A DNA stretch of 64,000 nt. Origin: Shewanella sediminis HAW-EB3 (GTDB lineage: Bacteria; Pseudomonadota; Gammaproteobacteria; Enterobacterales; Shewanellaceae). This document shows positions 1 through 64,000 of the stretch, piece after piece; the stretch's first letter is position 1; every line of letters begins with the position of its first letter. Made by a program: the position numbers and the translations under genes. The notes beneath the pieces are model-generated. The model made no database searches. It saw only the letters and a program-made list of their open reading frames with translations, and had not been told where the DNA came from. Location of the stretch: positions 4,650,001 through 4,714,000 of the forward strand of contig NC_009831.1 in the NCBI RefSeq assembly GCF_000018025.1, read 5' to 3'.

Positions 1-1189
1 AATACTCCAGCCGATAGCTCATCTCATGACCGCCGGAAAGACGCTGCCCAAACTTGAGCCCCAGAGTATAAGTGGTCATATCACCAATACGATAATCGGC
101 ACTGGCATATTCGGGTAAGGTGTCGCCCGCCATCAGGAAGGGGCGATAAAAATTGGCGGCTTGTTGCCGGTAGTATCTCAGATGTAGCTGCCCATAGAGG
201 CGCCCACTGAAATAGTAGCGATAATGGGTCTCCAGAGTATGAGAGTTCAGGTCCCAATCATCGGTACTATAACGGTAGGAGAAATCTACCACGCCCGCAT
301 CCAGAGCCCCTTTTGTCATCATATAGAAGCTGTGTTTGAGACGAGAATCCGGACGGCTCTCATATAGGTAACGCTGAGTCATACCGGTATCATCGACCTG
401 ACTCAAGATTTTGTAGGGATCGGTCATATAGCCCGATACACTGGAGAGGCCGTAGTTTGCCTGAAACAGCCACCTGCGGCTCAGTACCTGAGTGACACTC
501 AGCATCATATCCATGGTTTTTTTGTCCTGTGAGCCCTCCATGCGAGTCTTATCGAAAGCCGCTCTATACTCCTCTTCGGTGTCATAATCTCCTCTAAGTG
601 CCATAGAGGAGAATGCCACGGGTCTGCCACCGACCGGATCGACGTTATCAAATGTATAGGCCCCCGACAGCGCCAGTGTCGTATTATCTTTATTGAAGCT
701 GCGTTCCCCCCCTGCATTGAAACCCAGAGAAAAGTAATCAAACTCTTTAGAGGCGTTCAACCCCACATTGGTTTTCCATACCGGAGAGAGGATCTCCGCC
801 CAGTTGGCGCTTACCTGCGCCCGGGTGTCCTTGAAGGTATCATCGAGGGGTGTTTCACCCGGAGCCGTTTCATATTCGCCATCACCGGAGGGACGGGTAA
901 ATGTTTGGCTCTGTGACTGGGCGACGGCACCGGACGCCGATGCCCCGGTCAAACTGTCCACCACCAACTTCATGTCCAACAGAGACTCATCGCCAAACGC
1001 CTTCTGCACATTACCGATAGCCTCCAGGGCTTGAACCCTGCCCTCCTCACCGTAGTACATGATGGCGGCATCGACTTTCCAGTCATCCGGTTTCTCGTCA
1101 CCGGCATTAACCTGGGAGCTATGACCAAGCAAGCTACAGCTGGCAATCGCTAGCGCCTTAGATATATTTGACCTGTTTTTTAATTGCAT
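1..1189 (-). CDS. DUF3570 family protein (C-terminus beyond window)
   Basis: The reading frame is open from an ATG at 1189 to the window edge, so the C-terminus is missing. The N-terminus has a signal-peptide-like segment ending near NAGDE, followed by MYYGEEGRVQALEA and a VDSLTGASASGA segment, both typical of DUF3570. The rest is rich in alternating aromatic and polar residues, as in outer-membrane beta-barrels. The start overlaps the end of the DUF4266 lipoprotein gene by 10 bases, which indicates translational coupling in a three-gene unit with a TlpA-like thioredoxin. Members of this family are found with DUF4266 proteins; their function is not established. Outer-membrane location is inference. 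Confidence 0.85.
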   Translation of the reverse strand, partial: MQLKNRSNISKALAIASCSLLGHSSQVNAGDEKPDDWKVDAAIMYYGEEGRVQALEAIGNVQKAFGDESLLDMKLVVDSLTGASASGAVAQSQSQTFTRPSGDGEYETAPGETPLDDTFKDTRAQVSANWAEILSPVWKTNVGLNASKEFDYFSLGFNAGGERSFNKDNTTLALSGAYTFDNVDPVGGRPVAFSSMALRGDYDTEEEYRAAFDKTRMEGSQDKKTMDMMLSVTQVLSRRWLFQANYGLSSVSGYMTDPYKILSQVDDTGMTQRYLYESRPDSRLKHSFYMMTKGALDAGVVDFSYRYSTDDWDLNSHTLETHYRYYFSGRLYGQLHLRYYRQQAANFYRPFLMAGDTLPEYASADYRIGDMTTYTLGLKFGQRLSGGHEMSYRLEY

Positions 1190-1395
1190 CCGCAGCCCCC
1201 GCCGGCTAGTGAGCGGCCACCACTACTCCCCTCTTTGCTGAAATAGATATGGTCATCGAGTGCTAAGTCCAGTTTCTCACTGTCCAGCGCCATGTCGGCT
1301 CTGGCCAGTTGATCTTTTTCCCATGGCTCGACACCGAGACTCGAACACGCGGATAAACTGATAGCTATCGCAATAGATATGATGGTTCGATTCAT
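1180..1395 (-). CDS. DUF4266 small lipoprotein
   Basis: A 71-residue protein with a lipobox LSAC at residues 14-17, so it is probably lipid-anchored after cleavage before Cys17. The mature part has the conserved VEPWEKDQLARADMA segment and ends in a Gly-rich tail with two cysteines (GGGCGCN), both hallmarks of DUF4266. A GGAG ribosome site precedes the ATG. The gene starts 3 bases after the thioredoxin gene and overlaps the DUF3570 gene, so the three are very likely co-transcribed. The cysteine-containing tail could be a substrate of the thioredoxin; that is inference. Confidence 0.88.
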   Translation of the reverse strand: MNRTIISIAIAISLSACSSLGVEPWEKDQLARADMALDSEKLDLALDDHIYFSKEGSSGGRSLAGGGCGCN

Positions 1396-1398
1396 GGG

Positions 1399-1866
1399 CT
1401 ACTCCTTCAGCAGTTCGACTATTTCATTCTCATAACCAGCCGATTTTTCTTCAAAAAAGCCCAGGTGTTTTTGTACTAATTCTCCCTGGCGATTAAAAAG
1501 ATAACTACTCGGCATGCCTTGCAGATCAAACTGGCTGGCGACATCGGCTTGTGGGTCGAAACGGATATGAAAATCGGCGGGTAATTTTGATAGAAACTTT
1601 TCTGCTAACGCCCTGTCTGCATCCAAGTTAATGGCAACAATAGCCAAGCCTTGTTGTTGATATTTTTGATGCATTGCGTTCATCCAGGGAAAGGACTTAC
1701 GACAGGGTCCACACCAGGAGGCCCAAAAATCCAGGTATACCACCTTCCCCTTAAATTCACTCAGGCTCACCAATTCGCCTTGAAAATTTTGTACCTGATA
1801 GTTCAGCGAAGGCGCGGCACTTAAGCTCCACGTCATCAAGCTCAGCAACAGCAATAGTTTTCTCAT
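1399..1866 (-). CDS. TlpA/ResA-like periplasmic thioredoxin
   Basis: A 155-residue protein with a signal peptide (about residues 1-17) and a thioredoxin fold. The redox motif WCGPC is at 51-55, within FWASWCGPC, and a GMPSSYLF segment at 117-124 carries the cis-proline. These mark the TlpA/ResA family, which reduces or oxidises disulfides in exported proteins. A strong GAGGGGG ribosome site precedes the ATG at 1866. It is the first gene of a unit with DUF4266 and DUF3570, so its likely client is one of these exported proteins, perhaps the cysteine tail of the DUF4266 lipoprotein. Confidence 0.9.
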   Translation of the reverse strand: MRKLLLLLSLMTWSLSAAPSLNYQVQNFQGELVSLSEFKGKVVYLDFWASWCGPCRKSFPWMNAMHQKYQQQGLAIVAINLDADRALAEKFLSKLPADFHIRFDPQADVASQFDLQGMPSSYLFNRQGELVQKHLGFFEEKSAGYENEIVELLKE

Positions 1867-2191
1867 AGTGCCCCCTCAGTGATTGCCGCCATTAGCCCAT
1901 TCACCAGATCGCTAGAAACCATAGTTCCACACTAGTTGATAACAATCAGAATGAAAAGCCCCACGATATAAACTCACGCTATTTCAAAGAAGTAAGAAAA
2001 TCAGAGATACACTTCATCATGGCCATGATGAGTCCACTCCGTACAGTGTTAAAAAAATATCAACGCAGGTTCGATAATTGAAAGAGAGCAAAGTGAGTGA
2101 AGAGAAATCCGGCGGTAAACTCCTGCGTGCACACTTAAGATAAAGCGTGCACGGACCAGAGCCTATGTAGGGGCAATGAACCTGAGCGAAA
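1867..2191. other. Intergenic stretch with perfect palindrome
   Basis: No convincing gene is present. A perfect 16-base palindrome, CATCATGGCCATGATG, lies at 2015-2030. The self-complementary hexamer GTGCAC occurs twice near 2128-2153. An open frame on the minus strand at 2017-2232 overlaps the end of the FliB-like gene and has no family features. The region may hold the promoter of the thioredoxin operon and the end of the fliB-like transcript. Confidence 0.4.
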
Positions 2192-3373
2192 CTAATCCTG
2201 AGTCTTAAGCAGGCTGATAATGCCAGCCACATTGGAGAAGCTAAACTTCTCCATTATCTCTGTGGCTCCCTTAATAAAGGTAGACTTATGTTGACGAACG
2301 ACGTGGTATACCTGAAAGCAGAGAATGATATCACTCTCCGATAAGCCGTTATTCTTATTTGCAATGACAGCTAAGTAGCAGCGCAAAATAAAGCAATCCA
2401 GCACAATCAATCTGAAGGCTGATTGTGGTTTATCATCCAGAGTGGTCGGGAAGTATTCGTGATACATATAATAGAGGAGGTATCGCTTAAAGATGTCTCC
2501 ATGCTCATCTAATGCCGGTGACGCGATATCGTTCCACGCTCGGTTAATTCTCTCGATATCAAGGGTTTCATCGTCATTTAACATGGCACTGATGGCATCA
2601 TTAATCATTCCGAATCTAACTCCGTCACGCCTTGGATGTGCATCGATGAACATACCATGAATTGCGGCGAATGCCTGAACCTGATGACCACAAACATAAG
2701 ATAAGCTTTGGTATTGATCCTGTAGAACACCTTGCTCAGCCAGCAGAGACAATTGCTCGAAGCGGCTATCCAATACACTGGCCGGCGCTTCATTTTGCCA
2801 CACCTTATCGGCCGAATTAATCAGAAATCCTATAGTAAGTAGTGCTTGCTGCCAATTAAGCTTGTCGTTTAACAGCAACTCGATGCTGTAGTCATATGTC
2901 TTAGTAACCCATAGTGGACTCGAGTGTGGTGTTTGCCAGGAACCAGAAAGCTTACGCTCAAATATAAAGGCGTCGGGGCTGAACAGTATCAGCCTGGCAG
3001 CTTCCGGGCATGACAAGGAAAGGCTGTCAAACTTATCATGTTCTCTGATGACCGTGAGCCTTGGATAAGTTCTACACGTGGCACTAAGAGTCTCTTCACC
3101 CGCTATAGAATGGATCTTACAAAGCTTCTTGCTGTCTAAAAAAGGGCAAACACCTGTAGCATCGGTCCGTACTATGGCCCACTGGTCATCACTGCGTTTT
3201 ATCTTCTTCAGGGCCGACTTAGCTAACCCCTTCAACTGAGGATGGGCCATTGTCTTCTTGTAGCTTTTTTTATCGATATAGATATTCCAGCCGATACAGC
3301 AGCTGTCTTCGCAATCCGGGCCTATACAGCTAAAATCACTGACATACTTAGGTGTAACAATGGCGCTATCCAT
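2192..3373 (-). CDS. fliB: Flagellin lysine-N-methylase, FliB-like
   Basis: A 393-residue protein whose N-terminus carries the FliB cysteine cluster: Cys16, Cys21, Cys25 and Cys26 in a CIGPDCEDSCCIGWN segment. Further cysteines follow in GVCPFL, LCKIH and CRTYPR. FliB methylates lysine residues on flagellin; the cysteines are thought to bind a metal cluster. Length fits the family. An AAGAGAG ribosome site precedes the ATG. No flagellar genes lie in this window, so the gene is away from its expected targets. Family assignment is firm; the substrate is inferred. Confidence 0.85.
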   Translation of the reverse strand: MDSAIVTPKYVSDFSCIGPDCEDSCCIGWNIYIDKKSYKKTMAHPQLKGLAKSALKKIKRSDDQWAIVRTDATGVCPFLDSKKLCKIHSIAGEETLSATCRTYPRLTVIREHDKFDSLSLSCPEAARLILFSPDAFIFERKLSGSWQTPHSSPLWVTKTYDYSIELLLNDKLNWQQALLTIGFLINSADKVWQNEAPASVLDSRFEQLSLLAEQGVLQDQYQSLSYVCGHQVQAFAAIHGMFIDAHPRRDGVRFGMINDAISAMLNDDETLDIERINRAWNDIASPALDEHGDIFKRYLLYYMYHEYFPTTLDDKPQSAFRLIVLDCFILRCYLAVIANKNNGLSESDIILCFQVYHVVRQHKSTFIKGATEIMEKFSFSNVAGIISLLKTQD

Positions 3374-3465
3374 ACAGACTCTCTTAACGTTGAGGAGGAG
3401 TTATAAGATAACAAAGTTGGCTAGCGAGTCAAATATGGTAAAAGCTTCCGCCCTCTATTAAAGAC

Positions 3466-5190
3466 TTATGAATCATTGGGTAACCGTATACCAACCTTAA
3501 CAACCTCTCCCTGACTCAGCTCAGAGACAACCCAACTCAGCGATTGCCATTCGAACTGATCCCCAAGCACCAACTCATCCCCCAAATGTTTAACCAACAA
3601 TTCTCCAACAGACAGATATTGCGCCTCATCATCGAGTTCGAGTCCGTATATCGGGGCCAGGCTGGCTAATTGAATATCGACATCGAGAAAGAAGTCACCG
3701 AAGAAGCGCGGTAACTCCTCCTGCATTGGCGCTTCACTGAACAGGGTTCCCAAGGCATCGAGATCTTTTTCATGCCCCAGTACACACAAGATATCTCCCG
3801 TTTGCAGCTTAGTGCTTCCCGAGGGGTGCAACATATCCTTGCCACGGTACAGGGCGGCAATGTGTGTTCCCGCAGGCATGTTGAGCCTGCGAATAGGCTC
3901 CCCCACACACCACTTATGTTCGCTGAGGTGGTAAACAAAAAGCTCCCAGTCACTCTTAGGGTAGATGGCCACGCCAGATCTGGAGATAGGGCTAGGTTTG
4001 GTTGGCAGTTCTACCTTAGCGAGTCTCGCAGCCCTGCCTAAAGAGCAGCCCTGAACCAACAGAGAGACCAAGACTACAAAGAAGGCAACATTGAAATAAA
4101 GCTGGGCATTGGGAAGACCCGCCATCATAGGAAATACCGCTAAAATAATCGGTACGGCACCTCGCAGCCCGACCCAGGAGATGAACCAACGGTCCCGACT
4201 ACTGAAACTCTTAAATGGCAACAGGCTCAGCCACACGGAAATGGGCCTGGCAAACAAGATCATACCAAATGCCAACGCCAGTGCAGGAATCGCTACCTCA
4301 GTCAGATCTGATGGGGTCAAGAGCAAGCCTAAGACCAGGAACATGCCAATCTGACTCAGCCAGGTCATGCCATCGAGCACACTCAAGATGGTATGTCGGC
4401 CCTGCATCGCACGGTTCCCCAATAGTAATCCCAACAGGTAGATAGACAAGATGCCGCTACCGCCCAGGCTATTTGAGATAGCAAACACGATTAAGCCGCC
4501 ACTGAGCACTAAGACTGGATATAAGCCGTCGGCCAGCTGAATTCGATTGATTAATTGCCATAACAACCAGCCTCCACCTAAGCCCAGACACGCCCCTAAG
4601 CCAAACTGCTTGATGAAACTCATCACCATGAAGCTAGCCGACACTCCTTCACCTACACTAGCGAGTATGGCTATTAAGGTCACAGTCAGAAAAACAGCCA
4701 TGGGATCGTTACTGCCGGACTCTATCTCTAATGTCGCACCCACACGTTCGTTCAGACGCTTGCCTTTAAGCAATGAAAATACGGCTGCCGCATCAGTAGA
4801 GCCCACGATAGCCCCCACCAATAGCCCCTGAAGAATATTGAGGTCAAACAAGTAGGCGGCCATCATTCCCGTCAGGCCCGTCGTAATAGCCACGCCAAAT
4901 GTGGCTAAGGAGAGTGCCGGCCACAGGGCCACCCTGAAACTGGAGACGCGAGTGCGCATACCGCCATCGAGCAAAATAACGGCCAGGGCTAAGTTGCTGA
5001 CCAGGTAAGCAACGGAATAGTCATCGAAATGTATCCCACCGGGGCCGTCTTCTCCAGCCATAATACCTACACCGAGAAAGACTAACAGGATAGGAATACC
5101 GACACGAGAAGAAACCGCACTCAAAAGTACACTCACTGCAATTAACAGCGCACCGATAAGAAAAAAATTATTAATTGTTTCAGCGCTCAC
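3466..5190 (-). CDS. nhaP2: K+/H+ antiporter NhaP2 (CvrA)
   Basis: A 574-residue inner-membrane protein of the CPA1 antiporter family. The first 380 or so residues form about 12 membrane segments, including the [16 protein letters not shown] motif. An RCK_C/TrkA-C regulatory domain follows around residues 405-480 ([30 protein letters not shown]), then a C-terminal CorC-like domain. This arrangement and length are those of NhaP2/CvrA, which exports K+ in exchange for protons and helps in osmotic adaptation. Translation starts with GTG at 5190 behind a GGGG stretch. The gene stands alone and diverges from the NO reductase gene. Confidence 0.9.
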
Positions 5191-5580
5191 AATGACCCCT
5201 TTTCCAGTACTTGAACCTTATCTTCGATGCCTGCTTTCTAATATCTGCTTTCTGATACCTATGTAGTAAGCTCAGTTTTATCTTGTAAGCATCGAATAAC
5301 TTTTAACCATGCCATTATACAATAGCAAGGGAGATAGAAAACATAATTTTTATTAATTTTAACGCACAAAGAAAGAATCAACACCTTAACACTAAAAAAC
5401 ACAGTCAAACTAAAAAAAAACCTTTATAAACACCAAGGTTAAAAAATATAAAAACATTTACATGAACAACAAAACAATTAATAACCTCACTAAACACAAG
5501 TTTATACCAAGGAATAACCATCAAGCATTCGAACATGATATTTATATAGGCATACAGTCAAATGGAGCTAGCCACCCACA
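5191..5580. other. AT-rich divergent intergenic region
   Basis: This stretch lies between the divergent nhaP2 and NO reductase genes. It is clearly A+T-rich, with long runs of A and T between about 5340 and 5520. No gene, hairpin terminator or further operator was recognised here. The NorR sites begin immediately to its right. Such A+T-rich DNA may help DNA bending for the sigma-54 promoter, but that is speculation. Confidence 0.4.
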
Positions 5581-5638
5581 AGTGTAAAAATGACACTGGC
5601 TGTTATTAAGACACTAAACGAGGGTGTCCTAATGACAC
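5581..5638 (+). promoter_or_regulatory. Three tandem NorR enhancer sites
   Basis: Three inverted repeats fit the NorR core GT-N7-AC. Site 1 is AGTGT-N7-ACACT at 5581-5597, site 2 is TGT-N7-ACA at 5601-5613, and site 3 is GTGTC-N5-GACAC at 5624-5638. Their centres are at about 5589, 5607 and 5631, upstream of a -24/-12 promoter and a NO reductase gene. The norR gene lies just downstream of the reductase. Three sites also precede E. coli norV. Binding itself is inferred. Confidence 0.8.
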
Positions 5639-5691
5639 AATACGATCTACCAAAAAACAGACAAACAACTATAAAACAAGCAGTTAAAAAA

Positions 5692-5706
5692 TGGTACGAC
5701 AAATGC
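5692..5706 (+). promoter_or_regulatory. Sigma-54 (-24/-12) promoter of NO reductase gene
   Basis: TGGTACG at 5692-5698, four bases, then ATGC at 5703-5706 matches the sigma-54 consensus TGGCACG-N4-TTGC with two differences and keeps the essential GG and GC at correct spacing. It lies 54 to 111 bases downstream of the three NorR sites. Transcription would start near 5718, leaving a leader of about 33 bases before the ATG at 5751. Confidence 0.75.
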
Positions 5707-5750
5707 TAAACCTCTGACGCCTGATATCAATGACCGCGCTAAGAGGAAAT

Positions 5751-8036
5751 ATGAGCAAACTAAAATTAACCGCAATCGCACTCATCGCCGTGCTAATTGC
5801 TTCATTCACTGTACTACTGAGTATAGGCAGTGATATTTATCGAGAGAAACCCCCTATCCCAACGGCATTTGTGGCCACCGATGGTCAAACACTCTTCAGT
5901 AAAGATGATGTCGAGCAGGGACAGCTGGTCTGGCGATCTATGGGAGGCCACCAGCTAGGTTCTATTTGGGGTCATGGCTCATACGTCGCTCCCGACTGGA
6001 CCGCAGATTGGCTGCATCGTGAGGCGAGAGCATGGCTTAACATCACTTCGCAGGAACGTTTCAAGCAAGATTTTGACTCCCTGAGTAGCGAAAAGCAGGC
6101 GGGATTAGAGCAGCTATTGCGTGAAGATATTCGTCACAACACGGTTATCATCAATACCGACGATACGACTCAGGTGACCCTATCCAGGACTCGTATTCTG
6201 GCCATCGAGGAGATAAGCCAGCACTACCTTTCACTCTTTGGTGACGATCCAAAGCTCTATACGCTCAGAGAGCAGTACGCCATGAAAGAGGGCACAGTTC
6301 CTAGTTTAGCGCGTCGCGAACAGCTTAATGCCTTCCTCTTCTGGGGTGCTTGGGCGGCGATCACCGAACGTCCCGGCCTGGATTACACCTACACCAATAA
6401 CTGGCCGTTCGATCCTCAACTGGGTAACACGCCAACCTCAAGCAATATCGTCTGGTCTATCTTGAGTATCGTCACCCTGATCGCGGGTATTGGTGGACTC
6501 GTTTGGTACCACGCCAGTGGTAAGCATGAACCTCTCCCAGAGCCTACCGCTCAGGATCCTCTGTTCTTCAAGAAACCCACCCCTTCACAAAAAGCGGTAG
6601 GTAAGTACTTCGTTACGGCCATTGGCCTCTTCCTGCTACAGATATTTCTCGGGGGCATCACGGCTCACTATGCGGTTGAGGGGCAGGAGTTTTATGGCTT
6701 GCCACTCGCCGAAATTCTCCCCTATTCGGTCACGCGAACCTGGCACACCCAGCTGGCAGTATTCTGGATTGCGACCACCTGGTTAGGCACAGGCCTGTAT
6801 ATCGCTTCGGCCCTCTCCGGCCACGAGCCAAAGTACCAACGCCTGGGCGTCAACGTACTCTGGGCTGCGCTGGTTGTCGTGGTTCTGGGATCTATGGCTG
6901 GCGAGTGGGCCGGTGTTCAGCAATACTTCGATCTGGACATGAACTTCCTGTTCGGTCACCAAGGTTACGAATATATCGATCTCGGCAGGGTTTGGCAGGT
7001 GCTGCTGCTCGGTGGGCTATTGATCTGGCTTGGGCTCGTGACGGCAGCAATTCGCCCGGCACTTAAGAACCAAGGTGAGATGAGCCCTGTTATCTGGGTC
7101 TTGTACTCCTCTTGTATCGCTATCGGCCTGTTCTACGGTGCCGGCCTGTTCATGGGCAAGCATACCAACCTGGCGATTGCCGAATACTGGCGCTGGTGGG
7201 TGGTTCACCTTTGGGTCGAAGGCTTCTTCGAGACCTTCGCCACTTCGGTTATTGCACTCATGTTAGTTCGCCTCGGGCTTATCCGTACCCGAAGCGCCAA
7301 TGCTGCGGTACTCTTTACCACCTTGATCTTCCTCACTGGCGGGTTAATCGGTACCTTGCATCACCTCTACTTTACCGGTGCCCCCACCTCTGTGGTCGCC
7401 TGGGGCGCTATCTTCTCAGCGTTAGAGGTCGTGCCACTGGCTATCATAGGATATGAGGCGGTAGAGAGTTATCGTATGCGTCAAGCCGCCCCATGGATGA
7501 TCCGCTACAGATGGGCCATCATGTTCTTCGTGGCGACGGCATTCTGGAACTTAGTCGGGGCGGGTGTCCTTGGCTTCCTGATCAACCCACCGATTGCTCT
7601 CTACTTCATCCAAGGCCTGAATACCACTGCCACCCATGCTCACGCTGCATTTATGGGCGTCTACGGTATGTTAGGCATCGGCTTGATGCTGTTCTGTACA
7701 CGAGGCTTGACGGGTCAAATGCAGTGGAATGAAAAACTACTCAAGGGCGCGTTCTGGAGCCTGAATATCGGCTTAGCTGGCATGGTATTCATGTCACTGT
7801 TACCTGTCGGTATCACGCAGTTCTTCGCCGTTATCGAAAATGGCTACTGGTTTGCCCGTTCACCCGAGGTGATCCACAGCCCACTCGTCGAAACTCTGGT
7901 CTGGATGCGCGTTCCCGGTGATGTGGTTTTCGGTATCGGTGGTCTGTTTATGGGCCTGTTCTTCTTCGACATCATTAAGAAGGCCATAGGTACCAAAACA
8001 CAGACTGTAGAGGAGGGTATCTCAACAGAGGCTTAA
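5751..8036 (+). CDS. norZ: Quinol-dependent nitric oxide reductase (single subunit, qNOR)
   Basis: A 761-residue heme-copper-family inner-membrane enzyme that reduces 2 NO to N2O with electrons from quinol. The N-terminal extension (HGSYVAPDWTADWLHREA) is the fused, heme-free NorC-like domain of qNOR. It is followed by about 12 membrane segments with the catalytic histidine regions (HLWVEGFFE, HHLYFTG, HAHAAFMGVYGML). I chose the ATG at 5751, behind AGAGGA, over an in-frame ATG at 5730 that has no ribosome site and sits only about 12 bases after the predicted transcript start. The NorR sites and downstream norR point to NO detoxification rather than full denitrification. NorB is the alternative symbol. 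Confidence 0.93.
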   Translation: MSKLKLTAIALIAVLIASFTVLLSIGSDIYREKPPIPTAFVATDGQTLFSKDDVEQGQLVWRSMGGHQLGSIWGHGSYVAPDWTADWLHREARAWLNITSQERFKQDFDSLSSEKQAGLEQLLREDIRHNTVIINTDDTTQVTLSRTRILAIEEISQHYLSLFGDDPKLYTLREQYAMKEGTVPSLARREQLNAFLFWGAWAAITERPGLDYTYTNNWPFDPQLGNTPTSSNIVWSILSIVTLIAGIGGLVWYHASGKHEPLPEPTAQDPLFFKKPTPSQKAVGKYFVTAIGLFLLQIFLGGITAHYAVEGQEFYGLPLAEILPYSVTRTWHTQLAVFWIATTWLGTGLYIASALSGHEPKYQRLGVNVLWAALVVVVLGSMAGEWAGVQQYFDLDMNFLFGHQGYEYIDLGRVWQVLLLGGLLIWLGLVTAAIRPALKNQGEMSPVIWVLYSSCIAIGLFYGAGLFMGKHTNLAIAEYWRWWVVHLWVEGFFETFATSVIALMLVRLGLIRTRSANAAVLFTTLIFLTGGLIGTLHHLYFTGAPTSVVAWGAIFSALEVVPLAIIGYEAVESYRMRQAAPWMIRYRWAIMFFVATAFWNLVGAGVLGFLINPPIALYFIQGLNTTATHAHAAFMGVYGMLGIGLMLFCTRGLTGQMQWNEKLLKGAFWSLNIGLAGMVFMSLLPVGITQFFAVIENGYWFARSPEVIHSPLVETLVWMRVPGDVVFGIGGLFMGLFFFDIIKKAIGTKTQTVEEGISTEA

Positions 8037-8059
8037 TCCTGGACTACTTGCTCACTTTT

Positions 8060-8085
8060 AGGGCCGTTCGCGGCCCTCTTTTTTT
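8060..8085 (+). terminator. Rho-independent terminator after NO reductase gene
   Basis: The perfect 7-bp stem AGGGCCG/CGGCCCT with a TTCG loop (8060-8077) is followed by C and seven T. It lies 23 bases after the reductase stop codon and separates its transcript from norR. Confidence 0.9.
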
Positions 8086-8108
8086 GTATTTATGACAGCA
8101 ATATAAAA

Positions 8109-8121
8109 TGTCAATATGACA
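8109..8121 (+). promoter_or_regulatory. NorR-type site upstream of norR
   Basis: TGTC-AATAT-GACA is a perfect inverted repeat that contains GT-N7-AC, the same core as the three sites in front of the NO reductase gene. It lies about 120 bases before the norR start, so NorR probably controls its own gene. No clear -24/-12 element was seen between this site and norR, so the effect could be repression of a sigma-70 promoter. Confidence 0.6.
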
Positions 8122-8241
8122 AGCATGCCTCACTCGGGTATCTTATATTCTCAAATTTTACCGAATACTCTGAGTAGCCTACTTTCTTATGCCGACTGGT
8201 ATTAAGCAGCAAAATAGAGAAAACTCAACGGAGACCAAACC

Positions 8242-9795
8242 ATGGCCTTGAGTCAAACAGAGCTAACCCATATCGCACTCGATATCACCTCGGGCCTGTC
8301 TAATCGAGACCGGTTTTCTCGCCTACTCGATATCATACGCCAAAACCTCAACTGTGATGCCGCAGCTTTGCTCGCCTTCCAGGGCCAGCAGTTTATTCCT
8401 CTTGCCATAGATGGACTCAATGCCGATGTGCTGGGACGCCGCTTTCTTGTGGATGAACATCCCAGACTAGAAGCGATTGCCCGCGCCGGCGATATCGTCA
8501 GGTTCCCCGCCGATAGCGATCTTGCGGATCCCTATGATGGCTTGATCCCAAATCAGGGAGATGAGCTTAAGGTTCATGCCTGCATCGGTCTGCCTCTCTA
8601 TGCCGATGAGCGTTTAATCGGTGCCATCACTATCGACGGCTTCGATCCCGACCAGTTTCAGAAGTTCACCAATAACGAACTGAGAAGCCTCAGTGCAATT
8701 GCCGCAGTCTCACTGAGCAACGCACTAATGATAGACAGGCTCGAAAAAGCGGCGTTTCAGTCACAAGACTCTGGCACGGCAATGAGTACCGATATCACGA
8801 CCGATAACGATGTAGAGATGATAGGCCAGTCTCAGAATATGCAGTCACTCAATAATGAGATTAACGTCGTCGCCTCGACCGATCTTAATGTACTGATCTT
8901 AGGTGAAACAGGAACGGGTAAAGAACTTATCGCCAAGGCGGTACATCAGGGTTCGGAACGTAAAAAGTCCCCTCTGGTCTACCTCAACTGCGCCGCACTG
9001 CCAGAGTCTGTCGCCGAGAGTGAGCTCTTTGGTCATGTAAAAGGGGCTTTTACCGGCGCTATCAGTAATCGCAGCGGGAAATTTGAGTTGGCCGACAAGG
9101 GCACCCTGTTCCTGGATGAAATTGGTGAGCTGCCCCTGACCTTGCAGGCTAAACTGCTCAGGGTCCTTCAGTATGGTGATATTCAGAAAATTGGCGATGA
9201 TCGCAGCCGCAAGGTCGATGTAAGAATTATTGCCGCCACCAATAAAGATCTTAAACAGGAGATCCTGGCGGGACGCTTTCGTGCCGATCTCTACCACAGA
9301 CTCAGTGTTTTTCCGCTGATGGTGCCACCGCTGCGTGAACGAGACGATGATATTACTCTCCTGTGTGGATACTTTGTCGAGCGATGCAGGCAAAAACTAG
9401 GCATAAAAAACTTAAGCCTCAATCCAACAAGCCTGAGCCTTTTGAAACAATATGATTGGCCGGGAAATATTCGGGAACTGGAACACGCACTCCACCGTGC
9501 GGCCGTATTGGCGAAGTCACAGGCGGTCAATGATCTGCCCCAAATCCTTCCTCAACACTTCGATATACCGGGACAGCCTCAAAAGGATAAGGTCCAACTC
9601 CCCGGCGAGATTTCGAGCCCTTTTCAAAGCTCATTCACGGGCAGTCTGAAGGATGCCACCGATGAGTTTCAGGCGCAATATATCCGACATGCATTGGCCG
9701 AAAACCAGACTCAATGGGCGGCAACGGCACGTCAGCTCAAGGTCGACTCAGGCAATTTGCATCGATTAGCAAAACGGCTGGGGCTCAAGAAGTAG
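8242..9795 (+). CDS. norR: NO-responsive sigma-54 activator NorR
   Basis: A 517-residue cytoplasmic regulator. An N-terminal GAF domain (about 20-170) would hold the mononuclear iron that senses NO. The AAA+ domain has Walker A GETGTGKE at about 220-227, the sigma-54 contact loop GAFTGA at about 268-273, and Walker [10 protein letters not shown] Fis-type helix-turn-helix ends the protein ([22 protein letters not shown]). Domain order and length match NorR. It lies downstream of the qNOR gene, after a terminator, with a NorR site in its own promoter region. It should activate the sigma-54 promoter at 5692-5706. Confidence 0.94.
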
Positions 9796-9870
9796 CACTG
9801 CTATGCCAATTGGAATTAATCTGATAAAGCTGATATAAAATTGTTATCGATAGACTAAATAAGCTATTAA

Positions 9871-11364
9871 ATGAAAAAGGGTATTATCTCAAGACCTAAG
9901 TCCGTTACGAACTCAATTAGTGACCCAATTCATCACCTGGTTATGGGTCTGATGATGCTGGTCACCTCGCTCACCACAGCGGCATTGTTTGTCCCTGTGG
10001 TCACGGCCAATGAATTAAATTTGCAACAGATGGCCGCCCCCCTGTATCGCACAGAGAAACAGATCATCTTTCATCGGCTGGATAATGGCCTTCAGCTCAG
10101 ACTACTCCCTTTAGCCGATAACCAGCTTGTTTCTCTGGCCAGTCAATTCAATGTCGGCTCCAGAGACGAACCTTCGGGACAGACCGGCTATGCCCACCTG
10201 TTCGAACATATGTTATTCAAAGGCAGTGAGAATGCGCCCGGGGATAGCTACGCCCAAACCATGAGTGCCATTAGCGGGCAATTTAACGCCTCCACCTTCT
10301 TCGATTTCACCAACTACTACCTGACTATTCCGTCAGAAGCGCTGAAACTCAGCCTCTGGCTGGAGGCCGATAGATTTATTCGCCCGGCGCTAACGGATCA
10401 AACCGTCAAGAATCAGCAGGACACGGTACTCGAGGAGATGGCCACCAGCATAGATAATCAACCTTACGTGCGTAAGGCGATGGAGTTTTTACTGACTCAG
10501 GCCCGAGACACACCCTACGGACATGCGGTGATAGGCAGTCGGGAAGACGTTAAGAATGCAACCAAAGAGGCACTCAAACAATTTCATCATAATCACTACC
10601 GCCCCGATGCCATGCAGTTGAGTATCGTTGGTGCACTGCCGGAAAATACAACCCTGTGGGTGGAGGAGGAATTTGGCCAATGGCAAAATCCTGAGCAGGC
10701 GCTAAAACCGCCCCTAAAGATGCAGTTCGAGAACAAGCTGGTACACGCTGAGGTCATAGATGAAAGGGGGCCCTGGCCGGCACTGTTGCTCGCCTGGCAT
10801 ACCGTCGGGCAGACGCACAGTGATGCTGCCGCGGTCTCCCTGTTAGAAGCCTACCTGTTTCAAAACCGCAGCAGCTTGATTAAGCAGAGCGGATTAACCG
10901 AACCGGACCAACTGCTCACCTATTCAATCCCAATGACGATGGAGCAGATGGGGGTCTCCAACCTGATTATGGTACCCAGAGCAAAGACCTCACTGGACCA
11001 GCTTGCCGGCAATGTTGAACAGGCGATAGAAACCTTGGCCACAGACGGCATATCCGACGAGGATCTGTCTCAACTCAAGGCCAACTGGCTCAACAAGCGG
11101 TTACAGCTCATCGACAGACCTTCACTACTTGCCAGAGCACTCTCGGCGACCTTAGCGCAAGATAGCTTAACGCCTCTGACGGGCCCCTGGGAACGCATCA
11201 ACGCGGTTAGTCCTGCGATGCTACAAGCCGCAGCACAGACCTACTTTTCTCAAGGTTATGTCAGGTTGAATCTGCTGCCACCTTGGTACATTCGCTGGAC
11301 GAAAACCTTGCTCGAGTGGTTTCCAACGGGAGTGAGTGACACTCTGGAGGATCTCGTCTTATGA
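9871..11364 (+). CDS. M16 family zinc peptidase (catalytic partner)
   Basis: A 497-residue exported protein; a hydrophobic segment at about residues 24-48 (LVMGLMMLV to VVTANE) resembles a signal peptide. The inverted zinc motif HLFEH is at 109-113, and the expected third ligand region (VLEEMA) follows about 75 residues later, so the site looks complete. It overlaps the next gene by 4 bases (ATGA). That gene encodes a second M16-like protein without the zinc motif, an arrangement typical of heterodimeric M16 peptidases. The substrate is unknown. The ribosome site before 9871 is weak. Confidence 0.88.
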   Translation: MKKGIISRPKSVTNSISDPIHHLVMGLMMLVTSLTTAALFVPVVTANELNLQQMAAPLYRTEKQIIFHRLDNGLQLRLLPLADNQLVSLASQFNVGSRDEPSGQTGYAHLFEHMLFKGSENAPGDSYAQTMSAISGQFNASTFFDFTNYYLTIPSEALKLSLWLEADRFIRPALTDQTVKNQQDTVLEEMATSIDNQPYVRKAMEFLLTQARDTPYGHAVIGSREDVKNATKEALKQFHHNHYRPDAMQLSIVGALPENTTLWVEEEFGQWQNPEQALKPPLKMQFENKLVHAEVIDERGPWPALLLAWHTVGQTHSDAAAVSLLEAYLFQNRSSLIKQSGLTEPDQLLTYSIPMTMEQMGVSNLIMVPRAKTSLDQLAGNVEQAIETLATDGISDEDLSQLKANWLNKRLQLIDRPSLLARALSATLAQDSLTPLTGPWERINAVSPAMLQAAAQTYFSQGYVRLNLLPPWYIRWTKTLLEWFPTGVSDTLEDLVL

Positions 11365-12896
11365 TGACAATTGAGCTAAGTACGTTCAAAGGAATAGCCA
11401 TATTACTCGGCCTGGTATTGATGCTGCCGATAGTCGGCTGCCAACAGACAAAGTTAGTGTTCACCGACACTCAAACGCCTGTCATTTCTCAGTTTGTCCC
11501 CCTCAAAAATGCACCTAAACTCACCTCTACCGCTAAATTGGCAGACAAGGATGAGAGCAAGCCCGGGAATACTCAACCAAAAGTCACGCCACTAACCCCA
11601 AATTTCACGCTACATCAGTTTCCTGCCAGTCACTCAGGGTTGCATTACATCAGCTTAGTGCTAATTAACTCACAGCGACCATTTAAGGATATCGATGTAC
11701 TCAACACCGCACTCTATCACAGGGCAAATTGGTTATCGGCACAGAAACCGCTGTCATGTATCGAAAGTCTGAAGGTAAGAGCGGGCATGCATAGCATCGC
11801 GCTGCAGATGGCCTGCCCAACCGAGGAGATAGGATCGGCACTCTCCATCTTAGCAGCGAGCTGGCAAGATAATGCCTTCGATGAGATAGATATCGATACC
11901 GTTCGACGGCAGTTAAAACTAAACAAACATATCAGTGCCTTTACGGGTTCAGAGATAGAGAAGGTCTGGGCCAGAGAGATACTGGGTGAACGCCACCCCT
12001 ATAACTTGGCCCTGAACAACCAAGAGCTGCAGCAAGCGCTCACACAAGTCGACTTAATCGACATACAAGGTGCCATATTACCGGGCTCAAAATGGCATCT
12101 GCTCATTTCGGGTGATGATACGACTAAGTCAGCGTCACTCGACAAGCTCGCGCTGGGTTTAGCCAAGCAACTACCGCAGCTCCCTTCAACAGATGTAGCC
12201 GCTATTGGCTCTTCAAGAGAGGACAGTGAACGGATCGGGGCAGCATCGAAGAAACAGCTCTTTATCATCGATGTACCCGGCGCCGTTCAGACTCAGGTCA
12301 GAGTAGGATACCGATTGCCGATAACCTCCCTTCAGTCTGATACGAAAGGGATGTCGATATCGAGTGCCCCCCTCTCCTGCCACACCTTGGCAAGTTGGCT
12401 GGGCCGAAGCTTCTCTGGTCGCCTGTATTACGATCTGAGAGAGAAGCGCGGCTTAACCTACGGCATTTACGGTCGCTGTTTCGACAACCCTCAGGCCCGT
12501 ACACTGAAGTTTTATGGCAGTACCCAACTTCAACATACCGGCGCCTTCGTCTCCGGCATACTGGATCATCTCAAACTCGCGATGAGCGAACCGGTGCAAG
12601 CCACCGAACTCGACGCGATTAAAACCTTCGAGAAGAGTAAGCACTTGCTGGCTAACAGCTCCACGGTGGCGATACAGGCAAGTTACATCAAACGGCTGAC
12701 TTTAGCTCAAAACAATGAGGATGTGCTGCGTCAACGCGAGGCGATTGCTGCACTGTCCGCTTTAGAGTTACAACAGATGGCTAGGGCCATCTTCGACTCA
12801 CCGCCAACCATCTTACTTCGCGGCGATGCTGACCTCATCACCGAAGATCTTAAAAGCAAGCTCCCCGATTGGCAGATAAAGATGATCACTCCCTAA
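11361..12896 (+). CDS. M16 family lipoprotein (non-catalytic partner)
   Basis: A 511-residue protein with a lipobox (LPIVGC, about residues 22-27), so it is probably an outer-membrane lipoprotein. It has the M16 fold but no HXXEH motif. It keeps the C-terminal M16 signature YDLREKRGLTYGIYG, whose Arg and Tyr help bind substrate in the partner's site. It overlaps the catalytic M16 gene by 4 bases and is almost certainly translated with it. The two proteins should form one peptidase, anchored by this subunit. The stop codon lies within a 16-base tandem repeat that runs to about 12925. Confidence 0.88.
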   Translation: MMTIELSTFKGIAILLGLVLMLPIVGCQQTKLVFTDTQTPVISQFVPLKNAPKLTSTAKLADKDESKPGNTQPKVTPLTPNFTLHQFPASHSGLHYISLVLINSQRPFKDIDVLNTALYHRANWLSAQKPLSCIESLKVRAGMHSIALQMACPTEEIGSALSILAASWQDNAFDEIDIDTVRRQLKLNKHISAFTGSEIEKVWAREILGERHPYNLALNNQELQQALTQVDLIDIQGAILPGSKWHLLISGDDTTKSASLDKLALGLAKQLPQLPSTDVAAIGSSREDSERIGAASKKQLFIIDVPGAVQTQVRVGYRLPITSLQSDTKGMSISSAPLSCHTLASWLGRSFSGRLYYDLREKRGLTYGIYGRCFDNPQARTLKFYGSTQLQHTGAFVSGILDHLKLAMSEPVQATELDAIKTFEKSKHLLANSSTVAIQASYIKRLTLAQNNEDVLRQREAIAALSALELQQMARAIFDSPPTILLRGDADLITEDLKSKLPDWQIKMITP

Positions 12897-12925
12897 TATG
12901 ATCAGTCCCTAATATGATCGCTCCC
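12882..12925 (+). repeat. 16-bp tandem repeat at M16/ATPase gene junction
   Basis: The unit ATGATCASTCCCTAAT starts at 12882 and 12898, and a partial third unit starts at 12914. The first copy includes the stop codon of the M16 lipoprotein gene. Each copy brings an ATG, so the ATG at 12914 probably arose by duplication and is not the start of the ATPase gene. Confidence 0.85.
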
Positions 12926-12979
12926 GGACTGAGGGAGCTGATATACTCCCTTTCTCATTATTTATGCAGATACCACCCA

Positions 12980-14134
12980 ATGACTTTATCGCCACTCGAA
13001 CGGTACCGGAGACGATTAACCCAATCAGGCTTTGCCTATGATCCGATACAGGAGCGAGCGATTGAGCAATTGGATAGCTTGTTTAAGCAGATCATCGCTT
13101 TTCCTCACCCCGCAAAGTCAACAGATTCAAGGTTAAAGGGTCTCTATATTTGGGGGGATGTTGGTCGCGGTAAAACCATGTTGATGGACCTATTCTGTGA
13201 GGCGGTATCTGACTCGGGGACTCAACCACCGCTAAGATTACACTTTCATCGCTTTATGGCACGTATTCATAGGGAGTTGTTGCAAGAATCGGGTCACAGA
13301 GAACCACTAGCGCGCATAGCAAAACGCATCTCGAAGGAGTGCAGGCTTATCTGTTTCGATGAGTTCTTCGTCTCCGATATCGGTGATGCCATGATCTTGG
13401 GTAATCTTTTTCACGCCCTGTTCAAAGAGGGGATTCTATTGGTCGCAACGTCGAATATTCCGATACGGCGTCTCTATGAAAACGGATTACAGAGGGAGCG
13501 GTTCGAGCCGAGTATCGAGCTTTTACAGCAATCGACCCGGGAGATTCATCTTGACGGTGAGGCCGACCACAGGTTACGTCGACTCACTTTTAAGCAGAGC
13601 TATTTTATTAATGCCCATACCGACACAGATGCTCTGTTTACAAAATTAAATTCCGGAGCAGGATATCAAAGTGAACCGTTAATCATCTTAGGTCGCCCGA
13701 TTGAGATCATAAAACGGGCGGGACGCCTTCTATGGCTGGATTTTAATTCACTCTGTAACGGGCCCAGATCTCAGCTCGATTATATTGAACTGGCGAGTCA
13801 ATTTACCACGGTACTGTTAAGTGATATTCCGGTGTTGGGCGGAGAAGCCAAGTCCTGGATAAGAGCCAGAGGTACAGAAGATGGTGCACTGGCGACCAAA
13901 ACCGGTGAGAGACAACTTTCCTATGCCATCGGGGACGACCCAGCAAGACGCTTTATTGCATTAGTCGATGAGCTTTACGATCAAGGAGTCAGCCTCTACC
14001 TGACCGCAGAAGTCCCTCTGGAACATCTATACAGCCAAGGCGCGCTCTCCTTCGAATTCAGGAGAACATACAGCCGTCTTCAAGAGATGCAGTCACATGA
14101 ATACACCAAAAGCTCAAAAAGAATGCCGTCTTAG
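12980..14134 (+). CDS. AFG1/ZapE-family ATPase
   Basis: A 384-residue AAA-type ATPase if translation starts at the ATG at 12980 (MTLSPLERYRRRL), which matches the usual start of ZapE proteins. An in-frame ATG at 12914 adds 22 residues but lies in a tandem repeat. Walker A GDVGRGKT is at 59-66 and Walker B is CFDEFFVSDIGDAM. In E. coli ZapE binds FtsZ; AFG1 homologues act in membrane protein quality control. The sequence departs from canonical ZapE and sits next to a peptidase pair, so it may be a paralogue. A role in proteolysis or envelope quality control is inference. Confidence 0.82.
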   Translation: MTLSPLERYRRRLTQSGFAYDPIQERAIEQLDSLFKQIIAFPHPAKSTDSRLKGLYIWGDVGRGKTMLMDLFCEAVSDSGTQPPLRLHFHRFMARIHRELLQESGHREPLARIAKRISKECRLICFDEFFVSDIGDAMILGNLFHALFKEGILLVATSNIPIRRLYENGLQRERFEPSIELLQQSTREIHLDGEADHRLRRLTFKQSYFINAHTDTDALFTKLNSGAGYQSEPLIILGRPIEIIKRAGRLLWLDFNSLCNGPRSQLDYIELASQFTTVLLSDIPVLGGEAKSWIRARGTEDGALATKTGERQLSYAIGDDPARRFIALVDELYDQGVSLYLTAEVPLEHLYSQGALSFEFRRTYSRLQEMQSHEYTKSSKRMPS

Positions 14135-14316
14135 CACCGGCAATATTTACACCTCCCCACTAAAAAGGTGCGATAGTCAGAGCTTATCCTGACTATATTC
14201 CCTGACTTTCCTCCCCTCAATAGAAACATGTTGGTTTCACGTAATCTTTACTTCCAGCCCCTCAGTTCAAGATAGTGAACTAATATTGAAGATGAAGTTT
14301 ATCGTTAGGGGGCACA

Positions 14317-16404
14317 ATGATTCAATTTTCCAGTATTCGGCATCAGATATTACTCTTTGGCTCTGCAAGTTTGCTTGCAGTCACCTTAGCTATCATCGGC
14401 TACGGCTACTTTTCCAACCAATCTCTGCGACATGAAGTCCACGACAGCGTGTTGAACCAAGCTCAAGATCAAGTCATAGAGAATATTAATTTATCCGCCC
14501 GGCAAGAGGCATTAAAAATCAATGCGGCATTCGACCATGCCATGGATATTGCGACCTCGGTTGCAGGTGGATTATTTCCACAAGCTCCCGGTCTTAGCCG
14601 CGCGCAAGTCAACAGCATGCTTAAGAATCTGGTCGAAAATAATCATGATATTTTAGGCATATATACAGGATGGGAAGCCAACCGATTCGATGGACTCGAT
14701 AGCGGTAATACCGACAACCGCGACTCTCTACCCGGTGGTAATTTCGCCCCCTACTGGACCCGTTCAGCATCAGGTAAAATTGATATTCAACCTCTAAGCG
14801 ACTTCTATTCAGAAAAGCTCACCGCCACGGGGATCAGAAGCTCAGAGTGGTATCTGTGCCCTATGGAGAGTCGCTCGCCCTGCGTTATTGATCCCGCCTC
14901 CTATGAAGTCCAGGGAGTCGATACGCTGTTAAGCTCGTTTGTCGCGCCAGTTATACATGACGGTCAATATGTCGGTATGGTCGGTGTCGATTACTCACTA
15001 AACTTCTTGCAGCAACTAGCAACACAGGCCGCCGATAACCTTTTTAACGGCGCCTCAAGAGTGATAATCCTCAGCCCCAGAGGGCTTATCAGCGCCGATA
15101 GCCGCAATAAGAACAATATTAGCAAGTCAGCCAACAGCTCAGATATTGCCCAGCTACTTACAGCCAGACAAAAACAGCAAGCTTCGATCACAGATAGCAG
15201 TATCATCGCCAGTAAAACTTTTGTCGTCACAGGTACAAATACTCAGTGGGAAATTTTAATCCAGGTCCCCAAAGAGCTGGCACTAGCTGAGGCCAATGCC
15301 ATTGTTGAACAGCTTGAAACGGGCTTTGCCGCAAATCTTAGCGGACAACTCCTCGTAGGTTGTATCGCCGCCATTTTTGGCATGCTACTCATCTGGATCA
15401 TGTCAGGCTCAATTAATCGACCTATTCGTGAGTTAGTCGACGTGGTTGCCAACTTAACTCAATCGGGTGGCGACTTAACCCAGGAGATAAAAATATCCCG
15501 TAGAGATGAAACTGGCCAGCTCGCCACTCACCTCAATACCTTTATCGCTAATGTACGCTCGATCGTTTCGGACGTCGCCAATAGCATGAGTGAACTCACC
15601 CACAGCGCCGAGCGCAATGCGGCCCTTTCTGAATCTGGCAGGGAACAGATCAGCACTCAACAGATGGAGATAGAACAGGTCGTTACCGCTACCAATGAGA
15701 TGTCATCGACCGCCCACAGTGTCTCAGATAATGCTCAGGTAACAGCTGACTCAGTTTCAACCACCCAAGAGTCTGTTTCTAAAGGCCAAGAGGTGGTTCA
15801 AGCCAATGCAGAGGGGTTGCAGTCTCTCTCTGAACACGTCAACCACGCATCTAATGAGATCATCGAGTTAGAGAAGCAAACTGAGAGTATTGGTTCCATT
15901 CTGGATGTTATTCGCAATATCTCAGAGCAAACGAATCTACTGGCACTCAATGCGGCTATTGAGGCTGCAAGAGCCGGCGAACAAGGCCGAGGCTTTGCTG
16001 TGGTTGCCGATGAAGTAAGAGTGCTGGCCACTCGAACCGCCGACTCCACCGATGAAATACAGCATATGATTGATGCGCTTCGAAGTAAGAGTAAGCAAGC
16101 TGTGAGTACCATGAGTGAAAGCAGAGAACTGAGTCAAACCTGCTTAACTCATGCAAATCAAGCCGTAGAAGAACTCAATGAAGTGAATAATCAGAGTAGT
16201 AAGATCCAAGATATGGCGCATCAGATTGCCAGTGCGGCAGAGGAACAAGCGGCAGTGACCGAAGAGGTAAACCGCAATATTGTCGCCATCAATGACGCTG
16301 CAGAGTCTTTGGCAGAAGGTGCTAATGCAGCACAAGAGGAGAGTACAAGTTCAGCCAGACTCGTCGATGAAGTTAACGAAAAAATTAATCATTTCCGCTA
16401 CTGA
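14317..16404 (+). CDS. Methyl-accepting chemotaxis protein, dCache type
   Basis: A 695-residue transmembrane chemoreceptor. The first membrane segment is at about 10-32 and the second at about 345-367. Between them is a periplasmic dCache sensor region ([46 protein letters not shown]). A HAMP domain follows, then the long coiled-coil signalling domain with the conserved tip [20 protein letters not shown]. There is no NWETF-type CheR-docking tail. An AGGGGG ribosome site precedes the ATG. The ligand is not predictable; dCache receptors often bind amino acids or other small organics. The gene stands alone. Confidence 0.93.
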
Positions 16405-16435
16405 AAAGCTCAACATCAGATGATTTAACCTCCCA

Positions 16436-16460
16436 ATAAGGCTCGAATTTCGAGCCTTAT
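16436..16460 (+). terminator. Hairpin after chemoreceptor gene
   Basis: An 11-bp perfect stem, ATAAGGCTCGA/TCGAGCCTTAT, with a 3-base loop lies 32 bases after the chemoreceptor stop. There is no T run behind it, so it could act as a terminator with help or as an mRNA end protector. Confidence 0.6.
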
Positions 16461-16580
16461 CACCAGGATTAACTGATGTTCACTTGGTAAATAGATGGAG
16501 GTTCATCCATAAAATTGTTTGCTTTTTTATCGAATAGAACAAGACTTAAAAGGAGAATTAAAGAGAAGCGGGGGTGACCA

Positions 16581-18821
16581 ATGAACCAAAGACTGTTAAT
16601 TCTTCTATCTGCCTTATCACTTCTTATCTGCGCATGCGAACAAGATCCTTTGGTAAAACGCCAAGTGAAAGCCGTGGCTCCAATGAACCAAGAAAATACA
16701 CTATTACAGATAGATAAGCACATAAGCCTCACTCCAAGACCAGAAGAGACCTTCTCTTTCCCTATACAGATTGGTGAGGTCGGTCCCGCCGACAGTCTCT
16801 ACTCAGGTAAGCGCCAATACCCCTTTTACTGCATGACAGTCGATGCCGGTCTGGGACAACCTTTAGTCGATAATGAGGAAGGCTATGGAGTGCCTATATA
16901 CGATGATAATGAGCAGCTTATTGGCTACAGTAAAGACTGCTTAATAAGGTCGAGACTGGATTACTACTATGCAGTGGCCGGCGAAGTCGATGACGACGAC
17001 TCAATCGAGCCCTACAACATAGACAATCCACCAGCAACATCCGACATATCCCATATAGAGGTAGAGGGAAAGCTCGTCCCCGAGATCTATCGATTGGAAA
17101 GAGGCAGCATCAACCGTTACATCTATCATATCGTCATGTTAGTGCCTGAATATGGCCTGGGTAACCGCAATATAAAGCAGTACTGGAACAAGAAGCTGCT
17201 CTATCAATTTAAAGGCGGATCCAGCATCGGCTTCCGCCAGGGACAGATGGGAGCCGAACGATTTATCGGCAGACGGAGATCTCTCTTATCACAAGGATAC
17301 GCGGTAGTCGGCTCCAGCGGTAATAACACCAGCTACTCCTATAACATGCTCCTGGCCGAAGATATTGCCAGGAGAGTAAAGAAACAGTTCACCTCCCTCT
17401 ATGGCGATCCCATATATACCTTGGGCATTGGCGGCTCGGGTGGAGCACTGGCCCAATACCTGATCGCACAAAACAGCGAGGGGATACTGGATGGGTTAAT
17501 GCCGCTATACAGCTATCCGGATATGGTCTCACAATCAATTTTCATACTCGATTGTGACCTGCTACAGCATTACTTCAATATTACCGCGAATGACAATGAC
17601 AAGTGGCGGGACTGGGAGCAGAGAGAAAATATTGAAGGCATGAATGGTATCAATGATTTCAGTCACCCCTACACCTTTCTTGTCCCTCTGAATCAATTGT
17701 TCGCAGGAGCCTGGCCATCTATGCCTAACGGTAGCAGCGAATGCGTCTACTCCTGGTTTATCGCCTCAACCTTCTTCTATAACCCCAAGCAGGGCTATAT
17801 TAAACCCTTCTTCTCTGACGATGTGAAAGCTCAGGTAAATTGGACCTACTGGCAAGACTTAGCACAGATCTATGGGGTCGATAACAATGGCTTCGCGCGC
17901 ACAACCTGGGGCAATGAAGGGGTTCAATATGGCCTGATGGCACTGCGCCGCGGCGATATCAGTATCGAAGAGTTTATTCATCTCAATCAATATATTGGCT
18001 CCTGGGTTCCTCAGGATAAGATGCGAGAAGAGACGGCATTTACGCCATTTGGAATGAAGTTTCCCTTGTGGTTAAGCCTTTGGAGCCGTAATAACATTAC
18101 CGAACCTTCACCGGATATTGCGAAGAGAAAGCCTGCCGATCCGAAGGCTATCGATAATGGCTATCGTTATGGACAGATCTTTATTGGGAAGGCGGAGGTG
18201 CCTATCTTAGAGATCCGCCACTATCTGGAAGATGAGCTCAATATGCATCATACGGCCGCCTCTTTTGAGAGCCGTCTCAGGATCCAGAGTTATCAGGGCC
18301 ATAACGATAATCAGGTTATCTGGATATCTCACAAGGACTACACCCCACTCAAGGAGGGGGTTGAGTATTTAGATCGCTGGCTAATGAATATAAAAGCCTC
18401 TGATGACAAAGATCCAGTGGCAGCGAAACCTCAATCGCTGCGCGACGCCTGTATAGGTAGTCGGGGAGAGATACTATTCGAAGGAGATAATGTCTGGGAC
18501 GGGGAGTGGAACAGTAAACCCTCCGGGGAGTGCAGTAAAGTCTTCCCTAACTACAGCAATATTCGGGTTCAAGCAGGTGGCCCTTGGGCGGGGAGCATCT
18601 TTAAGTGTGGCCGGATCCCGGTTGCCAGTGCTATCGCAAATGGTACCTATGGTGACATATCTATGACCCCATACCTGCAAAAGCTAACATCGATATTTCC
18701 AGGTGGTGTCTGTGATTATAACCAAGGTGATATAGCCAGACCCGATATGGGATTAAGCCCTATGCTGCACGCAAAAAAGAGCCCTAAGATCAGATACAGC
18801 AATCAGACGAAAGCCAAATAA
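16581..18821 (+). CDS. Large exported lipoprotein, DUF6351-like (alpha/beta-hydrolase-like)
   Basis: A 746-residue protein with a lipoprotein signal ending at LLICAC (Cys at 18 or 20). At about residues 281-291 it has GIGGSGGALAQ, preceded by QGYAVVGSSGNN, which looks like the nucleophile elbow and oxyanion region of an alpha/beta hydrolase. I recall a similar arrangement in DUF6351 proteins, but the assignment is tentative. The region around HNDNQVIWISH could carry the catalytic His. It has many aromatic residues and several cysteines, as is common in secreted enzymes. The substrate is unknown. It is a single gene between a chemoreceptor and a FetB-like permease. Confidence 0.65.
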   Translation: MNQRLLILLSALSLLICACEQDPLVKRQVKAVAPMNQENTLLQIDKHISLTPRPEETFSFPIQIGEVGPADSLYSGKRQYPFYCMTVDAGLGQPLVDNEEGYGVPIYDDNEQLIGYSKDCLIRSRLDYYYAVAGEVDDDDSIEPYNIDNPPATSDISHIEVEGKLVPEIYRLERGSINRYIYHIVMLVPEYGLGNRNIKQYWNKKLLYQFKGGSSIGFRQGQMGAERFIGRRRSLLSQGYAVVGSSGNNTSYSYNMLLAEDIARRVKKQFTSLYGDPIYTLGIGGSGGALAQYLIAQNSEGILDGLMPLYSYPDMVSQSIFILDCDLLQHYFNITANDNDKWRDWEQRENIEGMNGINDFSHPYTFLVPLNQLFAGAWPSMPNGSSECVYSWFIASTFFYNPKQGYIKPFFSDDVKAQVNWTYWQDLAQIYGVDNNGFARTTWGNEGVQYGLMALRRGDISIEEFIHLNQYIGSWVPQDKMREETAFTPFGMKFPLWLSLWSRNNITEPSPDIAKRKPADPKAIDNGYRYGQIFIGKAEVPILEIRHYLEDELNMHHTAASFESRLRIQSYQGHNDNQVIWISHKDYTPLKEGVEYLDRWLMNIKASDDKDPVAAKPQSLRDACIGSRGEILFEGDNVWDGEWNSKPSGECSKVFPNYSNIRVQAGGPWAGSIFKCGRIPVASAIANGTYGDISMTPYLQKLTSIFPGGVCDYNQGDIARPDMGLSPMLHAKKSPKIRYSNQTKAK

Positions 18822-18835
18822 CGGTTGAACCACAG

Positions 18836-18868
18836 TATGGCCCCTAATCCACAGGAACAGGGGCTATA
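18836..18868 (+). terminator. Hairpin after the 746-residue lipoprotein gene
   Basis: A 10-bp stem (TATGGCCCCT/AGGGGCTATA, one G-T pair) with a 13-base loop begins 15 bases after the stop codon. No T run follows, so termination strength is uncertain. Confidence 0.45.
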
Positions 18869-19031
18869 ACTGAGCTTATTCCAACCTATCAATCTGCTGA
18901 TTAGCTCAAAGTTCAATGTGCCCGAACCAACTGGATAAAGCTTCCTGCTTATCTTCGAACAGGCTATTTTGACCTCGTTCTAAATTAAGCATAAGATCCC
19001 TTATCCCTCGATAATTAAGAGCCTAATAACA

Positions 19032-19823
19032 ATGGGATCGACCATAGATATCAGTTGGGGGCAATTAGCCCTATTTATGTCAGTACTGTTTATTCCCCTG
19101 CTCATCAATCGAAGGTTTGAACTCAGATTAGGCCGTGATATCTCCATTGCGGTGATACGAATGACGGTGCAATTAATCCTGGTTGGCTTATACCTGGAGT
19201 TTCTGTTTGAGCTCAACAGTCCACTGTTAAATATACTCTGGTTAAGCGTCATGATACTCATAGGAGCGAGTGCGATCATCGGCGGCGTTAAGCTCCCCAA
19301 GCGCGTCTTGTATCTTCCCGTTTTTACCGGGTTAATTATCGCCATAACACCGCTTATGCTTATTCTCCTGGCCCTCTTATTAAAACCGCAGCCCATCTTC
19401 AGCGCGCAATACACTATCCCACTCGCCGGCATGCTACTGGGTAATAGTCTCAGTGGGAATATTGTTGCCTTGCAAAGGCTATTTTCTGCCTTTGAGGAAA
19501 AACGAATGGAGTATGAAGGGGTCTTGGCCCTGGGGGGAAAACCGAATCAGGCGGCCTACCCTTTCGTTCAATCGGCCTTGAAGCAATCTTTAGCCCCTAT
19601 TCTGGCCTCTATGACTACTACGGGGCTCGTTACACTACCGGGTATGATGACGGGTCAGATTTTGGGAGGCAGCGATCCTATGGTCGCTATCAAGTATCAG
19701 TTAGTCATACTGGTTGCGATATTTGTCATGTTAAGTGTGTCTGTGACTATTTCATTAGTCCTGTCGGTAAGAAGCAGTATTGAACCCACAGGTTTTATCA
19801 AAATCCGTATTAACAAGCCATAA
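19032..19823 (+). CDS. fetB: FetB-like ABC permease (UPF0014)
   Basis: A 263-residue inner-membrane protein with about 7 hydrophobic segments. The segment LGRDISIAVIRMTVQLILVGLYLEFLF and the later LPGMMTGQILGGSDPMVAIKYQ are signatures of the UPF0014/FetB family. In E. coli FetB works with the ATPase FetA in iron export and oxidative stress resistance. No fetA-like ATPase gene is next to it here, so the ATPase is encoded elsewhere or the role differs. The ribosome site before the ATG is weak (AAGAG). Family is firm, substrate is inference. Confidence 0.85.
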   Translation: MGSTIDISWGQLALFMSVLFIPLLINRRFELRLGRDISIAVIRMTVQLILVGLYLEFLFELNSPLLNILWLSVMILIGASAIIGGVKLPKRVLYLPVFTGLIIAITPLMLILLALLLKPQPIFSAQYTIPLAGMLLGNSLSGNIVALQRLFSAFEEKRMEYEGVLALGGKPNQAAYPFVQSALKQSLAPILASMTTTGLVTLPGMMTGQILGGSDPMVAIKYQLVILVAIFVMLSVSVTISLVLSVRSSIEPTGFIKIRINKP

Positions 19824-19888
19824 AATGAATGAAAGGCATTAGGTGTTAGCTGATTTGCGCCTGCAAGCTGGATATTGAAATACTGCGG

Positions 19889-20656
19889 CTAACGATACTT
19901 AGAGATGATCTGTTCATATAGATTATTGCCATCACCAATAAATTCACTCTTTATCTCATCGATAGACAGCTGTAGCTTATTGACTAGCTCAGGATCCGTA
20001 TCTTTACTGAAAGCAAAATAGAGCTCACTCTCCTGAAGGGTAAAAACAGACTTGAATAAACTAGGGTCTAAACCAGCATTATGAATATTCCAATTGGCCA
20101 CATTCTCTTCATAGGCCCATAGTTGAATACGGCCCTTATTTAGCATCTTGAGCAGAGAGTATGCACTATTTGCCCGCTTAATATGTTTCGCTGGCACTCC
20201 AAAAGATAACAGGAGTTGCTCGCCAATATCGTCCTTTATCCCGCCTATGCTGTAGTTCGACAGCTCATCTATCGAATGAATATTGATCTCACTCTCAGCC
20301 CTTGCAAACAGCACTACCCGGGTTTCAACGATAGGTCCGACCCAGTGAAATGAGTCTTCACGAAGCTGGGTGCGAGTCGTTGAAAAAAGTACCCGGTCAG
20401 GGCCCGCTAAGGCCATCTTATAGGCTCTGGGCCAAGGTAAAAGCTGAATATTCTCTCTGGGGAGCCCTTCACCAACTCTGGCTAAGGCTGCACGCAGCAG
20501 ATCCACCGCAATCCCTTTTAACTCTCCCTCTTCCTGATAGTTATATGGCGGGTAGGATTCAGTTAAATACTCGAGCTCAGACAAGCTGCTGGCCCGCGCA
20601 TTAAAGATAAGCGTTGTGATAGCTAAACATATCATCACGACCTGTTTTATCCGCAC
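19889..20656 (-). CDS. Periplasmic solute-binding protein, family 3 type
   Basis: A 255-residue protein with a signal peptide (about 1-22, ending NARA) followed by a type II periplasmic binding fold. LTESYPPYNYQEEGELKGIAVDLLRAALARVG matches the start of family 3 domains; FSTTRTQLREDSFHWVGPI and the C-terminal YFAFSKDTDPELVNKLQ fit as well. Such proteins bind amino acids or other small solutes. No ABC permease gene is adjacent, so it may feed an unlinked transporter or act as a sensor input. It starts with GTG behind a strong GAGGGGG site. It converges on the FetB-like gene. Confidence 0.82.
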   Translation of the reverse strand: MRIKQVVMICLAITTLIFNARASSLSELEYLTESYPPYNYQEEGELKGIAVDLLRAALARVGEGLPRENIQLLPWPRAYKMALAGPDRVLFSTTRTQLREDSFHWVGPIVETRVVLFARAESEINIHSIDELSNYSIGGIKDDIGEQLLLSFGVPAKHIKRANSAYSLLKMLNKGRIQLWAYEENVANWNIHNAGLDPSLFKSVFTLQESELYFAFSKDTDPELVNKLQLSIDEIKSEFIGDGNNLYEQIISKYR

Positions 20657-20884
20657 ATATACCCCCTCGAAGAATCCCTAGCTTGAGTGTAGCAAGACAA
20701 ACGAGAAGAGCAATATCTGAACAGATAAGCTTAATCACTCATTAAAGATATAAAAACACTGAATTTATCTCTAAATAGCATCCCCTACCAACAGTGTGAG
20801 TTTAAAGGCTGGAGTTACTTAGACTTTGGTAAGCTTGCTTAAACCAGTCTCGGGCTATGACGAGGTTATTTATACGATAAGTTT

Positions 20885-21334
20885 CTATACAAAGAGGGCG
20901 ATCACACTACCTATGGTGGCGGCAGCTTTAAGGTATTGTCCTGCGGTATAGGAATCATCTTCCTTCTCTTCCACTTTATCGGGGTGATCCATACCAAGTG
21001 CCCCGTAAGCAAAAGACTTTACTCCTCCGGATTGATCAGCCTTATCTTTTTCTGTTGTCCCCTTAGCACTTGCAGGGGCGACTAACTTATCGGTATCAGG
21101 TATTTGAGTGCTGCCGCTCTGAGTTTGCAGCCTTACCGATTCGGGAGAGAGGTTGACCAAACTATTCTCCGCTTTGGGATTTGCGGCTTGCCCCGTCTCT
21201 CTTTCCGTTATAGAAACGAGGCTTTTATCGGTATCAACATGAGTAGAATTTTGAGGGGTTGCATGAGTGTTCGACTGACGTTCAGGCAGATAGGCATTCT
21301 GAGAAGATGGATTACTAATACCGGTTATTATCAT
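20885..21334 (-). CDS. Conserved-looking hypothetical protein
   Basis: A 149-residue protein of unknown function. The first 100 residues are hydrophilic, rich in Ser, Thr, Asn and Gln, and probably disordered. The C-terminal part has a structured-looking segment (GGVKSFAYGALGMDHPDKVEE) followed by a hydrophobic end (LKAAATIGSVIALFV) that could be a tail anchor. An AAGG site precedes the ATG. The YGALGMD segment resembles one seen in some Shewanella and Vibrio small proteins, but I cannot name a family. It is flanked by longer non-coding stretches and appears to be monocistronic. Confidence 0.6.
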   Translation of the reverse strand: MIITGISNPSSQNAYLPERQSNTHATPQNSTHVDTDKSLVSITERETGQAANPKAENSLVNLSPESVRLQTQSGSTQIPDTDKLVAPASAKGTTEKDKADQSGGVKSFAYGALGMDHPDKVEEKEDDSYTAGQYLKAAATIGSVIALFV

Positions 21335-21486
21335 TACCTTAGCCTCACAATTTTACTACACATCTTCGACAATATAATGTAAAACGCCATACAGTAAAAC
21401 AGTCATAGGTTCAGACTAATGCTACAAATCGTATCAAGGCTAACTTGTATCAGAAGTTAATTCCCCTCCGATCCTTGCCATACCAT

Positions 21487-22251
21487 TTAAAATCGATACT
21501 CAAACTTAAGCCCAATAACTTCGAAGCTACGATCATCAAGTTCAAAATGATCCCACTGGAACCGAATATCTGATTTGGGAGATACCTTAAAATTAAACCC
21601 CACTCCTAAATATGGAGATATTCCATCTGGCTCTAGATTCTGCTTATTGCCAACTAGCAAACCAGACTCCTGCTCCCAATTGAACGCCCCGACATTGACT
21701 AATGCAGATACCCCGGAGGCCAGCTGGAATCGGTAACCCACTCTTGCTCCCCAACCTGAGTATAAGCGGCTATCTTGACTCAGCAGGTCTCGGTAGCCAT
21801 AGTCCTGTGTAGCCCACACATCCCCGGAAGCACTCCCAACGCCCCCCAGTTCGATATGATCTAAGCTCAACTGCCAAGTCGAGCTTTGCAGAGGTGAGAC
21901 AGGTACGCCTGTTAACTCTGCATCTTTTAATTTGGTCACATTGAGTTCATTAATGAGTTGGCGAACCGAATCACTCTCGAGTAGATTGTCGACTCTAGAG
22001 TCAGCCATTGAAGTAACCGACTGTTCAGAGCGGTAGGTACTGCGCTGAAAAAGTTCCCCCGCAGACACATGGTGGCAGAGTAATAAGAAGAGCAGAACGG
22101 TCAGCCAGGCTGAAGGGAATATGCGTCGCTTAGACTTAAAAACTGAGTGTTCAGCTTCCCCCTTAAACTCATTGGGGCTTGAAACGGATCGCAGACTCAA
22201 AATAGACAGGGCCGATGGAATATTAACGTCATTTGGATTATCGATGAGCAT
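21487..22251 (-). CDS. Outer-membrane beta-barrel-like protein with long N-terminal leader
   Basis: From the ATG at 22251, which has a GAGGAG site at good spacing, the protein is 254 residues. The hydrophobic export segment (FPSAWLTVLLFLLLCHHVSAGE) begins only after about 45 polar residues, which is long for a signal peptide. The mature part has alternating strands (GWGARVGYRFQLASGVSALVNVG, DIRFQWDHFE) and ends in YRF, the C-terminal phenylalanine typical of beta-barrels. The family looks OmpA-like or related to small barrels of unknown role. It lies downstream of glnE, in the same direction, behind a strong hairpin. Confidence 0.65.
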   Translation of the reverse strand: MLIDNPNDVNIPSALSILSLRSVSSPNEFKGEAEHSVFKSKRRIFPSAWLTVLLFLLLCHHVSAGELFQRSTYRSEQSVTSMADSRVDNLLESDSVRQLINELNVTKLKDAELTGVPVSPLQSSTWQLSLDHIELGGVGSASGDVWATQDYGYRDLLSQDSRLYSGWGARVGYRFQLASGVSALVNVGAFNWEQESGLLVGNKQNLEPDGISPYLGVGFNFKVSPKSDIRFQWDHFELDDRSFEVIGLKFEYRF

Positions 22252-22378
22252 CTTCATCACTCCTCAACTAAAGACTTGTACAAATAATAAGCAATAGTCG
22301 GGCCAGCCAAACACGGTGATGATAAGTATCAACTGCTTAAGGAGGAGTCAGGAGTTAGGTCAAAGGCAACGCCAAATT

Positions 22379-22411
22379 CTTGCCACAAACTGCGATGCAG
22401 TTTGCGACAAG
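22379..22411 (-). terminator. Hairpin after glnE
   Basis: A 15-base stem with two imperfect pairs (CTTGCCACAAACTGC against GCAGTTTGCGACAAG) and a 3-base loop lies 20 bases after the glnE stop. It has no T run on the minus strand, so it may be a weak terminator or a transcript-processing element. Confidence 0.55.
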
Positions 22412-22430
22412 CAAGAAAGATAAACCGCTC

Positions 22431-25295
22431 CTAGAACTCGAGTACGTTTTGATAAATTTCAATCACCCGCTGCGCATGTAGCTCCACCAGCTCCAAAGCG
22501 AGCTGTCCGGGCTTTTGTTGCAATGTCAGCCTGTGGTTCTCATCACGCAAAAACAGATACGCCTGAATTAACTCCTGAGCATCGAGTTGAGGCAATAGGG
22601 CTAACTCTCCGAGAGTCGAGAAGATTCTGATGTTATCAGACCAGATACTGAGTTCACTGTGCTCATTGGCATTAGCCAGCACCAGGTATTGAGCGATAAA
22701 CTCAATATCTGCGATCCCGCCAGCACTCTGTTTAAGATCGAACATATCCGGGCTAACCTTAAGCAGATGCTCTCGCATCTTCAAACGCATCTCTCTCACC
22801 TCCTGAGCCAGAGTCTCCTTCTCTCTATGTAACTGTAAAACCTCGGAGCGTAGCGTACTAAAACGGCTGGATAACGCATTATCTCCAAACATAAACCTAG
22901 CTCTCACTAAGGCTTGATGCTCCCATGTCCATGCTTCTTCACGCTGATATTGACCGAAATGCTCTATCTCGCTCACTAGCAGACCCGAAGCACCGGACGG
23001 CCTGAGGCGCATATCTACTTCATAAAGCTCACCTGAATTCGTTCGGGTTGAAAACAGGTGTAGGATCCTTTGCGCCAACTTGAGATAAAAATGGCCAACC
23101 TCTATCGGACGTTCGCCATTAGTCTCTGTATTCTCCGGAAAACGTTCTCGGGAGTAACTGTGCAGGAAGACCAAATCAAGATCTGACCCGTAACCCAGCT
23201 CAATCCCACCAGCTTTACCGTAGCCGATAACCGCAAAACCCATATCCCCCTCATCGAGATGAGTAGGAACGCCATGGCGGGAACTGACCTGTAACCAGGC
23301 TTGCATCACCACCTGCTCAATTATCGCTTCTGCCAGCAAGGTCAAATGGTTGCTCACCTGACTCACAGGTAATACTCCGGTCACGTCAGCCGCGGCAATT
23401 TTCAATTGCTGCGATAGTTTAAACTGTCTCAGCCCCTCCATCTGCTGCTCCATATCCTCTTCCGGCACACGCAACAGGTATTGACGCAGCTCACTGCCAT
23501 AATCATCTAATGAGGTCGTATCATAGAGTTGAGCCGGATCGATCAACTCATCGAGCAACATGGGAAATTTTGCCAGCTGAGCCGAAATCCATGGGCTGGC
23601 ACAACATAAACTCACCAGCTGTTGACGTGCGCCGGGATTCTCATACAAGAGTTCAAGATAGGTCGTGCGGGTCAGGATCTGATCCAATACCTTAGACACA
23701 GGCTCAAAGGCTTTGGAGGGAGACACCAGCGGAGTTAACTCACGCAAGAGCCAGGGCATCAATTTATCTAAGGTATCCCGGCCGCGAGGTCCAATGGAAC
23801 GCTTCGCAATGGTATCGCGCCATGATTTCAGCATGGGCCAGAGATCCGGGTCTTCGATAGACTGCTCACTAATGAGCGCTTGTGCATGCTCATCCTCTTG
23901 CACACTCCAGAGCTGCTGCGTCCACAACTGTGATGACTCATCCTGCTCATTACCCCCGACCGTATCATTAAAGTGTCGATGGATCTTGCTCATGGCAGAC
24001 TCGATATGCGTTCTTAGCTCGGCTTCTGAAGCCATTCCCATGCAGTGACACAATCGATACCAATCCAGACCATTATCGGGCAAGGTCTGAGTCTGTCGGT
24101 CGCCTATGGCCTGGAGTAAGTTTTCCACTCGCCTCAATAACAGGTAACTCTGCTTGAGATCATCGACAGCCAAATATTCAAGCTGTCCTAAGGTATACAG
24201 GGTATCGATAGCGGCAAACAGACTTTGCTGACGCAATGAAGGCTCCCGTCCCCCACGGATAAGCTGGAAACTCTGCACCACGAATTCGACTTCCCGGATC
24301 CCGCCGGCACCCAGCTTTATATTATCGGTAAGCTTACGTCGCCTGACCTCTTGGGTGATTAACTGCTTCATTTTACGCAGAGATTCAATAGCCGAAAAAT
24401 CGATATAGCGGCGATAAACAAATGGCCTCAGCATAGAGTGCAGCTCATCAGAAAATGCAGTCCAAGGACCCAACGCACGCGCCTTCACCATGGCATAACG
24501 TTCCCAGTCGCGACCCTGCTCCTGATAATAATCTTCCAGAGCACTGAAGCTGACCACCAGAGGGCCACTCTCTCCATAGGGGCGAAGTCGCATATCGACA
24601 CGGTAGACAAAACCATCCACAGTAACCTGATGGAGCAGATTCACCAGACGCTGGCCCATTTTAATAAAGAACTGTTGATTATCCAAGGCGCGGCGGCCAC
24701 CTTGTGTCTCTCCGTGCTCAGGGAAGGTAAAGATAAGATCGATGTCTGAAGAAAAATTGAGTTCACGTCCCCCCAGCTTACCCATTCCGATAACCATCAA
24801 GGGTTGAGGATTTCCCTCACGGTCACAAGGCGTTCCGTATTGCTGACAGAGCTCACGGTAGAGCCAGTCACGTCCGGCAATGATCAGCGCCTCAGACAGG
24901 GCAGAGAGATCGAGCAGCGAGTCTTCGAGGCTCACATATCCGAAAAAGTCTCGCCAGGCCAGTCGCACCATCAACCGATTTCGATAGCACCTTAAAATGG
25001 CTTTCGCTTCATCTTCGCTACGGCAAGGCTCCATGAGTTCATGCAGCTCTCTATCGAAACTTAGCCTTTCAACCTTAACTAACTGCCCATCGAATAGGGC
25101 GGGGATCCAGTCAGGATGTCGGCATAATTGCTCCGCGATAAAATCACTCACCCCCATGATCCGGTAAAGCTCATCGCAATGCTTCTTATCTATTAAGGTC
25201 GAGAGCTCAGGCCACGCTTCATTTAACCTTTGCCAGTAACGATCCGCAACGTCAGTGATAATGGCGGGTAACGACTTGTTACTGATATTTTCCAT
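22431..25295 (-). CDS. glnE: Bifunctional glutamine synthetase adenylyltransferase/deadenylase
   Basis: A 954-residue protein with two nucleotidyltransferase halves. The N-terminal half has [20 protein letters not shown] and the C-terminal half [20 protein letters not shown]; both keep the catalytic SDxDL aspartates. GlnE adenylylates glutamine synthetase and removes the AMP again, under control of PII. Length is normal. I chose the ATG at 25295 (MENISNKS) over an in-frame TTG at 25316. The upstream region holds a perfect palindrome that overlaps a likely -35 element. In E. coli ygiF is next to glnE; here a 7.5-kb block lies between them. Confidence 0.95.
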
Positions 25296-25340
25296 GGTAA
25301 TAATAATCCCTAACAATTATGGCAATCGACTTATTATCAA

Positions 25341-25361
25341 TTAAGACATATTATGTCTTAA
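25341..25361. promoter_or_regulatory. 21-bp perfect palindrome, GACATA-T-TATGTC core
   Basis: The 13-base core GACATATTATGTC is at 25345-25357 and is extended on each side by TTAA to give a perfect 21-base palindrome centred at 25351. The same core occurs twice at the DUF2170 promoter (29405-29417 and 29439-29451). It lies between divergent glnE and the lipoprotein gene at 25521. On the minus strand it overlaps a possible glnE promoter (TTAAGA, 17 bases, GATAAT). Which gene it controls is open. Confidence 0.75.
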
Positions 25362-25520
25362 CTGTGACTAGCGTGTAACGACCAAGATTTAATCTAGTCA
25401 CCGAACTGAGTTTAAACAAAAAAAATTACTTTTTATTTCAAAGTAAGGGTTACTATAACCTAATGAAATACTAAGCTGATGATATTTTATCAGCCTCTAC
25501 CGAATATAAATGGAGAAAAT

Positions 25521-26480
25521 ATGGCAGCGATGTTCATACGTGTTCTCACTCTTACATTGCTTTTAACCTTAGTGGGTTGCGGTGATGACAGGCCCGATCG
25601 CATTGCGCAATACCAGCAATTGGCGGGTCAGAGAATAGATTCACTCAATCAGATGCTCGATAGCGGTCAGATCCGTAATGCCACCCTGCTTAAGCAATAC
25701 ACTGGTATTCTGGCAAAACAACAAACTGAACTGGCTCCCCTGCTCGATGAGCTGGCAAAAGATGCAACCACTAAAGGGCCTATGTTTACCTCTTTAGTGC
25801 GTCGTGTTCGCGAGCTTGGTGATGCAGGCAACTACATCGATCTCGATCAGCAGCTGGCAGAAGCTGAAAACATCTATCAAGCCGCCGATCCCAGTCTCTA
25901 TAACGACATGCTGTCAGATCCACTCAACGTCGTCGCCGATATGTCAAATGGTGCGCTGGCCCGAGTCAACTCCATCAGTCGTGAGGCTGCGGCTCTCGCC
26001 AATGGCTCCGAAGATTTTGGTGCGGGTAGCCAATTAGTCGGTAATCCGGGCTACGGCAGCTGGCAAACAGGCTCAAATGGCATGTCATTCTGGGCCTGGT
26101 ATGGCATGTACTCCATGTTTTCCAATGTGATGCGCGGCCCTATTGGCTACGATCGCTGGTCCAGCCGAAGAAACTACAGTTACTACAATGATGTAGGGCG
26201 TTACCGTTACACCTCTCCTAAACAGGCGAGTGCACAGAACAAAACCTTCGAGCGAACCAAGAAACAGTTCAACTCACAGGGGAAGAAATTCGACAGCCCC
26301 TATGCCAAATCACGCACGGGCTCAACCAGCTTATCGCGTCAAAGCACGAGTACACCCAAGGCGAGTTCGACAGGTACTCGCAGTAAAAGTGGCAGCAAGT
26401 TCCGTTCTAACTACTCTAAGAACAGTAACTTCCGTAATTCTAACAGTCGCACTACTCGCGGTGTACGCCGAGGCAAATAG
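25521..26480 (+). CDS. Lipoprotein with basic low-complexity tail
   Basis: From the ATG at 25521 (GGAG site 7 bases before it) the protein is 319 residues; an in-frame ATG at 25479 lacks a site. The lipobox LTLVGC is at about residues 15-20. The middle is helical with charged repeats (residues 25-150), followed by a Tyr/Trp/Gly-rich segment (SFWAWYGMYSMFSNVMRGPIG is its core). The last 90 residues are mostly Ser, Thr, Asn, Lys and Arg. I do not recognise a family. It lies 13 bases before the DUF350 gene, so it is part of that operon. The basic tail could contact membranes, cell wall or polyamine-modified partners; this is speculation. Confidence 0.75.
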   Translation: MAAMFIRVLTLTLLLTLVGCGDDRPDRIAQYQQLAGQRIDSLNQMLDSGQIRNATLLKQYTGILAKQQTELAPLLDELAKDATTKGPMFTSLVRRVRELGDAGNYIDLDQQLAEAENIYQAADPSLYNDMLSDPLNVVADMSNGALARVNSISREAAALANGSEDFGAGSQLVGNPGYGSWQTGSNGMSFWAWYGMYSMFSNVMRGPIGYDRWSSRRNYSYYNDVGRYRYTSPKQASAQNKTFERTKKQFNSQGKKFDSPYAKSRTGSTSLSRQSTSTPKASSTGTRSKSGSKFRSNYSKNSNFRNSNSRTTRGVRRGK

Positions 26481-26493
26481 ATAAGGACATACC

Positions 26494-27393
26494 ATGACAT
26501 TTTTTCAAAACTTCGGCATCACAACAGATCTAGCCATTATATTAGTGATCGATCTGACTATCGCCATTATTCTTTTAACCTTGATGCGCTACCTTCAGGG
26601 CTGGACAGCCAAGGTAGATAGCCGCATAGAACTGGCAGAGAAAGATAATTTTGCCTTCGGGATCAGTACCGCCGGCGCCATTGCAGGATTAGGTATCGTG
26701 CTCACCGGAGCCATCTCAGGTGAAGCCGCAGACTCCTATATTGTTGAGGCTATCGGCATGAGTGTTTATGGACTATTTGGCTTACTACTGATTAAGCTAG
26801 GTAGGTACTTTCACGATAAGGTTGCCCTGAATGAGCTCAATAAAAACGAGCAGATCCTCAAAGGGAATATCTCGGTTGCGATTGTCGATGCCTGCGCTGC
26901 AATTGCCACAGCCATCATCATACGTGCAGTATTGGTCTGGGCCGAAGACCTGACCCTTGATACCTTCATAGCCATCTTCAGTGCCTTTGCCATTTCACAG
27001 CTAATGTTGGTACTGCTAACCCGCTTTCGCGAATTTCGCTACGCCAAACGAAATCAAGATGCCTCGATGCAAGATGCACTTGTTCAAGGCCACACCGCGG
27101 TAGCTATCCGTCATAGTGGCTACATGTTGGCCATGGCGCTGAGCTTCAACGCTGCCAGCCATTTCATCATCTATAACCCTCAAGCCTATATCGCCAATCT
27201 TGTGGGCTGGTTCATCTTCTCAATCATTATGTTAGTCACTCTCTCTGTACTGATTAAGATAGTGAAAAAGCTGGTGTTATCTAAAATACATCTAGCTCAG
27301 GAGGTCGAGCAGCAACACAATATCGGTATCGCTACCGTGGAGCTGGCAATTAGTGTAGCTGTAGCCCTTATTCTAACGAGCCTAATGTACTAG
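26494..27393 (+). CDS. Inner-membrane protein with two DUF350 domains (YjfL-like)
   Basis: A 299-residue membrane protein with about 8 hydrophobic segments. It looks like two tandem copies of the roughly 130-residue DUF350 domain (UPF0719): FGISTAGAIAGLGIVLTGAI near residue 52 and GHTAVAIRHSGYMLAMALSF near residue 202 occupy equivalent positions, and each half ends in a VAI- or GIA-starting helix. E. coli YjfL is a single-domain member next to yjfI, yjfJ and yjfK. The function is unknown. An AAGGA site precedes the ATG, 13 bases after the lipoprotein gene. A hairpin with a T-rich tail follows, before the aminopropyltransferase gene. Confidence 0.88.
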   Translation: MTFFQNFGITTDLAIILVIDLTIAIILLTLMRYLQGWTAKVDSRIELAEKDNFAFGISTAGAIAGLGIVLTGAISGEAADSYIVEAIGMSVYGLFGLLLIKLGRYFHDKVALNELNKNEQILKGNISVAIVDACAAIATAIIIRAVLVWAEDLTLDTFIAIFSAFAISQLMLVLLTRFREFRYAKRNQDASMQDALVQGHTAVAIRHSGYMLAMALSFNAASHFIIYNPQAYIANLVGWFIFSIIMLVTLSVLIKIVKKLVLSKIHLAQEVEQQHNIGIATVELAISVAVALILTSLMY

Positions 27394-27422
27394 CCCAGAA
27401 TTTTTGTAGGAACACATAAAAT

Positions 27423-27454
27423 ACGGTTAATCATTTGATTAGCCGTTTTATTTT
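27423..27454 (+). terminator. Hairpin with T-rich tail between DUF350 and aminopropyltransferase genes
   Basis: ACGGTTAATC/GATTAGCCGT form a 10-base stem with one G-T pair and an ATTT loop, followed by TTTTATTTTA. It starts 30 bases after the DUF350 stop and 60 bases before the next GTG. It probably ends or weakens the two-gene transcript. Confidence 0.75.
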
Positions 27455-27483
27455 ATCCGCAAGCGTTTGACTGTGAGATACGA

Positions 27484-29271
27484 GTGAGTGAAGTGACGAG
27501 TTCCAAACTAACCCAACCTGAAGAAAGCCTGCCTGATGTGAAGGATCTATCCCCTGCACTAGGCACAAATACCATAGGCAGAGAACGAAAGTTAAGCTGG
27601 TTCGACGACACCTTGCTACTCGGCATAATGGCCGTATTAGCAGGCTGTGGCTTGATCTATGAATACCTTCTCTCTCACTATGCGGGTCGAATTCTGGGAG
27701 CATTAGAAGCTGCTATTTATACCATGATAGGCCTGATGATCGTCTCCATGGGAGTCGGTGCCTTTGCCGCCAGGAAAATACGTTGTGCCTTTACCGGTTT
27801 TGCCGTTCTGGAGCTCAGCGTCGCCCTGTGCGGCTCCCTGGCGATACTCATCACCGCCGCGATTATCGGTTTCGGTCAGCAACTACCACTCATTATCGCC
27901 AGCACGTTAGGCCTGCCGCCAGATCAGCTACCCGAAGGTGGCTTTATCGGCTTGCTTCAGCACCTGAGTGAATACCTGCCTTACTTCTGGGGCGTATTGC
28001 TCGGCTTGATGATAGGTATGGAGATCCCGCTCATTGCGCGTGTAAGACAGTCTTTATGTGATGAACACCTGATGCACAATGCTGGCACCATCTATGGCGC
28101 CGATTACATTGGTGCGGGTATCGGTGCTGCCATCTGGGTCAGCTTCATGTTAGCTATCGACATCCAGCTGGCTGCCGCCTTAACAGCCAGCTTTAATCTC
28201 TTGGCCGGCTTTATCTTTATCTGGCGCTTCTGGGATCGAATTAGATTTGTTAAAACCCTACTTGTAGGCCATTTTATCGCCAGTGGCATTCTGTTGATGT
28301 TGGCCTGGCATGGCCCGGGCTGGGAGCAAAACTTTAATAACCTGCTCTATAAAGATGAAGTGATCTACGCCAAATCTACTCGCTTCCAACAACTGACATT
28401 TACCGAGAGGCTCAGAGGCAGCGGCCTGGAACCGGTGTACTCTCTGTATATCAATGGAAGGTTGCAGTTCTCCAGTCAGGATGAGCATATCTATCATGCG
28501 TTTTTAGTCCATCCGACACTGGAAGCCAGCGCACGTCATAATAAGGTATTAATCATAGGTGGAGGCGACGGTTTAGGGCTAAAACAGGTACTAAAATGGC
28601 AGCCTGAGCAGGTCACCCTGATGGATCTGGACCGGGATCTTCTCGAGCTATTTACCTCTCATGATGCAGACATGCCCACTCGATTAAGTCAGACCCTGCT
28701 AAAACTGAACGGTGACGCACTCAATGATCCCAGAGTCGAGGTCGTTGTCGACGATGCCTTTAACGGAGTCGATAAGCTGCTGAAGAGGGGCGACAGGTAT
28801 GATGCCATCATCGTCGACTTGCCCGATCCCAGCCATCCAGATCTCAACAAGCTATACTCAGATCTTTTTTATAAGAAACTGAAGGAACTCTTAAGCAGTG
28901 ATGGTGCTCTAACGGTACAGTCGACCTCGCCTTATCATGCCCCTAAGGCCTTTATATCCGTCGGGAAAACGTTAGCACTGGCAGGCTTCAATGTCAGCCA
29001 ATACCATCACAATGTACCCAGTTTTGGTGAATGGGGTTGGAGCATAGCCACAGCATCGGGCAAGAGTGCTAAAAACAGATTAAGCGATATTGAACACCTA
29101 TCCATAGAAGACGATTGGTTAACACCAGGACTCATTAAAGGGTCATTTGAGTTCCCGGGCAACTTCTATCAGGATATGGATAAGATCGAGCCCAACCGCA
29201 TAGGCTCTATGCAACTGTACCAATATCACCAAAAGGCATGGACAGAAAATCAAGGCGTCACACTTTTCTGA
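27484..29271 (+). CDS. Membrane-anchored aminopropyltransferase (spermidine synthase-like)
   Basis: A 595-residue protein. Residues 40 to about 265 form 7 or 8 membrane segments (LLLGIMAVLAGCGLIYEYLLSHYAG onward), and the rest is a spermidine-synthase fold. The decarboxy-AdoMet-binding motif GGGDGLGLK is at about 358-366, and VDLPDPSHPDLNKLYS carries the catalytic aspartates. YDAIIVDLPDP matches the family closely. It should transfer an aminopropyl group to a polyamine or related amine at the membrane. It starts with GTG. The neighbours (DUF350, PspA, DUF2170, DUF2491, K+ channel) suggest a membrane-stress role. The exact substrate is unknown. Confidence 0.88.
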   Translation: MSEVTSSKLTQPEESLPDVKDLSPALGTNTIGRERKLSWFDDTLLLGIMAVLAGCGLIYEYLLSHYAGRILGALEAAIYTMIGLMIVSMGVGAFAARKIRCAFTGFAVLELSVALCGSLAILITAAIIGFGQQLPLIIASTLGLPPDQLPEGGFIGLLQHLSEYLPYFWGVLLGLMIGMEIPLIARVRQSLCDEHLMHNAGTIYGADYIGAGIGAAIWVSFMLAIDIQLAAALTASFNLLAGFIFIWRFWDRIRFVKTLLVGHFIASGILLMLAWHGPGWEQNFNNLLYKDEVIYAKSTRFQQLTFTERLRGSGLEPVYSLYINGRLQFSSQDEHIYHAFLVHPTLEASARHNKVLIIGGGDGLGLKQVLKWQPEQVTLMDLDRDLLELFTSHDADMPTRLSQTLLKLNGDALNDPRVEVVVDDAFNGVDKLLKRGDRYDAIIVDLPDPSHPDLNKLYSDLFYKKLKELLSSDGALTVQSTSPYHAPKAFISVGKTLALAGFNVSQYHHNVPSFGEWGWSIATASGKSAKNRLSDIEHLSIEDDWLTPGLIKGSFEFPGNFYQDMDKIEPNRIGSMQLYQYHQKAWTENQGVTLF

Positions 29272-29402
29272 TATTGAAAAGGTTAAATTTGTTTAATCGA
29301 AATTGAAGGCACAGGCCATAAGCGGACTCAAGTCTTGCTTACGCCTGAATATTTGGGAACATGAACTGAATTCAGTGCATGACACTTTTCGAAAAATAGC
29401 AC

Positions 29403-29430
29403 TTGACATATTATGTCGTGATGCTATCTT
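29403..29430 (+). promoter_or_regulatory. Sigma-70 promoter of DUF2170 gene overlapping an operator
   Basis: TTGACA at 29403-29408 is a perfect -35 element. A TATCTT at 29425-29430, 16 bases later, is a plausible -10. The palindrome GACATATTATGTC at 29405-29417 overlaps the -35, so a bound regulator would block polymerase. Transcription would start near 29437, just before the second palindrome. Confidence 0.7.
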
Positions 29431-29451
29431 TAATCGCAGACATAATATGTC
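29405..29451. promoter_or_regulatory. Two GACATA-W-TATGTC palindromes (operators)
   Basis: GACATATTATGTC at 29405-29417 and GACATAATATGTC at 29439-29451 are both perfect 13-base palindromes, with centres 34 bases apart. One overlaps the -35 and the other follows the expected transcript start, as in a repressed promoter. Their core equals that of the palindrome at 25345-25357. The regulator is not identified. Confidence 0.78.
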
Positions 29452-29463
29452 ATAAGGACAAAT

Positions 29464-29877
29464 ATGAATATTCACACTATTGCCAACCACCTCAATGACC
29501 TTTGTGATAAAAGCCATACCGGCTTGCAATTTGATTGCTATCCAATCGACGGCGAAGTAGAGGTTTTACAAGTCAATATCGTTGGACGTGAAGAGATCCC
29601 AGTATTCGTATCGGTGACAGAAAACCAAGTTCTCTGCATCAGTTACCTTTGGGGAGAAGACGAAGTAAATCAGGACCGTCGTTTAGCGATGTTTGAGACA
29701 ATGTTAGAACTCAACATCCCGATGCCACTGTCATCATTTGCAAAAATTGATGATAAGTATGTGATTTACGGCGCACTGTCTGTTCAATCAGACATGCAGG
29801 AGATAGAACAGGAGCTTTCCGTTCTTTCCGATAACTGCCTGGAAGTCATCGACGAAATGGTCGAGTACTTAAAGTAA
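29464..29877 (+). CDS. yjfI: DUF2170 family protein (YjfI-like)
   Basis: A 137-residue cytoplasmic protein, acidic overall. Its sequence (LCDKSHTGLQFDCYPIDGEVEVLQVNI, VSVTENQVLCISYLWGEDEV) fits DUF2170, represented by E. coli YjfI. No catalytic motif is evident. An AAGGA site precedes the ATG, and the gene is behind a promoter with two palindromic operators. The PspA-like gene follows after 61 bases, as yjfJ follows yjfI in E. coli. The function is unknown; an adaptor for the PspA-like protein is a reasonable guess. Confidence 0.88.
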   Translation: MNIHTIANHLNDLCDKSHTGLQFDCYPIDGEVEVLQVNIVGREEIPVFVSVTENQVLCISYLWGEDEVNQDRRLAMFETMLELNIPMPLSSFAKIDDKYVIYGALSVQSDMQEIEQELSVLSDNCLEVIDEMVEYLK

Positions 29878-29938
29878 TTTCTTATCAATTTTTTAGTCCC
29901 GGTTCAAGTCGCCGTGACTAGGTAAAAGGAGCCACATT

Positions 29939-30625
29939 ATGGGCATACTAAACAAGATTTTAACCGCTTTTCGTGGTGGTGCAACAGAAGTTGGTCAAGG
30001 CATCGTCGATGCAAACTCTACTCGTATCTTCGAGCAAGAGATCCGTGATGCGGAAAACCACCTGACAAAAGCTAAACGTGAATTAACTGACGTTATGGCC
30101 AAAGAGATGCAGGCCAGCCGCGAAATAGACCGCTTAAAGCGCTCCATCAGCGAACATGAAGGCTATGCCACTCAAGCACTCGAGAAAGAGAATGAAACCT
30201 TAGCGATGGAAGTGGCTGAGAAGATCTCTCAACTAGACCAGGAGCTTGCAGAGCAAGAAGGTGCAAACGTTAACTTCACTGCTCATGCGACTCGTCTTAA
30301 AGACCTCGTGCGTAAAACTGAGCGCCAGCTAACTGATTACCAACGTCAACTGAGCATGGTAAAGACCACTGAGAGTGTTCAAAAGGCAACGGCTAGCATC
30401 ACAGACTCTTTCGCAGGTAGCAGCTCTAAGCTATTAAATGCTAAAGATTCACTGGAGCGTATCAAGGCTCGTCAGCAGCAGTTTGATGACCGTCTGGTCG
30501 CAGCTGAGCAACTTGCCGATGAAAACAGTGATAAGTCACTACACGATAAACTTGCGGAAGCGGGCATTGGCGAGCAAAAATCGAATGCTAATGCAGTACT
30601 TGATCGCCTGAAAGCGCGCAAGTAA
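29939..30625 (+). CDS. yjfJ: PspA/IM30 family protein (YjfJ-like)
   Basis: A 228-residue, almost fully helical coiled-coil protein. The N-terminus (MGILNKILTAFRGGATEVGQGIVDANSTRIFEQ begins the amphipathic helix) and the long charged helices to about residue 200 fit PspA/IM30, peripheral inner-membrane proteins that protect or remodel membranes under stress. A strong AAGGAG site precedes the ATG. It is co-directional with, and 61 bases after, the DUF2170 gene. A strong terminator follows. It resembles E. coli YjfJ more than the PspA of the pspABC operon, because of its neighbours. Confidence 0.92.
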   Translation: MGILNKILTAFRGGATEVGQGIVDANSTRIFEQEIRDAENHLTKAKRELTDVMAKEMQASREIDRLKRSISEHEGYATQALEKENETLAMEVAEKISQLDQELAEQEGANVNFTAHATRLKDLVRKTERQLTDYQRQLSMVKTTESVQKATASITDSFAGSSSKLLNAKDSLERIKARQQQFDDRLVAAEQLADENSDKSLHDKLAEAGIGEQKSNANAVLDRLKARK

Positions 30626-30687
30626 CTATAGAAGCTAAATGAAGAGATTCAGCGTTAACTGCTTGAATAGATTCAACGCCTAATAAG

Positions 30688-30723
30688 TAGCGCTTTTCTT
30701 ATCACTAAGAAAGGCGCTATTTT
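30688..30723 (+). terminator. Rho-independent terminator after the PspA-like gene
   Basis: A 14-bp stem with one G-T pair (TAGCGCTTTTCTTA against TAAGAAAGGCGCTA) and a TCAC loop at 30688-30719 is followed by TTTT. It ends the DUF2170-PspA transcript and implies a separate promoter for the DUF2491 gene. Confidence 0.85.
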
Positions 30724-30818
30724 CGTCTTAGCGTTAAGCTCACACTAAGACAGGGATTATTCGAGCGAAGCCAAGTTATATAATTAAAAGTATTAATAAC
30801 CCAAAGTATCAGGAGTCG

Positions 30819-31475
30819 ATGATGGGATTTTTAAAAGGCCTTTTCGGTAAGAAAGAGGCGCCAAAACGTCAACTCGATCAACCCTCTCATCTGATGAAGG
30901 GCGATATGATCTCCCTCGATGACAGTTTTGCTCTGCCGCCTCAACTCAGGGGCCAACAGTTAAGAGTCGAATCTGTCAGTACTTATGAGTATGAACGCAG
31001 TCAAAAGGCTGAATGGGTGCTTAAAGGCCATGGTCAAGAGACGCTTTTTCTTTCACTCGATGAAGATGATGAAACCTATCTGGCATTCTCCATTAAGGTC
31101 AACCGCGGACAAGTTGAACAGATTTTCGACCTCGAACACTTTAGCGCTATCTTCGAAGAAGATGAACAAGCACAGCTTACGACTCAAGCCTTACCCAATG
31201 AGCTCTCCACACAATTTGAGCAGTGGTTAGGCAAAGAATATCATCAAGTTAACTCCGCGCAGTTTGGTTACTTTCACCGTGAGGATTATCGTGGCAAGAA
31301 ACCGCCACAGGATGAAAGCGGTGCAACAGGCGAGGCATTCGAATCCTACCTGTTAATGGATGACGAAGAGAAATTTGCTATCGATGTCGAAGTCTATGAC
31401 GGCGGTGAAACCGATGTCATGTTAACCTTGTATCGTCCATTGTCCGATATCAGAGATTATTGGCCAGGGAAGTAA
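30819..31475 (+). CDS. yjfK: DUF2491 family protein (YjfK-like)
   Basis: A 218-residue protein beginning MGFLKGLFGKKEAP, with the DUF2491 features LMKGDMISLDDSFALPPQLRG and LSLDEDDETYLAFSIKV. It is the homologue of E. coli YjfK, which lies between the PspA-like YjfJ and the DUF350 protein YjfL. It is rich in acidic residues and has no signal peptide. The AGGAG site suits the ATG at 30819 or the one immediately after it. A terminator separates it from the PspA-like gene. The biochemical role is unknown. Confidence 0.86.
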   Translation: MMGFLKGLFGKKEAPKRQLDQPSHLMKGDMISLDDSFALPPQLRGQQLRVESVSTYEYERSQKAEWVLKGHGQETLFLSLDEDDETYLAFSIKVNRGQVEQIFDLEHFSAIFEEDEQAQLTTQALPNELSTQFEQWLGKEYHQVNSAQFGYFHREDYRGKKPPQDESGATGEAFESYLLMDDEEKFAIDVEVYDGGETDVMLTLYRPLSDIRDYWPGK

Positions 31476-31482
31476 ACTCTTT

Positions 31483-31512
31483 AGAACCTAGGTTCTAGCT
31501 CCTAGGTTCTAA
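31483..31512. repeat. AGAACCTAGGTTCT palindrome and direct repeat
   Basis: AGAACCTAGGTTCT at 31483-31496 is a perfect 14-base palindrome. Its CCTAGGTTCTA part recurs directly downstream, ending at about 31511. It lies in the 66-base gap after the DUF2491 gene. Similar TAG-rich words occur near 60500. No regulatory role is evident. Confidence 0.6.
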
Positions 31513-31541
31513 GTTAGATTTCAATTTTTAAGGTAAACGGT

Positions 31542-31871
31542 ATGACTAAGCAGAAGAGCCCACTACCGGAACAATGGTTACAAAACCAGAAGGCGGCCAA
31601 GGCGACACAGGTGGCTTTCGATCTCGATGAGAAGTTCCAATACTCTATTCGTAAAGCCGCATTAGACTCAGGCTTTAGCCCCTCGGATCAGATCCGTACC
31701 ATTCTGGGGCTTTCGGTGACCAAGCGGCCTAAACGTCCCAGACTCACCGTCTCTCTCAGCCCTGAAGATTATCTCCAGTTAGCTGAAAAATATGATCTAT
31801 CGCCAGAGCAGCAACTCGAAATAAAAAAACATGTATTGGACGATCTCATCCACTTTGTCGATAAAAGCTAG
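31542..31871 (+). CDS. Small hypothetical protein in the yjf-like block
   Basis: A 109-residue soluble protein of unknown family. It is basic in the middle (VTKRPKRPRLTVSLSPEDY) and otherwise helical. The segment SIRKAALDSGFSPSDQIRTILGL resembles a ribbon-helix-helix or related small DNA-binding arrangement (residues 33-56), which raises the possibility that it is the regulator of the block's palindromic operators; this is a guess. It lies 66 bases after the DUF2491 gene and 71 bases before the K+ channel gene, in the same direction. Confidence 0.72.
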   Translation: MTKQKSPLPEQWLQNQKAAKATQVAFDLDEKFQYSIRKAALDSGFSPSDQIRTILGLSVTKRPKRPRLTVSLSPEDYLQLAEKYDLSPEQQLEIKKHVLDDLIHFVDKS

Positions 31872-31942
31872 TACACTCATGCAGATGCCTGCCAGAAAAA
31901 TAGGTAGGCAATCGATAAAGTATAGTGATATTGGACGAGATC

Positions 31943-32749
31943 ATGGCTGATAAAAAACGCTGGTTACTTCACCCGGAGCAAGCTCCAACCCCTTTCCAAC
32001 TTGCAATGATGATGCTTTCACTGTTGTCAGTCATTGTTGTTCTTGTTCTCAGCTTTGCTTCTCTCGACTCAGAAACCAACCGACTCCTGCTCTTTGTAGA
32101 TTTCAGTATCTGCATGATTTTTATGACCTACTTCTTTGTTAACTTATTCAGAGCAGAGAATAAAATTGACTATATCAAGCACAACTGGATAGATTTCGTT
32201 GCCAGTATTCCAGCGATAGAGCCCCTGAGGCTAGCTAGGCTGTTTCAAATTTTACGAGTGATACGTCTTATTCGTATGACTCAGTCTTTAATCATTCCCA
32301 TCATAAAGCAGCGCAGACAAGCGACACTGGCCAGCCTGTTAGTGGCTATGGTCACCATCCTGACCTTCGCATCGGTATTAATGCTTATCGTAGAGGCGGG
32401 CGTACCAGACGCAAATATTCATACCGCAGAAGATGCCATCTGGTGGACCTTAGTCACCATCTCAACCGTGGGCTATGGCGATTACTATCCGGTGACCGCT
32501 GCGGGCCACGTGATTGGTGGTGTCGTCATTATTTGTGGCGTCAGTTTTTTCGGTGTTATCTCAGGTTATATGGCCTCTCTGTTTATCGCGCCGGATGAGT
32601 CAGAAAAACTTGAAACTCACAGCGAGCAGATCCGTTGTGAACTGCATGAAGCACTGGCTAGAATGGAAGCGAATCAAGGTGTGTTGATGGAGCAAATTGA
32701 ACAGCTGAACCAAAAATTAGAAGAAAAGAAAGATACGCCAGAGAGCTAG
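31943..32749 (+). CDS. Voltage-gated-type potassium channel
   Basis: A 268-residue inner-membrane channel with 6 membrane segments from the ATG at 31943 (MADKKRW); a GTG at 31925 is an alternative. The fourth segment is Arg-rich (RLARLFQILRVIRLIRM), like a voltage sensor. The selectivity filter TVGYGD is at about 174-180 within WTLVTISTVGYGDYYPV. The C-terminal 50 residues form a coiled coil. It should conduct K+ across the inner membrane. It ends the block that starts with the 319-residue lipoprotein. A K+ channel near PspA-like genes fits control of membrane potential. Confidence 0.9.
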   Translation: MADKKRWLLHPEQAPTPFQLAMMMLSLLSVIVVLVLSFASLDSETNRLLLFVDFSICMIFMTYFFVNLFRAENKIDYIKHNWIDFVASIPAIEPLRLARLFQILRVIRLIRMTQSLIIPIIKQRRQATLASLLVAMVTILTFASVLMLIVEAGVPDANIHTAEDAIWWTLVTISTVGYGDYYPVTAAGHVIGGVVIICGVSFFGVISGYMASLFIAPDESEKLETHSEQIRCELHEALARMEANQGVLMEQIEQLNQKLEEKKDTPES

Positions 32750-32825
32750 TAGCCAGCTTCGCCTAAAAATATGAATAACGAACTGAAAGTTAACTAAGAC
32801 AAAGGGAATCAGGAAAAACTCAGGT

Positions 32826-32851
32826 GGCGCAGCCATCAACCTGGCTACGCC
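32826..32851. terminator. Hairpin between convergent K+ channel and ygiF genes
   Basis: GGCGCAGCCA and TGGCTACGCC pair over 10 positions with one mismatch and a 6-base loop. It lies 76 bases after the channel stop and 20 bases after the ygiF stop on the other strand. No T run follows, so its strength is uncertain. Confidence 0.5.
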
Positions 32852-32870
32852 CTCTTATCATCGAGCATAT

Positions 32871-34373
32871 CTAGCGCCAATAAGGTTCGTTCTTTAACGC
32901 CGAGCGTCTGGAGTGCTCCATCGCAAACAGCAGGCTATGTTCCTTATTAAGCAACCAGTCCGAAATATCGATAGCTTCTGACTCACTCAACTCTGCCAGT
33001 TGCCGATATGCCGCTAATGTCCTTATTCCCAAGACAAGATCTTGCCACGGAGTCCTGAACAGATCTCTGGCTTTCGTTGGATATAGGGCACCGTATGCTA
33101 CTCCGACAAAAATACTCTCATCCAGGGCACGTGCAAAAGATTGGTATTCCTGACTGCTGAGATCTTCGCTAGAGGGCATAAGTTTAACGATTTTCTGCCA
33201 TGAGGCTTCCTGCATCTTATCGGCAAACTCCTGCAGCTCCAGCCTTTTATCTATGACCTTTTTACCCGCCTGAAAAGCAAGCAGCAGATCAACGAGTGCT
33301 AATTGAAGGCCTCCATAGCAGGTATCATTCAACATTTTGTCTATAAGCTGTGGAATCGATAAACCTTTCAACTGAGCCAAGGTCGCCGCCGTTAGCCGTT
33401 TTTCCTGAGGGAGTTTAGCGATCAGTAAACTGTTTTGATCGATAATTTCGACCAGACTCAAACCCGTTTCAATAAAATCCAGATGCCCTTCGATACAATC
33501 AAACTTAGACGCCAACTTGTCATCAAGCAGATTAAATTGCGCCAGTGTACATCTGAGCAGACGAACACATGCCCTAAGCCTGTAGCAAAGGTGAGGGGCT
33601 TGTTCATCATCCTTGATACCGGATTCGAGAATCATGGCTTCGAGTAACTGCCAACGCTCAAGACCGGTGCTCAACAGCGCGATAAAGGTGTGTTTAAGAT
33701 CTTGCTCTGGTACTAATGCAATAAAATCTAATGCCTCCAGGCTCAGAGGGCTCGCCTGTGCGGCTAAACGATATCCCCTTTGTGCCTTACTCGCCTTACC
33801 TAAACGTACCGGGATCTGCTCGGCAACCAATAATCCTAACTGAATAAGTGCCGATGTTTCACCTGCCATAAGTTCAAATTCGAGCTCACAAATAGGCTCT
33901 GATATCACTTTCCCTTCTCTTTTGACGCTCACCTGACCAATATCTAAGGCGAGCTCGACTAAGCTGTCACCGACATATATATGCCATCTTCGCCTGACAA
34001 AATCGGTATTAAACAGACAGACCAATTCAGATTGCACTGATGAAAGTTTAGACAGTTCAGGCCATATTTTTTCAGGAAATTTACTGAGATCTGGTGTATC
34101 TTGCTCGATAGCCACATTGAATTCCGGCCGCGAATGGATCCCTCCGATCACACTGCCGGCCGTTTTTATTGTCTGCTCTCTCTCACCATCACAACTTCTG
34201 ACTCTAAGCCCCATATCCCATTTTCTCAGCTGAAGATCGGAGGTATCGAAATAACTATTGATGAGTTTCTTTACCCCTTTGGGCTCAGAGTGAGGTAAAC
34301 TATCCAGCAAGTGAATTAAGGTTTCTTGTTGTTCTAATTGAAAAAATAATTTTAGTTCTATCTCGGCGTCCAT
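32871..34373 (-). CDS. ygiF: CYTH-CHAD inorganic triphosphatase, YgiF-like
   Basis: A 500-residue protein. Residues 1-200 form a CYTH domain with the signature MDAEIELKL and an array of charged residues lining the tunnel (LRVRSCDGEREQTIKTAG, GYRLAAQA). Residues 215-500 form a CHAD helical domain, rich in His and Arg, thought to bind polyphosphate. E. coli YgiF hydrolyses inorganic triphosphate and its gene neighbours glnE. Here it is on the same strand as glnE but separated by the 7.5-kb block. The phosphate-transport genes lie on its other side, divergent. Confidence 0.9.
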   Translation of the reverse strand: MDAEIELKLFFQLEQQETLIHLLDSLPHSEPKGVKKLINSYFDTSDLQLRKWDMGLRVRSCDGEREQTIKTAGSVIGGIHSRPEFNVAIEQDTPDLSKFPEKIWPELSKLSSVQSELVCLFNTDFVRRRWHIYVGDSLVELALDIGQVSVKREGKVISEPICELEFELMAGETSALIQLGLLVAEQIPVRLGKASKAQRGYRLAAQASPLSLEALDFIALVPEQDLKHTFIALLSTGLERWQLLEAMILESGIKDDEQAPHLCYRLRACVRLLRCTLAQFNLLDDKLASKFDCIEGHLDFIETGLSLVEIIDQNSLLIAKLPQEKRLTAATLAQLKGLSIPQLIDKMLNDTCYGGLQLALVDLLLAFQAGKKVIDKRLELQEFADKMQEASWQKIVKLMPSSEDLSSQEYQSFARALDESIFVGVAYGALYPTKARDLFRTPWQDLVLGIRTLAAYRQLAELSESEAIDISDWLLNKEHSLLFAMEHSRRSALKNEPYWR

Positions 34374-34659
34374 TAGCCTGCAGCTCGCTCTTTTGTCAAT
34401 GTTAGGAGCGGTGATGTTCCCCTCTCCTAATGGTTGTCATTAAAGTTTAATTAAAATTTAATCAAAAAATCATCTATCGTGCCAAGTGTAATATTACTGT
34501 CACAAACTCGCCGTAGGATGCGGTTTGCAGTTAAGATATAACTCGTTAGAATAAAAACTGTTAGTTTTAATGTAAAAACACAGTTTCAATACGCGGTCGC
34601 TTGGGTTAACATGCGCCCGCTTTTTCCAACAGTGGAATAACCTAAATAGGTACACGGCA

Positions 34660-35340
34660 ATGCCAGTAAACTCTATTTTGGGCGTGTTTGCAAAATCGCC
34701 AATTAAGCCTCTACAAGAGCATATAGACAAAGTGCACGATTGTGCATCGATACTTATCCCGTTTTTTGAGGCTACTATAGCCGGAGATTGGGATAAAGCT
34801 GTTCAACTACGTAAGCAGATAAGCTATACGGAAAGAGAAGCGGATTCACTAAAACGTGAAATACGTCTCACTCTTCCTGGTGGTCTGTTTATGCCTGTCG
34901 AACGAACCGATCTTCTGGAGCTTCTGACCCAGCAAGATAAAATCGCTAACAAGGCAAAAGATATCTCAGGTCGAATCATCGGCCGTCAGCTTCTCGTTCC
35001 TGAAGCTATACAAGCCCCCTTCACTGCTTACTTGCAACGCTGCCTCGATGCAGTATCGCAGGCTAAACAAGCAATCAACGAGCTCGATGACCTGTTAGAA
35101 ACCGGTTTCCGTGGTCGTGAAGTCGATCTAGTTGCAAAAATGATCGCCGAACTCGATAAAATCGAGGAAGATACGGATGATCTTCAAATCAAGATCCGTC
35201 GTCAGCTGTTCGCTATCGAAAACGATATGAACCCTATCGATGTGATGTTCCTCTATAAGATAATTGAGTGGGTTGGCGACTTGGCAGATCTTGCCGAGCG
35301 AGTTGGCTCCCGCTTAGAGCTGATGCTAGCTCGCGTCTAA
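34660..35340 (+). CDS. PhoU-like DUF47 Pit accessory protein
   Basis: A 226-residue helical protein of the DUF47 (PhoU-like) family, recognised from IPFFEATIAGDWDKAVQLRKQISYTEREADSLKREIRL and LFMPVERTDLLELLTQQDKIANKAKD. Such proteins regulate or support the low-affinity phosphate transporter Pit. It lies 24 bases before the pit gene in the same direction, so both are in one operon. A PhoB box was looked for upstream and not clearly found. The symbol pit accessory is descriptive only. Confidence 0.9.
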   Translation: MPVNSILGVFAKSPIKPLQEHIDKVHDCASILIPFFEATIAGDWDKAVQLRKQISYTEREADSLKREIRLTLPGGLFMPVERTDLLELLTQQDKIANKAKDISGRIIGRQLLVPEAIQAPFTAYLQRCLDAVSQAKQAINELDDLLETGFRGREVDLVAKMIAELDKIEEDTDDLQIKIRRQLFAIENDMNPIDVMFLYKIIEWVGDLADLAERVGSRLELMLARV

Positions 35341-35364
35341 CAACAAAGTTATCAAGGTAACAAC

Positions 35365-36633
35365 ATGGTTGATGTATTAGTCACCAACGGCCCAATGCTT
35401 ATTGCTATTGCGGCTGCTTTTGGTTTTTTAATGGCATGGGGTATTGGCGCCAATGACGTAGCCAATGCAATGGGAACCTCTGTAGGTTCGAATGCGATTA
35501 CGATTAAACAAGCGATCATCATCGCGATGATTTTTGAATTTGCCGGTGCTTATCTGGCAGGTGGTGAAGTAACCAGCACGATCCGTAAAGGGATTATCGA
35601 CTCAGCATACTTTGTTGATTCGCCTGAACTGCTTGTATACGGCATGATATCTGCGCTACTTGCAGCAGGTATCTGGCTTATTGCAGCTTCAGCGCTAGGC
35701 TGGCCTGTATCTACAACTCACTCAATTATCGGCGCTATCGTTGGTTTTGCGGCAGTGGGTGTAGGCACAGACGCCGTCGAGTGGGGTAAAGTTGCGGGTA
35801 TCGTCGGTTCTTGGGTTGTGACTCCGGCTATATCAGGTTTTATCGCCTTCATGATATTCCAGAGTGTACAGAAGCTTATCTTCGATACAGAGGATCCACT
35901 GGAAAACGCTAAGCGTTACGTGCCTTTCTATATGGCACTGGCTGGCTTTGTCATGTCACTGGTGACCATCAAGAAGGGTCTTAAACACATTGGCTTGCAC
36001 TTCAGCAGTGGTGAAGCCTATGCGATGGCCTTTGGTGTCGCTGTGCTGGTAGGTATTGCCGGTATGATGGCCATCAAGCGTCTTAAGATGAGCAAGAGCG
36101 CCGACCGTCAGACTCAGTTTGGTAACGTAGAGAAAGTCTTCGCTATCTTAATGGTTGTTACAGCGTGTTGTATGGCTTTTGCTCACGGATCTAATGATGT
36201 TGCGAACGCTATTGGCCCATTGGCTGCCGTCGTTTCTGTTGTCAACAGTGGTGGCGATATAGCGGGTAAATCTTCATTAGTATGGTGGATTCTGCCTCTG
36301 GGTGCCGTTGGTATCGTGATGGGTCTGGCTATCTTTGGTAAGCGCGTAATGCAGACCATTGGTAAGAACATTACTCACCTGACTCCTAGCCGCGGTTTTG
36401 CTGCCGAACTGGCTGCCGCCTCAACTGTGGTTATTGCATCGGGCACCGGTCTTCCAATCTCTACGACTCAAACCTTAGTCGGTGCGGTTTTAGGTGTGGG
36501 TATGGCTCGCGGTATTGCCGCGATTAATATCGGTGTGGTCAGAAATATCGTCGTATCTTGGGTTATCACGCTTCCTGCGGGTGCTGCACTGTCGATCATG
36601 TTCTTCTTCACGATTAAAGGCATCTTCAGCTAA
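35365..36633 (+). CDS. pitA: Inorganic phosphate transporter, Pit family
   Basis: A 422-residue inner-membrane protein with about 10 membrane segments. The two Pit signature repeats are present: GANDVANAMGTSVGS near residue 28 and GSNDVANAIGPLAAV near residue 273. It takes up metal phosphate with protons. It follows the PhoU-like DUF47 gene by 24 bases. A strong terminator follows the stop. The sequence is normal in length. Substrate could include other divalent-metal phosphate complexes, as is known for Pit. Confidence 0.93.
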   Translation: MVDVLVTNGPMLIAIAAAFGFLMAWGIGANDVANAMGTSVGSNAITIKQAIIIAMIFEFAGAYLAGGEVTSTIRKGIIDSAYFVDSPELLVYGMISALLAAGIWLIAASALGWPVSTTHSIIGAIVGFAAVGVGTDAVEWGKVAGIVGSWVVTPAISGFIAFMIFQSVQKLIFDTEDPLENAKRYVPFYMALAGFVMSLVTIKKGLKHIGLHFSSGEAYAMAFGVAVLVGIAGMMAIKRLKMSKSADRQTQFGNVEKVFAILMVVTACCMAFAHGSNDVANAIGPLAAVVSVVNSGGDIAGKSSLVWWILPLGAVGIVMGLAIFGKRVMQTIGKNITHLTPSRGFAAELAAASTVVIASGTGLPISTTQTLVGAVLGVGMARGIAAINIGVVRNIVVSWVITLPAGAALSIMFFFTIKGIFS

Positions 36634-36690
36634 GATTCGATCATCCGGCTTTTAGTTCAAAAAGAGTTCGGCGAAGATAGTGAGATAAGG

Positions 36691-36716
36691 AGGGAAGCCA
36701 ACAGGCTTCCCTTTTT
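36691..36716 (+). terminator. Rho-independent terminator after pit
   Basis: A 9-bp perfect stem, AGGGAAGCC/GGCTTCCCT, with AACA loop and four more T ends the pit operon 57 bases after the stop. The rest of the gap to ygiM holds a short direct repeat of TTGCA words (near 36865-36895) and no gene. Confidence 0.9.
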
Positions 36717-36936
36717 GATTTCTACCACTGAGCCACATTCGCAAAGGAGACTCCATCCAGAAGCCTTTTTCCTCGGCCCTCAATACTCTGGTTCATAACA
36801 ATTAGTCTCCAACACTTCGACCTATCTGTATCACGACACCCCAACTAACCCCTACATCAAAGTCTTGCATCAAAGCCTTGCAAAAAGTCCTGCAAATCCC
36901 TAGCATGTGGCTATATTTCTTCGATGAGAATTCAAA

Positions 36937-37512
36937 GTGTTAAGATTCTTTGCTTTAGTGGGACTGATGTTACTCTCTCCCAGCCTGCTGGCTGAAGGCC
37001 AACCCCGTTATATCTCAGACCAGGTATACCTCTATCTTCATGGCGGTCCCGGAACCCAATACCGTATTTTAGGCAGCATTGAAGCTGGACAGGCGATCTC
37101 TGTACTGGGTCAAAAAGAGGGAGATTACTCCAAGATCATCGACCACAAAGGCCGCGAAGGCTGGATTGAAACTAAGATGATTAGCGCTAAGAAGAGCTTC
37201 CGTGAGCAGTTACCGGAAGTTCAGGCCGAACTCGACAAAACCAAGGCTGAACTCGAACAGATTATTAACTCCAGTGACAGCAGTCTTCAGGAGCTTCGTA
37301 CGCTCAAGAGCCAACTCGCTCAGGCAGAAAAGTCTCTCGAGCAGGCCAGCACAGAGCGTGATATAGCAACGACTAAGCTTGCCAGCATTGAAAAAAATGA
37401 ACGCTTTCAGATGTGGCAGGAGGGTGGACTTATTGCCGCTGCAGGCCTGATACTGGGTATTATCTTGGTCTACCTACCAAGACCCAGACGTAAGCAGAAG
37501 AACCGCTGGTAA
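36937..37512 (+). CDS. ygiM: SH3-domain membrane protein, YgiM-like (TIGR04211)
   Basis: A 191-residue protein with an N-terminal signal peptide (about 1-19), a bacterial SH3 domain at about 25-88 (YLYLHGGPGTQYRILGSIEAGQ), a coiled coil at about 90-150, and one C-terminal membrane segment (LIAAAGLILGIILVYLP, about 164-182) followed by a basic tail. This matches YgiM, whose gene neighbours ygiF in E. coli. It may bind peptidoglycan or a periplasmic partner through the SH3 domain. The start is a GTG with a GAG site before it. A strong terminator follows. Confidence 0.88.
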   Translation: MLRFFALVGLMLLSPSLLAEGQPRYISDQVYLYLHGGPGTQYRILGSIEAGQAISVLGQKEGDYSKIIDHKGREGWIETKMISAKKSFREQLPEVQAELDKTKAELEQIINSSDSSLQELRTLKSQLAQAEKSLEQASTERDIATTKLASIEKNERFQMWQEGGLIAAAGLILGIILVYLPRPRRKQKNRW

Positions 37513-37554
37513 TACCAATCGGTATAACACTTAAGTTCATGTCATATTATAAGT

Positions 37555-37586
37555 AAAAGCCAGTGCACTTAACGCGCTGGCTTTTT
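37555..37586 (+). terminator. Rho-independent terminator after ygiM
   Basis: A 12-bp stem with one T-G pair (AAAAGCCAGTGC against GCGCTGGCTTTT) and a 7-base loop is followed by more T. It begins 43 bases after the ygiM stop. Confidence 0.9.
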
Positions 37587-37679
37587 CTTTATCATATACC
37601 CAAGCTACTTCGACATGCTGAACCCTGCATTTAGAGGTCGTTTGAGTATACAATCAACACCTCCTTACCCGCCGCCCCG

Positions 37680-37761
37680 TCACACACTCCGCCGACCAGA
37701 TCAAACAAAGTTCACACACAGAGTCACAATGGTGTCCCTCGTCACATTTTGAATGTATAAT
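37680..37761 (+). promoter_or_regulatory. putA promoter region with TCACA repeats
   Basis: A TATAAT -10 element lies at 37756-37761. Four TCACA words on the plus strand (at 37680, 37712, 37724 and 37742) lie upstream; the last one, followed by TTTT, resembles one half of a CRP site (ideal TGTGA-N6-TCACA), but the other half is poor. The -35 is weak, so an activator is expected. The leader to the ATG at 37905 is about 135 bases. Confidence 0.45.
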
Positions 37762-37904
37762 TGCGCGCGAAGATGTCAGATTGTATACAAAAAATAACAA
37801 GCATCTTAATACACTTACCGAAGCCAGACTTCCTAGGCTAGGTTTCGGTAAGATTTTTCTTCAAGCAAACTGTCCCTTAACCGGCCCAGATGGAAGCGAT
37901 TACT

Positions 37905-40900
37905 ATGTTCAAAGCGAGTGAAGTTCTGACTGGTCACTATGACCAAGCTAATCTCGATGAGCTATTTACAGCCATCACCAATAACTACATTGTCGATGAA
38001 GATGAATATCTATCTGAACTTATCAAACTCGTACCTTCGAGTGACGATGAAATCCAGCGTGTTACCAAGCGTGCCCATGATTTAGTAGCTAAAGTTCGCC
38101 AATATGACAAGAAAGGCCTAATGGTTGGCATCGATGCCTTCCTACAGCAGTACAGCCTGGACACGCAGGAAGGTATTATCCTCATGTGTCTGGCTGAAGC
38201 ATTATTACGAATTCCAGACGGCGCGACGGCCGATGCACTTATCCAGGATAAACTTTCCGGGGCTAAGTGGGATGAGCATATGAGTAAGAGTGATTCGACG
38301 CTCGTCAACGCCTCGACCTGGGGCCTGATGCTGACAGGAAAAATCGTCACCCTGGATAAAAATATCGACGGCAAACCCAGCAATCTTCTGAACCGTCTGG
38401 TCAACCGAGTCGGCGAGCCCGTTATCCGTCAGGCTATGCTGGCAGCCATGAAAATAATGGGTAAACAGTTTGTTTTAGGTACCTGCATCAAAGATGGCCT
38501 GAAAAACAGTGAAGCGAACCGAAAGATTGGTTATACCCACAGCTACGATATGCTGGGTGAAGCCGCGCTGACCATGGTCGATGCAGACAAATATTTCAGT
38601 GAATATTCGGCAGCCATAGCCGCCCTTGGCGCACAAACCTATGATGAGAGTGTGGCGCCACGCCCCACCATCTCCATCAAGCTCTCCGCATTGCACCCAA
38701 GGTATGAAGTTGCCAATGAAGATCGCGTGCTGACCGAGCTTTATGACTCCTTAATCAAGCTGATTAAGAAAGGGCGTGAACTCAATGTAGGCATAGCGAT
38801 CGATGCCGAAGAGATGGACAGACTCGAGCTGCACCTAAAACTTTTCAAGAAACTCTATAACTCCGATGCAGCTAAAGGCTGGGGTCTTTTGGGTATCGTA
38901 GTACAGACCTATGCTAAACGTGGCCTTCCGGTACTATGCTGGCTGACACGCCTTGCCAAAGAGCAGGGGGATGAGATCCCGGTTCGCCTCGTGAAGGGCG
39001 CCTATTGGGACAGCGAGCTTAAATGGGCACAGCAAGCCGGTGAAGCGGGCTACTCACTCTTTACCAGGAAGGCGGGAACGGATGTCTCCTACCTTGCCTC
39101 GGCCAGGTACGTCCTGTCCGATGCGACCCGCGGCGCCATCTACCCTGAATTTGCGACCCATAATGCACAATCGGTAGCCGCCATTATGGACATGGCCGGC
39201 GATCGCCGATTTGAATTCCAGCGTCTGCACGGCATGGGGCAGGAGCTATACGATACTCTGCTGGCCGAAAGCCCGGACACCCGAATCCGTATCTACGCAC
39301 CGATTGGTGAGCACAAGGAGCTACTGCCTTATCTGGTACGTCGCCTACTTGAAAACGGTGCCAACACATCGTTTGTTCATAAACTGGTAGACCCTAAGGT
39401 CGCCATCGACTCACTGGTGGTTCACCCGATAAAGACACTTCAGAACTATAAAACCCTATCTAATAATAAGATCGTTCAACCCGCCGATATTTTTGGGGAA
39501 GAGCGTAAAAACTCAAAGGGACTCAACATGAACATCATATCTGAATCAGAGCCTTTCTTCGCTGCACTCGAGAAGTTTAAAGACACTCAGTGGAACGTCG
39601 GGCCTTTGGTCAATGGTGAGCTTTTAAGTGGCGAAACGAAAGAGGTCGTCAGCCCGTTCGATACCACCAAGCTAGTCGGTAAAGTCGCCTTCGCTAATAA
39701 TCAAGCCATAGAGCATGCCTTAGCGGGCGCCGATAACGCCTTCTCGAGCTGGTGCAATACACCGGTTGAAGTGCGTGCCACAGCACTACAGAAACTGGCC
39801 GATCTTCTCGAGGAGAATCGTGAAGAGCTGATCGCACTCTGTACCCGAGAGGCGGGTAAGAGCATTCAGGACGGTATAGATGAGGTCCGTGAAGCGGTCG
39901 ACTTCTGTCGTTACTATGCCGTACAAGCTAAGAAGATGATGGCTAAGCCGGAGCTACTTCCTGGCCCGACAGGCGAGCTCAACGAGCTGTTCCTGCAAGG
40001 CCGCGGTATCTTTGTCTGTATCAGCCCGTGGAACTTCCCGCTGGCCATATTCTTAGGCCAGGTCGCCGCGGCGCTTGCTGCCGGTAACACGGTAGTGGCT
40101 AAACCTGCCGAACAGACTTCTATTGTCGGTTTCCGCGCCGTTCAACTCGCTCATGAAGCAGGGATCCCGAAAGAGGCACTTCAGTTCCTCCCAGGCACAG
40201 GTGCGACAGTCGGTGCCGCTATCACTTCAGATGAGCGTATCAATGGTGTCTGTTTCACCGGCTCTACGGGAACGGCCAAGCTGATTAACCGCACTCTGGC
40301 AAACCGCGAAGGCGCGATCATCCCGCTTATCGCCGAGACAGGCGGTCAAAATGCCATGGTTGTCGATTCGACATCTCAGCCAGAACAGGTTGTTCATGAC
40401 ATTATCGACTCATCATTTACCAGTGCCGGTCAACGTTGCTCTGCGCTGCGCGTACTCTTCCTACAGGAAGATATCGCAGACAGAGTTCTGGAAGTAATGA
40501 AAGGCGCCATGGATGAGCTCACGATTGGCGACCCAAGTTCGGTGAAAACCGATGTAGGTCCGGTGATCGACGCCACGGCACAGGCTAACCTTAATGCCCA
40601 TATCGATCATATCAAGCAAGTTGGCACCCTGCTTAAGCAACTGGAGCTACCTACGGGCACCAAGAATGGTCACTTCGTTGCCCCGACTGCCGTCGAGATA
40701 GATTCCATCAAGGTGTTGGAGAAGGAGCATTTCGGCCCAATCCTGCACGTGATACGTTACAAGGCCGCCGATCTGCATAAGGTGATCGATGAGATCAACA
40801 GCACCGGGTTCGGTCTGACTCTTGGCATACACAGCCGCAACGAAGGCCACGCCCTCGAAGTGGCCAGCAAGGTCAAGGTAGGTAATGTCTACATCAACCG

Positions 40901-41084
40901 TAATCAGATTGGCGCAGTTGTTGGTGTTCAGCCATTCGGTGGACAAGGCCTGTCTGGCACGGGTCCTAAAGCCGGTGGTCCACACTACCTGACGCGCTTT
41001 ATCACCGAGAAGACTCGTACCAATAACATCACTGCGATTGGCGGGAATGCAACCCTACTTTCACTGGGTGACAGCGAAGAGTAA
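37905..41084 (+). CDS. putA: Proline dehydrogenase / glutamate semialdehyde dehydrogenase PutA
   Basis: A 1059-residue bifunctional enzyme from the ATG at 37905, which has a GGAAG site; an ATG at 37890 lacks one. The N-terminal proline dehydrogenase barrel has RLVKGAYWDSELKWAQ and YAKRGLPVL; it oxidises proline with FAD and passes electrons to quinone. The C-terminal aldehyde dehydrogenase has SPWNFPLAIF, GSTGTAKLI and the nucleophile Cys in SAGQRCSALR (about residue 845); it makes glutamate. No ribbon-helix-helix DNA-binding domain is present at the N-terminus, so it cannot repress its own gene as E. coli PutA does. The symbol follows the family. Confidence 0.96.
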   Translation: MFKASEVLTGHYDQANLDELFTAITNNYIVDEDEYLSELIKLVPSSDDEIQRVTKRAHDLVAKVRQYDKKGLMVGIDAFLQQYSLDTQEGIILMCLAEALLRIPDGATADALIQDKLSGAKWDEHMSKSDSTLVNASTWGLMLTGKIVTLDKNIDGKPSNLLNRLVNRVGEPVIRQAMLAAMKIMGKQFVLGTCIKDGLKNSEANRKIGYTHSYDMLGEAALTMVDADKYFSEYSAAIAALGAQTYDESVAPRPTISIKLSALHPRYEVANEDRVLTELYDSLIKLIKKGRELNVGIAIDAEEMDRLELHLKLFKKLYNSDAAKGWGLLGIVVQTYAKRGLPVLCWLTRLAKEQGDEIPVRLVKGAYWDSELKWAQQAGEAGYSLFTRKAGTDVSYLASARYVLSDATRGAIYPEFATHNAQSVAAIMDMAGDRRFEFQRLHGMGQELYDTLLAESPDTRIRIYAPIGEHKELLPYLVRRLLENGANTSFVHKLVDPKVAIDSLVVHPIKTLQNYKTLSNNKIVQPADIFGEERKNSKGLNMNIISESEPFFAALEKFKDTQWNVGPLVNGELLSGETKEVVSPFDTTKLVGKVAFANNQAIEHALAGADNAFSSWCNTPVEVRATALQKLADLLEENREELIALCTREAGKSIQDGIDEVREAVDFCRYYAVQAKKMMAKPELLPGPTGELNELFLQGRGIFVCISPWNFPLAIFLGQVAAALAAGNTVVAKPAEQTSIVGFRAVQLAHEAGIPKEALQFLPGTGATVGAAITSDERINGVCFTGSTGTAKLINRTLANREGAIIPLIAETGGQNAMVVDSTSQPEQVVHDIIDSSFTSAGQRCSALRVLFLQEDIADRVLEVMKGAMDELTIGDPSSVKTDVGPVIDATAQANLNAHIDHIKQVGTLLKQLELPTGTKNGHFVAPTAVEIDSIKVLEKEHFGPILHVIRYKAADLHKVIDEINSTGFGLTLGIHSRNEGHALEVASKVKVGNVYINRNQIGAVVGVQPFGGQGLSGTGPKAGGPHYLTRFITEKTRTNNITAIGGNATLLSLGDSEE

Positions 41085-41108
41085 TCGCTTACTCTAAACA
41101 AGCAGTCT

Positions 41109-41138
41109 AAAAACCAGGCCATAGTGCCTGGTTTTTTT
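41109..41138 (+). terminator. Rho-independent terminator after putA
   Basis: An 8-bp perfect stem AACCAGGC/GCCTGGTT extended by A-T pairs, with loop CATAGT and a T run, begins 25 bases after the putA stop. Confidence 0.9.
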
Positions 41139-41214
41139 ATCTCCTCAATTTCTCTTCTATACTTGAGCTATTAATTCCAATCTGTATAACCTTTATTTTC
41201 CGAAGGAGAAACTA

Positions 41215-41391
41215 ATGAGCGATGACATTTTAGACTTGGATGAGGTCAGTGAAATATTAAATAAACCATCGGCAACCATTAAACGTTATGCCAGAGAAAA
41301 CCTGCTCACCAATGTTGGCGAAGGGGATGAGCTTAAGTTTAAGAAAGATGAAGTGATGCGCTATCTGGAGTTCTCTAAGCGTCTGGGGTAA
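41215..41391 (+). CDS. 58-residue helix-turn-helix protein
   Basis: A short gene with a strong AAGGAG site 6 bases before its ATG at 41215. The product, MSDDILDLDEVSEILNKPSA onward to FSKRLG, has the pattern of a HTH_17/excisionase (MerR-like) domain: a helix (LDEVSEIL), a turn and a recognition helix (SATIKRYARENLL), then KFKKDEVMRYLEFSKR. It could be a small DNA-binding regulator. It lies alone after the putA terminator and converges on cydC. A copy of the TAATNCCAATC repeat sits just upstream, at about 41171-41190. Its targets are unknown. Confidence 0.82.
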   Translation: MSDDILDLDEVSEILNKPSATIKRYARENLLTNVGEGDELKFKKDEVMRYLEFSKRLG

Positions 41392-41457
41392 GACCCGACG
41401 GGGGAGAGAGACGCTCTCCTCCCGGTCGGTTCATTGGAACACCACATTTTACGGATA

Positions 41458-43272
41458 CTAACCTAGCTTATGATGCAGGCTCGCGTAATAGTCATCAGTC
41501 GCTAACAGGGATTCATGGGTTCCCGAGGCGCTAATTGTTCCCTGCTCCATCAAATGAATTCGATCCATCTGCGCCATGGCCGTTAATCGATGGCTTATCA
41601 TCAATAGGGTCTTATCGGCTGCAAACTCAAACAAGAGGGCTAAGATCTCCCGCTCGGTGCGCTTATCCAGGCCTTCAGTTGGCTCATCGAGCAGTAACAG
41701 GGGCGCATCGCGTAACAGGGCTCTGGCGACACCGATACGTCGCTGTTCGCCACCTGATAACTGCCTTCCGCCCTCACCTATCCAGGTATCGAGTGGTTTT
41801 TCACCCTGAGTCAATGTTGTCAATCCAACCTTGTTTAACACCCGGATCAACTTTTCATCATTCACTGCCTTCGCTTCACGCCTTTGGGCCCGCGTCGCCA
41901 GAGGCTCAGTCGGCTTCTGAGCTAAGGTGAGGTTACTCCTTAATGTACCGCTCAGCAGATAGATCCGTTGGCTGATAAGGGTGATCCCCTCCCTTAGAGA
42001 AGTTTCCCCAAACTCGGTAATATCCCGGCCATCGACACTGACGCTGCCCGATGTCGGTTGCCACTCTCTCGTGATAAGCGACAAGAGGCTGGATTTACCA
42101 CAACCCGTCTGCCCCAAAAGTGCGACTTTCTCTCCCGCCTTCACCGACAGATCTATACCTCTGAGAACGGTATGTTCAGATTGTTGATCAGACTCGACAT
42201 CTCGATTCGTACTATCAGGCTGATAACTGAAGAAGATATCTTTGAGCAGCAACTCCCCCTTAGATACCTTAGTGTCGCAATCGGGGTTAAACACTATGTC
42301 GGGTTCCTGCTCCACTAACTCATTGACCCGCTTAGCCGCTGTCACGCAAGCAGAGAGGTGTTGAAACGCCCCCGCGATAGGCATCAGCATCTCGATGCAG
42401 GCCATAGTCATAAATACCATCATGGCGAGCATTGGTCCGGGAGGCACATGCTCTCCTACACCGGAGGCGGCCATATAGAGCATGATGATCACAGCCACGC
42501 CGTGGCATAAAATCAAACAAGCCTGACTCAAGGCGGTGACATTGGCCATCGCCGACTGGCTATTTAACATGGCTGTTTCGGCTTTAGATATCTCGGCTCT
42601 GAATCGATCGCTGGCGCCGAACAGAGTGATCTCAGCCTGTCCCTGTATAAACTCCAGCAACTGCACCCTGAAGTGCCGTTTAGCCTCGAGTTGCTCTATG
42701 CCGGGCTTTCTACCCAAACGATAGAAGATGAAGGGAAGCAGCAACCATACCGCCAATAAGATCCCGCACAGTATCAGGGCTAACTGAGCATCGAACCAGG
42801 CAACAAAAAGATATAAGGCTCCCAGCATTAACAGAGAGGCCGCCATCGGAGTCAGTAGCCTCAGATAGAGATGATCTAAGGTATCGATATCCGCGACTAA
42901 TCTATTGAGCAGATCCCCCTGCCTTAACCCTTGCAGGTTCTTGGCACTCAAGGGCAGTAACTTACGCCAGGTCCAGCTTCTGAGCTGAGTCAGCAATCTG
43001 AAGGTCGCTTCGTGGGTCGCCAGACGTTCGCCATACCGACTTGCCGTACGGGCAATAGAGAGAAACCGAACCCCACCGGCGGGGGTGAAATAGTTAAACG
43101 TCTGCGCCGTCACAACCGTTAAACCCGCAACCGCGGCGGCAGAGAGAAACCATCCCGACAGTGACAGTAAACCTATCCCTGCCATCAGGGTAGTAATGCT
43201 GAGGAGTAAACCGGTAAACATCATCAACCACTGATGTTTAAACAACTTTATAAAAGGAAACAGCGCCTTCAT
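41458..43272 (-). CDS. cydC: Cytochrome bd assembly ABC exporter subunit CydC
   Basis: A 604-residue ABC half-transporter with an N-terminal 6-segment membrane domain (1-320) and an ATPase domain. Walker A is GQTGCGKSS, the signature LSGGEQRRIGVARAL, and Walker B LLLLDEPTEGLD. With CydD it exports cysteine and glutathione to the periplasm, which cytochrome bd and c-type cytochromes need. The gene overlaps cydD by 4 bases. It converges with the 58-residue gene. The GALYLFVAWFDAQLALIL region and overall length fit CydC. Confidence 0.94.
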   Translation of the reverse strand: MKALFPFIKLFKHQWLMMFTGLLLSITTLMAGIGLLSLSGWFLSAAAVAGLTVVTAQTFNYFTPAGGVRFLSIARTASRYGERLATHEATFRLLTQLRSWTWRKLLPLSAKNLQGLRQGDLLNRLVADIDTLDHLYLRLLTPMAASLLMLGALYLFVAWFDAQLALILCGILLAVWLLLPFIFYRLGRKPGIEQLEAKRHFRVQLLEFIQGQAEITLFGASDRFRAEISKAETAMLNSQSAMANVTALSQACLILCHGVAVIIMLYMAASGVGEHVPPGPMLAMMVFMTMACIEMLMPIAGAFQHLSACVTAAKRVNELVEQEPDIVFNPDCDTKVSKGELLLKDIFFSYQPDSTNRDVESDQQSEHTVLRGIDLSVKAGEKVALLGQTGCGKSSLLSLITREWQPTSGSVSVDGRDITEFGETSLREGITLISQRIYLLSGTLRSNLTLAQKPTEPLATRAQRREAKAVNDEKLIRVLNKVGLTTLTQGEKPLDTWIGEGGRQLSGGEQRRIGVARALLRDAPLLLLDEPTEGLDKRTEREILALLFEFAADKTLLMISHRLTAMAQMDRIHLMEQGTISASGTHESLLATDDYYASLHHKLG

Positions 43273-45098
43273 CGGTTAAGCCCCTTCAGGTTAGTAAACT
43301 CATCATTGCTCTCTTCCTGCATCTGCTTAAACAGACCCTGATTCTGGTCTAACTCATCGAAACTCCCTCGCTGTACCACAAGTCCCCTATCCAGCACTAA
43401 GATGGTATCCATCGTGTGCAGCTGATCCAGCCTGTGAGTCACCATCAGGCAAGCTTTCCCCGACATCGCCTCTCTAAGCGCCGTCTGTACCGCTTGCTCA
43501 CTGTGATTATCCAGACTCGCCGTCGGTTCATCGAGAACAAACAGGGAAGCATCCTGGCCCAGGGCCCGGGCAAGAGCGATACGCTGCGCCTGTCCCACCG
43601 AGACGCCCGATGCCTGTTCGCCTATCGGGTGATTCAGCCCATGGGTTTGACGTTCAACGAAGTTCAAGACCTTCGCCTTCTCAAGCAAGGCCATCACGGT
43701 CTCATCACCCATATCGGGCTTGCTCATGGAGACATTGTCACGAATGGTGCCATGAAACAGCTGAGGATCTTGCCCCAACCAGGCTAAGTGGCGACGCCAT
43801 TGGGATTTATTGAGTGCATTAAGCTCGACTCCATTAACCTTAAGGCTTCCGCGATAGGGAAGGAATCCCAGCAATGCATTGAGCAGACTGGTTTTACCGG
43901 CGCCGCTTGGCCCCACGACAGCCATATGCTCACCCGCGCTTATATTGAAATCCACCGGCCCCAGTAACTGAGTACCGTCGGGACTGTCGACGCACAGGGC
44001 ACTTGCCTGAATCGATATTCCAGCCCTGAAGCTCTCAGTAATAAGAGGGTCAGCCTTCCCCTTAACAAGCAGTGGATCGCTTGCCGATTCAGTGCCGGAC
44101 TCAACTTTATGATTTAACAGCGCCATCAACTCTTCGGCGGCACCTATCGCCTGCGCCTTTGCATGGTAATGGGTCCCCATATCTCGAAGCGGTTGATAAA
44201 ATTCGGGGGCGAGGATCAGCACAAACAGACCGGTAAACAGGGTGAGACCCGCGCCATAATGGCCGAAATTCAGATGGTCCAGATAGCTGAAACCAAAGTA
44301 AACGGCGAGTACGGCAATGGATACTGCCGCAAAAAACTCCAGCACGGCAGAGCTTAAGAATGCCAGCCTGAGTACCGACATGGTCCGCTCTCGGAACTCC
44401 TCGGATGCCGATTCGATAGCCTCACTCTCTGCGTCGCCGCGATTAAACAACTTGATGGTATTTAATCCCTTCATTCTGTCCATGAAGTGGCCACTGAGCT
44501 TAGCCAGGGCGCTGAAATTCTTTCGGTTGGCATCGGCGGCGCCCATGCCGACCAGTGCCATAAACATGGGGATCAGCGGCGCCGTCAGCAAGAGGATCAG
44601 TCCGGCGGCCCAATTAATCGGAAACACGACCACGAGTATGGTGAGCGGTATAAAGGCCGCCAAGATGATCTGCGGCAGATAACGGGCATAGAAATCATGC
44701 AGATCTTCCACCTGCTCTAACACGATACTTGCCCAACTCCCCGCTGGTTTGCCTTTAATGAAGCAGGGGCCAAGCTCGGTCAATTTATCTAAAACCGCGC
44801 CACGGATCTGCACCCTAAGCCGCCTTCCCGCCTCGAAACTGACTCTCTCTCGTCCATAGGCCAACCCCGCCCGGATAAAGATGAGTCCCACCAGACAATA
44901 GAATTGGGTAGCAAACTGCTCCTTGGGCAGCTCCAGAATGATCAGCCCATGTAAAATAGTGGCAATCAGGTAGGCCTGCGCCACTAATGATAAACCGGTC
45001 AACAGACCAAATAATACGGTCAAATTCAGATAGAAACCACAGGCTTGTTTCTGTTGTTTCAACCAGGAGGTGAGTACTTTTTCTAAGGGTTTGTCCAT
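43269..45098 (-). CDS. cydD: Cytochrome bd assembly ABC exporter subunit CydD
   Basis: A 609-residue ABC half-transporter, first gene of the cydDC pair. It has an N-terminal membrane domain and an ATPase domain with Walker A GPSGAGKTS, signature VSVGQAQRIALARAL (a degenerate LSGGQ), and Walker B LFVLDEPTASLD. CydD and CydC form the heterodimer that exports reduced thiols. An FNR/EtrA-like site lies about 120 bases upstream, in keeping with oxygen-dependent control. A terminator for the upstream DUF3622 gene lies between. Confidence 0.94.
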   Translation of the reverse strand: MDKPLEKVLTSWLKQQKQACGFYLNLTVLFGLLTGLSLVAQAYLIATILHGLIILELPKEQFATQFYCLVGLIFIRAGLAYGRERVSFEAGRRLRVQIRGAVLDKLTELGPCFIKGKPAGSWASIVLEQVEDLHDFYARYLPQIILAAFIPLTILVVVFPINWAAGLILLLTAPLIPMFMALVGMGAADANRKNFSALAKLSGHFMDRMKGLNTIKLFNRGDAESEAIESASEEFRERTMSVLRLAFLSSAVLEFFAAVSIAVLAVYFGFSYLDHLNFGHYGAGLTLFTGLFVLILAPEFYQPLRDMGTHYHAKAQAIGAAEELMALLNHKVESGTESASDPLLVKGKADPLITESFRAGISIQASALCVDSPDGTQLLGPVDFNISAGEHMAVVGPSGAGKTSLLNALLGFLPYRGSLKVNGVELNALNKSQWRRHLAWLGQDPQLFHGTIRDNVSMSKPDMGDETVMALLEKAKVLNFVERQTHGLNHPIGEQASGVSVGQAQRIALARALGQDASLFVLDEPTASLDNHSEQAVQTALREAMSGKACLMVTHRLDQLHTMDTILVLDRGLVVQRGSFDELDQNQGLFKQMQEESNDEFTNLKGLNR

Positions 45099-45219
45099 GC
45101 TTCTCCGGCAAGATAGCGAGCTATGACTTAGGATAAGCCATTGAGATGGGACGCAGTATCGCAGGCATCGATAGAGGAATAAAACGCCAGTCTCGTAATT
45201 GTTAACGGATTCACAAAAA

Positions 45220-45233
45220 TTGAGCTAGATCAA
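45220..45233 (-). promoter_or_regulatory. FNR/EtrA-like site upstream of cydD
   Basis: TTGAG-CTAG-ATCAA matches the FNR consensus TTGAT-N4-ATCAA with one difference. It lies about 122 bases upstream of the cydD start and after the terminator of the DUF3622 gene. Low-oxygen control of cydDC is a known theme; binding here is inferred. Confidence 0.6.
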
Positions 45234-45267
45234 TTTTTGAGGGAACTAATTTCTCCTTCTCTCTCCC

Positions 45268-45304
45268 AAAAAAAAAGGCCGGTGAGCATCTGCTCGACCG
45301 GCCT
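45268..45304 (-). terminator. Rho-independent terminator of the DUF3622 gene
   Basis: On the minus strand, a GC-rich stem (AGGCCGGT and ACCGGCCT, with an inner GAGCA/TGCTC stem and a bulged G) is followed by nine T. It lies 47 bases after the stop codon at 45351. Confidence 0.88.
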
Positions 45305-45350
45305 ATTATGACTATTTGATGACCCGTAATCTGAGTCTCAGCGTTACCGC

Positions 45351-45698
45351 TTATTTATCAGATGCGTAGTCGTCACTATCTTCATCGAAATCACTGTCAT
45401 CGCCGCCATCGGCAACGTCGCGAGCATCACGCCATGCGTCAGCCGCTAACTCTTTAGCTGCAGTCGCTTCTGTACGCACTTCACGTTGCTTAGCTTTACG
45501 CTCATTTCGTTCCATCAACTTATCGAGGAATGATTTAAGCTCTTTCTCGCCCCAAGCTGTGGCTTCCGCTTCGGTTGCAAAACCTGTTTTTCTTTTCGAA
45601 ACGATAGTCTTTCTCGCTGTCATACGACGAGTAATTTCAGCGGCCCACACATCTTTGTCTTGTACTATGCGGTAATCGAATTTCTTGGTTTGTGTCAT
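45351..45698 (-). CDS. DUF3622 family protein
   Basis: A 115-residue soluble protein. The first 60 residues (FDYRIVQDKDVWAAEITRRMTARKTIVSKRKTGFATEAEATAWG) fit DUF3622. The rest is helical and charged, and the last 25 residues are acidic (GGDDSDFDEDSDDYASDK). Its function is unknown. It is preceded by a long non-coding stretch toward rhlE and followed by a strong terminator, so it is a single-gene transcript. Confidence 0.85.
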   Translation of the reverse strand: MTQTKKFDYRIVQDKDVWAAEITRRMTARKTIVSKRKTGFATEAEATAWGEKELKSFLDKLMERNERKAKQREVRTEATAAKELAADAWRDARDVADGGDDSDFDEDSDDYASDK

Positions 45699-46296
45699 GT
45701 TACTTATTTCCTACAGATAAAGTCTTATCGCACACCCCTTTGGGCAAGCGTTAAGTAAAAATTGTTTCCAGCTTCCTCTACCCCAGAGCTCAAACAGTGA
45801 GTCACAGGGATAGAAGTATATATTCTAGTAGATTTGACTTGGCGACGTGTCGCTAATCATCAACCTAAGTGTCTTTTGGCGCACCGACATCACATTTGTT
45901 GCAATCGAGCCCACATACTAACCTGACAAGCCTGTGATTTTCATCATCTTTAAGGTAACTAACAATGGCTTGTTTCATATCTTACAGAGACAGATGACGA
46001 ATGCACCGCCGCGTCGACAATCGGTTTTGAAGCGCTCAAAGCGGGAGATTAACACGTACAGAGTTTAAACAAAATGATCCTTGTAACTTTATCTTATATC
46101 GAGTGACATAAAGCAGTGCTCGCTCAGCGAGAATTAAGCTCATCAACTTCCCGGACAAAACGCACGTGAAAGCTGTCTACCTCTCCGCGCCTTGCTTATT
46201 TATTAGCTCTTTTATCCCTTATCCTGTAAGATGCACGCCCGCCAGAGTCACTGGCTCCATGAATTCTGCTGTTTTAAAGCACCGAGAGACCAATCT
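45699..46296. other. Divergent intergenic region (DUF3622 / rhlE)
   Basis: About 600 bases separate two divergent genes. No gene or clear hairpin was found. The rhlE leader may be long, as is seen for cold-inducible helicase genes, but no specific element was recognised. An in-frame ATG at 46231 upstream of rhlE is judged not to be the start. Confidence 0.4.
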
Positions 46297-47772
46297 ATGA
46301 GTTTTACCTCCCTGGGGTTATCAGCCCCGATATTAAAAGCTGTTGCCCAAAAAGGTTACGATACTCCTTCACCTATCCAAGCTCAGGCAATTCCCGCTGT
46401 GTTGGAAGGCAAGGATGTGATGGCCGCAGCTCAAACAGGTACAGGTAAAACGGCAGGCTTTACTCTGCCACTATTAGAGCTATTAACCAGAGGCAATCGT
46501 GCTCAAGCTAAACAAGTTCGCGCGCTGGTATTAACCCCGACTCGTGAACTCGCGGCCCAGGTCGCCGAGAGTGTAGAGACTTATGGTAAAAACCTGCCTC
46601 TACGTTCGGCAGTTGTCTTCGGTGGTGTAGGTATTGGCCCACAGATATCTAAGTTAGGCAAAGGCGTCGATATTCTGGTTGCGACTCCGGGGCGTCTGCT
46701 GGATCTATTTAATCAGCGAGCCCTGAATTTCAATCAACTGGAAGTGTTGATCCTCGATGAAGCCGACCGCATGTTAGATATGGGCTTTATTCATGACATC
46801 AAGAAAATTCTTAAGGTATTGCCAGCGAAGCGCCAGAACCTGATGTTCTCGGCAACCTTCTCTGATGATATCCGTAAACTGGCCAAAGGCTTAGTGAACA
46901 ACCCGGTAGAGATCTCGGTAACGCCACGTAACGCTACGGCAAAAACCGTCGAGCAGTATATCTATCAGGTCGATCAGAAGCAGAAAACCGCTGCGCTGAT
47001 CCATCTGATCAAACAAAATGACTGGAAACAGGTATTAGTATTCAGCCGCACTAAACATGGTGCAAACCGTATCGCTAAGAACCTCGAAGCTAATGACCTC
47101 ACCGCAGCTGCCATCCACGGTAACAAGAGCCAAGGCGCACGTACTAAGGCCTTAGCTAACTTTAAGAGTGGTGAAGTGCGCGTGTTAGTCGCCACCGATA
47201 TTGCCGCCCGAGGTATCGATATCGATCAGCTACCTAATGTGGTTAACTTCGACCTGCCAAATGTACCCGAGGATTATGTTCATCGTATCGGCCGTACAGG
47301 ACGTGCCGGCGCCGATGGTCAAGCGGTTTCGCTTGTCAGCGGTGATGAAAGTAAGCTGCTCAGAGATATTGAGCGTCTGATTAAGCAAAAAATTCCTCGC
47401 AAAGAAGTTGAAGGCTTTGTGCCGACTCAAGTTGTCGCCGAAACCGATCTTAATGAGAGAAAACATGGTCAAAACCGTGGTCCACGCAATGCCAACGGCA
47501 GAGGCAATGGTCGCTCAAACTCCGGTTCAAGAAACAATGACTCTCGTGGCAATGCTTCACGTGGCTCATCGCGTAACGACTCTCGTAGTGAAAGCAGTCA
47601 AGGTGGCAGAGTAGAACATAAAGACGGTCAACGCAGTGGTGATTCTGCTCGCGGGCATAAGCCCAACGACAAGAACTCAAGCCATAGCCGTTCACGCAGA
47701 CCTTCGGGTCAATCAACTTCGAGTGCGCCTGCGTCTAAGCCAAGTTCAAATAGCAGCATCTGGGGTAAGTAA
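46297..47772 (+). CDS. rhlE: ATP-dependent RNA helicase RhlE
   Basis: A 491-residue DEAD-box helicase from the ATG at 46297 (MSFTSLGLS, the usual RhlE start, with a GAGAGA site). Motifs are [31 protein letters not shown] and [10 protein letters not shown]. The C-terminal 90 residues are low complexity, rich in Arg, Gly, Asn and Ser, and probably bind RNA. RhlE acts in ribosome assembly and RNA turnover. A perfect terminator follows. An upstream ATG at 46231 would add 22 residues not seen in the family. Confidence 0.93.
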
Positions 47773-47837
47773 TTCTTAGATATCAAGGATAACCGACTCC
47801 CGGAATAAAGAACTTCATAGTACTCGTTTCGAAGAAT

Positions 47838-47866
47838 AAGCAGAGCAGCCGCTCTGCTTTTTTTTG
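47838..47866 (+). terminator. Rho-independent terminator after rhlE
   Basis: AAGCAGAGC/GCTCTGCTT form a perfect 9-bp stem with an AGCC loop, followed by eight T, 66 bases after the rhlE stop. Confidence 0.92.
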
Positions 47867-47945
47867 CCTTCATGTTAACCTCTCATTGAGCATTGCATCA
47901 CTGGACAACCCAAATCTGGTACCGGTTAAGTATCATATACTTACT

Positions 47946-48087
47946 TCCAGCCAGCTAGAGTGGCTGCACATTGAGGATAATGTGCCCAAGTATCCCGGCA
48001 CTCGACAGGGGTAGTCAGTCGCATCACTGACTTCGGATGTTTGCTTGGGTTTATCTGGTATTTAGTAGGTTTATTGAAGATCCTACC
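47946..48087. repeat. Multi-hairpin element A
   Basis: This block holds three consecutive perfect stems: CAGCCA/TGGCTG at 47946-47964, GCACATT/AATGTGC at 47964-47983, and AGTCAGT/ACTGACT at 48013-48032. The third lies inside an outer stem, CCCAAG (47983-47988) with CTTGGG (48044-48049). GTAGG/CCTAC at 48065-48086 follows. No plausible gene is present. It may be a dispersed repeat or a structured RNA. Confidence 0.6.
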
Positions 48088-48099
48088 TTCAAGAGGATT

Positions 48100-48230
48100 T
48101 AAAGCCTGCGGCTCGCTTATGTGCAGATACTTCTGTGACACGCTGCAAGTACATCCGTGTAAGCTCGACGATGGCATCCATGCCATCAACGGCCACAGTC
48201 GCATCTACACCTGTATCTATTCTCTCTTCG
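48100..48230. repeat. Repeat-like element with GATGGCAT hairpin
   Basis: GATGGCAT and ATGCCATC form a perfect 8-bp stem at 48170-48187 with a 2-base loop, and TACA-TCCG-TGTA lies just before it at 48150-48161. The surrounding words (GACACGCTGCAAGTACATCC) resemble a family of intergenic repeats I associate with Shewanella; this is memory, not a search. It lies between element A and element B. Confidence 0.5.
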
Positions 48231-48428
48231 ATTAAAGTGATTAATTATGTAGAAGGGCTAAACACTAAATTACCTCCGATCGCATTGCTAGGTGAAGTAT
48301 CACCATGACAACACGAACATCCAAAATAAAACCTATCGATTAAAACTCTATGTAAACTCTTCTAACCACCTGCAAGTTCGAGGATTCCCCGTTGGAAGTT
48401 GCCGAAATACGTAATTAAAAATGCCGTA
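48231..48428. other. Gene-free stretch between repeat elements
   Basis: About 200 bases between the two groups of hairpins. No gene, hairpin or tandem repeat was recognised. It belongs to the 950-base gap between rhlE and dbpA, which are convergent. Confidence 0.4.
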
Positions 48429-48650
48429 GAGCCATCATGGATGATGGCTCAGACTCGGGGCTACATGGATGTAGCATCTGAGTCGTTAGGTGATTTTTAT
48501 CGGAGTATGAGGAGCACAACTTCGCCGGGGCGGCACGGGGTGATCCAAGAGGGGGATTGCTGTTGTTCTCCCTCTTGGTCGGGTGTGGACGGTACGTCCA
48601 CGACTTTCATCCAAACAAAGTTTGGAAAGCAAATTTCTGCCTTGGGTGGC
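48429..48650. repeat. Multi-hairpin element B
   Basis: At least five perfect stems follow one another: GAGCCATCAT/ATGATGGCTC (48429-48450), CTACAT/ATGTAG (48461-48474) inside GACTC/GAGTC (48452-48484), CCAAGAGGG/CCCTCTTGG (48545-48578), GTGGAC/GTCCAC (48585-48601), and CCAAAC/GTTTGG (48611-48625). No coding features were seen. The density suggests a dispersed repeat of unknown origin, or a structured RNA. Confidence 0.65.
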
Positions 48651-48663
48651 AAAAGATGCCAGA

Positions 48664-48694
48664 CAAAAAAAGGGAGCGACCTTAATCGCTCCCT
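48664..48694 (-). terminator. Rho-independent terminator of dbpA
   Basis: AGGGAGCGA/TCGCTCCCT form a perfect 9-bp stem with a 6-base loop. On the minus strand a run of seven T follows. It lies 32 bases after the dbpA stop at 48726. Confidence 0.92.
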
Positions 48695-48725
48695 TCAAAG
48701 TTGAAACCTAGTCTCAACTATCAGA

Positions 48726-50135
48726 CTAGCGCATCTCCCAGGCACGATAATTGCGGCCTTTGAGTTTGCCGTTGGTGATCTTATGCAGAGCACGCTTAGC
48801 CACTTTACGGTCAACCGCGACATATGAGCGGAATTCGGTGATCTTAATCTTACCGACCTCGGAGCCTTGAATGCCATCTTCGCCAGTTAGCGCACCTAAG
48901 ATATCGCCAGGGCGTACCTTATGCTTCTTACCACCATCGATCTGCAGAGTTACCATCTTAGGTTGAGTCGGGAGGGTATCGAGCAGGTTCTCAGGCGGCA
49001 GGCCTTCGCTGACGATATCATGGTCGAGATACTCTTCTAACAGCTTGATCTTATAGTCATCGTCATAGGTGTAGAAGGTAAAGGCGGCGCCCTTGCTGCC
49101 GGCACGGCCGGTACGACCGATGCGGTGAATATGCACTTCGGTGTCGAAGGCGAATTCGTAGTTAATCACCATATCCAAGGCTTCGATATCCAGACCTCGA
49201 GCGGCGACATCGGTTGCCACCATGATAGAGGCACTCTTGTTGGCAAACTGCATCAGGGTGATGTCTCTATCTCTCTGCTCCAGATCGCCATGGAGTGCCA
49301 CCACACTGAAACCATCATTGGCCAGAGTCGCGGCCACGTCTTTGGTCTCACGCTTGGTATTACAAAATACAACGGCGCTCTCCGGTCTATGCTGCAATAA
49401 TAACAGGCGCAGGGCCTTCTGACGGTCTTTGTTGCTATCTATCTGATAGAAATGCTGGTCGATACTGCTACTGTCATGAGTCGATGTCACCTTGACCATC
49501 ACAGGCTCATACATGATCTCTTCGGCGATCTTTTGGATCTGCTTAGGGAACGTCGCGCTAAACAGCAATGTCTGACGTTCACGTGGCATCTGAGCCATGA
49601 TGTAGTCAAGATCTGGCAAGAAGCCCATCTCTAACATACGATCCGCTTCATCCAGCACTAAGGTATTCACATCTTCAAGGCTTAAACGTTCACGTGACAG
49701 GTGATCGATAATTCGGCCTGGTGTTCCAACAATAATATGTGCGCCATGCTCTAAAGATCCGATCTGCGGCCCCATAGGTACGCCGCCACATAGGGTCAAG
49801 ACCTTGATATTGTGGATACCACGGGCAAGCGTACGGATCTCTTTCGCTACTTGATCGGCAAGCTCTCGAGTCGGGCACAATACCAAAGATTGAATACGGA
49901 AACGCTTTACGTTTAACTTGTGCAATAGACCCAAACCAAAGGCCGCCGTTTTACCTGAGCCGGTCTTACCCTGGCCGATAACATCTTCACCATTTAAGAT
50001 CGCAGGTAAACTCTGCGCCTGAATTGGCGTCATCGAGTCGTAACCCATTGTTTTCAGGTTATCGAGTAGTTCAGGTTTTAGCGTTAATGTCGAAAATGAC
50101 ATATTACGATCTGCATTTGGGGTAACTTGGCTCAA
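48726..50135 (-). CDS. dbpA: ATP-dependent RNA helicase DbpA
   Basis: A 469-residue DEAD-box helicase. Motifs are GQGKTGSGKT, PTRELADQV, TPGRIID, DEAD, SAT and [10 protein letters not shown]. The C-terminal 75 residues (KHKVRPGDILGALTGEDGIQGSEVGKI) form the DbpA RNA-binding domain that targets helix 92 of 23S rRNA. A TTG at 50135 has an AGGA site at good spacing, whereas the ATG at 50102 (MSFSTLTLKPELL) has none, so TTG is taken as the start; the ATG remains possible. DbpA acts in assembly of the large ribosomal subunit. Confidence 0.93.
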   Translation of the reverse strand: MSQVTPNADRNMSFSTLTLKPELLDNLKTMGYDSMTPIQAQSLPAILNGEDVIGQGKTGSGKTAAFGLGLLHKLNVKRFRIQSLVLCPTRELADQVAKEIRTLARGIHNIKVLTLCGGVPMGPQIGSLEHGAHIIVGTPGRIIDHLSRERLSLEDVNTLVLDEADRMLEMGFLPDLDYIMAQMPRERQTLLFSATFPKQIQKIAEEIMYEPVMVKVTSTHDSSSIDQHFYQIDSNKDRQKALRLLLLQHRPESAVVFCNTKRETKDVAATLANDGFSVVALHGDLEQRDRDITLMQFANKSASIMVATDVAARGLDIEALDMVINYEFAFDTEVHIHRIGRTGRAGSKGAAFTFYTYDDDYKIKLLEEYLDHDIVSEGLPPENLLDTLPTQPKMVTLQIDGGKKHKVRPGDILGALTGEDGIQGSEVGKIKITEFRSYVAVDRKVAKRALHKITNGKLKGRNYRAWEMR

Positions 50136-50436
50136 GGTCTATTCCTATTTTTATCACGACGAAACACTCGTCATGAAAGCGACTATCTATAAAGAACTAA
50201 TCAATAGTGCATCATTCAATAATAGACTAAACAATAGTCAATCATTCAAATATAAGCTATTGATACATCGCTGATATAAATCGAATTTATCGAGATAACT
50301 ATCATCCTGTGAAATTGATGATATTCCGGCTCAATAATAATGGGCGTGATTATAGCAAGGTTTGATATGAGTTGCTCGTATCCTTGGCTGTAATGCCAAT
50401 CGGTATAACCGTCAGAAACGCCAAGGATAGAGGAGG
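50136..50436. other. Gene-free stretch after dbpA start
   Basis: This contains the dbpA promoter region on the minus strand and a copy of the TAATNCCAATCGGTATAA word at 50391-50408. A direct repeat of AATAGACTAAACAATAG-like words occurs near 50205-50245. No gene was found. Confidence 0.4.
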
Positions 50437-50608
50437 GGTAATCAAAAGAGGCGACTCAGTCCATAGAGTAGAGCCTATACGTTCACCCCACCTGAATCTT
50501 TCGTATCGGATATACGAGCCTGATATTACTGAGGTAGCTCTGCGCATAGAGTCGAGCCAACTCTTCTACCCACCGAAATTCAACAGGGCATCTTTCACAT
50601 CATAGAAT
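50437..50608 (-). pseudogene. Two decayed copies of a DUF3313-like gene 3' end
   Basis: Two stretches resemble the last 80 or so bases of the lipoprotein gene that ends at 50624. Copy 2 (50527-50608) includes GATGCC, GGTGGGT, TCGAC and CCTCAGTAAT in the same order. Copy 3 (about 50437-50500) encodes GERIGSTLWTESP against VERIGSTLRGELP in the gene. The conserved GGTGGG words are 99 and 82 bases apart. Stop codons and shifts make both non-coding. Confidence 0.7.
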
Positions 50609-50623
50609 GCGCAAGCGTTACGA

Positions 50624-51319
50624 TTACTGAGGCAGCTCTCCCCGTAGCGTCGAACCGATTCTCTCGACCCACCAGTCAATGGCATCTCTGGCATCATCTG
50701 TCGAATCAATCATGGTGCTCAGATCCTTACTACCCGCTTTTCTGTCGATAACCGCGACGATAGGCTTACCTGAGTTAGCATCGCTGATCATCATCTCAAT
50801 CGTGGCGCTACCGACATTGGTGTGCTCTCCGGTCACAACTTTAGAGATAGTGGAGATCCCGAGCCCAAAGGGAAGCAGACTACTGGTGACCGCCAAGATA
50901 GGGTTAGGCGTTTCTATGTTGGTCAGGGCGACACTAATCCTTAAGGTCTTCCCCTTCGGGTTATCTACTAGCTCAAAACGAGTCGCGGCCTTCTGTTTTA
51001 TCTTTTCGACCAGATACTCAGACACGCCGATAACCTCCTCTTCAGATAGATTATCGTAGCGGGTCTTATCATCCAGAACTAACCAGACCTGATCGACGAT
51101 AACGCTATCGTATTGCCCGAGAATTTCATTAAGATCTTTGATGCTCTTAATACCCGGTTTTGCCCAGATAAGGTCGCTGCCACCTTCCGGCCCCGGCCTG
51201 AAGTCATCGAAGCTTTTAAACATCTGTGATTGACGATAATCCTGAACGACACCACAGCCGCTTAATAGCAGTACAAATAGACTCACAGCCAAACTCAGTG
51301 CGATTCGACAAGATTTCAT
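50624..51319 (-). CDS. DUF3313-like lipoprotein
   Basis: A 231-residue exported protein from the ATG at 51319, which has a GGGA site; a second in-frame ATG at 51331 has none. The lipobox is LLLSGC near residues 18-23. The rest (VWLVLDDKTRYDNLSEEEVIGVSEYLVEKIKQKAATRFELVDNP) and ALTNIETPNPIL resemble DUF3313 lipoproteins of unknown function. The 3' end is repeated twice, in decayed form, downstream. The gene appears to be transcribed alone. Confidence 0.75.
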   Translation of the reverse strand: MKSCRIALSLAVSLFVLLLSGCGVVQDYRQSQMFKSFDDFRPGPEGGSDLIWAKPGIKSIKDLNEILGQYDSVIVDQVWLVLDDKTRYDNLSEEEVIGVSEYLVEKIKQKAATRFELVDNPKGKTLRISVALTNIETPNPILAVTSSLLPFGLGISTISKVVTGEHTNVGSATIEMMISDANSGKPIVAVIDRKAGSKDLSTMIDSTDDARDAIDWWVERIGSTLRGELPQ

Positions 51320-51331
51320 AAAATTTCCCAT

Positions 51332-51601
51332 TCAACTAATTCAAAACTGATTTAAAACTAAGTCAAAACTAATAAAAGCGCGGCTAACTCAAGTGCTTCA
51401 CACAAACACCACTACACAACTGTCTAGTCATCATAACACAACAGTCTGAATTGCGCTCAATGAAATGACTCCGCAAAGCCCGTCCCTAACTCATTGCTAC
51501 TCATCGAATCTATTGTGACCCCCCTTGTGAATCGAAGCCCCACTGCTCGGTCCCTCTCTCTCGGCCTCTTTCAAAAAAAGCAAAAAGTAGCAAAAGAAGG
51601 C
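51332..51601. other. Gene-free stretch with upstream sequences
   Basis: Contains the upstream region of the DUF3313-like gene and A-rich words (AAAAAGTAGCAAAAG near 51582). No gene was found. The terminator of the POT-like transporter starts at its right end. Confidence 0.4.
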
Positions 51602-51630
51602 AAAAAAAAGCCCCGAATGTTCGGGGCTTT
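51602..51630 (-). terminator. Rho-independent terminator of the transporter gene
   Basis: GCCCCGAA/TTCGGGGC form a perfect stem with a very short loop; on the minus strand, eight T follow. It lies 38 bases after the transporter stop. Confidence 0.92.
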
Positions 51631-51667
51631 CAATAATGAGTCGATTACGACTCTATATTAATTTCAT

Positions 51668-53077
51668 CTAAGCCGTAGCGAGCTCAACTTCTTCTGTCTT
51701 ATTCGCATCTAAGCGCTTAATCACGACGCCATAGATTATCAAGGAGACAGCTGAAACCGTTGCAATAGCGGCAAAGAAGTACCAGATGTAATGTGCATGC
51801 GATGCCGCAGCAGCCCATTCAACATGGGTATCGAAAGTACGAGGATCCGGACAATATGCCTGAAGCAGGTATCCTGACAGACCGAAGCCTAACAGCGAGC
51901 TGATGAAAGAGTGCAAGTGTGAGAAACCAAGGTAGAGTCCCTCCTCTCCCTTAGGTGCCTGCAGCGAGAAGTATTCGAGGAAGCGCGGCGAGATGAAACA
52001 CTCGGCCAAACCCTGGAACACGATACCGATAATCATCATAGCCGCAATCGGGTGCATGCCTAAGATGGTTTCTGTACCGGCAAACATATTACCCGATGCC
52101 ATCAGAAGCGCCGAGACAGGCATGATAAACATACCGATAGTCATTGAAGAGAGCGCACTACGTTTGCTCATCATGGCAGTCACGAGACTGACCGACAGAA
52201 ATACCACTAACGGGTTTACGTTGGCATACCAAGATGGCGAAGAGCCCTCACCCGCCATACGCAATACATACTTAGGCATAGTCGCATACAGCTGATGCTG
52301 CACCATCCAGAAACCACTGATAATAACGGTCAGTGAGATTAATCGGCCATTACTCAGTACTCTGGTAAGTGCGGACCATATTTCAGCCAGAGACTTTCCT
52401 TCGCTGTTGGTCTCGGCATTTTTGAAGAAGATAAAGATACTGATAAACGCAATCAGCGTCATGCTGGCAGCGAAATAGTTGAGGTTGATTAAACCGAGAT
52501 CACCCATGGACTCACGCAGAGGTTTAACCACTGTTTTACCGGAGAAGGCGCCAATATTAACCATCATATAGAAGATCGAGAAACCTTTGGCACGGTTAGC
52601 GGTAGTCGTACACTTAGCCACGGTAGCCGTGATCACCGCCTTGATAAATGAACCACCAATCATGATAACGATAAGAATTGGCACGATGGCCCAGCGAATA
52701 TCGGCTTCTTTCAGTCCGTGATAGGTCGCCTCCTTACCATATTCAACCAGCCCTTGTCCCTCTAACAGTGCAGGGAAAAGTGCAAGGCCGGAATAACCTA
52801 TTGTAAGCAGACCGAAGGCCAGCAGTAACGCTCCCCTGAAGCCGATTTTGTCTGCCAGTGCCCCACTAAAGGTCGGCAGAAAATAGAGACCCGCGGAGAA
52901 AGAACCGGCAAGCCATGCGGCCTCAACATCGGTAAACCCTAAGATACGTGATAAATAAAGGGTGATCACAATGAACACGCCATAATAGGCGGCGCGCTCT
53001 AAAAGTTCGACGCCGTTGGCAATCCAAAATGTTTTTGGAAAACCCTGCTGCGTCGATGAGGACGTATTGTTAGTCAT
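51668..53077 (-). CDS. MFS/POT-type transporter (peptide transporter-like)
   Basis: A 469-residue inner-membrane protein with about 12 membrane segments. The N-terminus has ELLERAAYYGVF, the ExxER motif of proton-coupled oligopeptide transporters (POT/PTR2), and LPTFSGALADKIGFRGALL is the following MFS loop motif. Some POT features are weak, so another MFS subfamily remains possible. It would take up small peptides or a similar solute with protons. The gene stands alone with its own terminator. Upstream to 53581 no clear regulator site was recognised. Confidence 0.78.
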   Translation of the reverse strand: MTNNTSSSTQQGFPKTFWIANGVELLERAAYYGVFIVITLYLSRILGFTDVEAAWLAGSFSAGLYFLPTFSGALADKIGFRGALLLAFGLLTIGYSGLALFPALLEGQGLVEYGKEATYHGLKEADIRWAIVPILIVIMIGGSFIKAVITATVAKCTTTANRAKGFSIFYMMVNIGAFSGKTVVKPLRESMGDLGLINLNYFAASMTLIAFISIFIFFKNAETNSEGKSLAEIWSALTRVLSNGRLISLTVIISGFWMVQHQLYATMPKYVLRMAGEGSSPSWYANVNPLVVFLSVSLVTAMMSKRSALSSMTIGMFIMPVSALLMASGNMFAGTETILGMHPIAAMMIIGIVFQGLAECFISPRFLEYFSLQAPKGEEGLYLGFSHLHSFISSLLGFGLSGYLLQAYCPDPRTFDTHVEWAAAASHAHYIWYFFAAIATVSAVSLIIYGVVIKRLDANKTEEVELATA

Positions 53078-53581
53078 TTTATTTTATTCCAGATCTGAAG
53101 TTGTTATCTGCATCAACATATTATCTAGCCCGTGATGACGCAATTGTGACAATATCTATTCTATCTCGATTCTATCTCTATTCGTCTGAGGCCTGAGTTT
53201 CCAACAGATTGAAGACTCGACTCCAACCAATATAAAACCCAGATGCACCGACTCCAGGCCGATGTGCCACGAACAAGGCCTGACATGCCCCGAATAAGAA
53301 GTAGCGCCGGATTCTATCACGATTTTGTTAATGACAAGACAGTTAATGCTCAGTTGTGAGCACTCCACACACCAAAACCATTAACAATAATCGAGGCAAA
53401 CTAACAAGGGAACGGAGTTAACATCTGATTGTAGGGGTATTAATGGTGTCAAAATACCTATACAGCTGTTCGGTATTTATTCAACTCACGTCAACTTTCC
53501 TAATGAAGATACCTCCATGCCTCGATTATCGGACTAAATAGCGCTACCCTTTGCCTAAAGTAGCCATATACAGACAAGCCA
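53078..53581. other. Divergent intergenic region
   Basis: About 500 bases between the divergent transporter and the 103-residue gene. A minus-strand open frame of 70 codons at 53156-53368 shows no family features. No hairpin or operator was recognised. Confidence 0.4.
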
Positions 53582-53893
53582 ATGACTAAACCTAACATCA
53601 GCAAACAGCAACTCATCGACGTCCTCAACGCTTGGGGGGAACAGAAGCTCACCGCGGATCAGCTTCAGGACTGGATGGTCACTAACTACGACCCCGATGA
53701 AACCGACATAGGCAAGGGCGAGGCGGAGTGGACCGTAGAAGCGATGAATATCGTAATGAATGAATATGAGATAGCCAAGCAGGAGAAGTTTCGCCTTGAA
53801 AACTACATGCTGGCGGTCGAGTTTATTCAGGCAGAAGAGTCACACTTTAACCAGACCCGCCACCTGTTTCTGCGCGAAGGATTTCGCGATTAA
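53582..53893 (+). CDS. Small hypothetical protein, acidic and helical
   Basis: A 103-residue soluble protein without signal peptide or recognised domain. Residues 1-45 (KQQLIDVLNAWGEQKLTADQLQDWMVTNYD) and 55-95 are predicted helical from composition. It is acidic and rich in Glu and Gln. It might be a small conserved marine-bacterial family, but I cannot name one. The gene is alone, ahead of a chemoreceptor gene transcribed in the same direction. Confidence 0.65.
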   Translation: MTKPNISKQQLIDVLNAWGEQKLTADQLQDWMVTNYDPDETDIGKGEAEWTVEAMNIVMNEYEIAKQEKFRLENYMLAVEFIQAEESHFNQTRHLFLREGFRD

Positions 53894-54033
53894 CCCACTA
53901 TTTATCAGCCTAAACTGAGAGCAAACTCTCAGCAGTCCCCCTAAAATCTAACGTTAGGGAGTGACTAAGCTATTATTTAACATCGCAATTGCCAACTGTC
54001 TCCTATACTTATTTCAGATTAGGAGACATGCCA

Positions 54034-55956
54034 ATGTTAAAACTGAATATTCGCCGCAAAGTGGTCTTAACGACCTTAGCTTCCGTTGTACTTTCCATAC
54101 TGATCATCAGCATCTATTCGCTCAGTACCAGCCGTAGTATTATCCTCGAAAGCACCCTGGAGAGAGAGCTGCCGGCTGTCTTAGGCGAGGTAGCTAACGA
54201 CATCCACGCCCAACTCTTGATGCCGATAACGATCAGCAAGGTGATGGCAAATAACATCGACTATCAGGATATAATTCGTCGGGGGGACACCCCGGATACC
54301 CATGAGGCGATCGACAATTACCTCACTAATATCCAGCAAAAGTTTGACACCATCACCGCCTTTCTGGTCTCGGGCAATAGCGGCCGTTACTTCATCCCCG
54401 GCGGCATACTGAAAACCATCTCCGAGTCCGACTCGAGTGACCAGTGGTTTTATAACTTTATGAAGAGTGGCAAACAGTACTCCCTCAGTTTAGATGTCGA
54501 TGAGTCGAATCAGATCCCGACGCTGTTTATTAACTACCTAATGACGATTGACGGAAAACCCAGTGCCGTGGCTGGTGTGGGCCTGTCGCTTTCAAGTATG
54601 GCCTCCAGTATTAAACAGTACCATATTGGCACCCATGGTCAGGTCTTCCTGGTTGATGGCAGCGGCACCATCAAGATCCACCCCGACAGCGGTTATAGCG
54701 GCAAGCAGTTGAGTAGTTTAGGTGAGATAGATACTGAATCACTCTTTAAAGAGCAGGATTTCGCCACCACAGAGTATTCCGATAATGGCCAAGAGATGTT
54801 GGTCGCGAGCCGATATCTGCCCGATATCGGTTGGTATCTTATCGCTCAGATCCCCCGGGATGAGATCTTTGGCACCTTAGACGACGCCACCTGGTCTGTG
54901 GTTATTATGGGCATCGTGATCGCTCTCTTCTTTATGGCTGTCAGCATGTGGCTGATAAACCACCTGCTCTCTCCCTTTGGAGAGTTGGCCAAGATGCTCA
55001 AAGCCATTGGCGAGGGTGAAGGCGATCTCACACTCAGACTCGATGACTCCCGTCAGGATGAGACAGGTAATATGGCACAGGGCTATAACCATTTCGTCGA
55101 CTATCTCAGCCGCACCCTGCAGAGCGTATCGGCGACAGGCAATGATCTCTTTGAGGCCGTCGACCGTATCGATAACCAAGCTAAGCATATGGAGCATGAG
55201 ATAAACGAGCAGGTGAGCAAGATAGAGCAGATAGCCACCGCCATTCATGAGATGGGCATGACGGCCGAGGAGATAGCCGGGAGTGCCAATAACGCCGCAG
55301 AAAATGCCTCTGTCGCCGAGGAAGCCGTGGTACAGGGTAACAGTTCTGTTCAAAAAACCATTACCAGTGTGGCAACCATGAGCGAGCAACTGCAAAATAC
55401 CAGCTCGACCATCAGCAAACTCGCCGAAGATGCCAGCTCTATCGATACCGTGCTCGAAGTTATCCGTGGGGTCTCAGAGCAGACCAACCTGCTGGCGCTC
55501 AACGCCGCCATCGAGGCCGCCCGAGCAGGCGAACAGGGACGAGGGTTTGCCGTAGTCGCCGATGAGGTCAGAACATTAGCCTCACGCAGTCACGCCTCAA
55601 CCGAAGAGATCCGCAATATTATCGAGCAACTGCAGGAGAGAACCAACGAAGCAGTAAAAGCAATTGAGCAGAGCACCGAACTGAGTAGTGACAGCCAGCA
55701 GGAAGCAACCTCATCGGGTGAGCATCTGCAAAGCATCTCAGACAACATCAAGGCGATGAACGAGATGAGCGTACAGATAGCCACCGCAACCGGTGAACAA
55801 TCGAATGTGGTGGGGGAGATAAATCCCCATGTCACGGCTATCGCCGATATCTCAAGAACCAGTAGTCAGGTAGTGCAACAGACCTCTGTCGATTGTAGCG
55901 ATCTCAGAGAGATGGCAGTACAACTCAATGAGTTGGTGTCACGATTTAAGTTTTAA
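54034..55956 (+). CDS. Methyl-accepting chemotaxis protein, dCache type
   Basis: A 640-residue chemoreceptor from the ATG at 54034, which has AGGAG 8 bases before it; a TTG at 53989 and an ATG at 54028 are less suitable. Membrane segments are at about 10-30 and 290-312, with a periplasmic dCache region between ([48 protein letters not shown]). A HAMP domain and the signalling domain with [20 protein letters not shown] follow. The stop codon lies within the first unit of a heptamer array. The ligand is unknown. Confidence 0.92.
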
Positions 55957-56027
55957 GTTTTAAGTTTTAAGTTTTAAGTTTTAAGTTTTAAGTTTTAAGT
56001 TTTAAGTTTTGAGTTTTAAGTTTTAAG
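55945..56027 (+). repeat. Heptanucleotide array, 11 units of TTTTAAG
   Basis: Eleven units of TTTTAAG run from 55951 to 56027 after a partial unit; the ninth unit is TTTTGAG. The first unit includes the chemoreceptor stop codon, so the array lies in the 3' untranslated part. Such arrays can change length by slippage. Confidence 0.95.
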
Positions 56028-56381
56028 TAATGAAGCCCCGGGAGTATGGAGCCGACAGGTATGCTGAGCATAAGGTTATGCTCAATGCCAGGAAGCTCCT
56101 TACCGTACAGGTTAAGCATTTCAGGTAGAATGACTGACAACTGAATGATGCGCCATGGGAGTAGGCTGTTATTTCTAGGCACGACACTATTAAATATTTG
56201 GGAGCATGCTCATATATCCGCAAGACGTGTACACAATTTCATTCCATTTGAGTACTTCAAGATCTATTATCAGATGTGAGAATTGAGTTATAGATAAAAA
56301 TATCAATACCATTACCTCTACTAATTTCTGCACTTTTACGCTGCAAGGCGCTATTGAATAAGGGCTATCATCTGAATCTGA
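56028..56381. other. Gene-free stretch before the AraC-type gene
   Basis: Contains no gene and no clear hairpin. It should hold the promoter of the AraC-type regulator gene. AATTGAGTT words occur near 56280. Nothing else was recognised. Confidence 0.35.
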
Positions 56382-57263
56382 ATGGATAAATTTACTGATA
56401 TACCAGACATTAAATATCGGGCTCCGAGCATCGAGAAGTCCGGAATAGAGGTTTTAGATCTAGACAAGTTCTACAAGAAACTACCAAAGTATGATCATGA
56501 CCCCTCAAAGCCCCACAGGCTTCATTACTTCTGCTTTATCTATATTACCCAGGGGGAAGGCAGCCACTTCATCGATTGTAATTACTACCCATTCAGGAAA
56601 GGTAGCTTCATCGCTGTGAACAAAAATCAAATACAAGCATTCGATCTAATAAATCGGCCCAAAGGGAAAATGATAAATGTCACGGAGAAGTTTTTTGATG
56701 AAATTCGAGCCAATATCAGAATGCCGCTCTTCACTCCTACTCATCTGGCGACTGCACATTCTCCCGTTTTTATTATGGACCAATCGACTAAAGAGAGCTG
56801 TGATCTTTTTTTAGAGGAGATCGATAAGGCGCAGGCAAGCGAGCATTGTGACAACTTACTCCTTCAGCTTGTTTTTTCTTCGCTATTGCTAAAGTTAAGC
56901 CAGAAAAGAACGAGTCATATCGAGCTGTTAAACGAGGTGCAGGCCCATAGATTCAGTCAGTTTATATCACTGATTGAGGAGAAGTTCACTATCACCAGAG
57001 ATGCATTGGCTTACGCCGATATGATACATATCTCGTACAAATATCTGAATCAGATCTGTAAGCTGGCATGCAACCAAACCGCCAAACAACTGATTGATGC
57101 GCACATCATTCTGGAAATAAAACGCAGGCTCACCATAGATAACTCTCAGGTGCAGCAGATAGCCTATGATCTGGGCTTTGATGATGTCACTTACTTCGTA
57201 AAATATTTCAAAAGACACACCCTTCTCACACCATCTCAATTCAAAGAGGTCTCAAAGGGCTAA
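56382..57263 (+). CDS. AraC-family transcriptional regulator
   Basis: A 293-residue regulator. The N-terminal part (about 30-120) is a cupin-like sensor (HYFCFIYITQGEGSHFIDCNYYPFRKGSFIAVNKNQ). The C-terminal part (about 195-290) has two helix-turn-helix motifs (ADMIHISYKYLNQICKLA and VQQIAYDLGFDDVTYFVKYFKRH). It is followed, 395 bases on, by the octaheme cytochrome gene in the same direction, so it may control that gene. A palindrome TGAGAT-AGA-ATCTCA lies between the two. The effector is unknown. Confidence 0.9.
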   Translation: MDKFTDIPDIKYRAPSIEKSGIEVLDLDKFYKKLPKYDHDPSKPHRLHYFCFIYITQGEGSHFIDCNYYPFRKGSFIAVNKNQIQAFDLINRPKGKMINVTEKFFDEIRANIRMPLFTPTHLATAHSPVFIMDQSTKESCDLFLEEIDKAQASEHCDNLLLQLVFSSLLLKLSQKRTSHIELLNEVQAHRFSQFISLIEEKFTITRDALAYADMIHISYKYLNQICKLACNQTAKQLIDAHIILEIKRRLTIDNSQVQQIAYDLGFDDVTYFVKYFKRHTLLTPSQFKEVSKG

Positions 57264-57676
57264 GCCATCTTAGCTTTAGCAGGCTCTAATTAACTCTTAG
57301 CAGCCTAGAGTTACTGACGTACCACAATGAATACTCCCAACAGTTAACAATCCCCTCAGCCATTGGCAGATGTTGAATACAAGCTATACAGGGCATCTCT
57401 GATCCGTATCAGTTGTTGAGATAGAATCTCATCCCCCCCCGTCTCTGGCTCAAAGAATTTCCATTAGGTTCGACTTCCACCATTTTTGGTTCGATAAGTC
57501 CATGCGATTAATAGGGGCTTTTAATTAACTTCAACCTATCGCACCACTTACATAGTTTACAACCAGGCAACAAGCCTTGTTCACCTAAAACCCCCATAAA
57601 ATTAGGAAGCTATGTTGGCGCGATAACTGATGAGTAGAAAAAATAATAATCTATTAATATGATTACGGGAAAGATA
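57264..57676. other. Intergenic region with palindrome before the cytochrome gene
   Basis: TGAGAT-AGA-ATCTCA at 57417-57431 is a perfect inverted repeat of 6 with a 3-base centre. It could be an operator for the upstream AraC-type protein or another regulator. Otherwise no gene or terminator was recognised. Confidence 0.4.
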
Positions 57677-59296
57677 ATGATGAATACGATAAATATAAGC
57701 GTACCTTACAGGAAGCTAGTGCTTGCCTGTATGATCAGCATGTTGGTGGCTTGTGGCAGTGATGACCCAGCTCCAACTCCTGAGCCTCCGTTACCGCCGG
57801 AGAATACCGCTCCGGTTGCCAATCCAAACGAAGCGGCAACCATTGTGGGAACCAGCATACTAATCGATGCCCTGGCAAACGATACTGATGCAGACGGTGA
57901 TGCACTGACCATAGAAACGGTGACGCTGATTGACGGCACCGGAAGCGCAAGCATCGAAAACAACCAGATCCGATTTACTCCGGATAAAGTCGGCACCACC
58001 ACACTGAACTACACCATTAGCGATGGTAACGGGGGCGTGGCCGAATCAGGGATCACTATAACCGTTACCTCTGATGCCTCTGTTACACTGAGTTATGTCG
58101 GTACAGAGACCTGTATCGCCTGTCATACCGATAAGAAGACCTATTATGAGACCGGCCATAACTTTAAGTTGACTAAAATTGTAGATGGTAAGGAGCCTGT
58201 GTATCCATTTACAACTCTCGATGGTTCCTTAGAGGTAATGGACGGAGTCACTAACACTCTGGGTAAACCAGAGAGCTGGGCAGATATCAGCTATGTTATC
58301 GGTGGCTATAAAAAAGTCGCTCTGTTTATCGATGCGAATGGTTACATTATCAATGGTACAAATGTGACGGCTCTTGCTGCGCCTTTAGGTGAGAAAGTGA
58401 CTAAGATGTTCCCAGAGTATCCTGACAAGGCGCCGGATGGAAGCCCGTACGGTTACTGTGGCAGATGCCACACAACAGGTTGGGAAGATTACACCGAAGG
58501 TGCCGGTGATAACCGAAACCTGAACAGACAAGATGATCTGCCGGGAATGGACGGCACGTTCGCTATGACCGGAGTTCAGTGTGAGAGTTGTCACGGCGCC
58601 GGTAGTGAGCATGTTAAGGGTCCATCAAAAAATAACATTGTTAGGATAGCAGAAGCACGCGTTCCTGGAGATTTCACTGCAGATGATATGGGATATGGTA
58701 AGGCGGCTGCCTGTATTGAGTGTCATACCACAGATGACGCCGTCAGACGTTACCCGGACTATGAGTCTCCTTTCGAGCAAAAGTTTGGAGCACCTAGCCT
58801 GGGTGCACGCTTGAAGAGGGATGACCACACCTTTGGCCCCGAAGGCCGTCGTGATGGCCGTGGTGGTCGTCATGCGGCTTCAACCCTGATCGGTGCCGAT
58901 CCGGACACTGGCGAACTTATGGGTAAGAAGAAGGACTTCACCTGCTCAACTTGTCATAATCCTCACCGGTCTGAACACTATCAAGATAAGCCGGGTCACG
59001 AAGATGCCATGGTGCGCGAGTGTACCGATTGTCATGACAAGGAATTTGCCAATGTGACGGGATCTAACTTAGCCTCTGCGGCCCACGAGTTCATCGCTGA
59101 GTGTAAAGATTGCCATATGCCAAGCGAATCTCACCTCTTTAAGATCGATCTCGAAGGGGTAAAGGAAGACCCAAGACACTTCTCCGCAGACGGCGAGTAC
59201 ATGAAGCCGTGGCTTCGTGCCTACGACAGTTGTTCTGGCTGTCATGAGGAGGACTATGACTTGAGAGCCGCGAAGATAGGACAAATTCATAAGTAA
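57677..59296 (+). CDS. Octaheme c-type cytochrome lipoprotein with Ig-like domain
   Basis: A 539-residue exported protein from the ATG at 57677 or the next one at 57680 (GGGAAAG site before both). The lipobox is LVAC near residues 23-26. Next comes a Pro-rich linker, then an Ig/cadherin-like domain (about 40-130; LANDTDADGDALTIETV, FTPDKVGTTTLNYTISDGNGG). Then eight CxxCH heme sites occur: CIACH, CGRCH, CESCH, CIECH, CSTCH, CTDCH, CKDCH and CSGCH. Such a protein would move electrons in the periplasm or at the outer membrane. Its substrate is unknown. It is unlike typical small tetraheme cytochromes in carrying an Ig domain. Confidence 0.9.
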   Translation: MMNTINISVPYRKLVLACMISMLVACGSDDPAPTPEPPLPPENTAPVANPNEAATIVGTSILIDALANDTDADGDALTIETVTLIDGTGSASIENNQIRFTPDKVGTTTLNYTISDGNGGVAESGITITVTSDASVTLSYVGTETCIACHTDKKTYYETGHNFKLTKIVDGKEPVYPFTTLDGSLEVMDGVTNTLGKPESWADISYVIGGYKKVALFIDANGYIINGTNVTALAAPLGEKVTKMFPEYPDKAPDGSPYGYCGRCHTTGWEDYTEGAGDNRNLNRQDDLPGMDGTFAMTGVQCESCHGAGSEHVKGPSKNNIVRIAEARVPGDFTADDMGYGKAAACIECHTTDDAVRRYPDYESPFEQKFGAPSLGARLKRDDHTFGPEGRRDGRGGRHAASTLIGADPDTGELMGKKKDFTCSTCHNPHRSEHYQDKPGHEDAMVRECTDCHDKEFANVTGSNLASAAHEFIAECKDCHMPSESHLFKIDLEGVKEDPRHFSADGEYMKPWLRAYDSCSGCHEEDYDLRAAKIGQIHK

Positions 59297-59752
59297 TTCA
59301 TAAGTATTAGTTTTCCTGCAAGTCCCCTGAGGCAAACCCTCTGAGGTCAGTCCCTTGAGGTAATGGTCCAGGGCAATGCCAGTCACTGATAGTGACTGGC
59401 ATTTTTTTATGGTGTTATGAAATAATCTGTCGGCTGGCACAGTCGGCTTCGTTAGCTCCTAGCCCCCGCCCCTTCCCTTCCCTGACTCAAGAGTTTCAGC
59501 CCTATCGTCTATAGTCTATGACCAGTAGCCTTACTTTAAGGCTTAACTACACCGATCACATCGTTGTGCCTGTCTATCCTCACCTATCTGGTCTAAGAGT
59601 TTCGGCCTCCAGCTCTTATAAGCATAGATAAATCAGTTAATATTCATCCATATCCGCTCATATTCCACTTCATATTTTTACTGGAATACTAAAGAATAGT
59701 CTTCGTTGCCGGCAACCCACGTCTATAAAATGATACTCACAAGGAATCGAGC
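59297..59752. other. Intergenic region with terminator and inverted repeats
   Basis: Besides the terminator at 59375-59410, this region has direct repeats of CCTGAGG-like words at about 59325-59362, an inverted repeat TATTCCA/TGGAATA (59661-59688), and a perfect 12-base palindrome GTTGCCGGCAAC (59705-59716) 37 bases before the XRE-type gene. The latter two could be its operators. No gene was seen. Confidence 0.5.
59375..59410 (+). terminator. Rho-independent terminator after the cytochrome gene
   Basis: AATGCCAGTCACT/AGTGACTGGCATT form a perfect 13-bp stem with a GAT loop, followed by T. It starts 79 bases after the cytochrome stop. Confidence 0.92.
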
Positions 59753-60454
59753 ATGACATTAGGAAATCAGATCAAACACTTCAGAAATGAAAGAGGTTAT
59801 AGCCAGCCGGAACTTGCGGAGCTGGCGGGTATTGAACAGTCCTATCTTTCGAAGCTGGAAAATGATAAATCAGTGCCATCGAACGACATATTCAGACAAT
59901 TACTTTCAGCCTTGTCACTCACGACTCAAGAGTTTGTCGATTCTCTCGATACCGATAAACATAAACAGCAGCTCAACTTAATCCCCGATATCGAACTTTT
60001 ACTGGCACAAAAAAATAAAATGAATGTGCAAAACCTGCGTCGTTATCTCTATATTTCCAGCATATTACTCATCATAGGTGTCACCCTGTTTTATACCGGT
60101 TCGAGTAAGCAACTATTCAGTGAGACCCGCTATCAGTATCAGTCTCACGGTCTGGTTATGATTGATGAACCCGATGATATCTTCTCATCCTGGCCTCACC
60201 GTATCGATAGAGCCTTAATGAAGGAGAGACGGCTGGAGATGGAAAACCGCAAAGACAATAGCTTCCTGTTAACCACGGAAAATAGAGGGCCGGAGTTCAC
60301 TGTGATTCTGGAAAACGGAAAACGTCACTATTTCTTCGATAAAGAGGAACGGATACCCAGAGCAATCAATGCCTGGCTACAGATACTTGGCGTCTTGCTG
60401 GTCACTTCGGGGCTTATCGGCTTCTTACTGGAGAAGCGATTTAACAAGTTATAG
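59753..60454 (+). CDS. Membrane-tethered XRE-family regulator
   Basis: A 233-residue protein with an N-terminal helix-turn-helix of the XRE/Cro type (residues 5-62; NERGYSQPELAELAGIEQSYLSKLENDKS). A membrane segment at about 98-116 (LYISSILLIIGVTLFYTG) and a second at about 207-227 (LQILGVLLVTSGLIGFLL) enclose a loop of about 90 residues, which is probably periplasmic. This layout suggests a regulator that senses the envelope directly. Ligand and targets are unknown. Two inverted repeats lie just upstream and could be its own operators. Confidence 0.88.
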   Translation: MTLGNQIKHFRNERGYSQPELAELAGIEQSYLSKLENDKSVPSNDIFRQLLSALSLTTQEFVDSLDTDKHKQQLNLIPDIELLLAQKNKMNVQNLRRYLYISSILLIIGVTLFYTGSSKQLFSETRYQYQSHGLVMIDEPDDIFSSWPHRIDRALMKERRLEMENRKDNSFLLTTENRGPEFTVILENGKRHYFFDKEERIPRAINAWLQILGVLLVTSGLIGFLLEKRFNKL

Positions 60455-60510
60455 AGCCTTAATTAACATGAGTAGCGCCTAGATTCTAGTTGGCCAGGTT
60501 CCAGGACCTA

Positions 60511-60545
60511 GATTCTAGATTCTAGATTCTAGATTCTAGATTCTA
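60511..60545. repeat. Heptanucleotide array, 5 units of GATTCTA
   Basis: Five perfect GATTCTA units lie end to end, between the XRE-type gene and yheV. Related TAG-rich words (AGATTCTAG, GGACCTAG, CCTAGAACC) flank them from about 60480 to 60563. They look like a low-complexity element. Confidence 0.95.
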
Positions 60546-60571
60546 AAGCCTCGGATCCTAGAACCTTATTT

Positions 60572-60772
60572 TTAAGGCTTAAATACGCCTATCACATCGC
60601 CGGTGGCTTTCTTAGCCACCTTTTCATCGGGCTGCTGCTCACTGTAATCACAGTCGATGCACTCTACGGTTTCGACACCATTAACTTTAAACAAGACTAT
60701 GCTATCCATCGCCTTACATTCAGGACACTTAGCACCGGCAACAAAACGTCTCTTCACTCTAGCTTCAGCCAC
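60572..60772 (-). CDS. yheV: YheV-like zinc-ribbon protein
   Basis: A 66-residue protein with two Cys pairs, CPEC (residues 16-19) and CIDC (38-41), that form a zinc ribbon. The remaining sequence (VKRRFVAGAKCPECKAMDSIVLFKVNGVETVECIDC) matches the YheV family (DUF2387). In E. coli yheV is near the kef and yheS genes. The function is unknown. It lies divergent to yheS here. Confidence 0.88.
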   Translation of the reverse strand: MAEARVKRRFVAGAKCPECKAMDSIVLFKVNGVETVECIDCDYSEQQPDEKVAKKATGDVIGVFKP

Positions 60773-60965
60773 TTAATTCTCAACCTTTGATTGGGGTCAC
60801 TGCTCAATAGTCGCCTATTTTGCCATAAACAAAGAAAAATCGCCGTATTGTTCGGCACTTTTCCCCTGTTAGTAACGCAGTTTGTGGCTCCGTTTGTGGT
60901 AATGATGGTCATTTGTGAGATATCATCAGCCCAATTGTCTCCAGAACATCACCAAGTCGTACTCA

Positions 60966-62876
60966 ATGATATCCATCAATCAAGCACAGTTGATCCGCGG
61001 CAGTAAAACGCTTCTGGATGAAACCTCTCTCACTATTTACCCGGGCCACAAAGTGGGCTTAGTCGGTGCTAACGGCACAGGAAAATCATCACTACTCGCG
61101 TTAATACTTGGCAAAATAAGCTTAGATAAAGGTGATATTAGTCTGCCAAGTGGCTGGCAGATAGCGACAGTCGCTCAGGAGACGCCCGCCCTTGAGGTAT
61201 CGGCACTAGAATATGTTATCGATGGTGATGTTGAGTATCGAGAGCTTGAAAGGCAACTTCACCAAGCTCAGGCCGATGATAACGGTAATGCCATTGCCCA
61301 CCTGCACGGAAAAATTGATGCCATTGGCGGCTATGCTATTCGCTCACGAGCGGCCAGCCTGTTAGCCGGCCTGGGATTCAGTGAAGCGGAGCAATCCAAT
61401 CCGGTCAGGAGTTTTTCAGGTGGTTGGCGTATGCGCCTCAATCTGGCTCAAGCGCTGCTGTGCCGCTCAGATCTCCTGCTCCTCGATGAGCCAACCAACC
61501 ACCTTGACTTAGATACCATGTATTGGCTCGAAGGATGGATCAAAGCCTATCAGGGTACGCTCATCTTGATCAGCCACGACAGAGACTTTATCGATGGCAT
61601 CGTCACTGAGATCATTCATGTCGAAAACCATAAGCTCAACTATTACAAAGGCAACTATACCGCCTTCGAGCGGATCCGTGCCGAACGTATGGCGCAACAG
61701 CAGGTCGCTTTCGAGCGCCAGCAGAAAGAACGGGCTCATATGCAGTCCTTTGTCGACCGATTCCGCTACAAGGCCAGTAAAGCAAAACAAGCACAGAGTC
61801 GCCTCAAAGCATTGGAGCGTATGGCAGAACTGTTACCGTCACAGGCTGACAGTCAATTTCATATGGCATTTCTTGAGCCTGAAACTCTGCCGAATCCACT
61901 CGTCACCATGGAAAATGTCTCTGTAGGTTATGGCGACACCGAGATCTTAAAAAGCGTTCAATTGAACCTGGTTCCCGGTGCGCGTATCGGCCTGCTCGGA
62001 CGTAACGGCGCGGGTAAATCGACGCTTATTAAATTACTCTCCGAAGAACTCTCCCCGATGAAGGGAAAGTACGAGACGAATCCGGGCCTCAATATCGGCT
62101 ATTTCGCACAGCACCAACTCGAGAGCCTTCGCCTCGATGACACTCCACTTCAGCACCTGTCACGCCTGGCCCCGACGACGCGAGAGCAAGAGTTGAGAAA
62201 CTTCCTCGGTTGTTATGGCTTCAATGGTGACATGGTGTTATCCCCCGTCCGTCCTTTTTCCGGCGGAGAGAAGGCCAGATTAGTTTTGGCATTATTGGTA
62301 TGGCAACGCCCTAACCTTCTACTTCTCGATGAGCCAACCAACCACTTGGATCTTGAGATGCGCCATGCACTGACGATGGCGTTGCAGTCGTTCGAGGGGG
62401 CGATGATTATCGTATCCCACGACAGACACCTGCTCAGACTCAGTTGTAGCGATTACTATCTGGTCGACGGCGGTCAAGTGCGTAGTTTCGATGGTGACCT
62501 CGATGATTACCATCAATGGCTTCTCGATGCAGCCAAGTCGGCAAACAGAGAGGAGGTCAGTGCAGAGGCTAAACCTGCTCAGGATAAGAAACTACAGAAG
62601 CGTTTAGAGGCCGAGTTGCGCCAAAAACTATCGCCGATGCGAAAGGTTCAGCTCAAGCTCGAGAAAGCGCAGCAAAAATCGAGTACCCGTTTATCTGAAC
62701 TTGAAGAGATGCTGGCCGACATGAGTTTGTATGAGGCCGACAATAAGGCTAAATTAACTCAGGTCTTAAGTGAACGAACTCAGCTCACTCAAGCGTTAGA
62801 GGAGAGTGAGATGGAATGGTTAGAGGTTCAGGAGTCTATCGAAGAGATTGAACAAGAGGTTCGTTCAGCACTCTGA
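60966..62876 (+). CDS. yheS: ABC-F family ATPase YheS
   Basis: A 636-residue soluble protein from the ATG at 60966 (MISINQAQLIRGSKTLLD); a GTG at 60915 is less likely. Two ABC domains are present: Walker A GANGTGKSS and GRNGAGKST, signatures FSGGWRM and FSGGEKA, and Walker B LLLLDEPTNHLD in each. A linker between the domains and a C-terminal coiled coil complete the ABC-F layout. Such proteins act on the ribosome in translation, not in transport. It is followed after 78 bases by the TIGR02444 gene. No ribosome site is evident. Confidence 0.93.
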   Translation: MISINQAQLIRGSKTLLDETSLTIYPGHKVGLVGANGTGKSSLLALILGKISLDKGDISLPSGWQIATVAQETPALEVSALEYVIDGDVEYRELERQLHQAQADDNGNAIAHLHGKIDAIGGYAIRSRAASLLAGLGFSEAEQSNPVRSFSGGWRMRLNLAQALLCRSDLLLLDEPTNHLDLDTMYWLEGWIKAYQGTLILISHDRDFIDGIVTEIIHVENHKLNYYKGNYTAFERIRAERMAQQQVAFERQQKERAHMQSFVDRFRYKASKAKQAQSRLKALERMAELLPSQADSQFHMAFLEPETLPNPLVTMENVSVGYGDTEILKSVQLNLVPGARIGLLGRNGAGKSTLIKLLSEELSPMKGKYETNPGLNIGYFAQHQLESLRLDDTPLQHLSRLAPTTREQELRNFLGCYGFNGDMVLSPVRPFSGGEKARLVLALLVWQRPNLLLLDEPTNHLDLEMRHALTMALQSFEGAMIIVSHDRHLLRLSCSDYYLVDGGQVRSFDGDLDDYHQWLLDAAKSANREEVSAEAKPAQDKKLQKRLEAELRQKLSPMRKVQLKLEKAQQKSSTRLSELEEMLADMSLYEADNKAKLTQVLSERTQLTQALEESEMEWLEVQESIEEIEQEVRSAL

Positions 62877-62954
62877 TACTAACTCAGACTATAGCGATGT
62901 TCATATCAGGGATAGAACATCGCCAAGACAAAAATGCATAAGGAAACGCGTTAA

Positions 62955-63392
62955 ATGACCTATTTAAATCAGTTTGATCTCTCTCTTTGGCTAATGTGTG
63001 ACAGCTATTACCACCAGCATCAAACGCTCTGTATTCAGCTTCAGGATGAACATCAAGTTAATGTGAACTTACTCTTGCTTTCCTTATGGTTAGACAAACA
63101 GGGCTACCTGTTAACCCCAACAGATTGGTCGCAGATGAAAGATGAGGTCCATCACTGGGAAGAGCGAGTTTTACTCCCCTACAGAAAATTACGTAAGCTG
63201 AGTAAAAACAGCTTAGTCGATGGCGAGTATCAGCAGATGCTTGAGGTCGAACTCATGTTAGAACGAAAATCTCAAGGCCTTATCCTGCATAAGCTTAGAC
63301 AGCTCCCCCATGAAGGTAACAGCTCGAACCTGAATGTATTTTTAGAGCTGTATCGGCTAAATGCGGATGAATATCAGCAACTGGCAGCCTAG
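62955..63392 (+). CDS. TIGR02444 family protein (DUF2390)
   Basis: A 145-residue helical protein. Its sequence (LNQFDLSLWLMCDSYYHQHQTLCIQLQDEHQVNVNLLLLSLWLD onward) fits the TIGR02444/DUF2390 family, of unknown function. It follows yheS by 78 bases in the same direction and is probably co-transcribed. Its own ATG has AAGGA before it. A hairpin terminator follows. Confidence 0.86.
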   Translation: MTYLNQFDLSLWLMCDSYYHQHQTLCIQLQDEHQVNVNLLLLSLWLDKQGYLLTPTDWSQMKDEVHHWEERVLLPYRKLRKLSKNSLVDGEYQQMLEVELMLERKSQGLILHKLRQLPHEGNSSNLNVFLELYRLNADEYQQLAA

Positions 63393-63416
63393 CCGGAAGA
63401 GCAAGCGCCCTCTACA

Positions 63417-63447
63417 ACAGGAGCGAAGGCTTCACTCCTGTTCTTTT
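63417..63447. terminator. Terminator between convergent genes
   Basis: ACAGGAG/CTCCTGT with an inner GAAG/CTTC pairing forms a stem followed by TCTTTT. It lies 24 bases after the TIGR02444 stop and just before the end of the GMC oxidoreductase gene on the other strand, so it can serve the first and possibly both. Confidence 0.75.
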
Positions 63448-63450
63448 GAG

Positions 63451-64000
63451 CTAGCTCTTAGATGAGGTTAGTCGCTCGGCCAAACGTGTCGCGTTTCTTG
63501 CCGTCATGCCATAGATAGACAGTTGTGGGTTGGCACCTAAACTGGTGGGAAAGATAGAACCATCCATAACAGACATGTTTTCATAGTAATGAGACTGTCC
63601 ATGACTATCGACCATAGACATTTTGAGGTCTTCCCCCATGGGACAGCCCCCCATAACATGCGCCGAAGCAACCACTGTTTTCAGCGGCGCTAACTCCATC
63701 GTCTCTATCTTAGTCTTGGCCTCGGCCCAGCTGTTCAGGTAGGGCATCCCTTCGCTTATCGGCAGTACCTGTTTAGCTCCTGCGGCAAACTGTAGTTCGG
63801 CCATGCTGGAAAACGCCCTTCTTGCCGCATTCCAAAATTCCGCGGTCAGAGGGTAATCCAAGGTAAACCCCTTATCGGTCAGATGTACCTGCCCCCCCCG
63901 ACTCTGCTCATGATAGCCGTCTCTGACCAGAGCTATCGTCACCTGAAGTTGATTAAAGTTGGCCATTAATTCGGCATGACTCTTACCGTAACCCAATGTT
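63451..64000 (-). CDS. GMC oxidoreductase, C-terminal part
   Basis: The frame is open at the window edge, so only about 183 C-terminal residues are visible. The features SAHVMGGCPMGED, MSVMDGSIFPTSLGANPQ and the end MTARNATRLAERL are typical of the C-terminal domain of GMC-family FAD oxidoreductases; the His in SAHVMGG and the Asn in GANPQ are the usual catalytic pair. It probably oxidises an alcohol, choline or sterol-like substrate; which one cannot be told from this part. Confidence 0.85.
   Translation of the reverse strand, partial: TLGYGKSHAELMANFNQLQVTIALVRDGYHEQSRGGQVHLTDKGFTLDYPLTAEFWNAARRAFSSMAELQFAAGAKQVLPISEGMPYLNSWAEAKTKIETMELAPLKTVVASAHVMGGCPMGEDLKMSMVDSHGQSHYYENMSVMDGSIFPTSLGANPQLSIYGMTARNATRLAERLTSSKS

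Follow-up and report, generated by a model that had tools for sequence, protein, structure and literature searches.

A membrane-bound relative of spermidine synthase (TM-SpeE), in Shewanella and in many other proteobacteria, is tied to a membrane-anchored partner protein whose last residue is lysine, in most cases encoded by an adjoining gene; this association is new. It was found by way of a gene block in a 64,000-nucleotide stretch of Shewanella sediminis HAW-EB3 (NC_009831.1, positions 4,650,001 to 4,714,000), referred to here as the window. We put at about 55% the probability that the lipoprotein encoded two genes upstream of TM-SpeE is its substrate, receiving aminopropyl groups on its invariant C-terminal lysine on the outer side of the inner membrane. 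Modification of a terminal lysine at that location would be a new kind of protein modification.

The ORF list of the window holds eight consecutive + strand ORFs at 25479-32749 (Table 1), as many co-directional genes as an earlier reading of the letters (the sequence-only reading) had claimed; its block start of 25341 was moved to 25479, where the first ORF opens, or more likely 25521. The basic-tailed lipoprotein, double DUF350 protein, membrane aminopropyltransferase, DUF2170, PspA/IM30 and K+ channel were all correctly named, and DUF2491 was not: a Pfam search gave no DUF2491 match among the proteins of the block, and the best Pfam hit of the 218-aa protein was DUF4178, below its cut-off. 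Profile-profile comparison of the 218-aa group with the DUF2491 group aligned just 58 N-terminal columns at 53.7% probability, and the assignment was rejected. The 109-aa protein matched no Pfam family over cut-off in the same search; at its place the operon description of Ravi et al. 2024 (PMC11237479) has, in some operons, an RHH protein. The PspA/IM30-family protein fails the PspA equivalog TIGR02977 (14.1 vs 243 bits). Neither terminator-like hairpins (8 found, 7.1 expected) nor promoter-like sites (18 found, 12.9 expected, sd 3.2) were clearly above shuffles. A reading as a defence system was discarded, as the transferase is only a partial match to mad2 (48.6 bits, residues 351-514) and the PspA matches to JetC are weak.

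Table 1. Features of the gene block, in window coordinates.
Feature	Position	Strand	Basis
Carrier lipoprotein	25521..26480	+	319 aa from ATG 25521; ORF open from 25479; lipobox Cys, helical domain, disordered Ser/Lys/Arg/Gly-rich tail
C-terminal Gly-Lys codons, proposed acceptor site	26472..26477	+	Conserved in homologues
Double DUF350 membrane protein (YjfL family)	26494..27393	+	PF03994, 132 bits, two stretches
Membrane aminopropyltransferase TM-SpeE (PRK03612 type)	27484..29271	+	NF002956, 671 bits; AF2 mean pLDDT 88.6
TM-SpeE seven transmembrane helices (residues 39-286)	27598..28341	+	AF2, loop charges, conservation
TM-SpeE aminopropyltransferase domain (residues 287-595), predicted periplasmic	28342..29268	+	Keeps D362 (GGGDG), D383, D445-x-x-D448-P, Q479
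DUF2170/YjfI, CesT/Tir-type chaperone-like protein	29464..29877	+	PF09938, 125 bits; CesT/Tir from Ravi et al.
PspA/IM30 family protein (YjfJ-like)	29939..30625	+	PF04012, 135 bits
DUF4178-like protein, 218 aa, not DUF2491	30819..31475	+	PF13785, 20.2 bits vs cut-off 25
Small protein, 109 aa, at RHH position of published operon	31542..31871	+	Position; RHH label from Ravi et al.
Kv-like K+ channel (Ion_trans type), filter TVGYGD read from sequence	31925..32749	+	PF00520, 66 bits

TM-SpeE passes the NCBIfam cut-off of PRK03612 (NF002956; 671 vs 472 bits), has a spermine_synth match at residues 334-528 and retains the catalytic acids; the speE models TIGR00417 (109.5 of 249.6 bits) and PRK00811 (130.9 of 260 bits) were not passed. 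AF2 placed its transmembrane helices at residues 39-71, 74-98, 102-142, 153-191, 199-220, 227-248 and 256-286. This part carries conserved intramembrane acids (E60, E110, E180, D207), and the matches listed in a fold search were aminopropyltransferases and other enzyme-domain matches, which bear on the enzyme domain and not on the 7TM part. Because AF2 gives seven helices and the loops are biased in charge, the catalytic domain is predicted to be periplasmic, like the carrier tails. K+R counts in 89 sequences were 2.4-3.5 in the loops of the N-terminal side vs 0.3-1.7 on the other side; in 27 distant sequences the three inner loops had 2.3-3.3 vs 0.4-0.7 outside, and the flank after TM7 (1.9) lay slightly above the N-terminus (1.6), which counts against this topology.

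The carrier lipoprotein matched no Pfam or NCBIfam family. Its N-domain was mostly confident in AF2 and had no Foldseek match at E <= 0.001, which is no proof of a new fold; residues 265-319 had pLDDT < 50, and the tail is disordered, acid-poor, basic and of low complexity. The sequence-only reading had noted the basic tail and missed how it ends. Lysine is the last residue in 78/78 complete homologues (75 distinct tails), preceded by glycine in 77 of them, and C20 and K319 are among the 27 invariant columns of 41 aligned homologues. Group A tails hold many lysines besides the terminal one. Within the genus, the Gly-Lys end (GK-stop) was present in 94/94 enzyme-bearing genomes (the window and 93 further), and the transferase was absent in 3 of 97. 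Two of these three also lack the lipoprotein; the third (G277) keeps all seven other block genes, shows no transferase remnant by tblastn, and has a lipoprotein ending -SFRRR (RRR-stop) instead of Gly-Lys, a loss along with the enzyme that is a single event.

Lpp, the Braun lipoprotein, ends in a lysine joined to peptidoglycan. The carrier might be a similar tether, with an L,D-transpeptidase joining the Lys epsilon-amine to peptidoglycan and the transferase acting elsewhere or regulating the tethering. The C-terminal lysine suits this, and so does the lack of Asp at +2, from which outer-membrane sorting of the lipoprotein is expected, but we consider it quite improbable: many carriers resemble inner-membrane-anchored peptides with tails of 27-40 residues, and among non-homologous carriers the lysine end goes with the transferase and disappears when the enzyme does.

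These non-homologous carriers were found beside distant transferases (the plasmid-borne ones with 29-33% identity over 89-98% of the query), which adjoin lipoproteins, 46-100-aa single-pass proteins or DUF4178-fused tails ending -GK, -HK or -R[VI]K. A rule-based count gave a Lys-ended neighbour in 30/38 loci of a phylum set vs 1/20 canonical speE loci, and in 21 of the 27 phylum loci with a distant enzyme; the next residue reached 10/38 under the same rule. The prediction for this set predates retrieval of the loci and the exact rule was coded after Lys-ended candidates had been seen, so that the count is not fully blind. In sets already inspected the strict rule found lysine in 70/80, 12/15 and 5/10 loci, the last being the plasmid loci, where a candidate was seen by eye in 10/10. 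A looser two-strand pattern gave a Lys carrier in 56/62 loci vs 1/20 canonical speE loci, and counting by eye gave 55/62, the extra one being a 570-aa ORF in L189 that was judged to be chance. The 62 loci are L033-L046, L176-L185 and L187-L224, of which L033-L046 and L176-L185 had been used to find the Lys-end rule, and they include near-duplicates (L178/L185; L176/L177/L184); L047, with a truncated enzyme and a carrier ending SGK, and L186, of one plasmid type with L180, were excluded. No carrier was found in four of the 38 phylum loci (L189, L197, L214, L217) or in the earlier loci L040, L041 and L045; L041 and L197 are short contigs, and in L045 and L214 the gene appears to stand alone.

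In 22 of 25 minimal carriers the terminal lysine is the only lysine of the tail. If the acceptor were an envelope lipid or LPS, with the basic tail just bringing the enzyme to an anionic membrane, neither the lysine at the very end nor its absence from the remainder of most minimal tails would be accounted for. The membrane-embedded enzyme, the polycationic tails and the PspA and DUF350 neighbours would agree with such an acceptor, which we nevertheless hold to be very unlikely. The terminal lysine could alternatively serve for recognition or have a structural role.

Decarboxylated AdoMet, the proposed donor, is a cytosolic metabolite, and we know of no exporter for it. The sole AdoMet decarboxylase found in the genome is the eukaryote-type class 2, between speA- and speB-like genes; supply of the donor is maintained across the genus, with class 2 present in 94/97 genomes and class 1 in 0/97. 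A second, putatively SpeE-like ORF was seen in 19/97, and no other SpeE in most genomes of the genus. These putrescine-type flanking genes and the scarcity of another SpeE would also suit a synthase in the membrane that makes a small polyamine (spermidine or non-standard) for the envelope, the lysine tail serving unmodified for docking, sensing or as a pseudosubstrate. All catalytic residues are in place, the nearest solved enzymes use small amines, and the fold matches listed are headed by small-molecule aminopropyltransferases, spermidine synthases coming just below the top rows. Such a synthase does not, however, account for tails with a single lysine or for a last residue that is invariant and disappears along with the enzyme, and fusions of this kind are said to have given Li et al. 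in 2019 no spermidine and no speE complementation. Phe stands in all 116 sequences at the position of an acceptor-site Tyr, a weak objection given that the small-molecule enzyme of Pyrobaculum likewise has PSF in the aligned stretch. Overall, a small-polyamine synthase appears unlikely to us.

The gene set of the block recurs far beyond chance. The co-occurrence on which the sequence-only reading depended was found, with transferase, DUF350, PspA, DUF2170 and channel together across many genera. Among 79 named loci with a full transferase, a table that takes in some loci truncated at contig ends and in which genomes of the class sample may occur twice (L041 and L050, with the same length and gene order, are a possible repeat), the lipoprotein was present in 73, DUF350 in 75, both in 72, PspA in 62, the small protein in 51 and the K+ channel, counted only above 100 bits, in 49. 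PspA looks like an add-on to the transferase loci, because 17/79 have no PspA gene in reach, some being cut by contig ends. The same 17 loci weigh against a membrane-stress module built around PspA that would make or monitor an aminopropylated compound with no protein acceptor, the idea of the sequence-only reading and of Ravi et al.; the co-occurrence of the genes speaks for it, and we give it very little probability. Making or sensing an aminopropylated compound at a stressed membrane survives the co-occurrence check and lies near what Ravi et al. 2024 (PMC11237479) propose for this operon type, but the invariant lysine, being tied to the transferase, speaks for an acceptor that is a protein beyond the inner membrane and not a free compound. 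The channel is a looser member of the block. A homologue is present in 97/97 genomes of the genus, its slot elsewhere holds two different channel types across genera (a 2TM-RCK channel in some), and its persistence at the block position in all three genus genomes without the enzyme rules it out as a strict partner of the transferase.

The published parent of the block is group 2 of Ravi et al. 2024 (PMC11237479), a PspA/CesT-Tir/"spermine synthase + 7TM" operon exemplified by AAN56744.1-AAN56747.1. As described there, the group shares with the block the lipoprotein, 8TM DUF350, 7TM spermine-synthase fusion, DUF2170, PspA and DUF4178; in some cases it ends with an RHH gene, at whose place the block has the 109-aa protein, and the description has no K+ channel, terminal lysine, periplasmic catalytic domain or non-homologous carriers. 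The DUF2170-PspA dyad, 7TM-spermine synthase, DUF350, lipoprotein and, at a sub-cut-off 20.2 vs 25 bits, DUF4178 were all found here. The block lacks the marks of their group 3 (yjf/ATP-grasp): a GspS-like ligase had no match genome-wide, DUF2491 none among the proteins of the block and DUF1190 none in genome G000. The YjfC-type ligase is absent, as the sequence-only reading held, and GSP_synth matched nothing anywhere in the 5.52-Mb genome.

The E. coli cluster yjfIJKLMC, to which that reading compared the block, contains DUF2170, PspA and DUF350, and its YjfK is a true DUF2491 (239 bits). Like the block, this cluster pairs a polyamine-attaching enzyme with a lipoprotein-like partner that has a Ser/Arg/Gly tail, and ygiBC is reduced to a DUF1190 partner and a ligase; both partner tails end GG. 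The E. coli clusters differ in having an ATP-grasp ligase instead of an aminopropyltransferase, Gly-Gly instead of Gly-Lys and DUF2491 instead of DUF4178, and their ligases are presumably cytosolic, so that for the parallel to hold the modification would have to precede export. Among DUF1190 proteins, 6/6 differing sequences have GG as their end, the two E. coli ligase partners among them, and two of the six come from one genus; 117 of 120 listed end GG and 116 share RSMGG in close enterobacterial relatives, and hence six were counted. Canonical SpeE-family enzymes (spermidine, thermospermine and agmatine aminopropyltransferases) share the fold and catalytic acids of TM-SpeE, which differs in its 7TM domain, its scores below speE cut-offs, its predicted periplasmic location and its protein partner. 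Hypusine, silaffin polyamines and microcin C aminopropylation place polyamine-type groups on peptides or proteins, and to our knowledge none involves a membrane enzyme paired with a Lys-ended extracytoplasmic tail. SUMO/ubiquitin-spermidine conjugation, as reported in PMC12270671, also attaches a polyamine at the very C-terminal end of a protein, but by eukaryotic E1/E2 chemistry on a Gly-Gly carboxylate.

Partly by the parallel with E. coli peptide-spermidine ligases beside Gly-Gly-ended proteins, we infer terminal-lysine aminopropylation as follows. The class 2 AdoMet decarboxylase, seen as a gene, would supply decarboxylated AdoMet, which might cross through the acid-bearing 7TM domain and/or DUF350. 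The periplasmic domain would move the aminopropyl group onto the epsilon-amine of the terminal lysine, whose side chain, a four-carbon primary amine, can be regarded as peptide-bound putrescine, so that one transfer would give a spermidine-like side chain. The modified lipoprotein probably goes to the outer membrane, and there its polycationic tip would attach to anionic polymers of the envelope. From the literature, DUF2170/PspA, the DUF4178-like protein, the small protein and the channel may be the stress-sensing cytosolic and membrane side. The E. coli yjf and ygi clusters may reach a similar end by another route, with an ATP-grasp peptide-spermidine ligase beside a DUF1190 protein ending Gly-Gly.

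More broadly, it seems to us an evenly balanced question whether a widespread system exists in which dedicated membrane-anchored carriers (lipoproteins, tiny single-pass peptides, DUF4178-fused tails) have their C-terminal lysine aminopropylated, perhaps more than once, by a 7TM enzyme whose spermidine-synthase domain is periplasmic, so that peptide-bound lysine becomes a polyamine. This would be a second solution besides ATP-grasp ligases acting on Gly-Gly, and the reason why bacteria without spermidine synthase keep AdoMet decarboxylase, whose role there becomes directly testable. The orphan membrane "spermidine synthases" gain a concrete candidate substrate. If true, the proposal would add extracytoplasmic C-terminal polyamine modification to bacterial biology, tie PspA/YjfJ modules to envelope charge and suggest the Gly-Gly ends of the neighbouring YgiB and YjfM as targets of the E. 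coli peptide-spermidine ligases. The modification could have been missed, as trypsin would trim the C-terminus to Gly-Lys.

One subtype of the loci carries a flavin amine oxidase, and there the carriers end His-Lys in 18/18 cases vs 1/37 without the oxidase, a correlation confounded with clade; an N-terminal twin-Arg motif was present in 8 of 13 oxidase ORFs.

The window derives from a single-contig genome of 5.52 Mb, assigned here to Shewanella since the closest named relatives of its transferase belong to that genus. The block consists of eight plus-strand ORFs separated by gaps of 13 to 193 bases and flanked by glnE and a CYTH-domain gene, each on the minus strand. Profile searches placed the 595-aa transferase, with its spermine_synth domain, above the PRK03612 cut-off and identified DUF350 (twice), DUF2170, PspA_IM30, a DUF4178-like protein, a 109-aa protein and an Ion_trans K+ channel; the lipoprotein matched no Pfam family. 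MFS-spermidine-synthase fusions, the subject of work by Li et al. in 2019, reportedly fail to complement speE, and a different acceptor is said to have been suggested. The block corresponds to the second operon group of Ravi et al. 2024 (PMC11237479), which in the available text comprises a 7TM-spermine synthase fusion, an 8TM DUF350 protein, a "novel lipoprotein", DUF4178, CesT/Tir (DUF2170)-PspA and sometimes RHH; the same text proposes, as the role of PspA systems, the monitoring of polyamine or of aminopropylation on other substrates. The gene set itself is therefore not new.

Gene neighbourhoods were compared using an alignment of ten transferases as query, and the best 80 of 259 confirmed loci, several ending at contig ends, were named. 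A full transferase was present in 79 of these 80. Among these 79 listed loci, the lipoprotein and DUF350 occurred jointly in 72, DUF2170 in 63, PspA in 62, DUF4178 in 63, the small protein in 51 and a class 1b AdoMet decarboxylase in 18. A K+ channel was encoded in 49, either of the two-TM RCK type (25) or of the Kv type like that of the window (24), with both types mostly occupying one common slot, and it was found in 47 of the 62 listed loci with PspA versus 2 of the 17 without. The transferase, yjf-like genes and channel thus recur together, as the sequence-only reading requires. On these counts the channel is also part of the group 2 operon type, whereas the available text of Ravi et al. 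2024 (PMC11237479) assigns it to group 3, together with an ATP-grasp ligase, DUF2491 and DUF1190. A channel homologue was detected in all 97 genomes of the genus sample, including the three without transferase, which speaks against strict dependence. The slot after the small gene switches between 2TM-RCK and Kv-like channels, as if conductance alone were perhaps what counts. At two loci a UPF0114 membrane protein is encoded between the transferase and DUF2170, and plasmid-borne versions of the block (L180, L182) carry an extra toxic-anion-resistance gene or SPFH-domain gene beside DUF4178 and DUF350.

Coordinates of the features in the window, in fetched loci (L-numbers) and in the host genome (G000)
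Feature	Sequence	Coordinates	Remark
Eight-gene block	window	25479-32749	+ strand
Terminator-like hairpin	window	27423-27446	after the DUF350 gene
Membrane aminopropyltransferase	window	27484-29271	residues 351-514 match the PADLOC mad2 model, 48.6 bits
Terminator-like hairpin	window	31480-31513	after the DUF4178-like gene
K+ channel slot	window	31925-32749	channel type switches, L051-L129
UPF0114 membrane protein	L042	7979-8485	
UPF0114 membrane protein	L043	10500-11078	
Class 2 (eukaryote-type) AdoMet decarboxylase	G000:C1	3160087-3160887	L032, L049; only class 2 gene found in the genome

The lipoprotein tail is of low complexity (Ser, Lys, Arg, Gly, Asn, Tyr) and almost devoid of acidic residues. 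Of 79 homologues, 78 have their stop within the contig, and Lys was the last residue in every one of these (75 distinct tails), as Gly-Lys in 77. An alignment of 41 homologues contained 27 invariant columns; the lipobox Cys is one of these, and the C-terminal Lys is another, the sole one past residue 227 of 319. In the AF2 model the helical N-domain is mostly confident, and residues 265-319 have a pLDDT below 50. The +2 residue was never Asp among homologues with a recognised lipobox (69/78), from which sorting of the lipoprotein to the outer membrane is considered likely.

Of the 97 genomes in the genus sample, 94 have the transferase, which in three is broken up over at least two frames, and 95 have the lipoprotein. 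The latter ends in Gly-Lys-stop in the window and in 93/93 other transferase-bearing genomes. Where the transferase is absent, the channel alone remains at the block's place in genome G290; in G287 this place holds the genes for DUF2170, PspA and the channel as well as the small gene, the lipoprotein, DUF350 and transferase were not found there, and the AdoMet decarboxylase is missing from the genome. The third, G277, has kept all seven other block genes, with no transferase remnant detected by tblastn, and its lipoprotein ends in -SFRRR. This change of end is a single event, yet it is exactly the informative comparison. Both G277 and G290 retain a SpeE-like ORF and the AdoMet decarboxylase.

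Distant transferases are mostly without this lipoprotein, yet they adjoin other anchored proteins with Lys at the end. These include small lipoproteins (L036, L038, L047), a lipoprotein of 510 aa encoded by an Alteromonas plasmid and single-pass proteins of 46-100 aa in Ensifer, Novosphingobium, Tritonibacter and others; in some genomes a DUF4178 fusion protein carries the Lys-ended tail after a membrane helix. No Pfam family was found in any of four carriers subjected to profile search. The carrier prediction was set down before 38 further loci were taken from a phylum-wide sample. A strict rule (anchor or lipobox plus an acid-poor polar tail, blind to the last residue) was coded once candidates from the phylum loci had been displayed and was therefore not fully blind; by this rule a Lys-ended carrier ORF was present in 30/38 phylum loci (9/11 with a close, group A, enzyme and 21/27 with a distant one), whereas the runner-up last residue, Leu, reached 10/38. 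Among canonical speE control loci, Lys reached 1/20 (Fisher P = 4e-8). On previously viewed sets the strict rule gave 70/80, 12/15 and 5/10 loci. By eye, a carrier was recognised in four of the eight misses (L188, L191, L192 on the other strand, L202 directly upstream) and not in the remaining four.

For all 62 loci (L033-L046, L176-L185, L187-L224), a looser two-strand pattern was found in 56 versus 1/20 canonical speE loci; any Lys end under the looser rule gave 58/62 versus 5/20, and Arg ends 37/62 versus 15/20. The terminal Lys was the tail's sole lysine in 22 of 25 minimal carriers, some closely related, with arginines present. Large ORFs at seven loci (L187, L190, L193, L195, L198, L224, L034) bear the Lys-ended tail preceded by a membrane helix; profile search confirmed DUF4178 in L193, and the remainder look similar. 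DUF4178 itself may recognise or present the tail. Solitary transferase genes, with neither carrier nor DUF350 nearby, were seen at L214/L056 and L045, and their partner may be elsewhere in the genome or lost.

A flavin amine oxidase is encoded in 19 of the 62 loci, 18 of which have a carrier, with a His-Lys end in 18/18. The 43 loci without oxidase include 37 with a carrier, one of them ending in His-Lys. This correlation may simply track clades. An N-terminal twin-arginine motif in 8/13 oxidase ORFs, several also with a lipobox, suggests that the oxidase acts outside the cytosol.

The simplest reading of the sequence evidence is that the terminal lysine of the carrier would be the acceptor of the transferase. 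Its side chain mimics half of putrescine, and a single aminopropyl transfer would yield a spermidine-like terminal lysine. The supporting observations are the gene sets, the invariant ends, the loss with the enzyme, the non-homologous carriers and the predicted sidedness, and we put the probability of terminal-lysine aminopropylation by the membrane transferase at roughly 0.55. The operon is known; the terminal-lysine rule was not found described before, and among the papers listed by a literature search covering few subscription papers, none linked aminopropylation to the C-terminal lysine of a lipoprotein. The rule points to a new protein modification; the novelty would lie in the proposed modification system rather than in the operon.

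Two E. coli DUF1190 proteins, YjfM and YgiB, end in GHWGG and RSMGG, respectively, and the gene of each lies immediately upstream of one annotated as a peptide-spermidine ligase; the ligase activity is credited to Pederick et al. 2023 by papers that cite it. Four DUF1190 relatives from other genomes, two of one genus, also end in GG, and next to three of these, YjfL- and YjfK-like proteins are encoded as judged by reading. A precedent for joining spermidine to the carboxylate of a Gly-Gly end comes from SUMO (accessible portion of PMC12270671). DUF350, DUF2170 and PspA are common to the ligase-type and window-type operons, whereas enzyme and tail end change jointly: the ligase goes with Gly-Gly and the aminopropyltransferase with Gly-Lys.

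For the supply of donor, class 1 AdoMet decarboxylase was not found in the window's genome; the class 2 gene sits between arginine decarboxylase (speA-like) and agmatinase (speB-like) genes, flanks that were named by reading the sequence. Across the genus, class 2 was detected in 94/97 genomes and class 1 in 0/97. A second SpeE-like ORF (59-74 bits) was seen in 19/97 genomes, in 17 of them at about 3 kb or less from the decarboxylase, and therefore in 77 genomes the membrane transferase is the sole SpeE-type enzyme seen, with the decarboxylase retained in 76. Apart from its membrane transferase, the window's genome showed a single SpeE-like ORF, which scored 25 bits and has GGGG in place of the expected GGGDG. 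Part of the window's transferase also matched a PADLOC model, and the terminator-like hairpins within the block were in total not above shuffled sequences.
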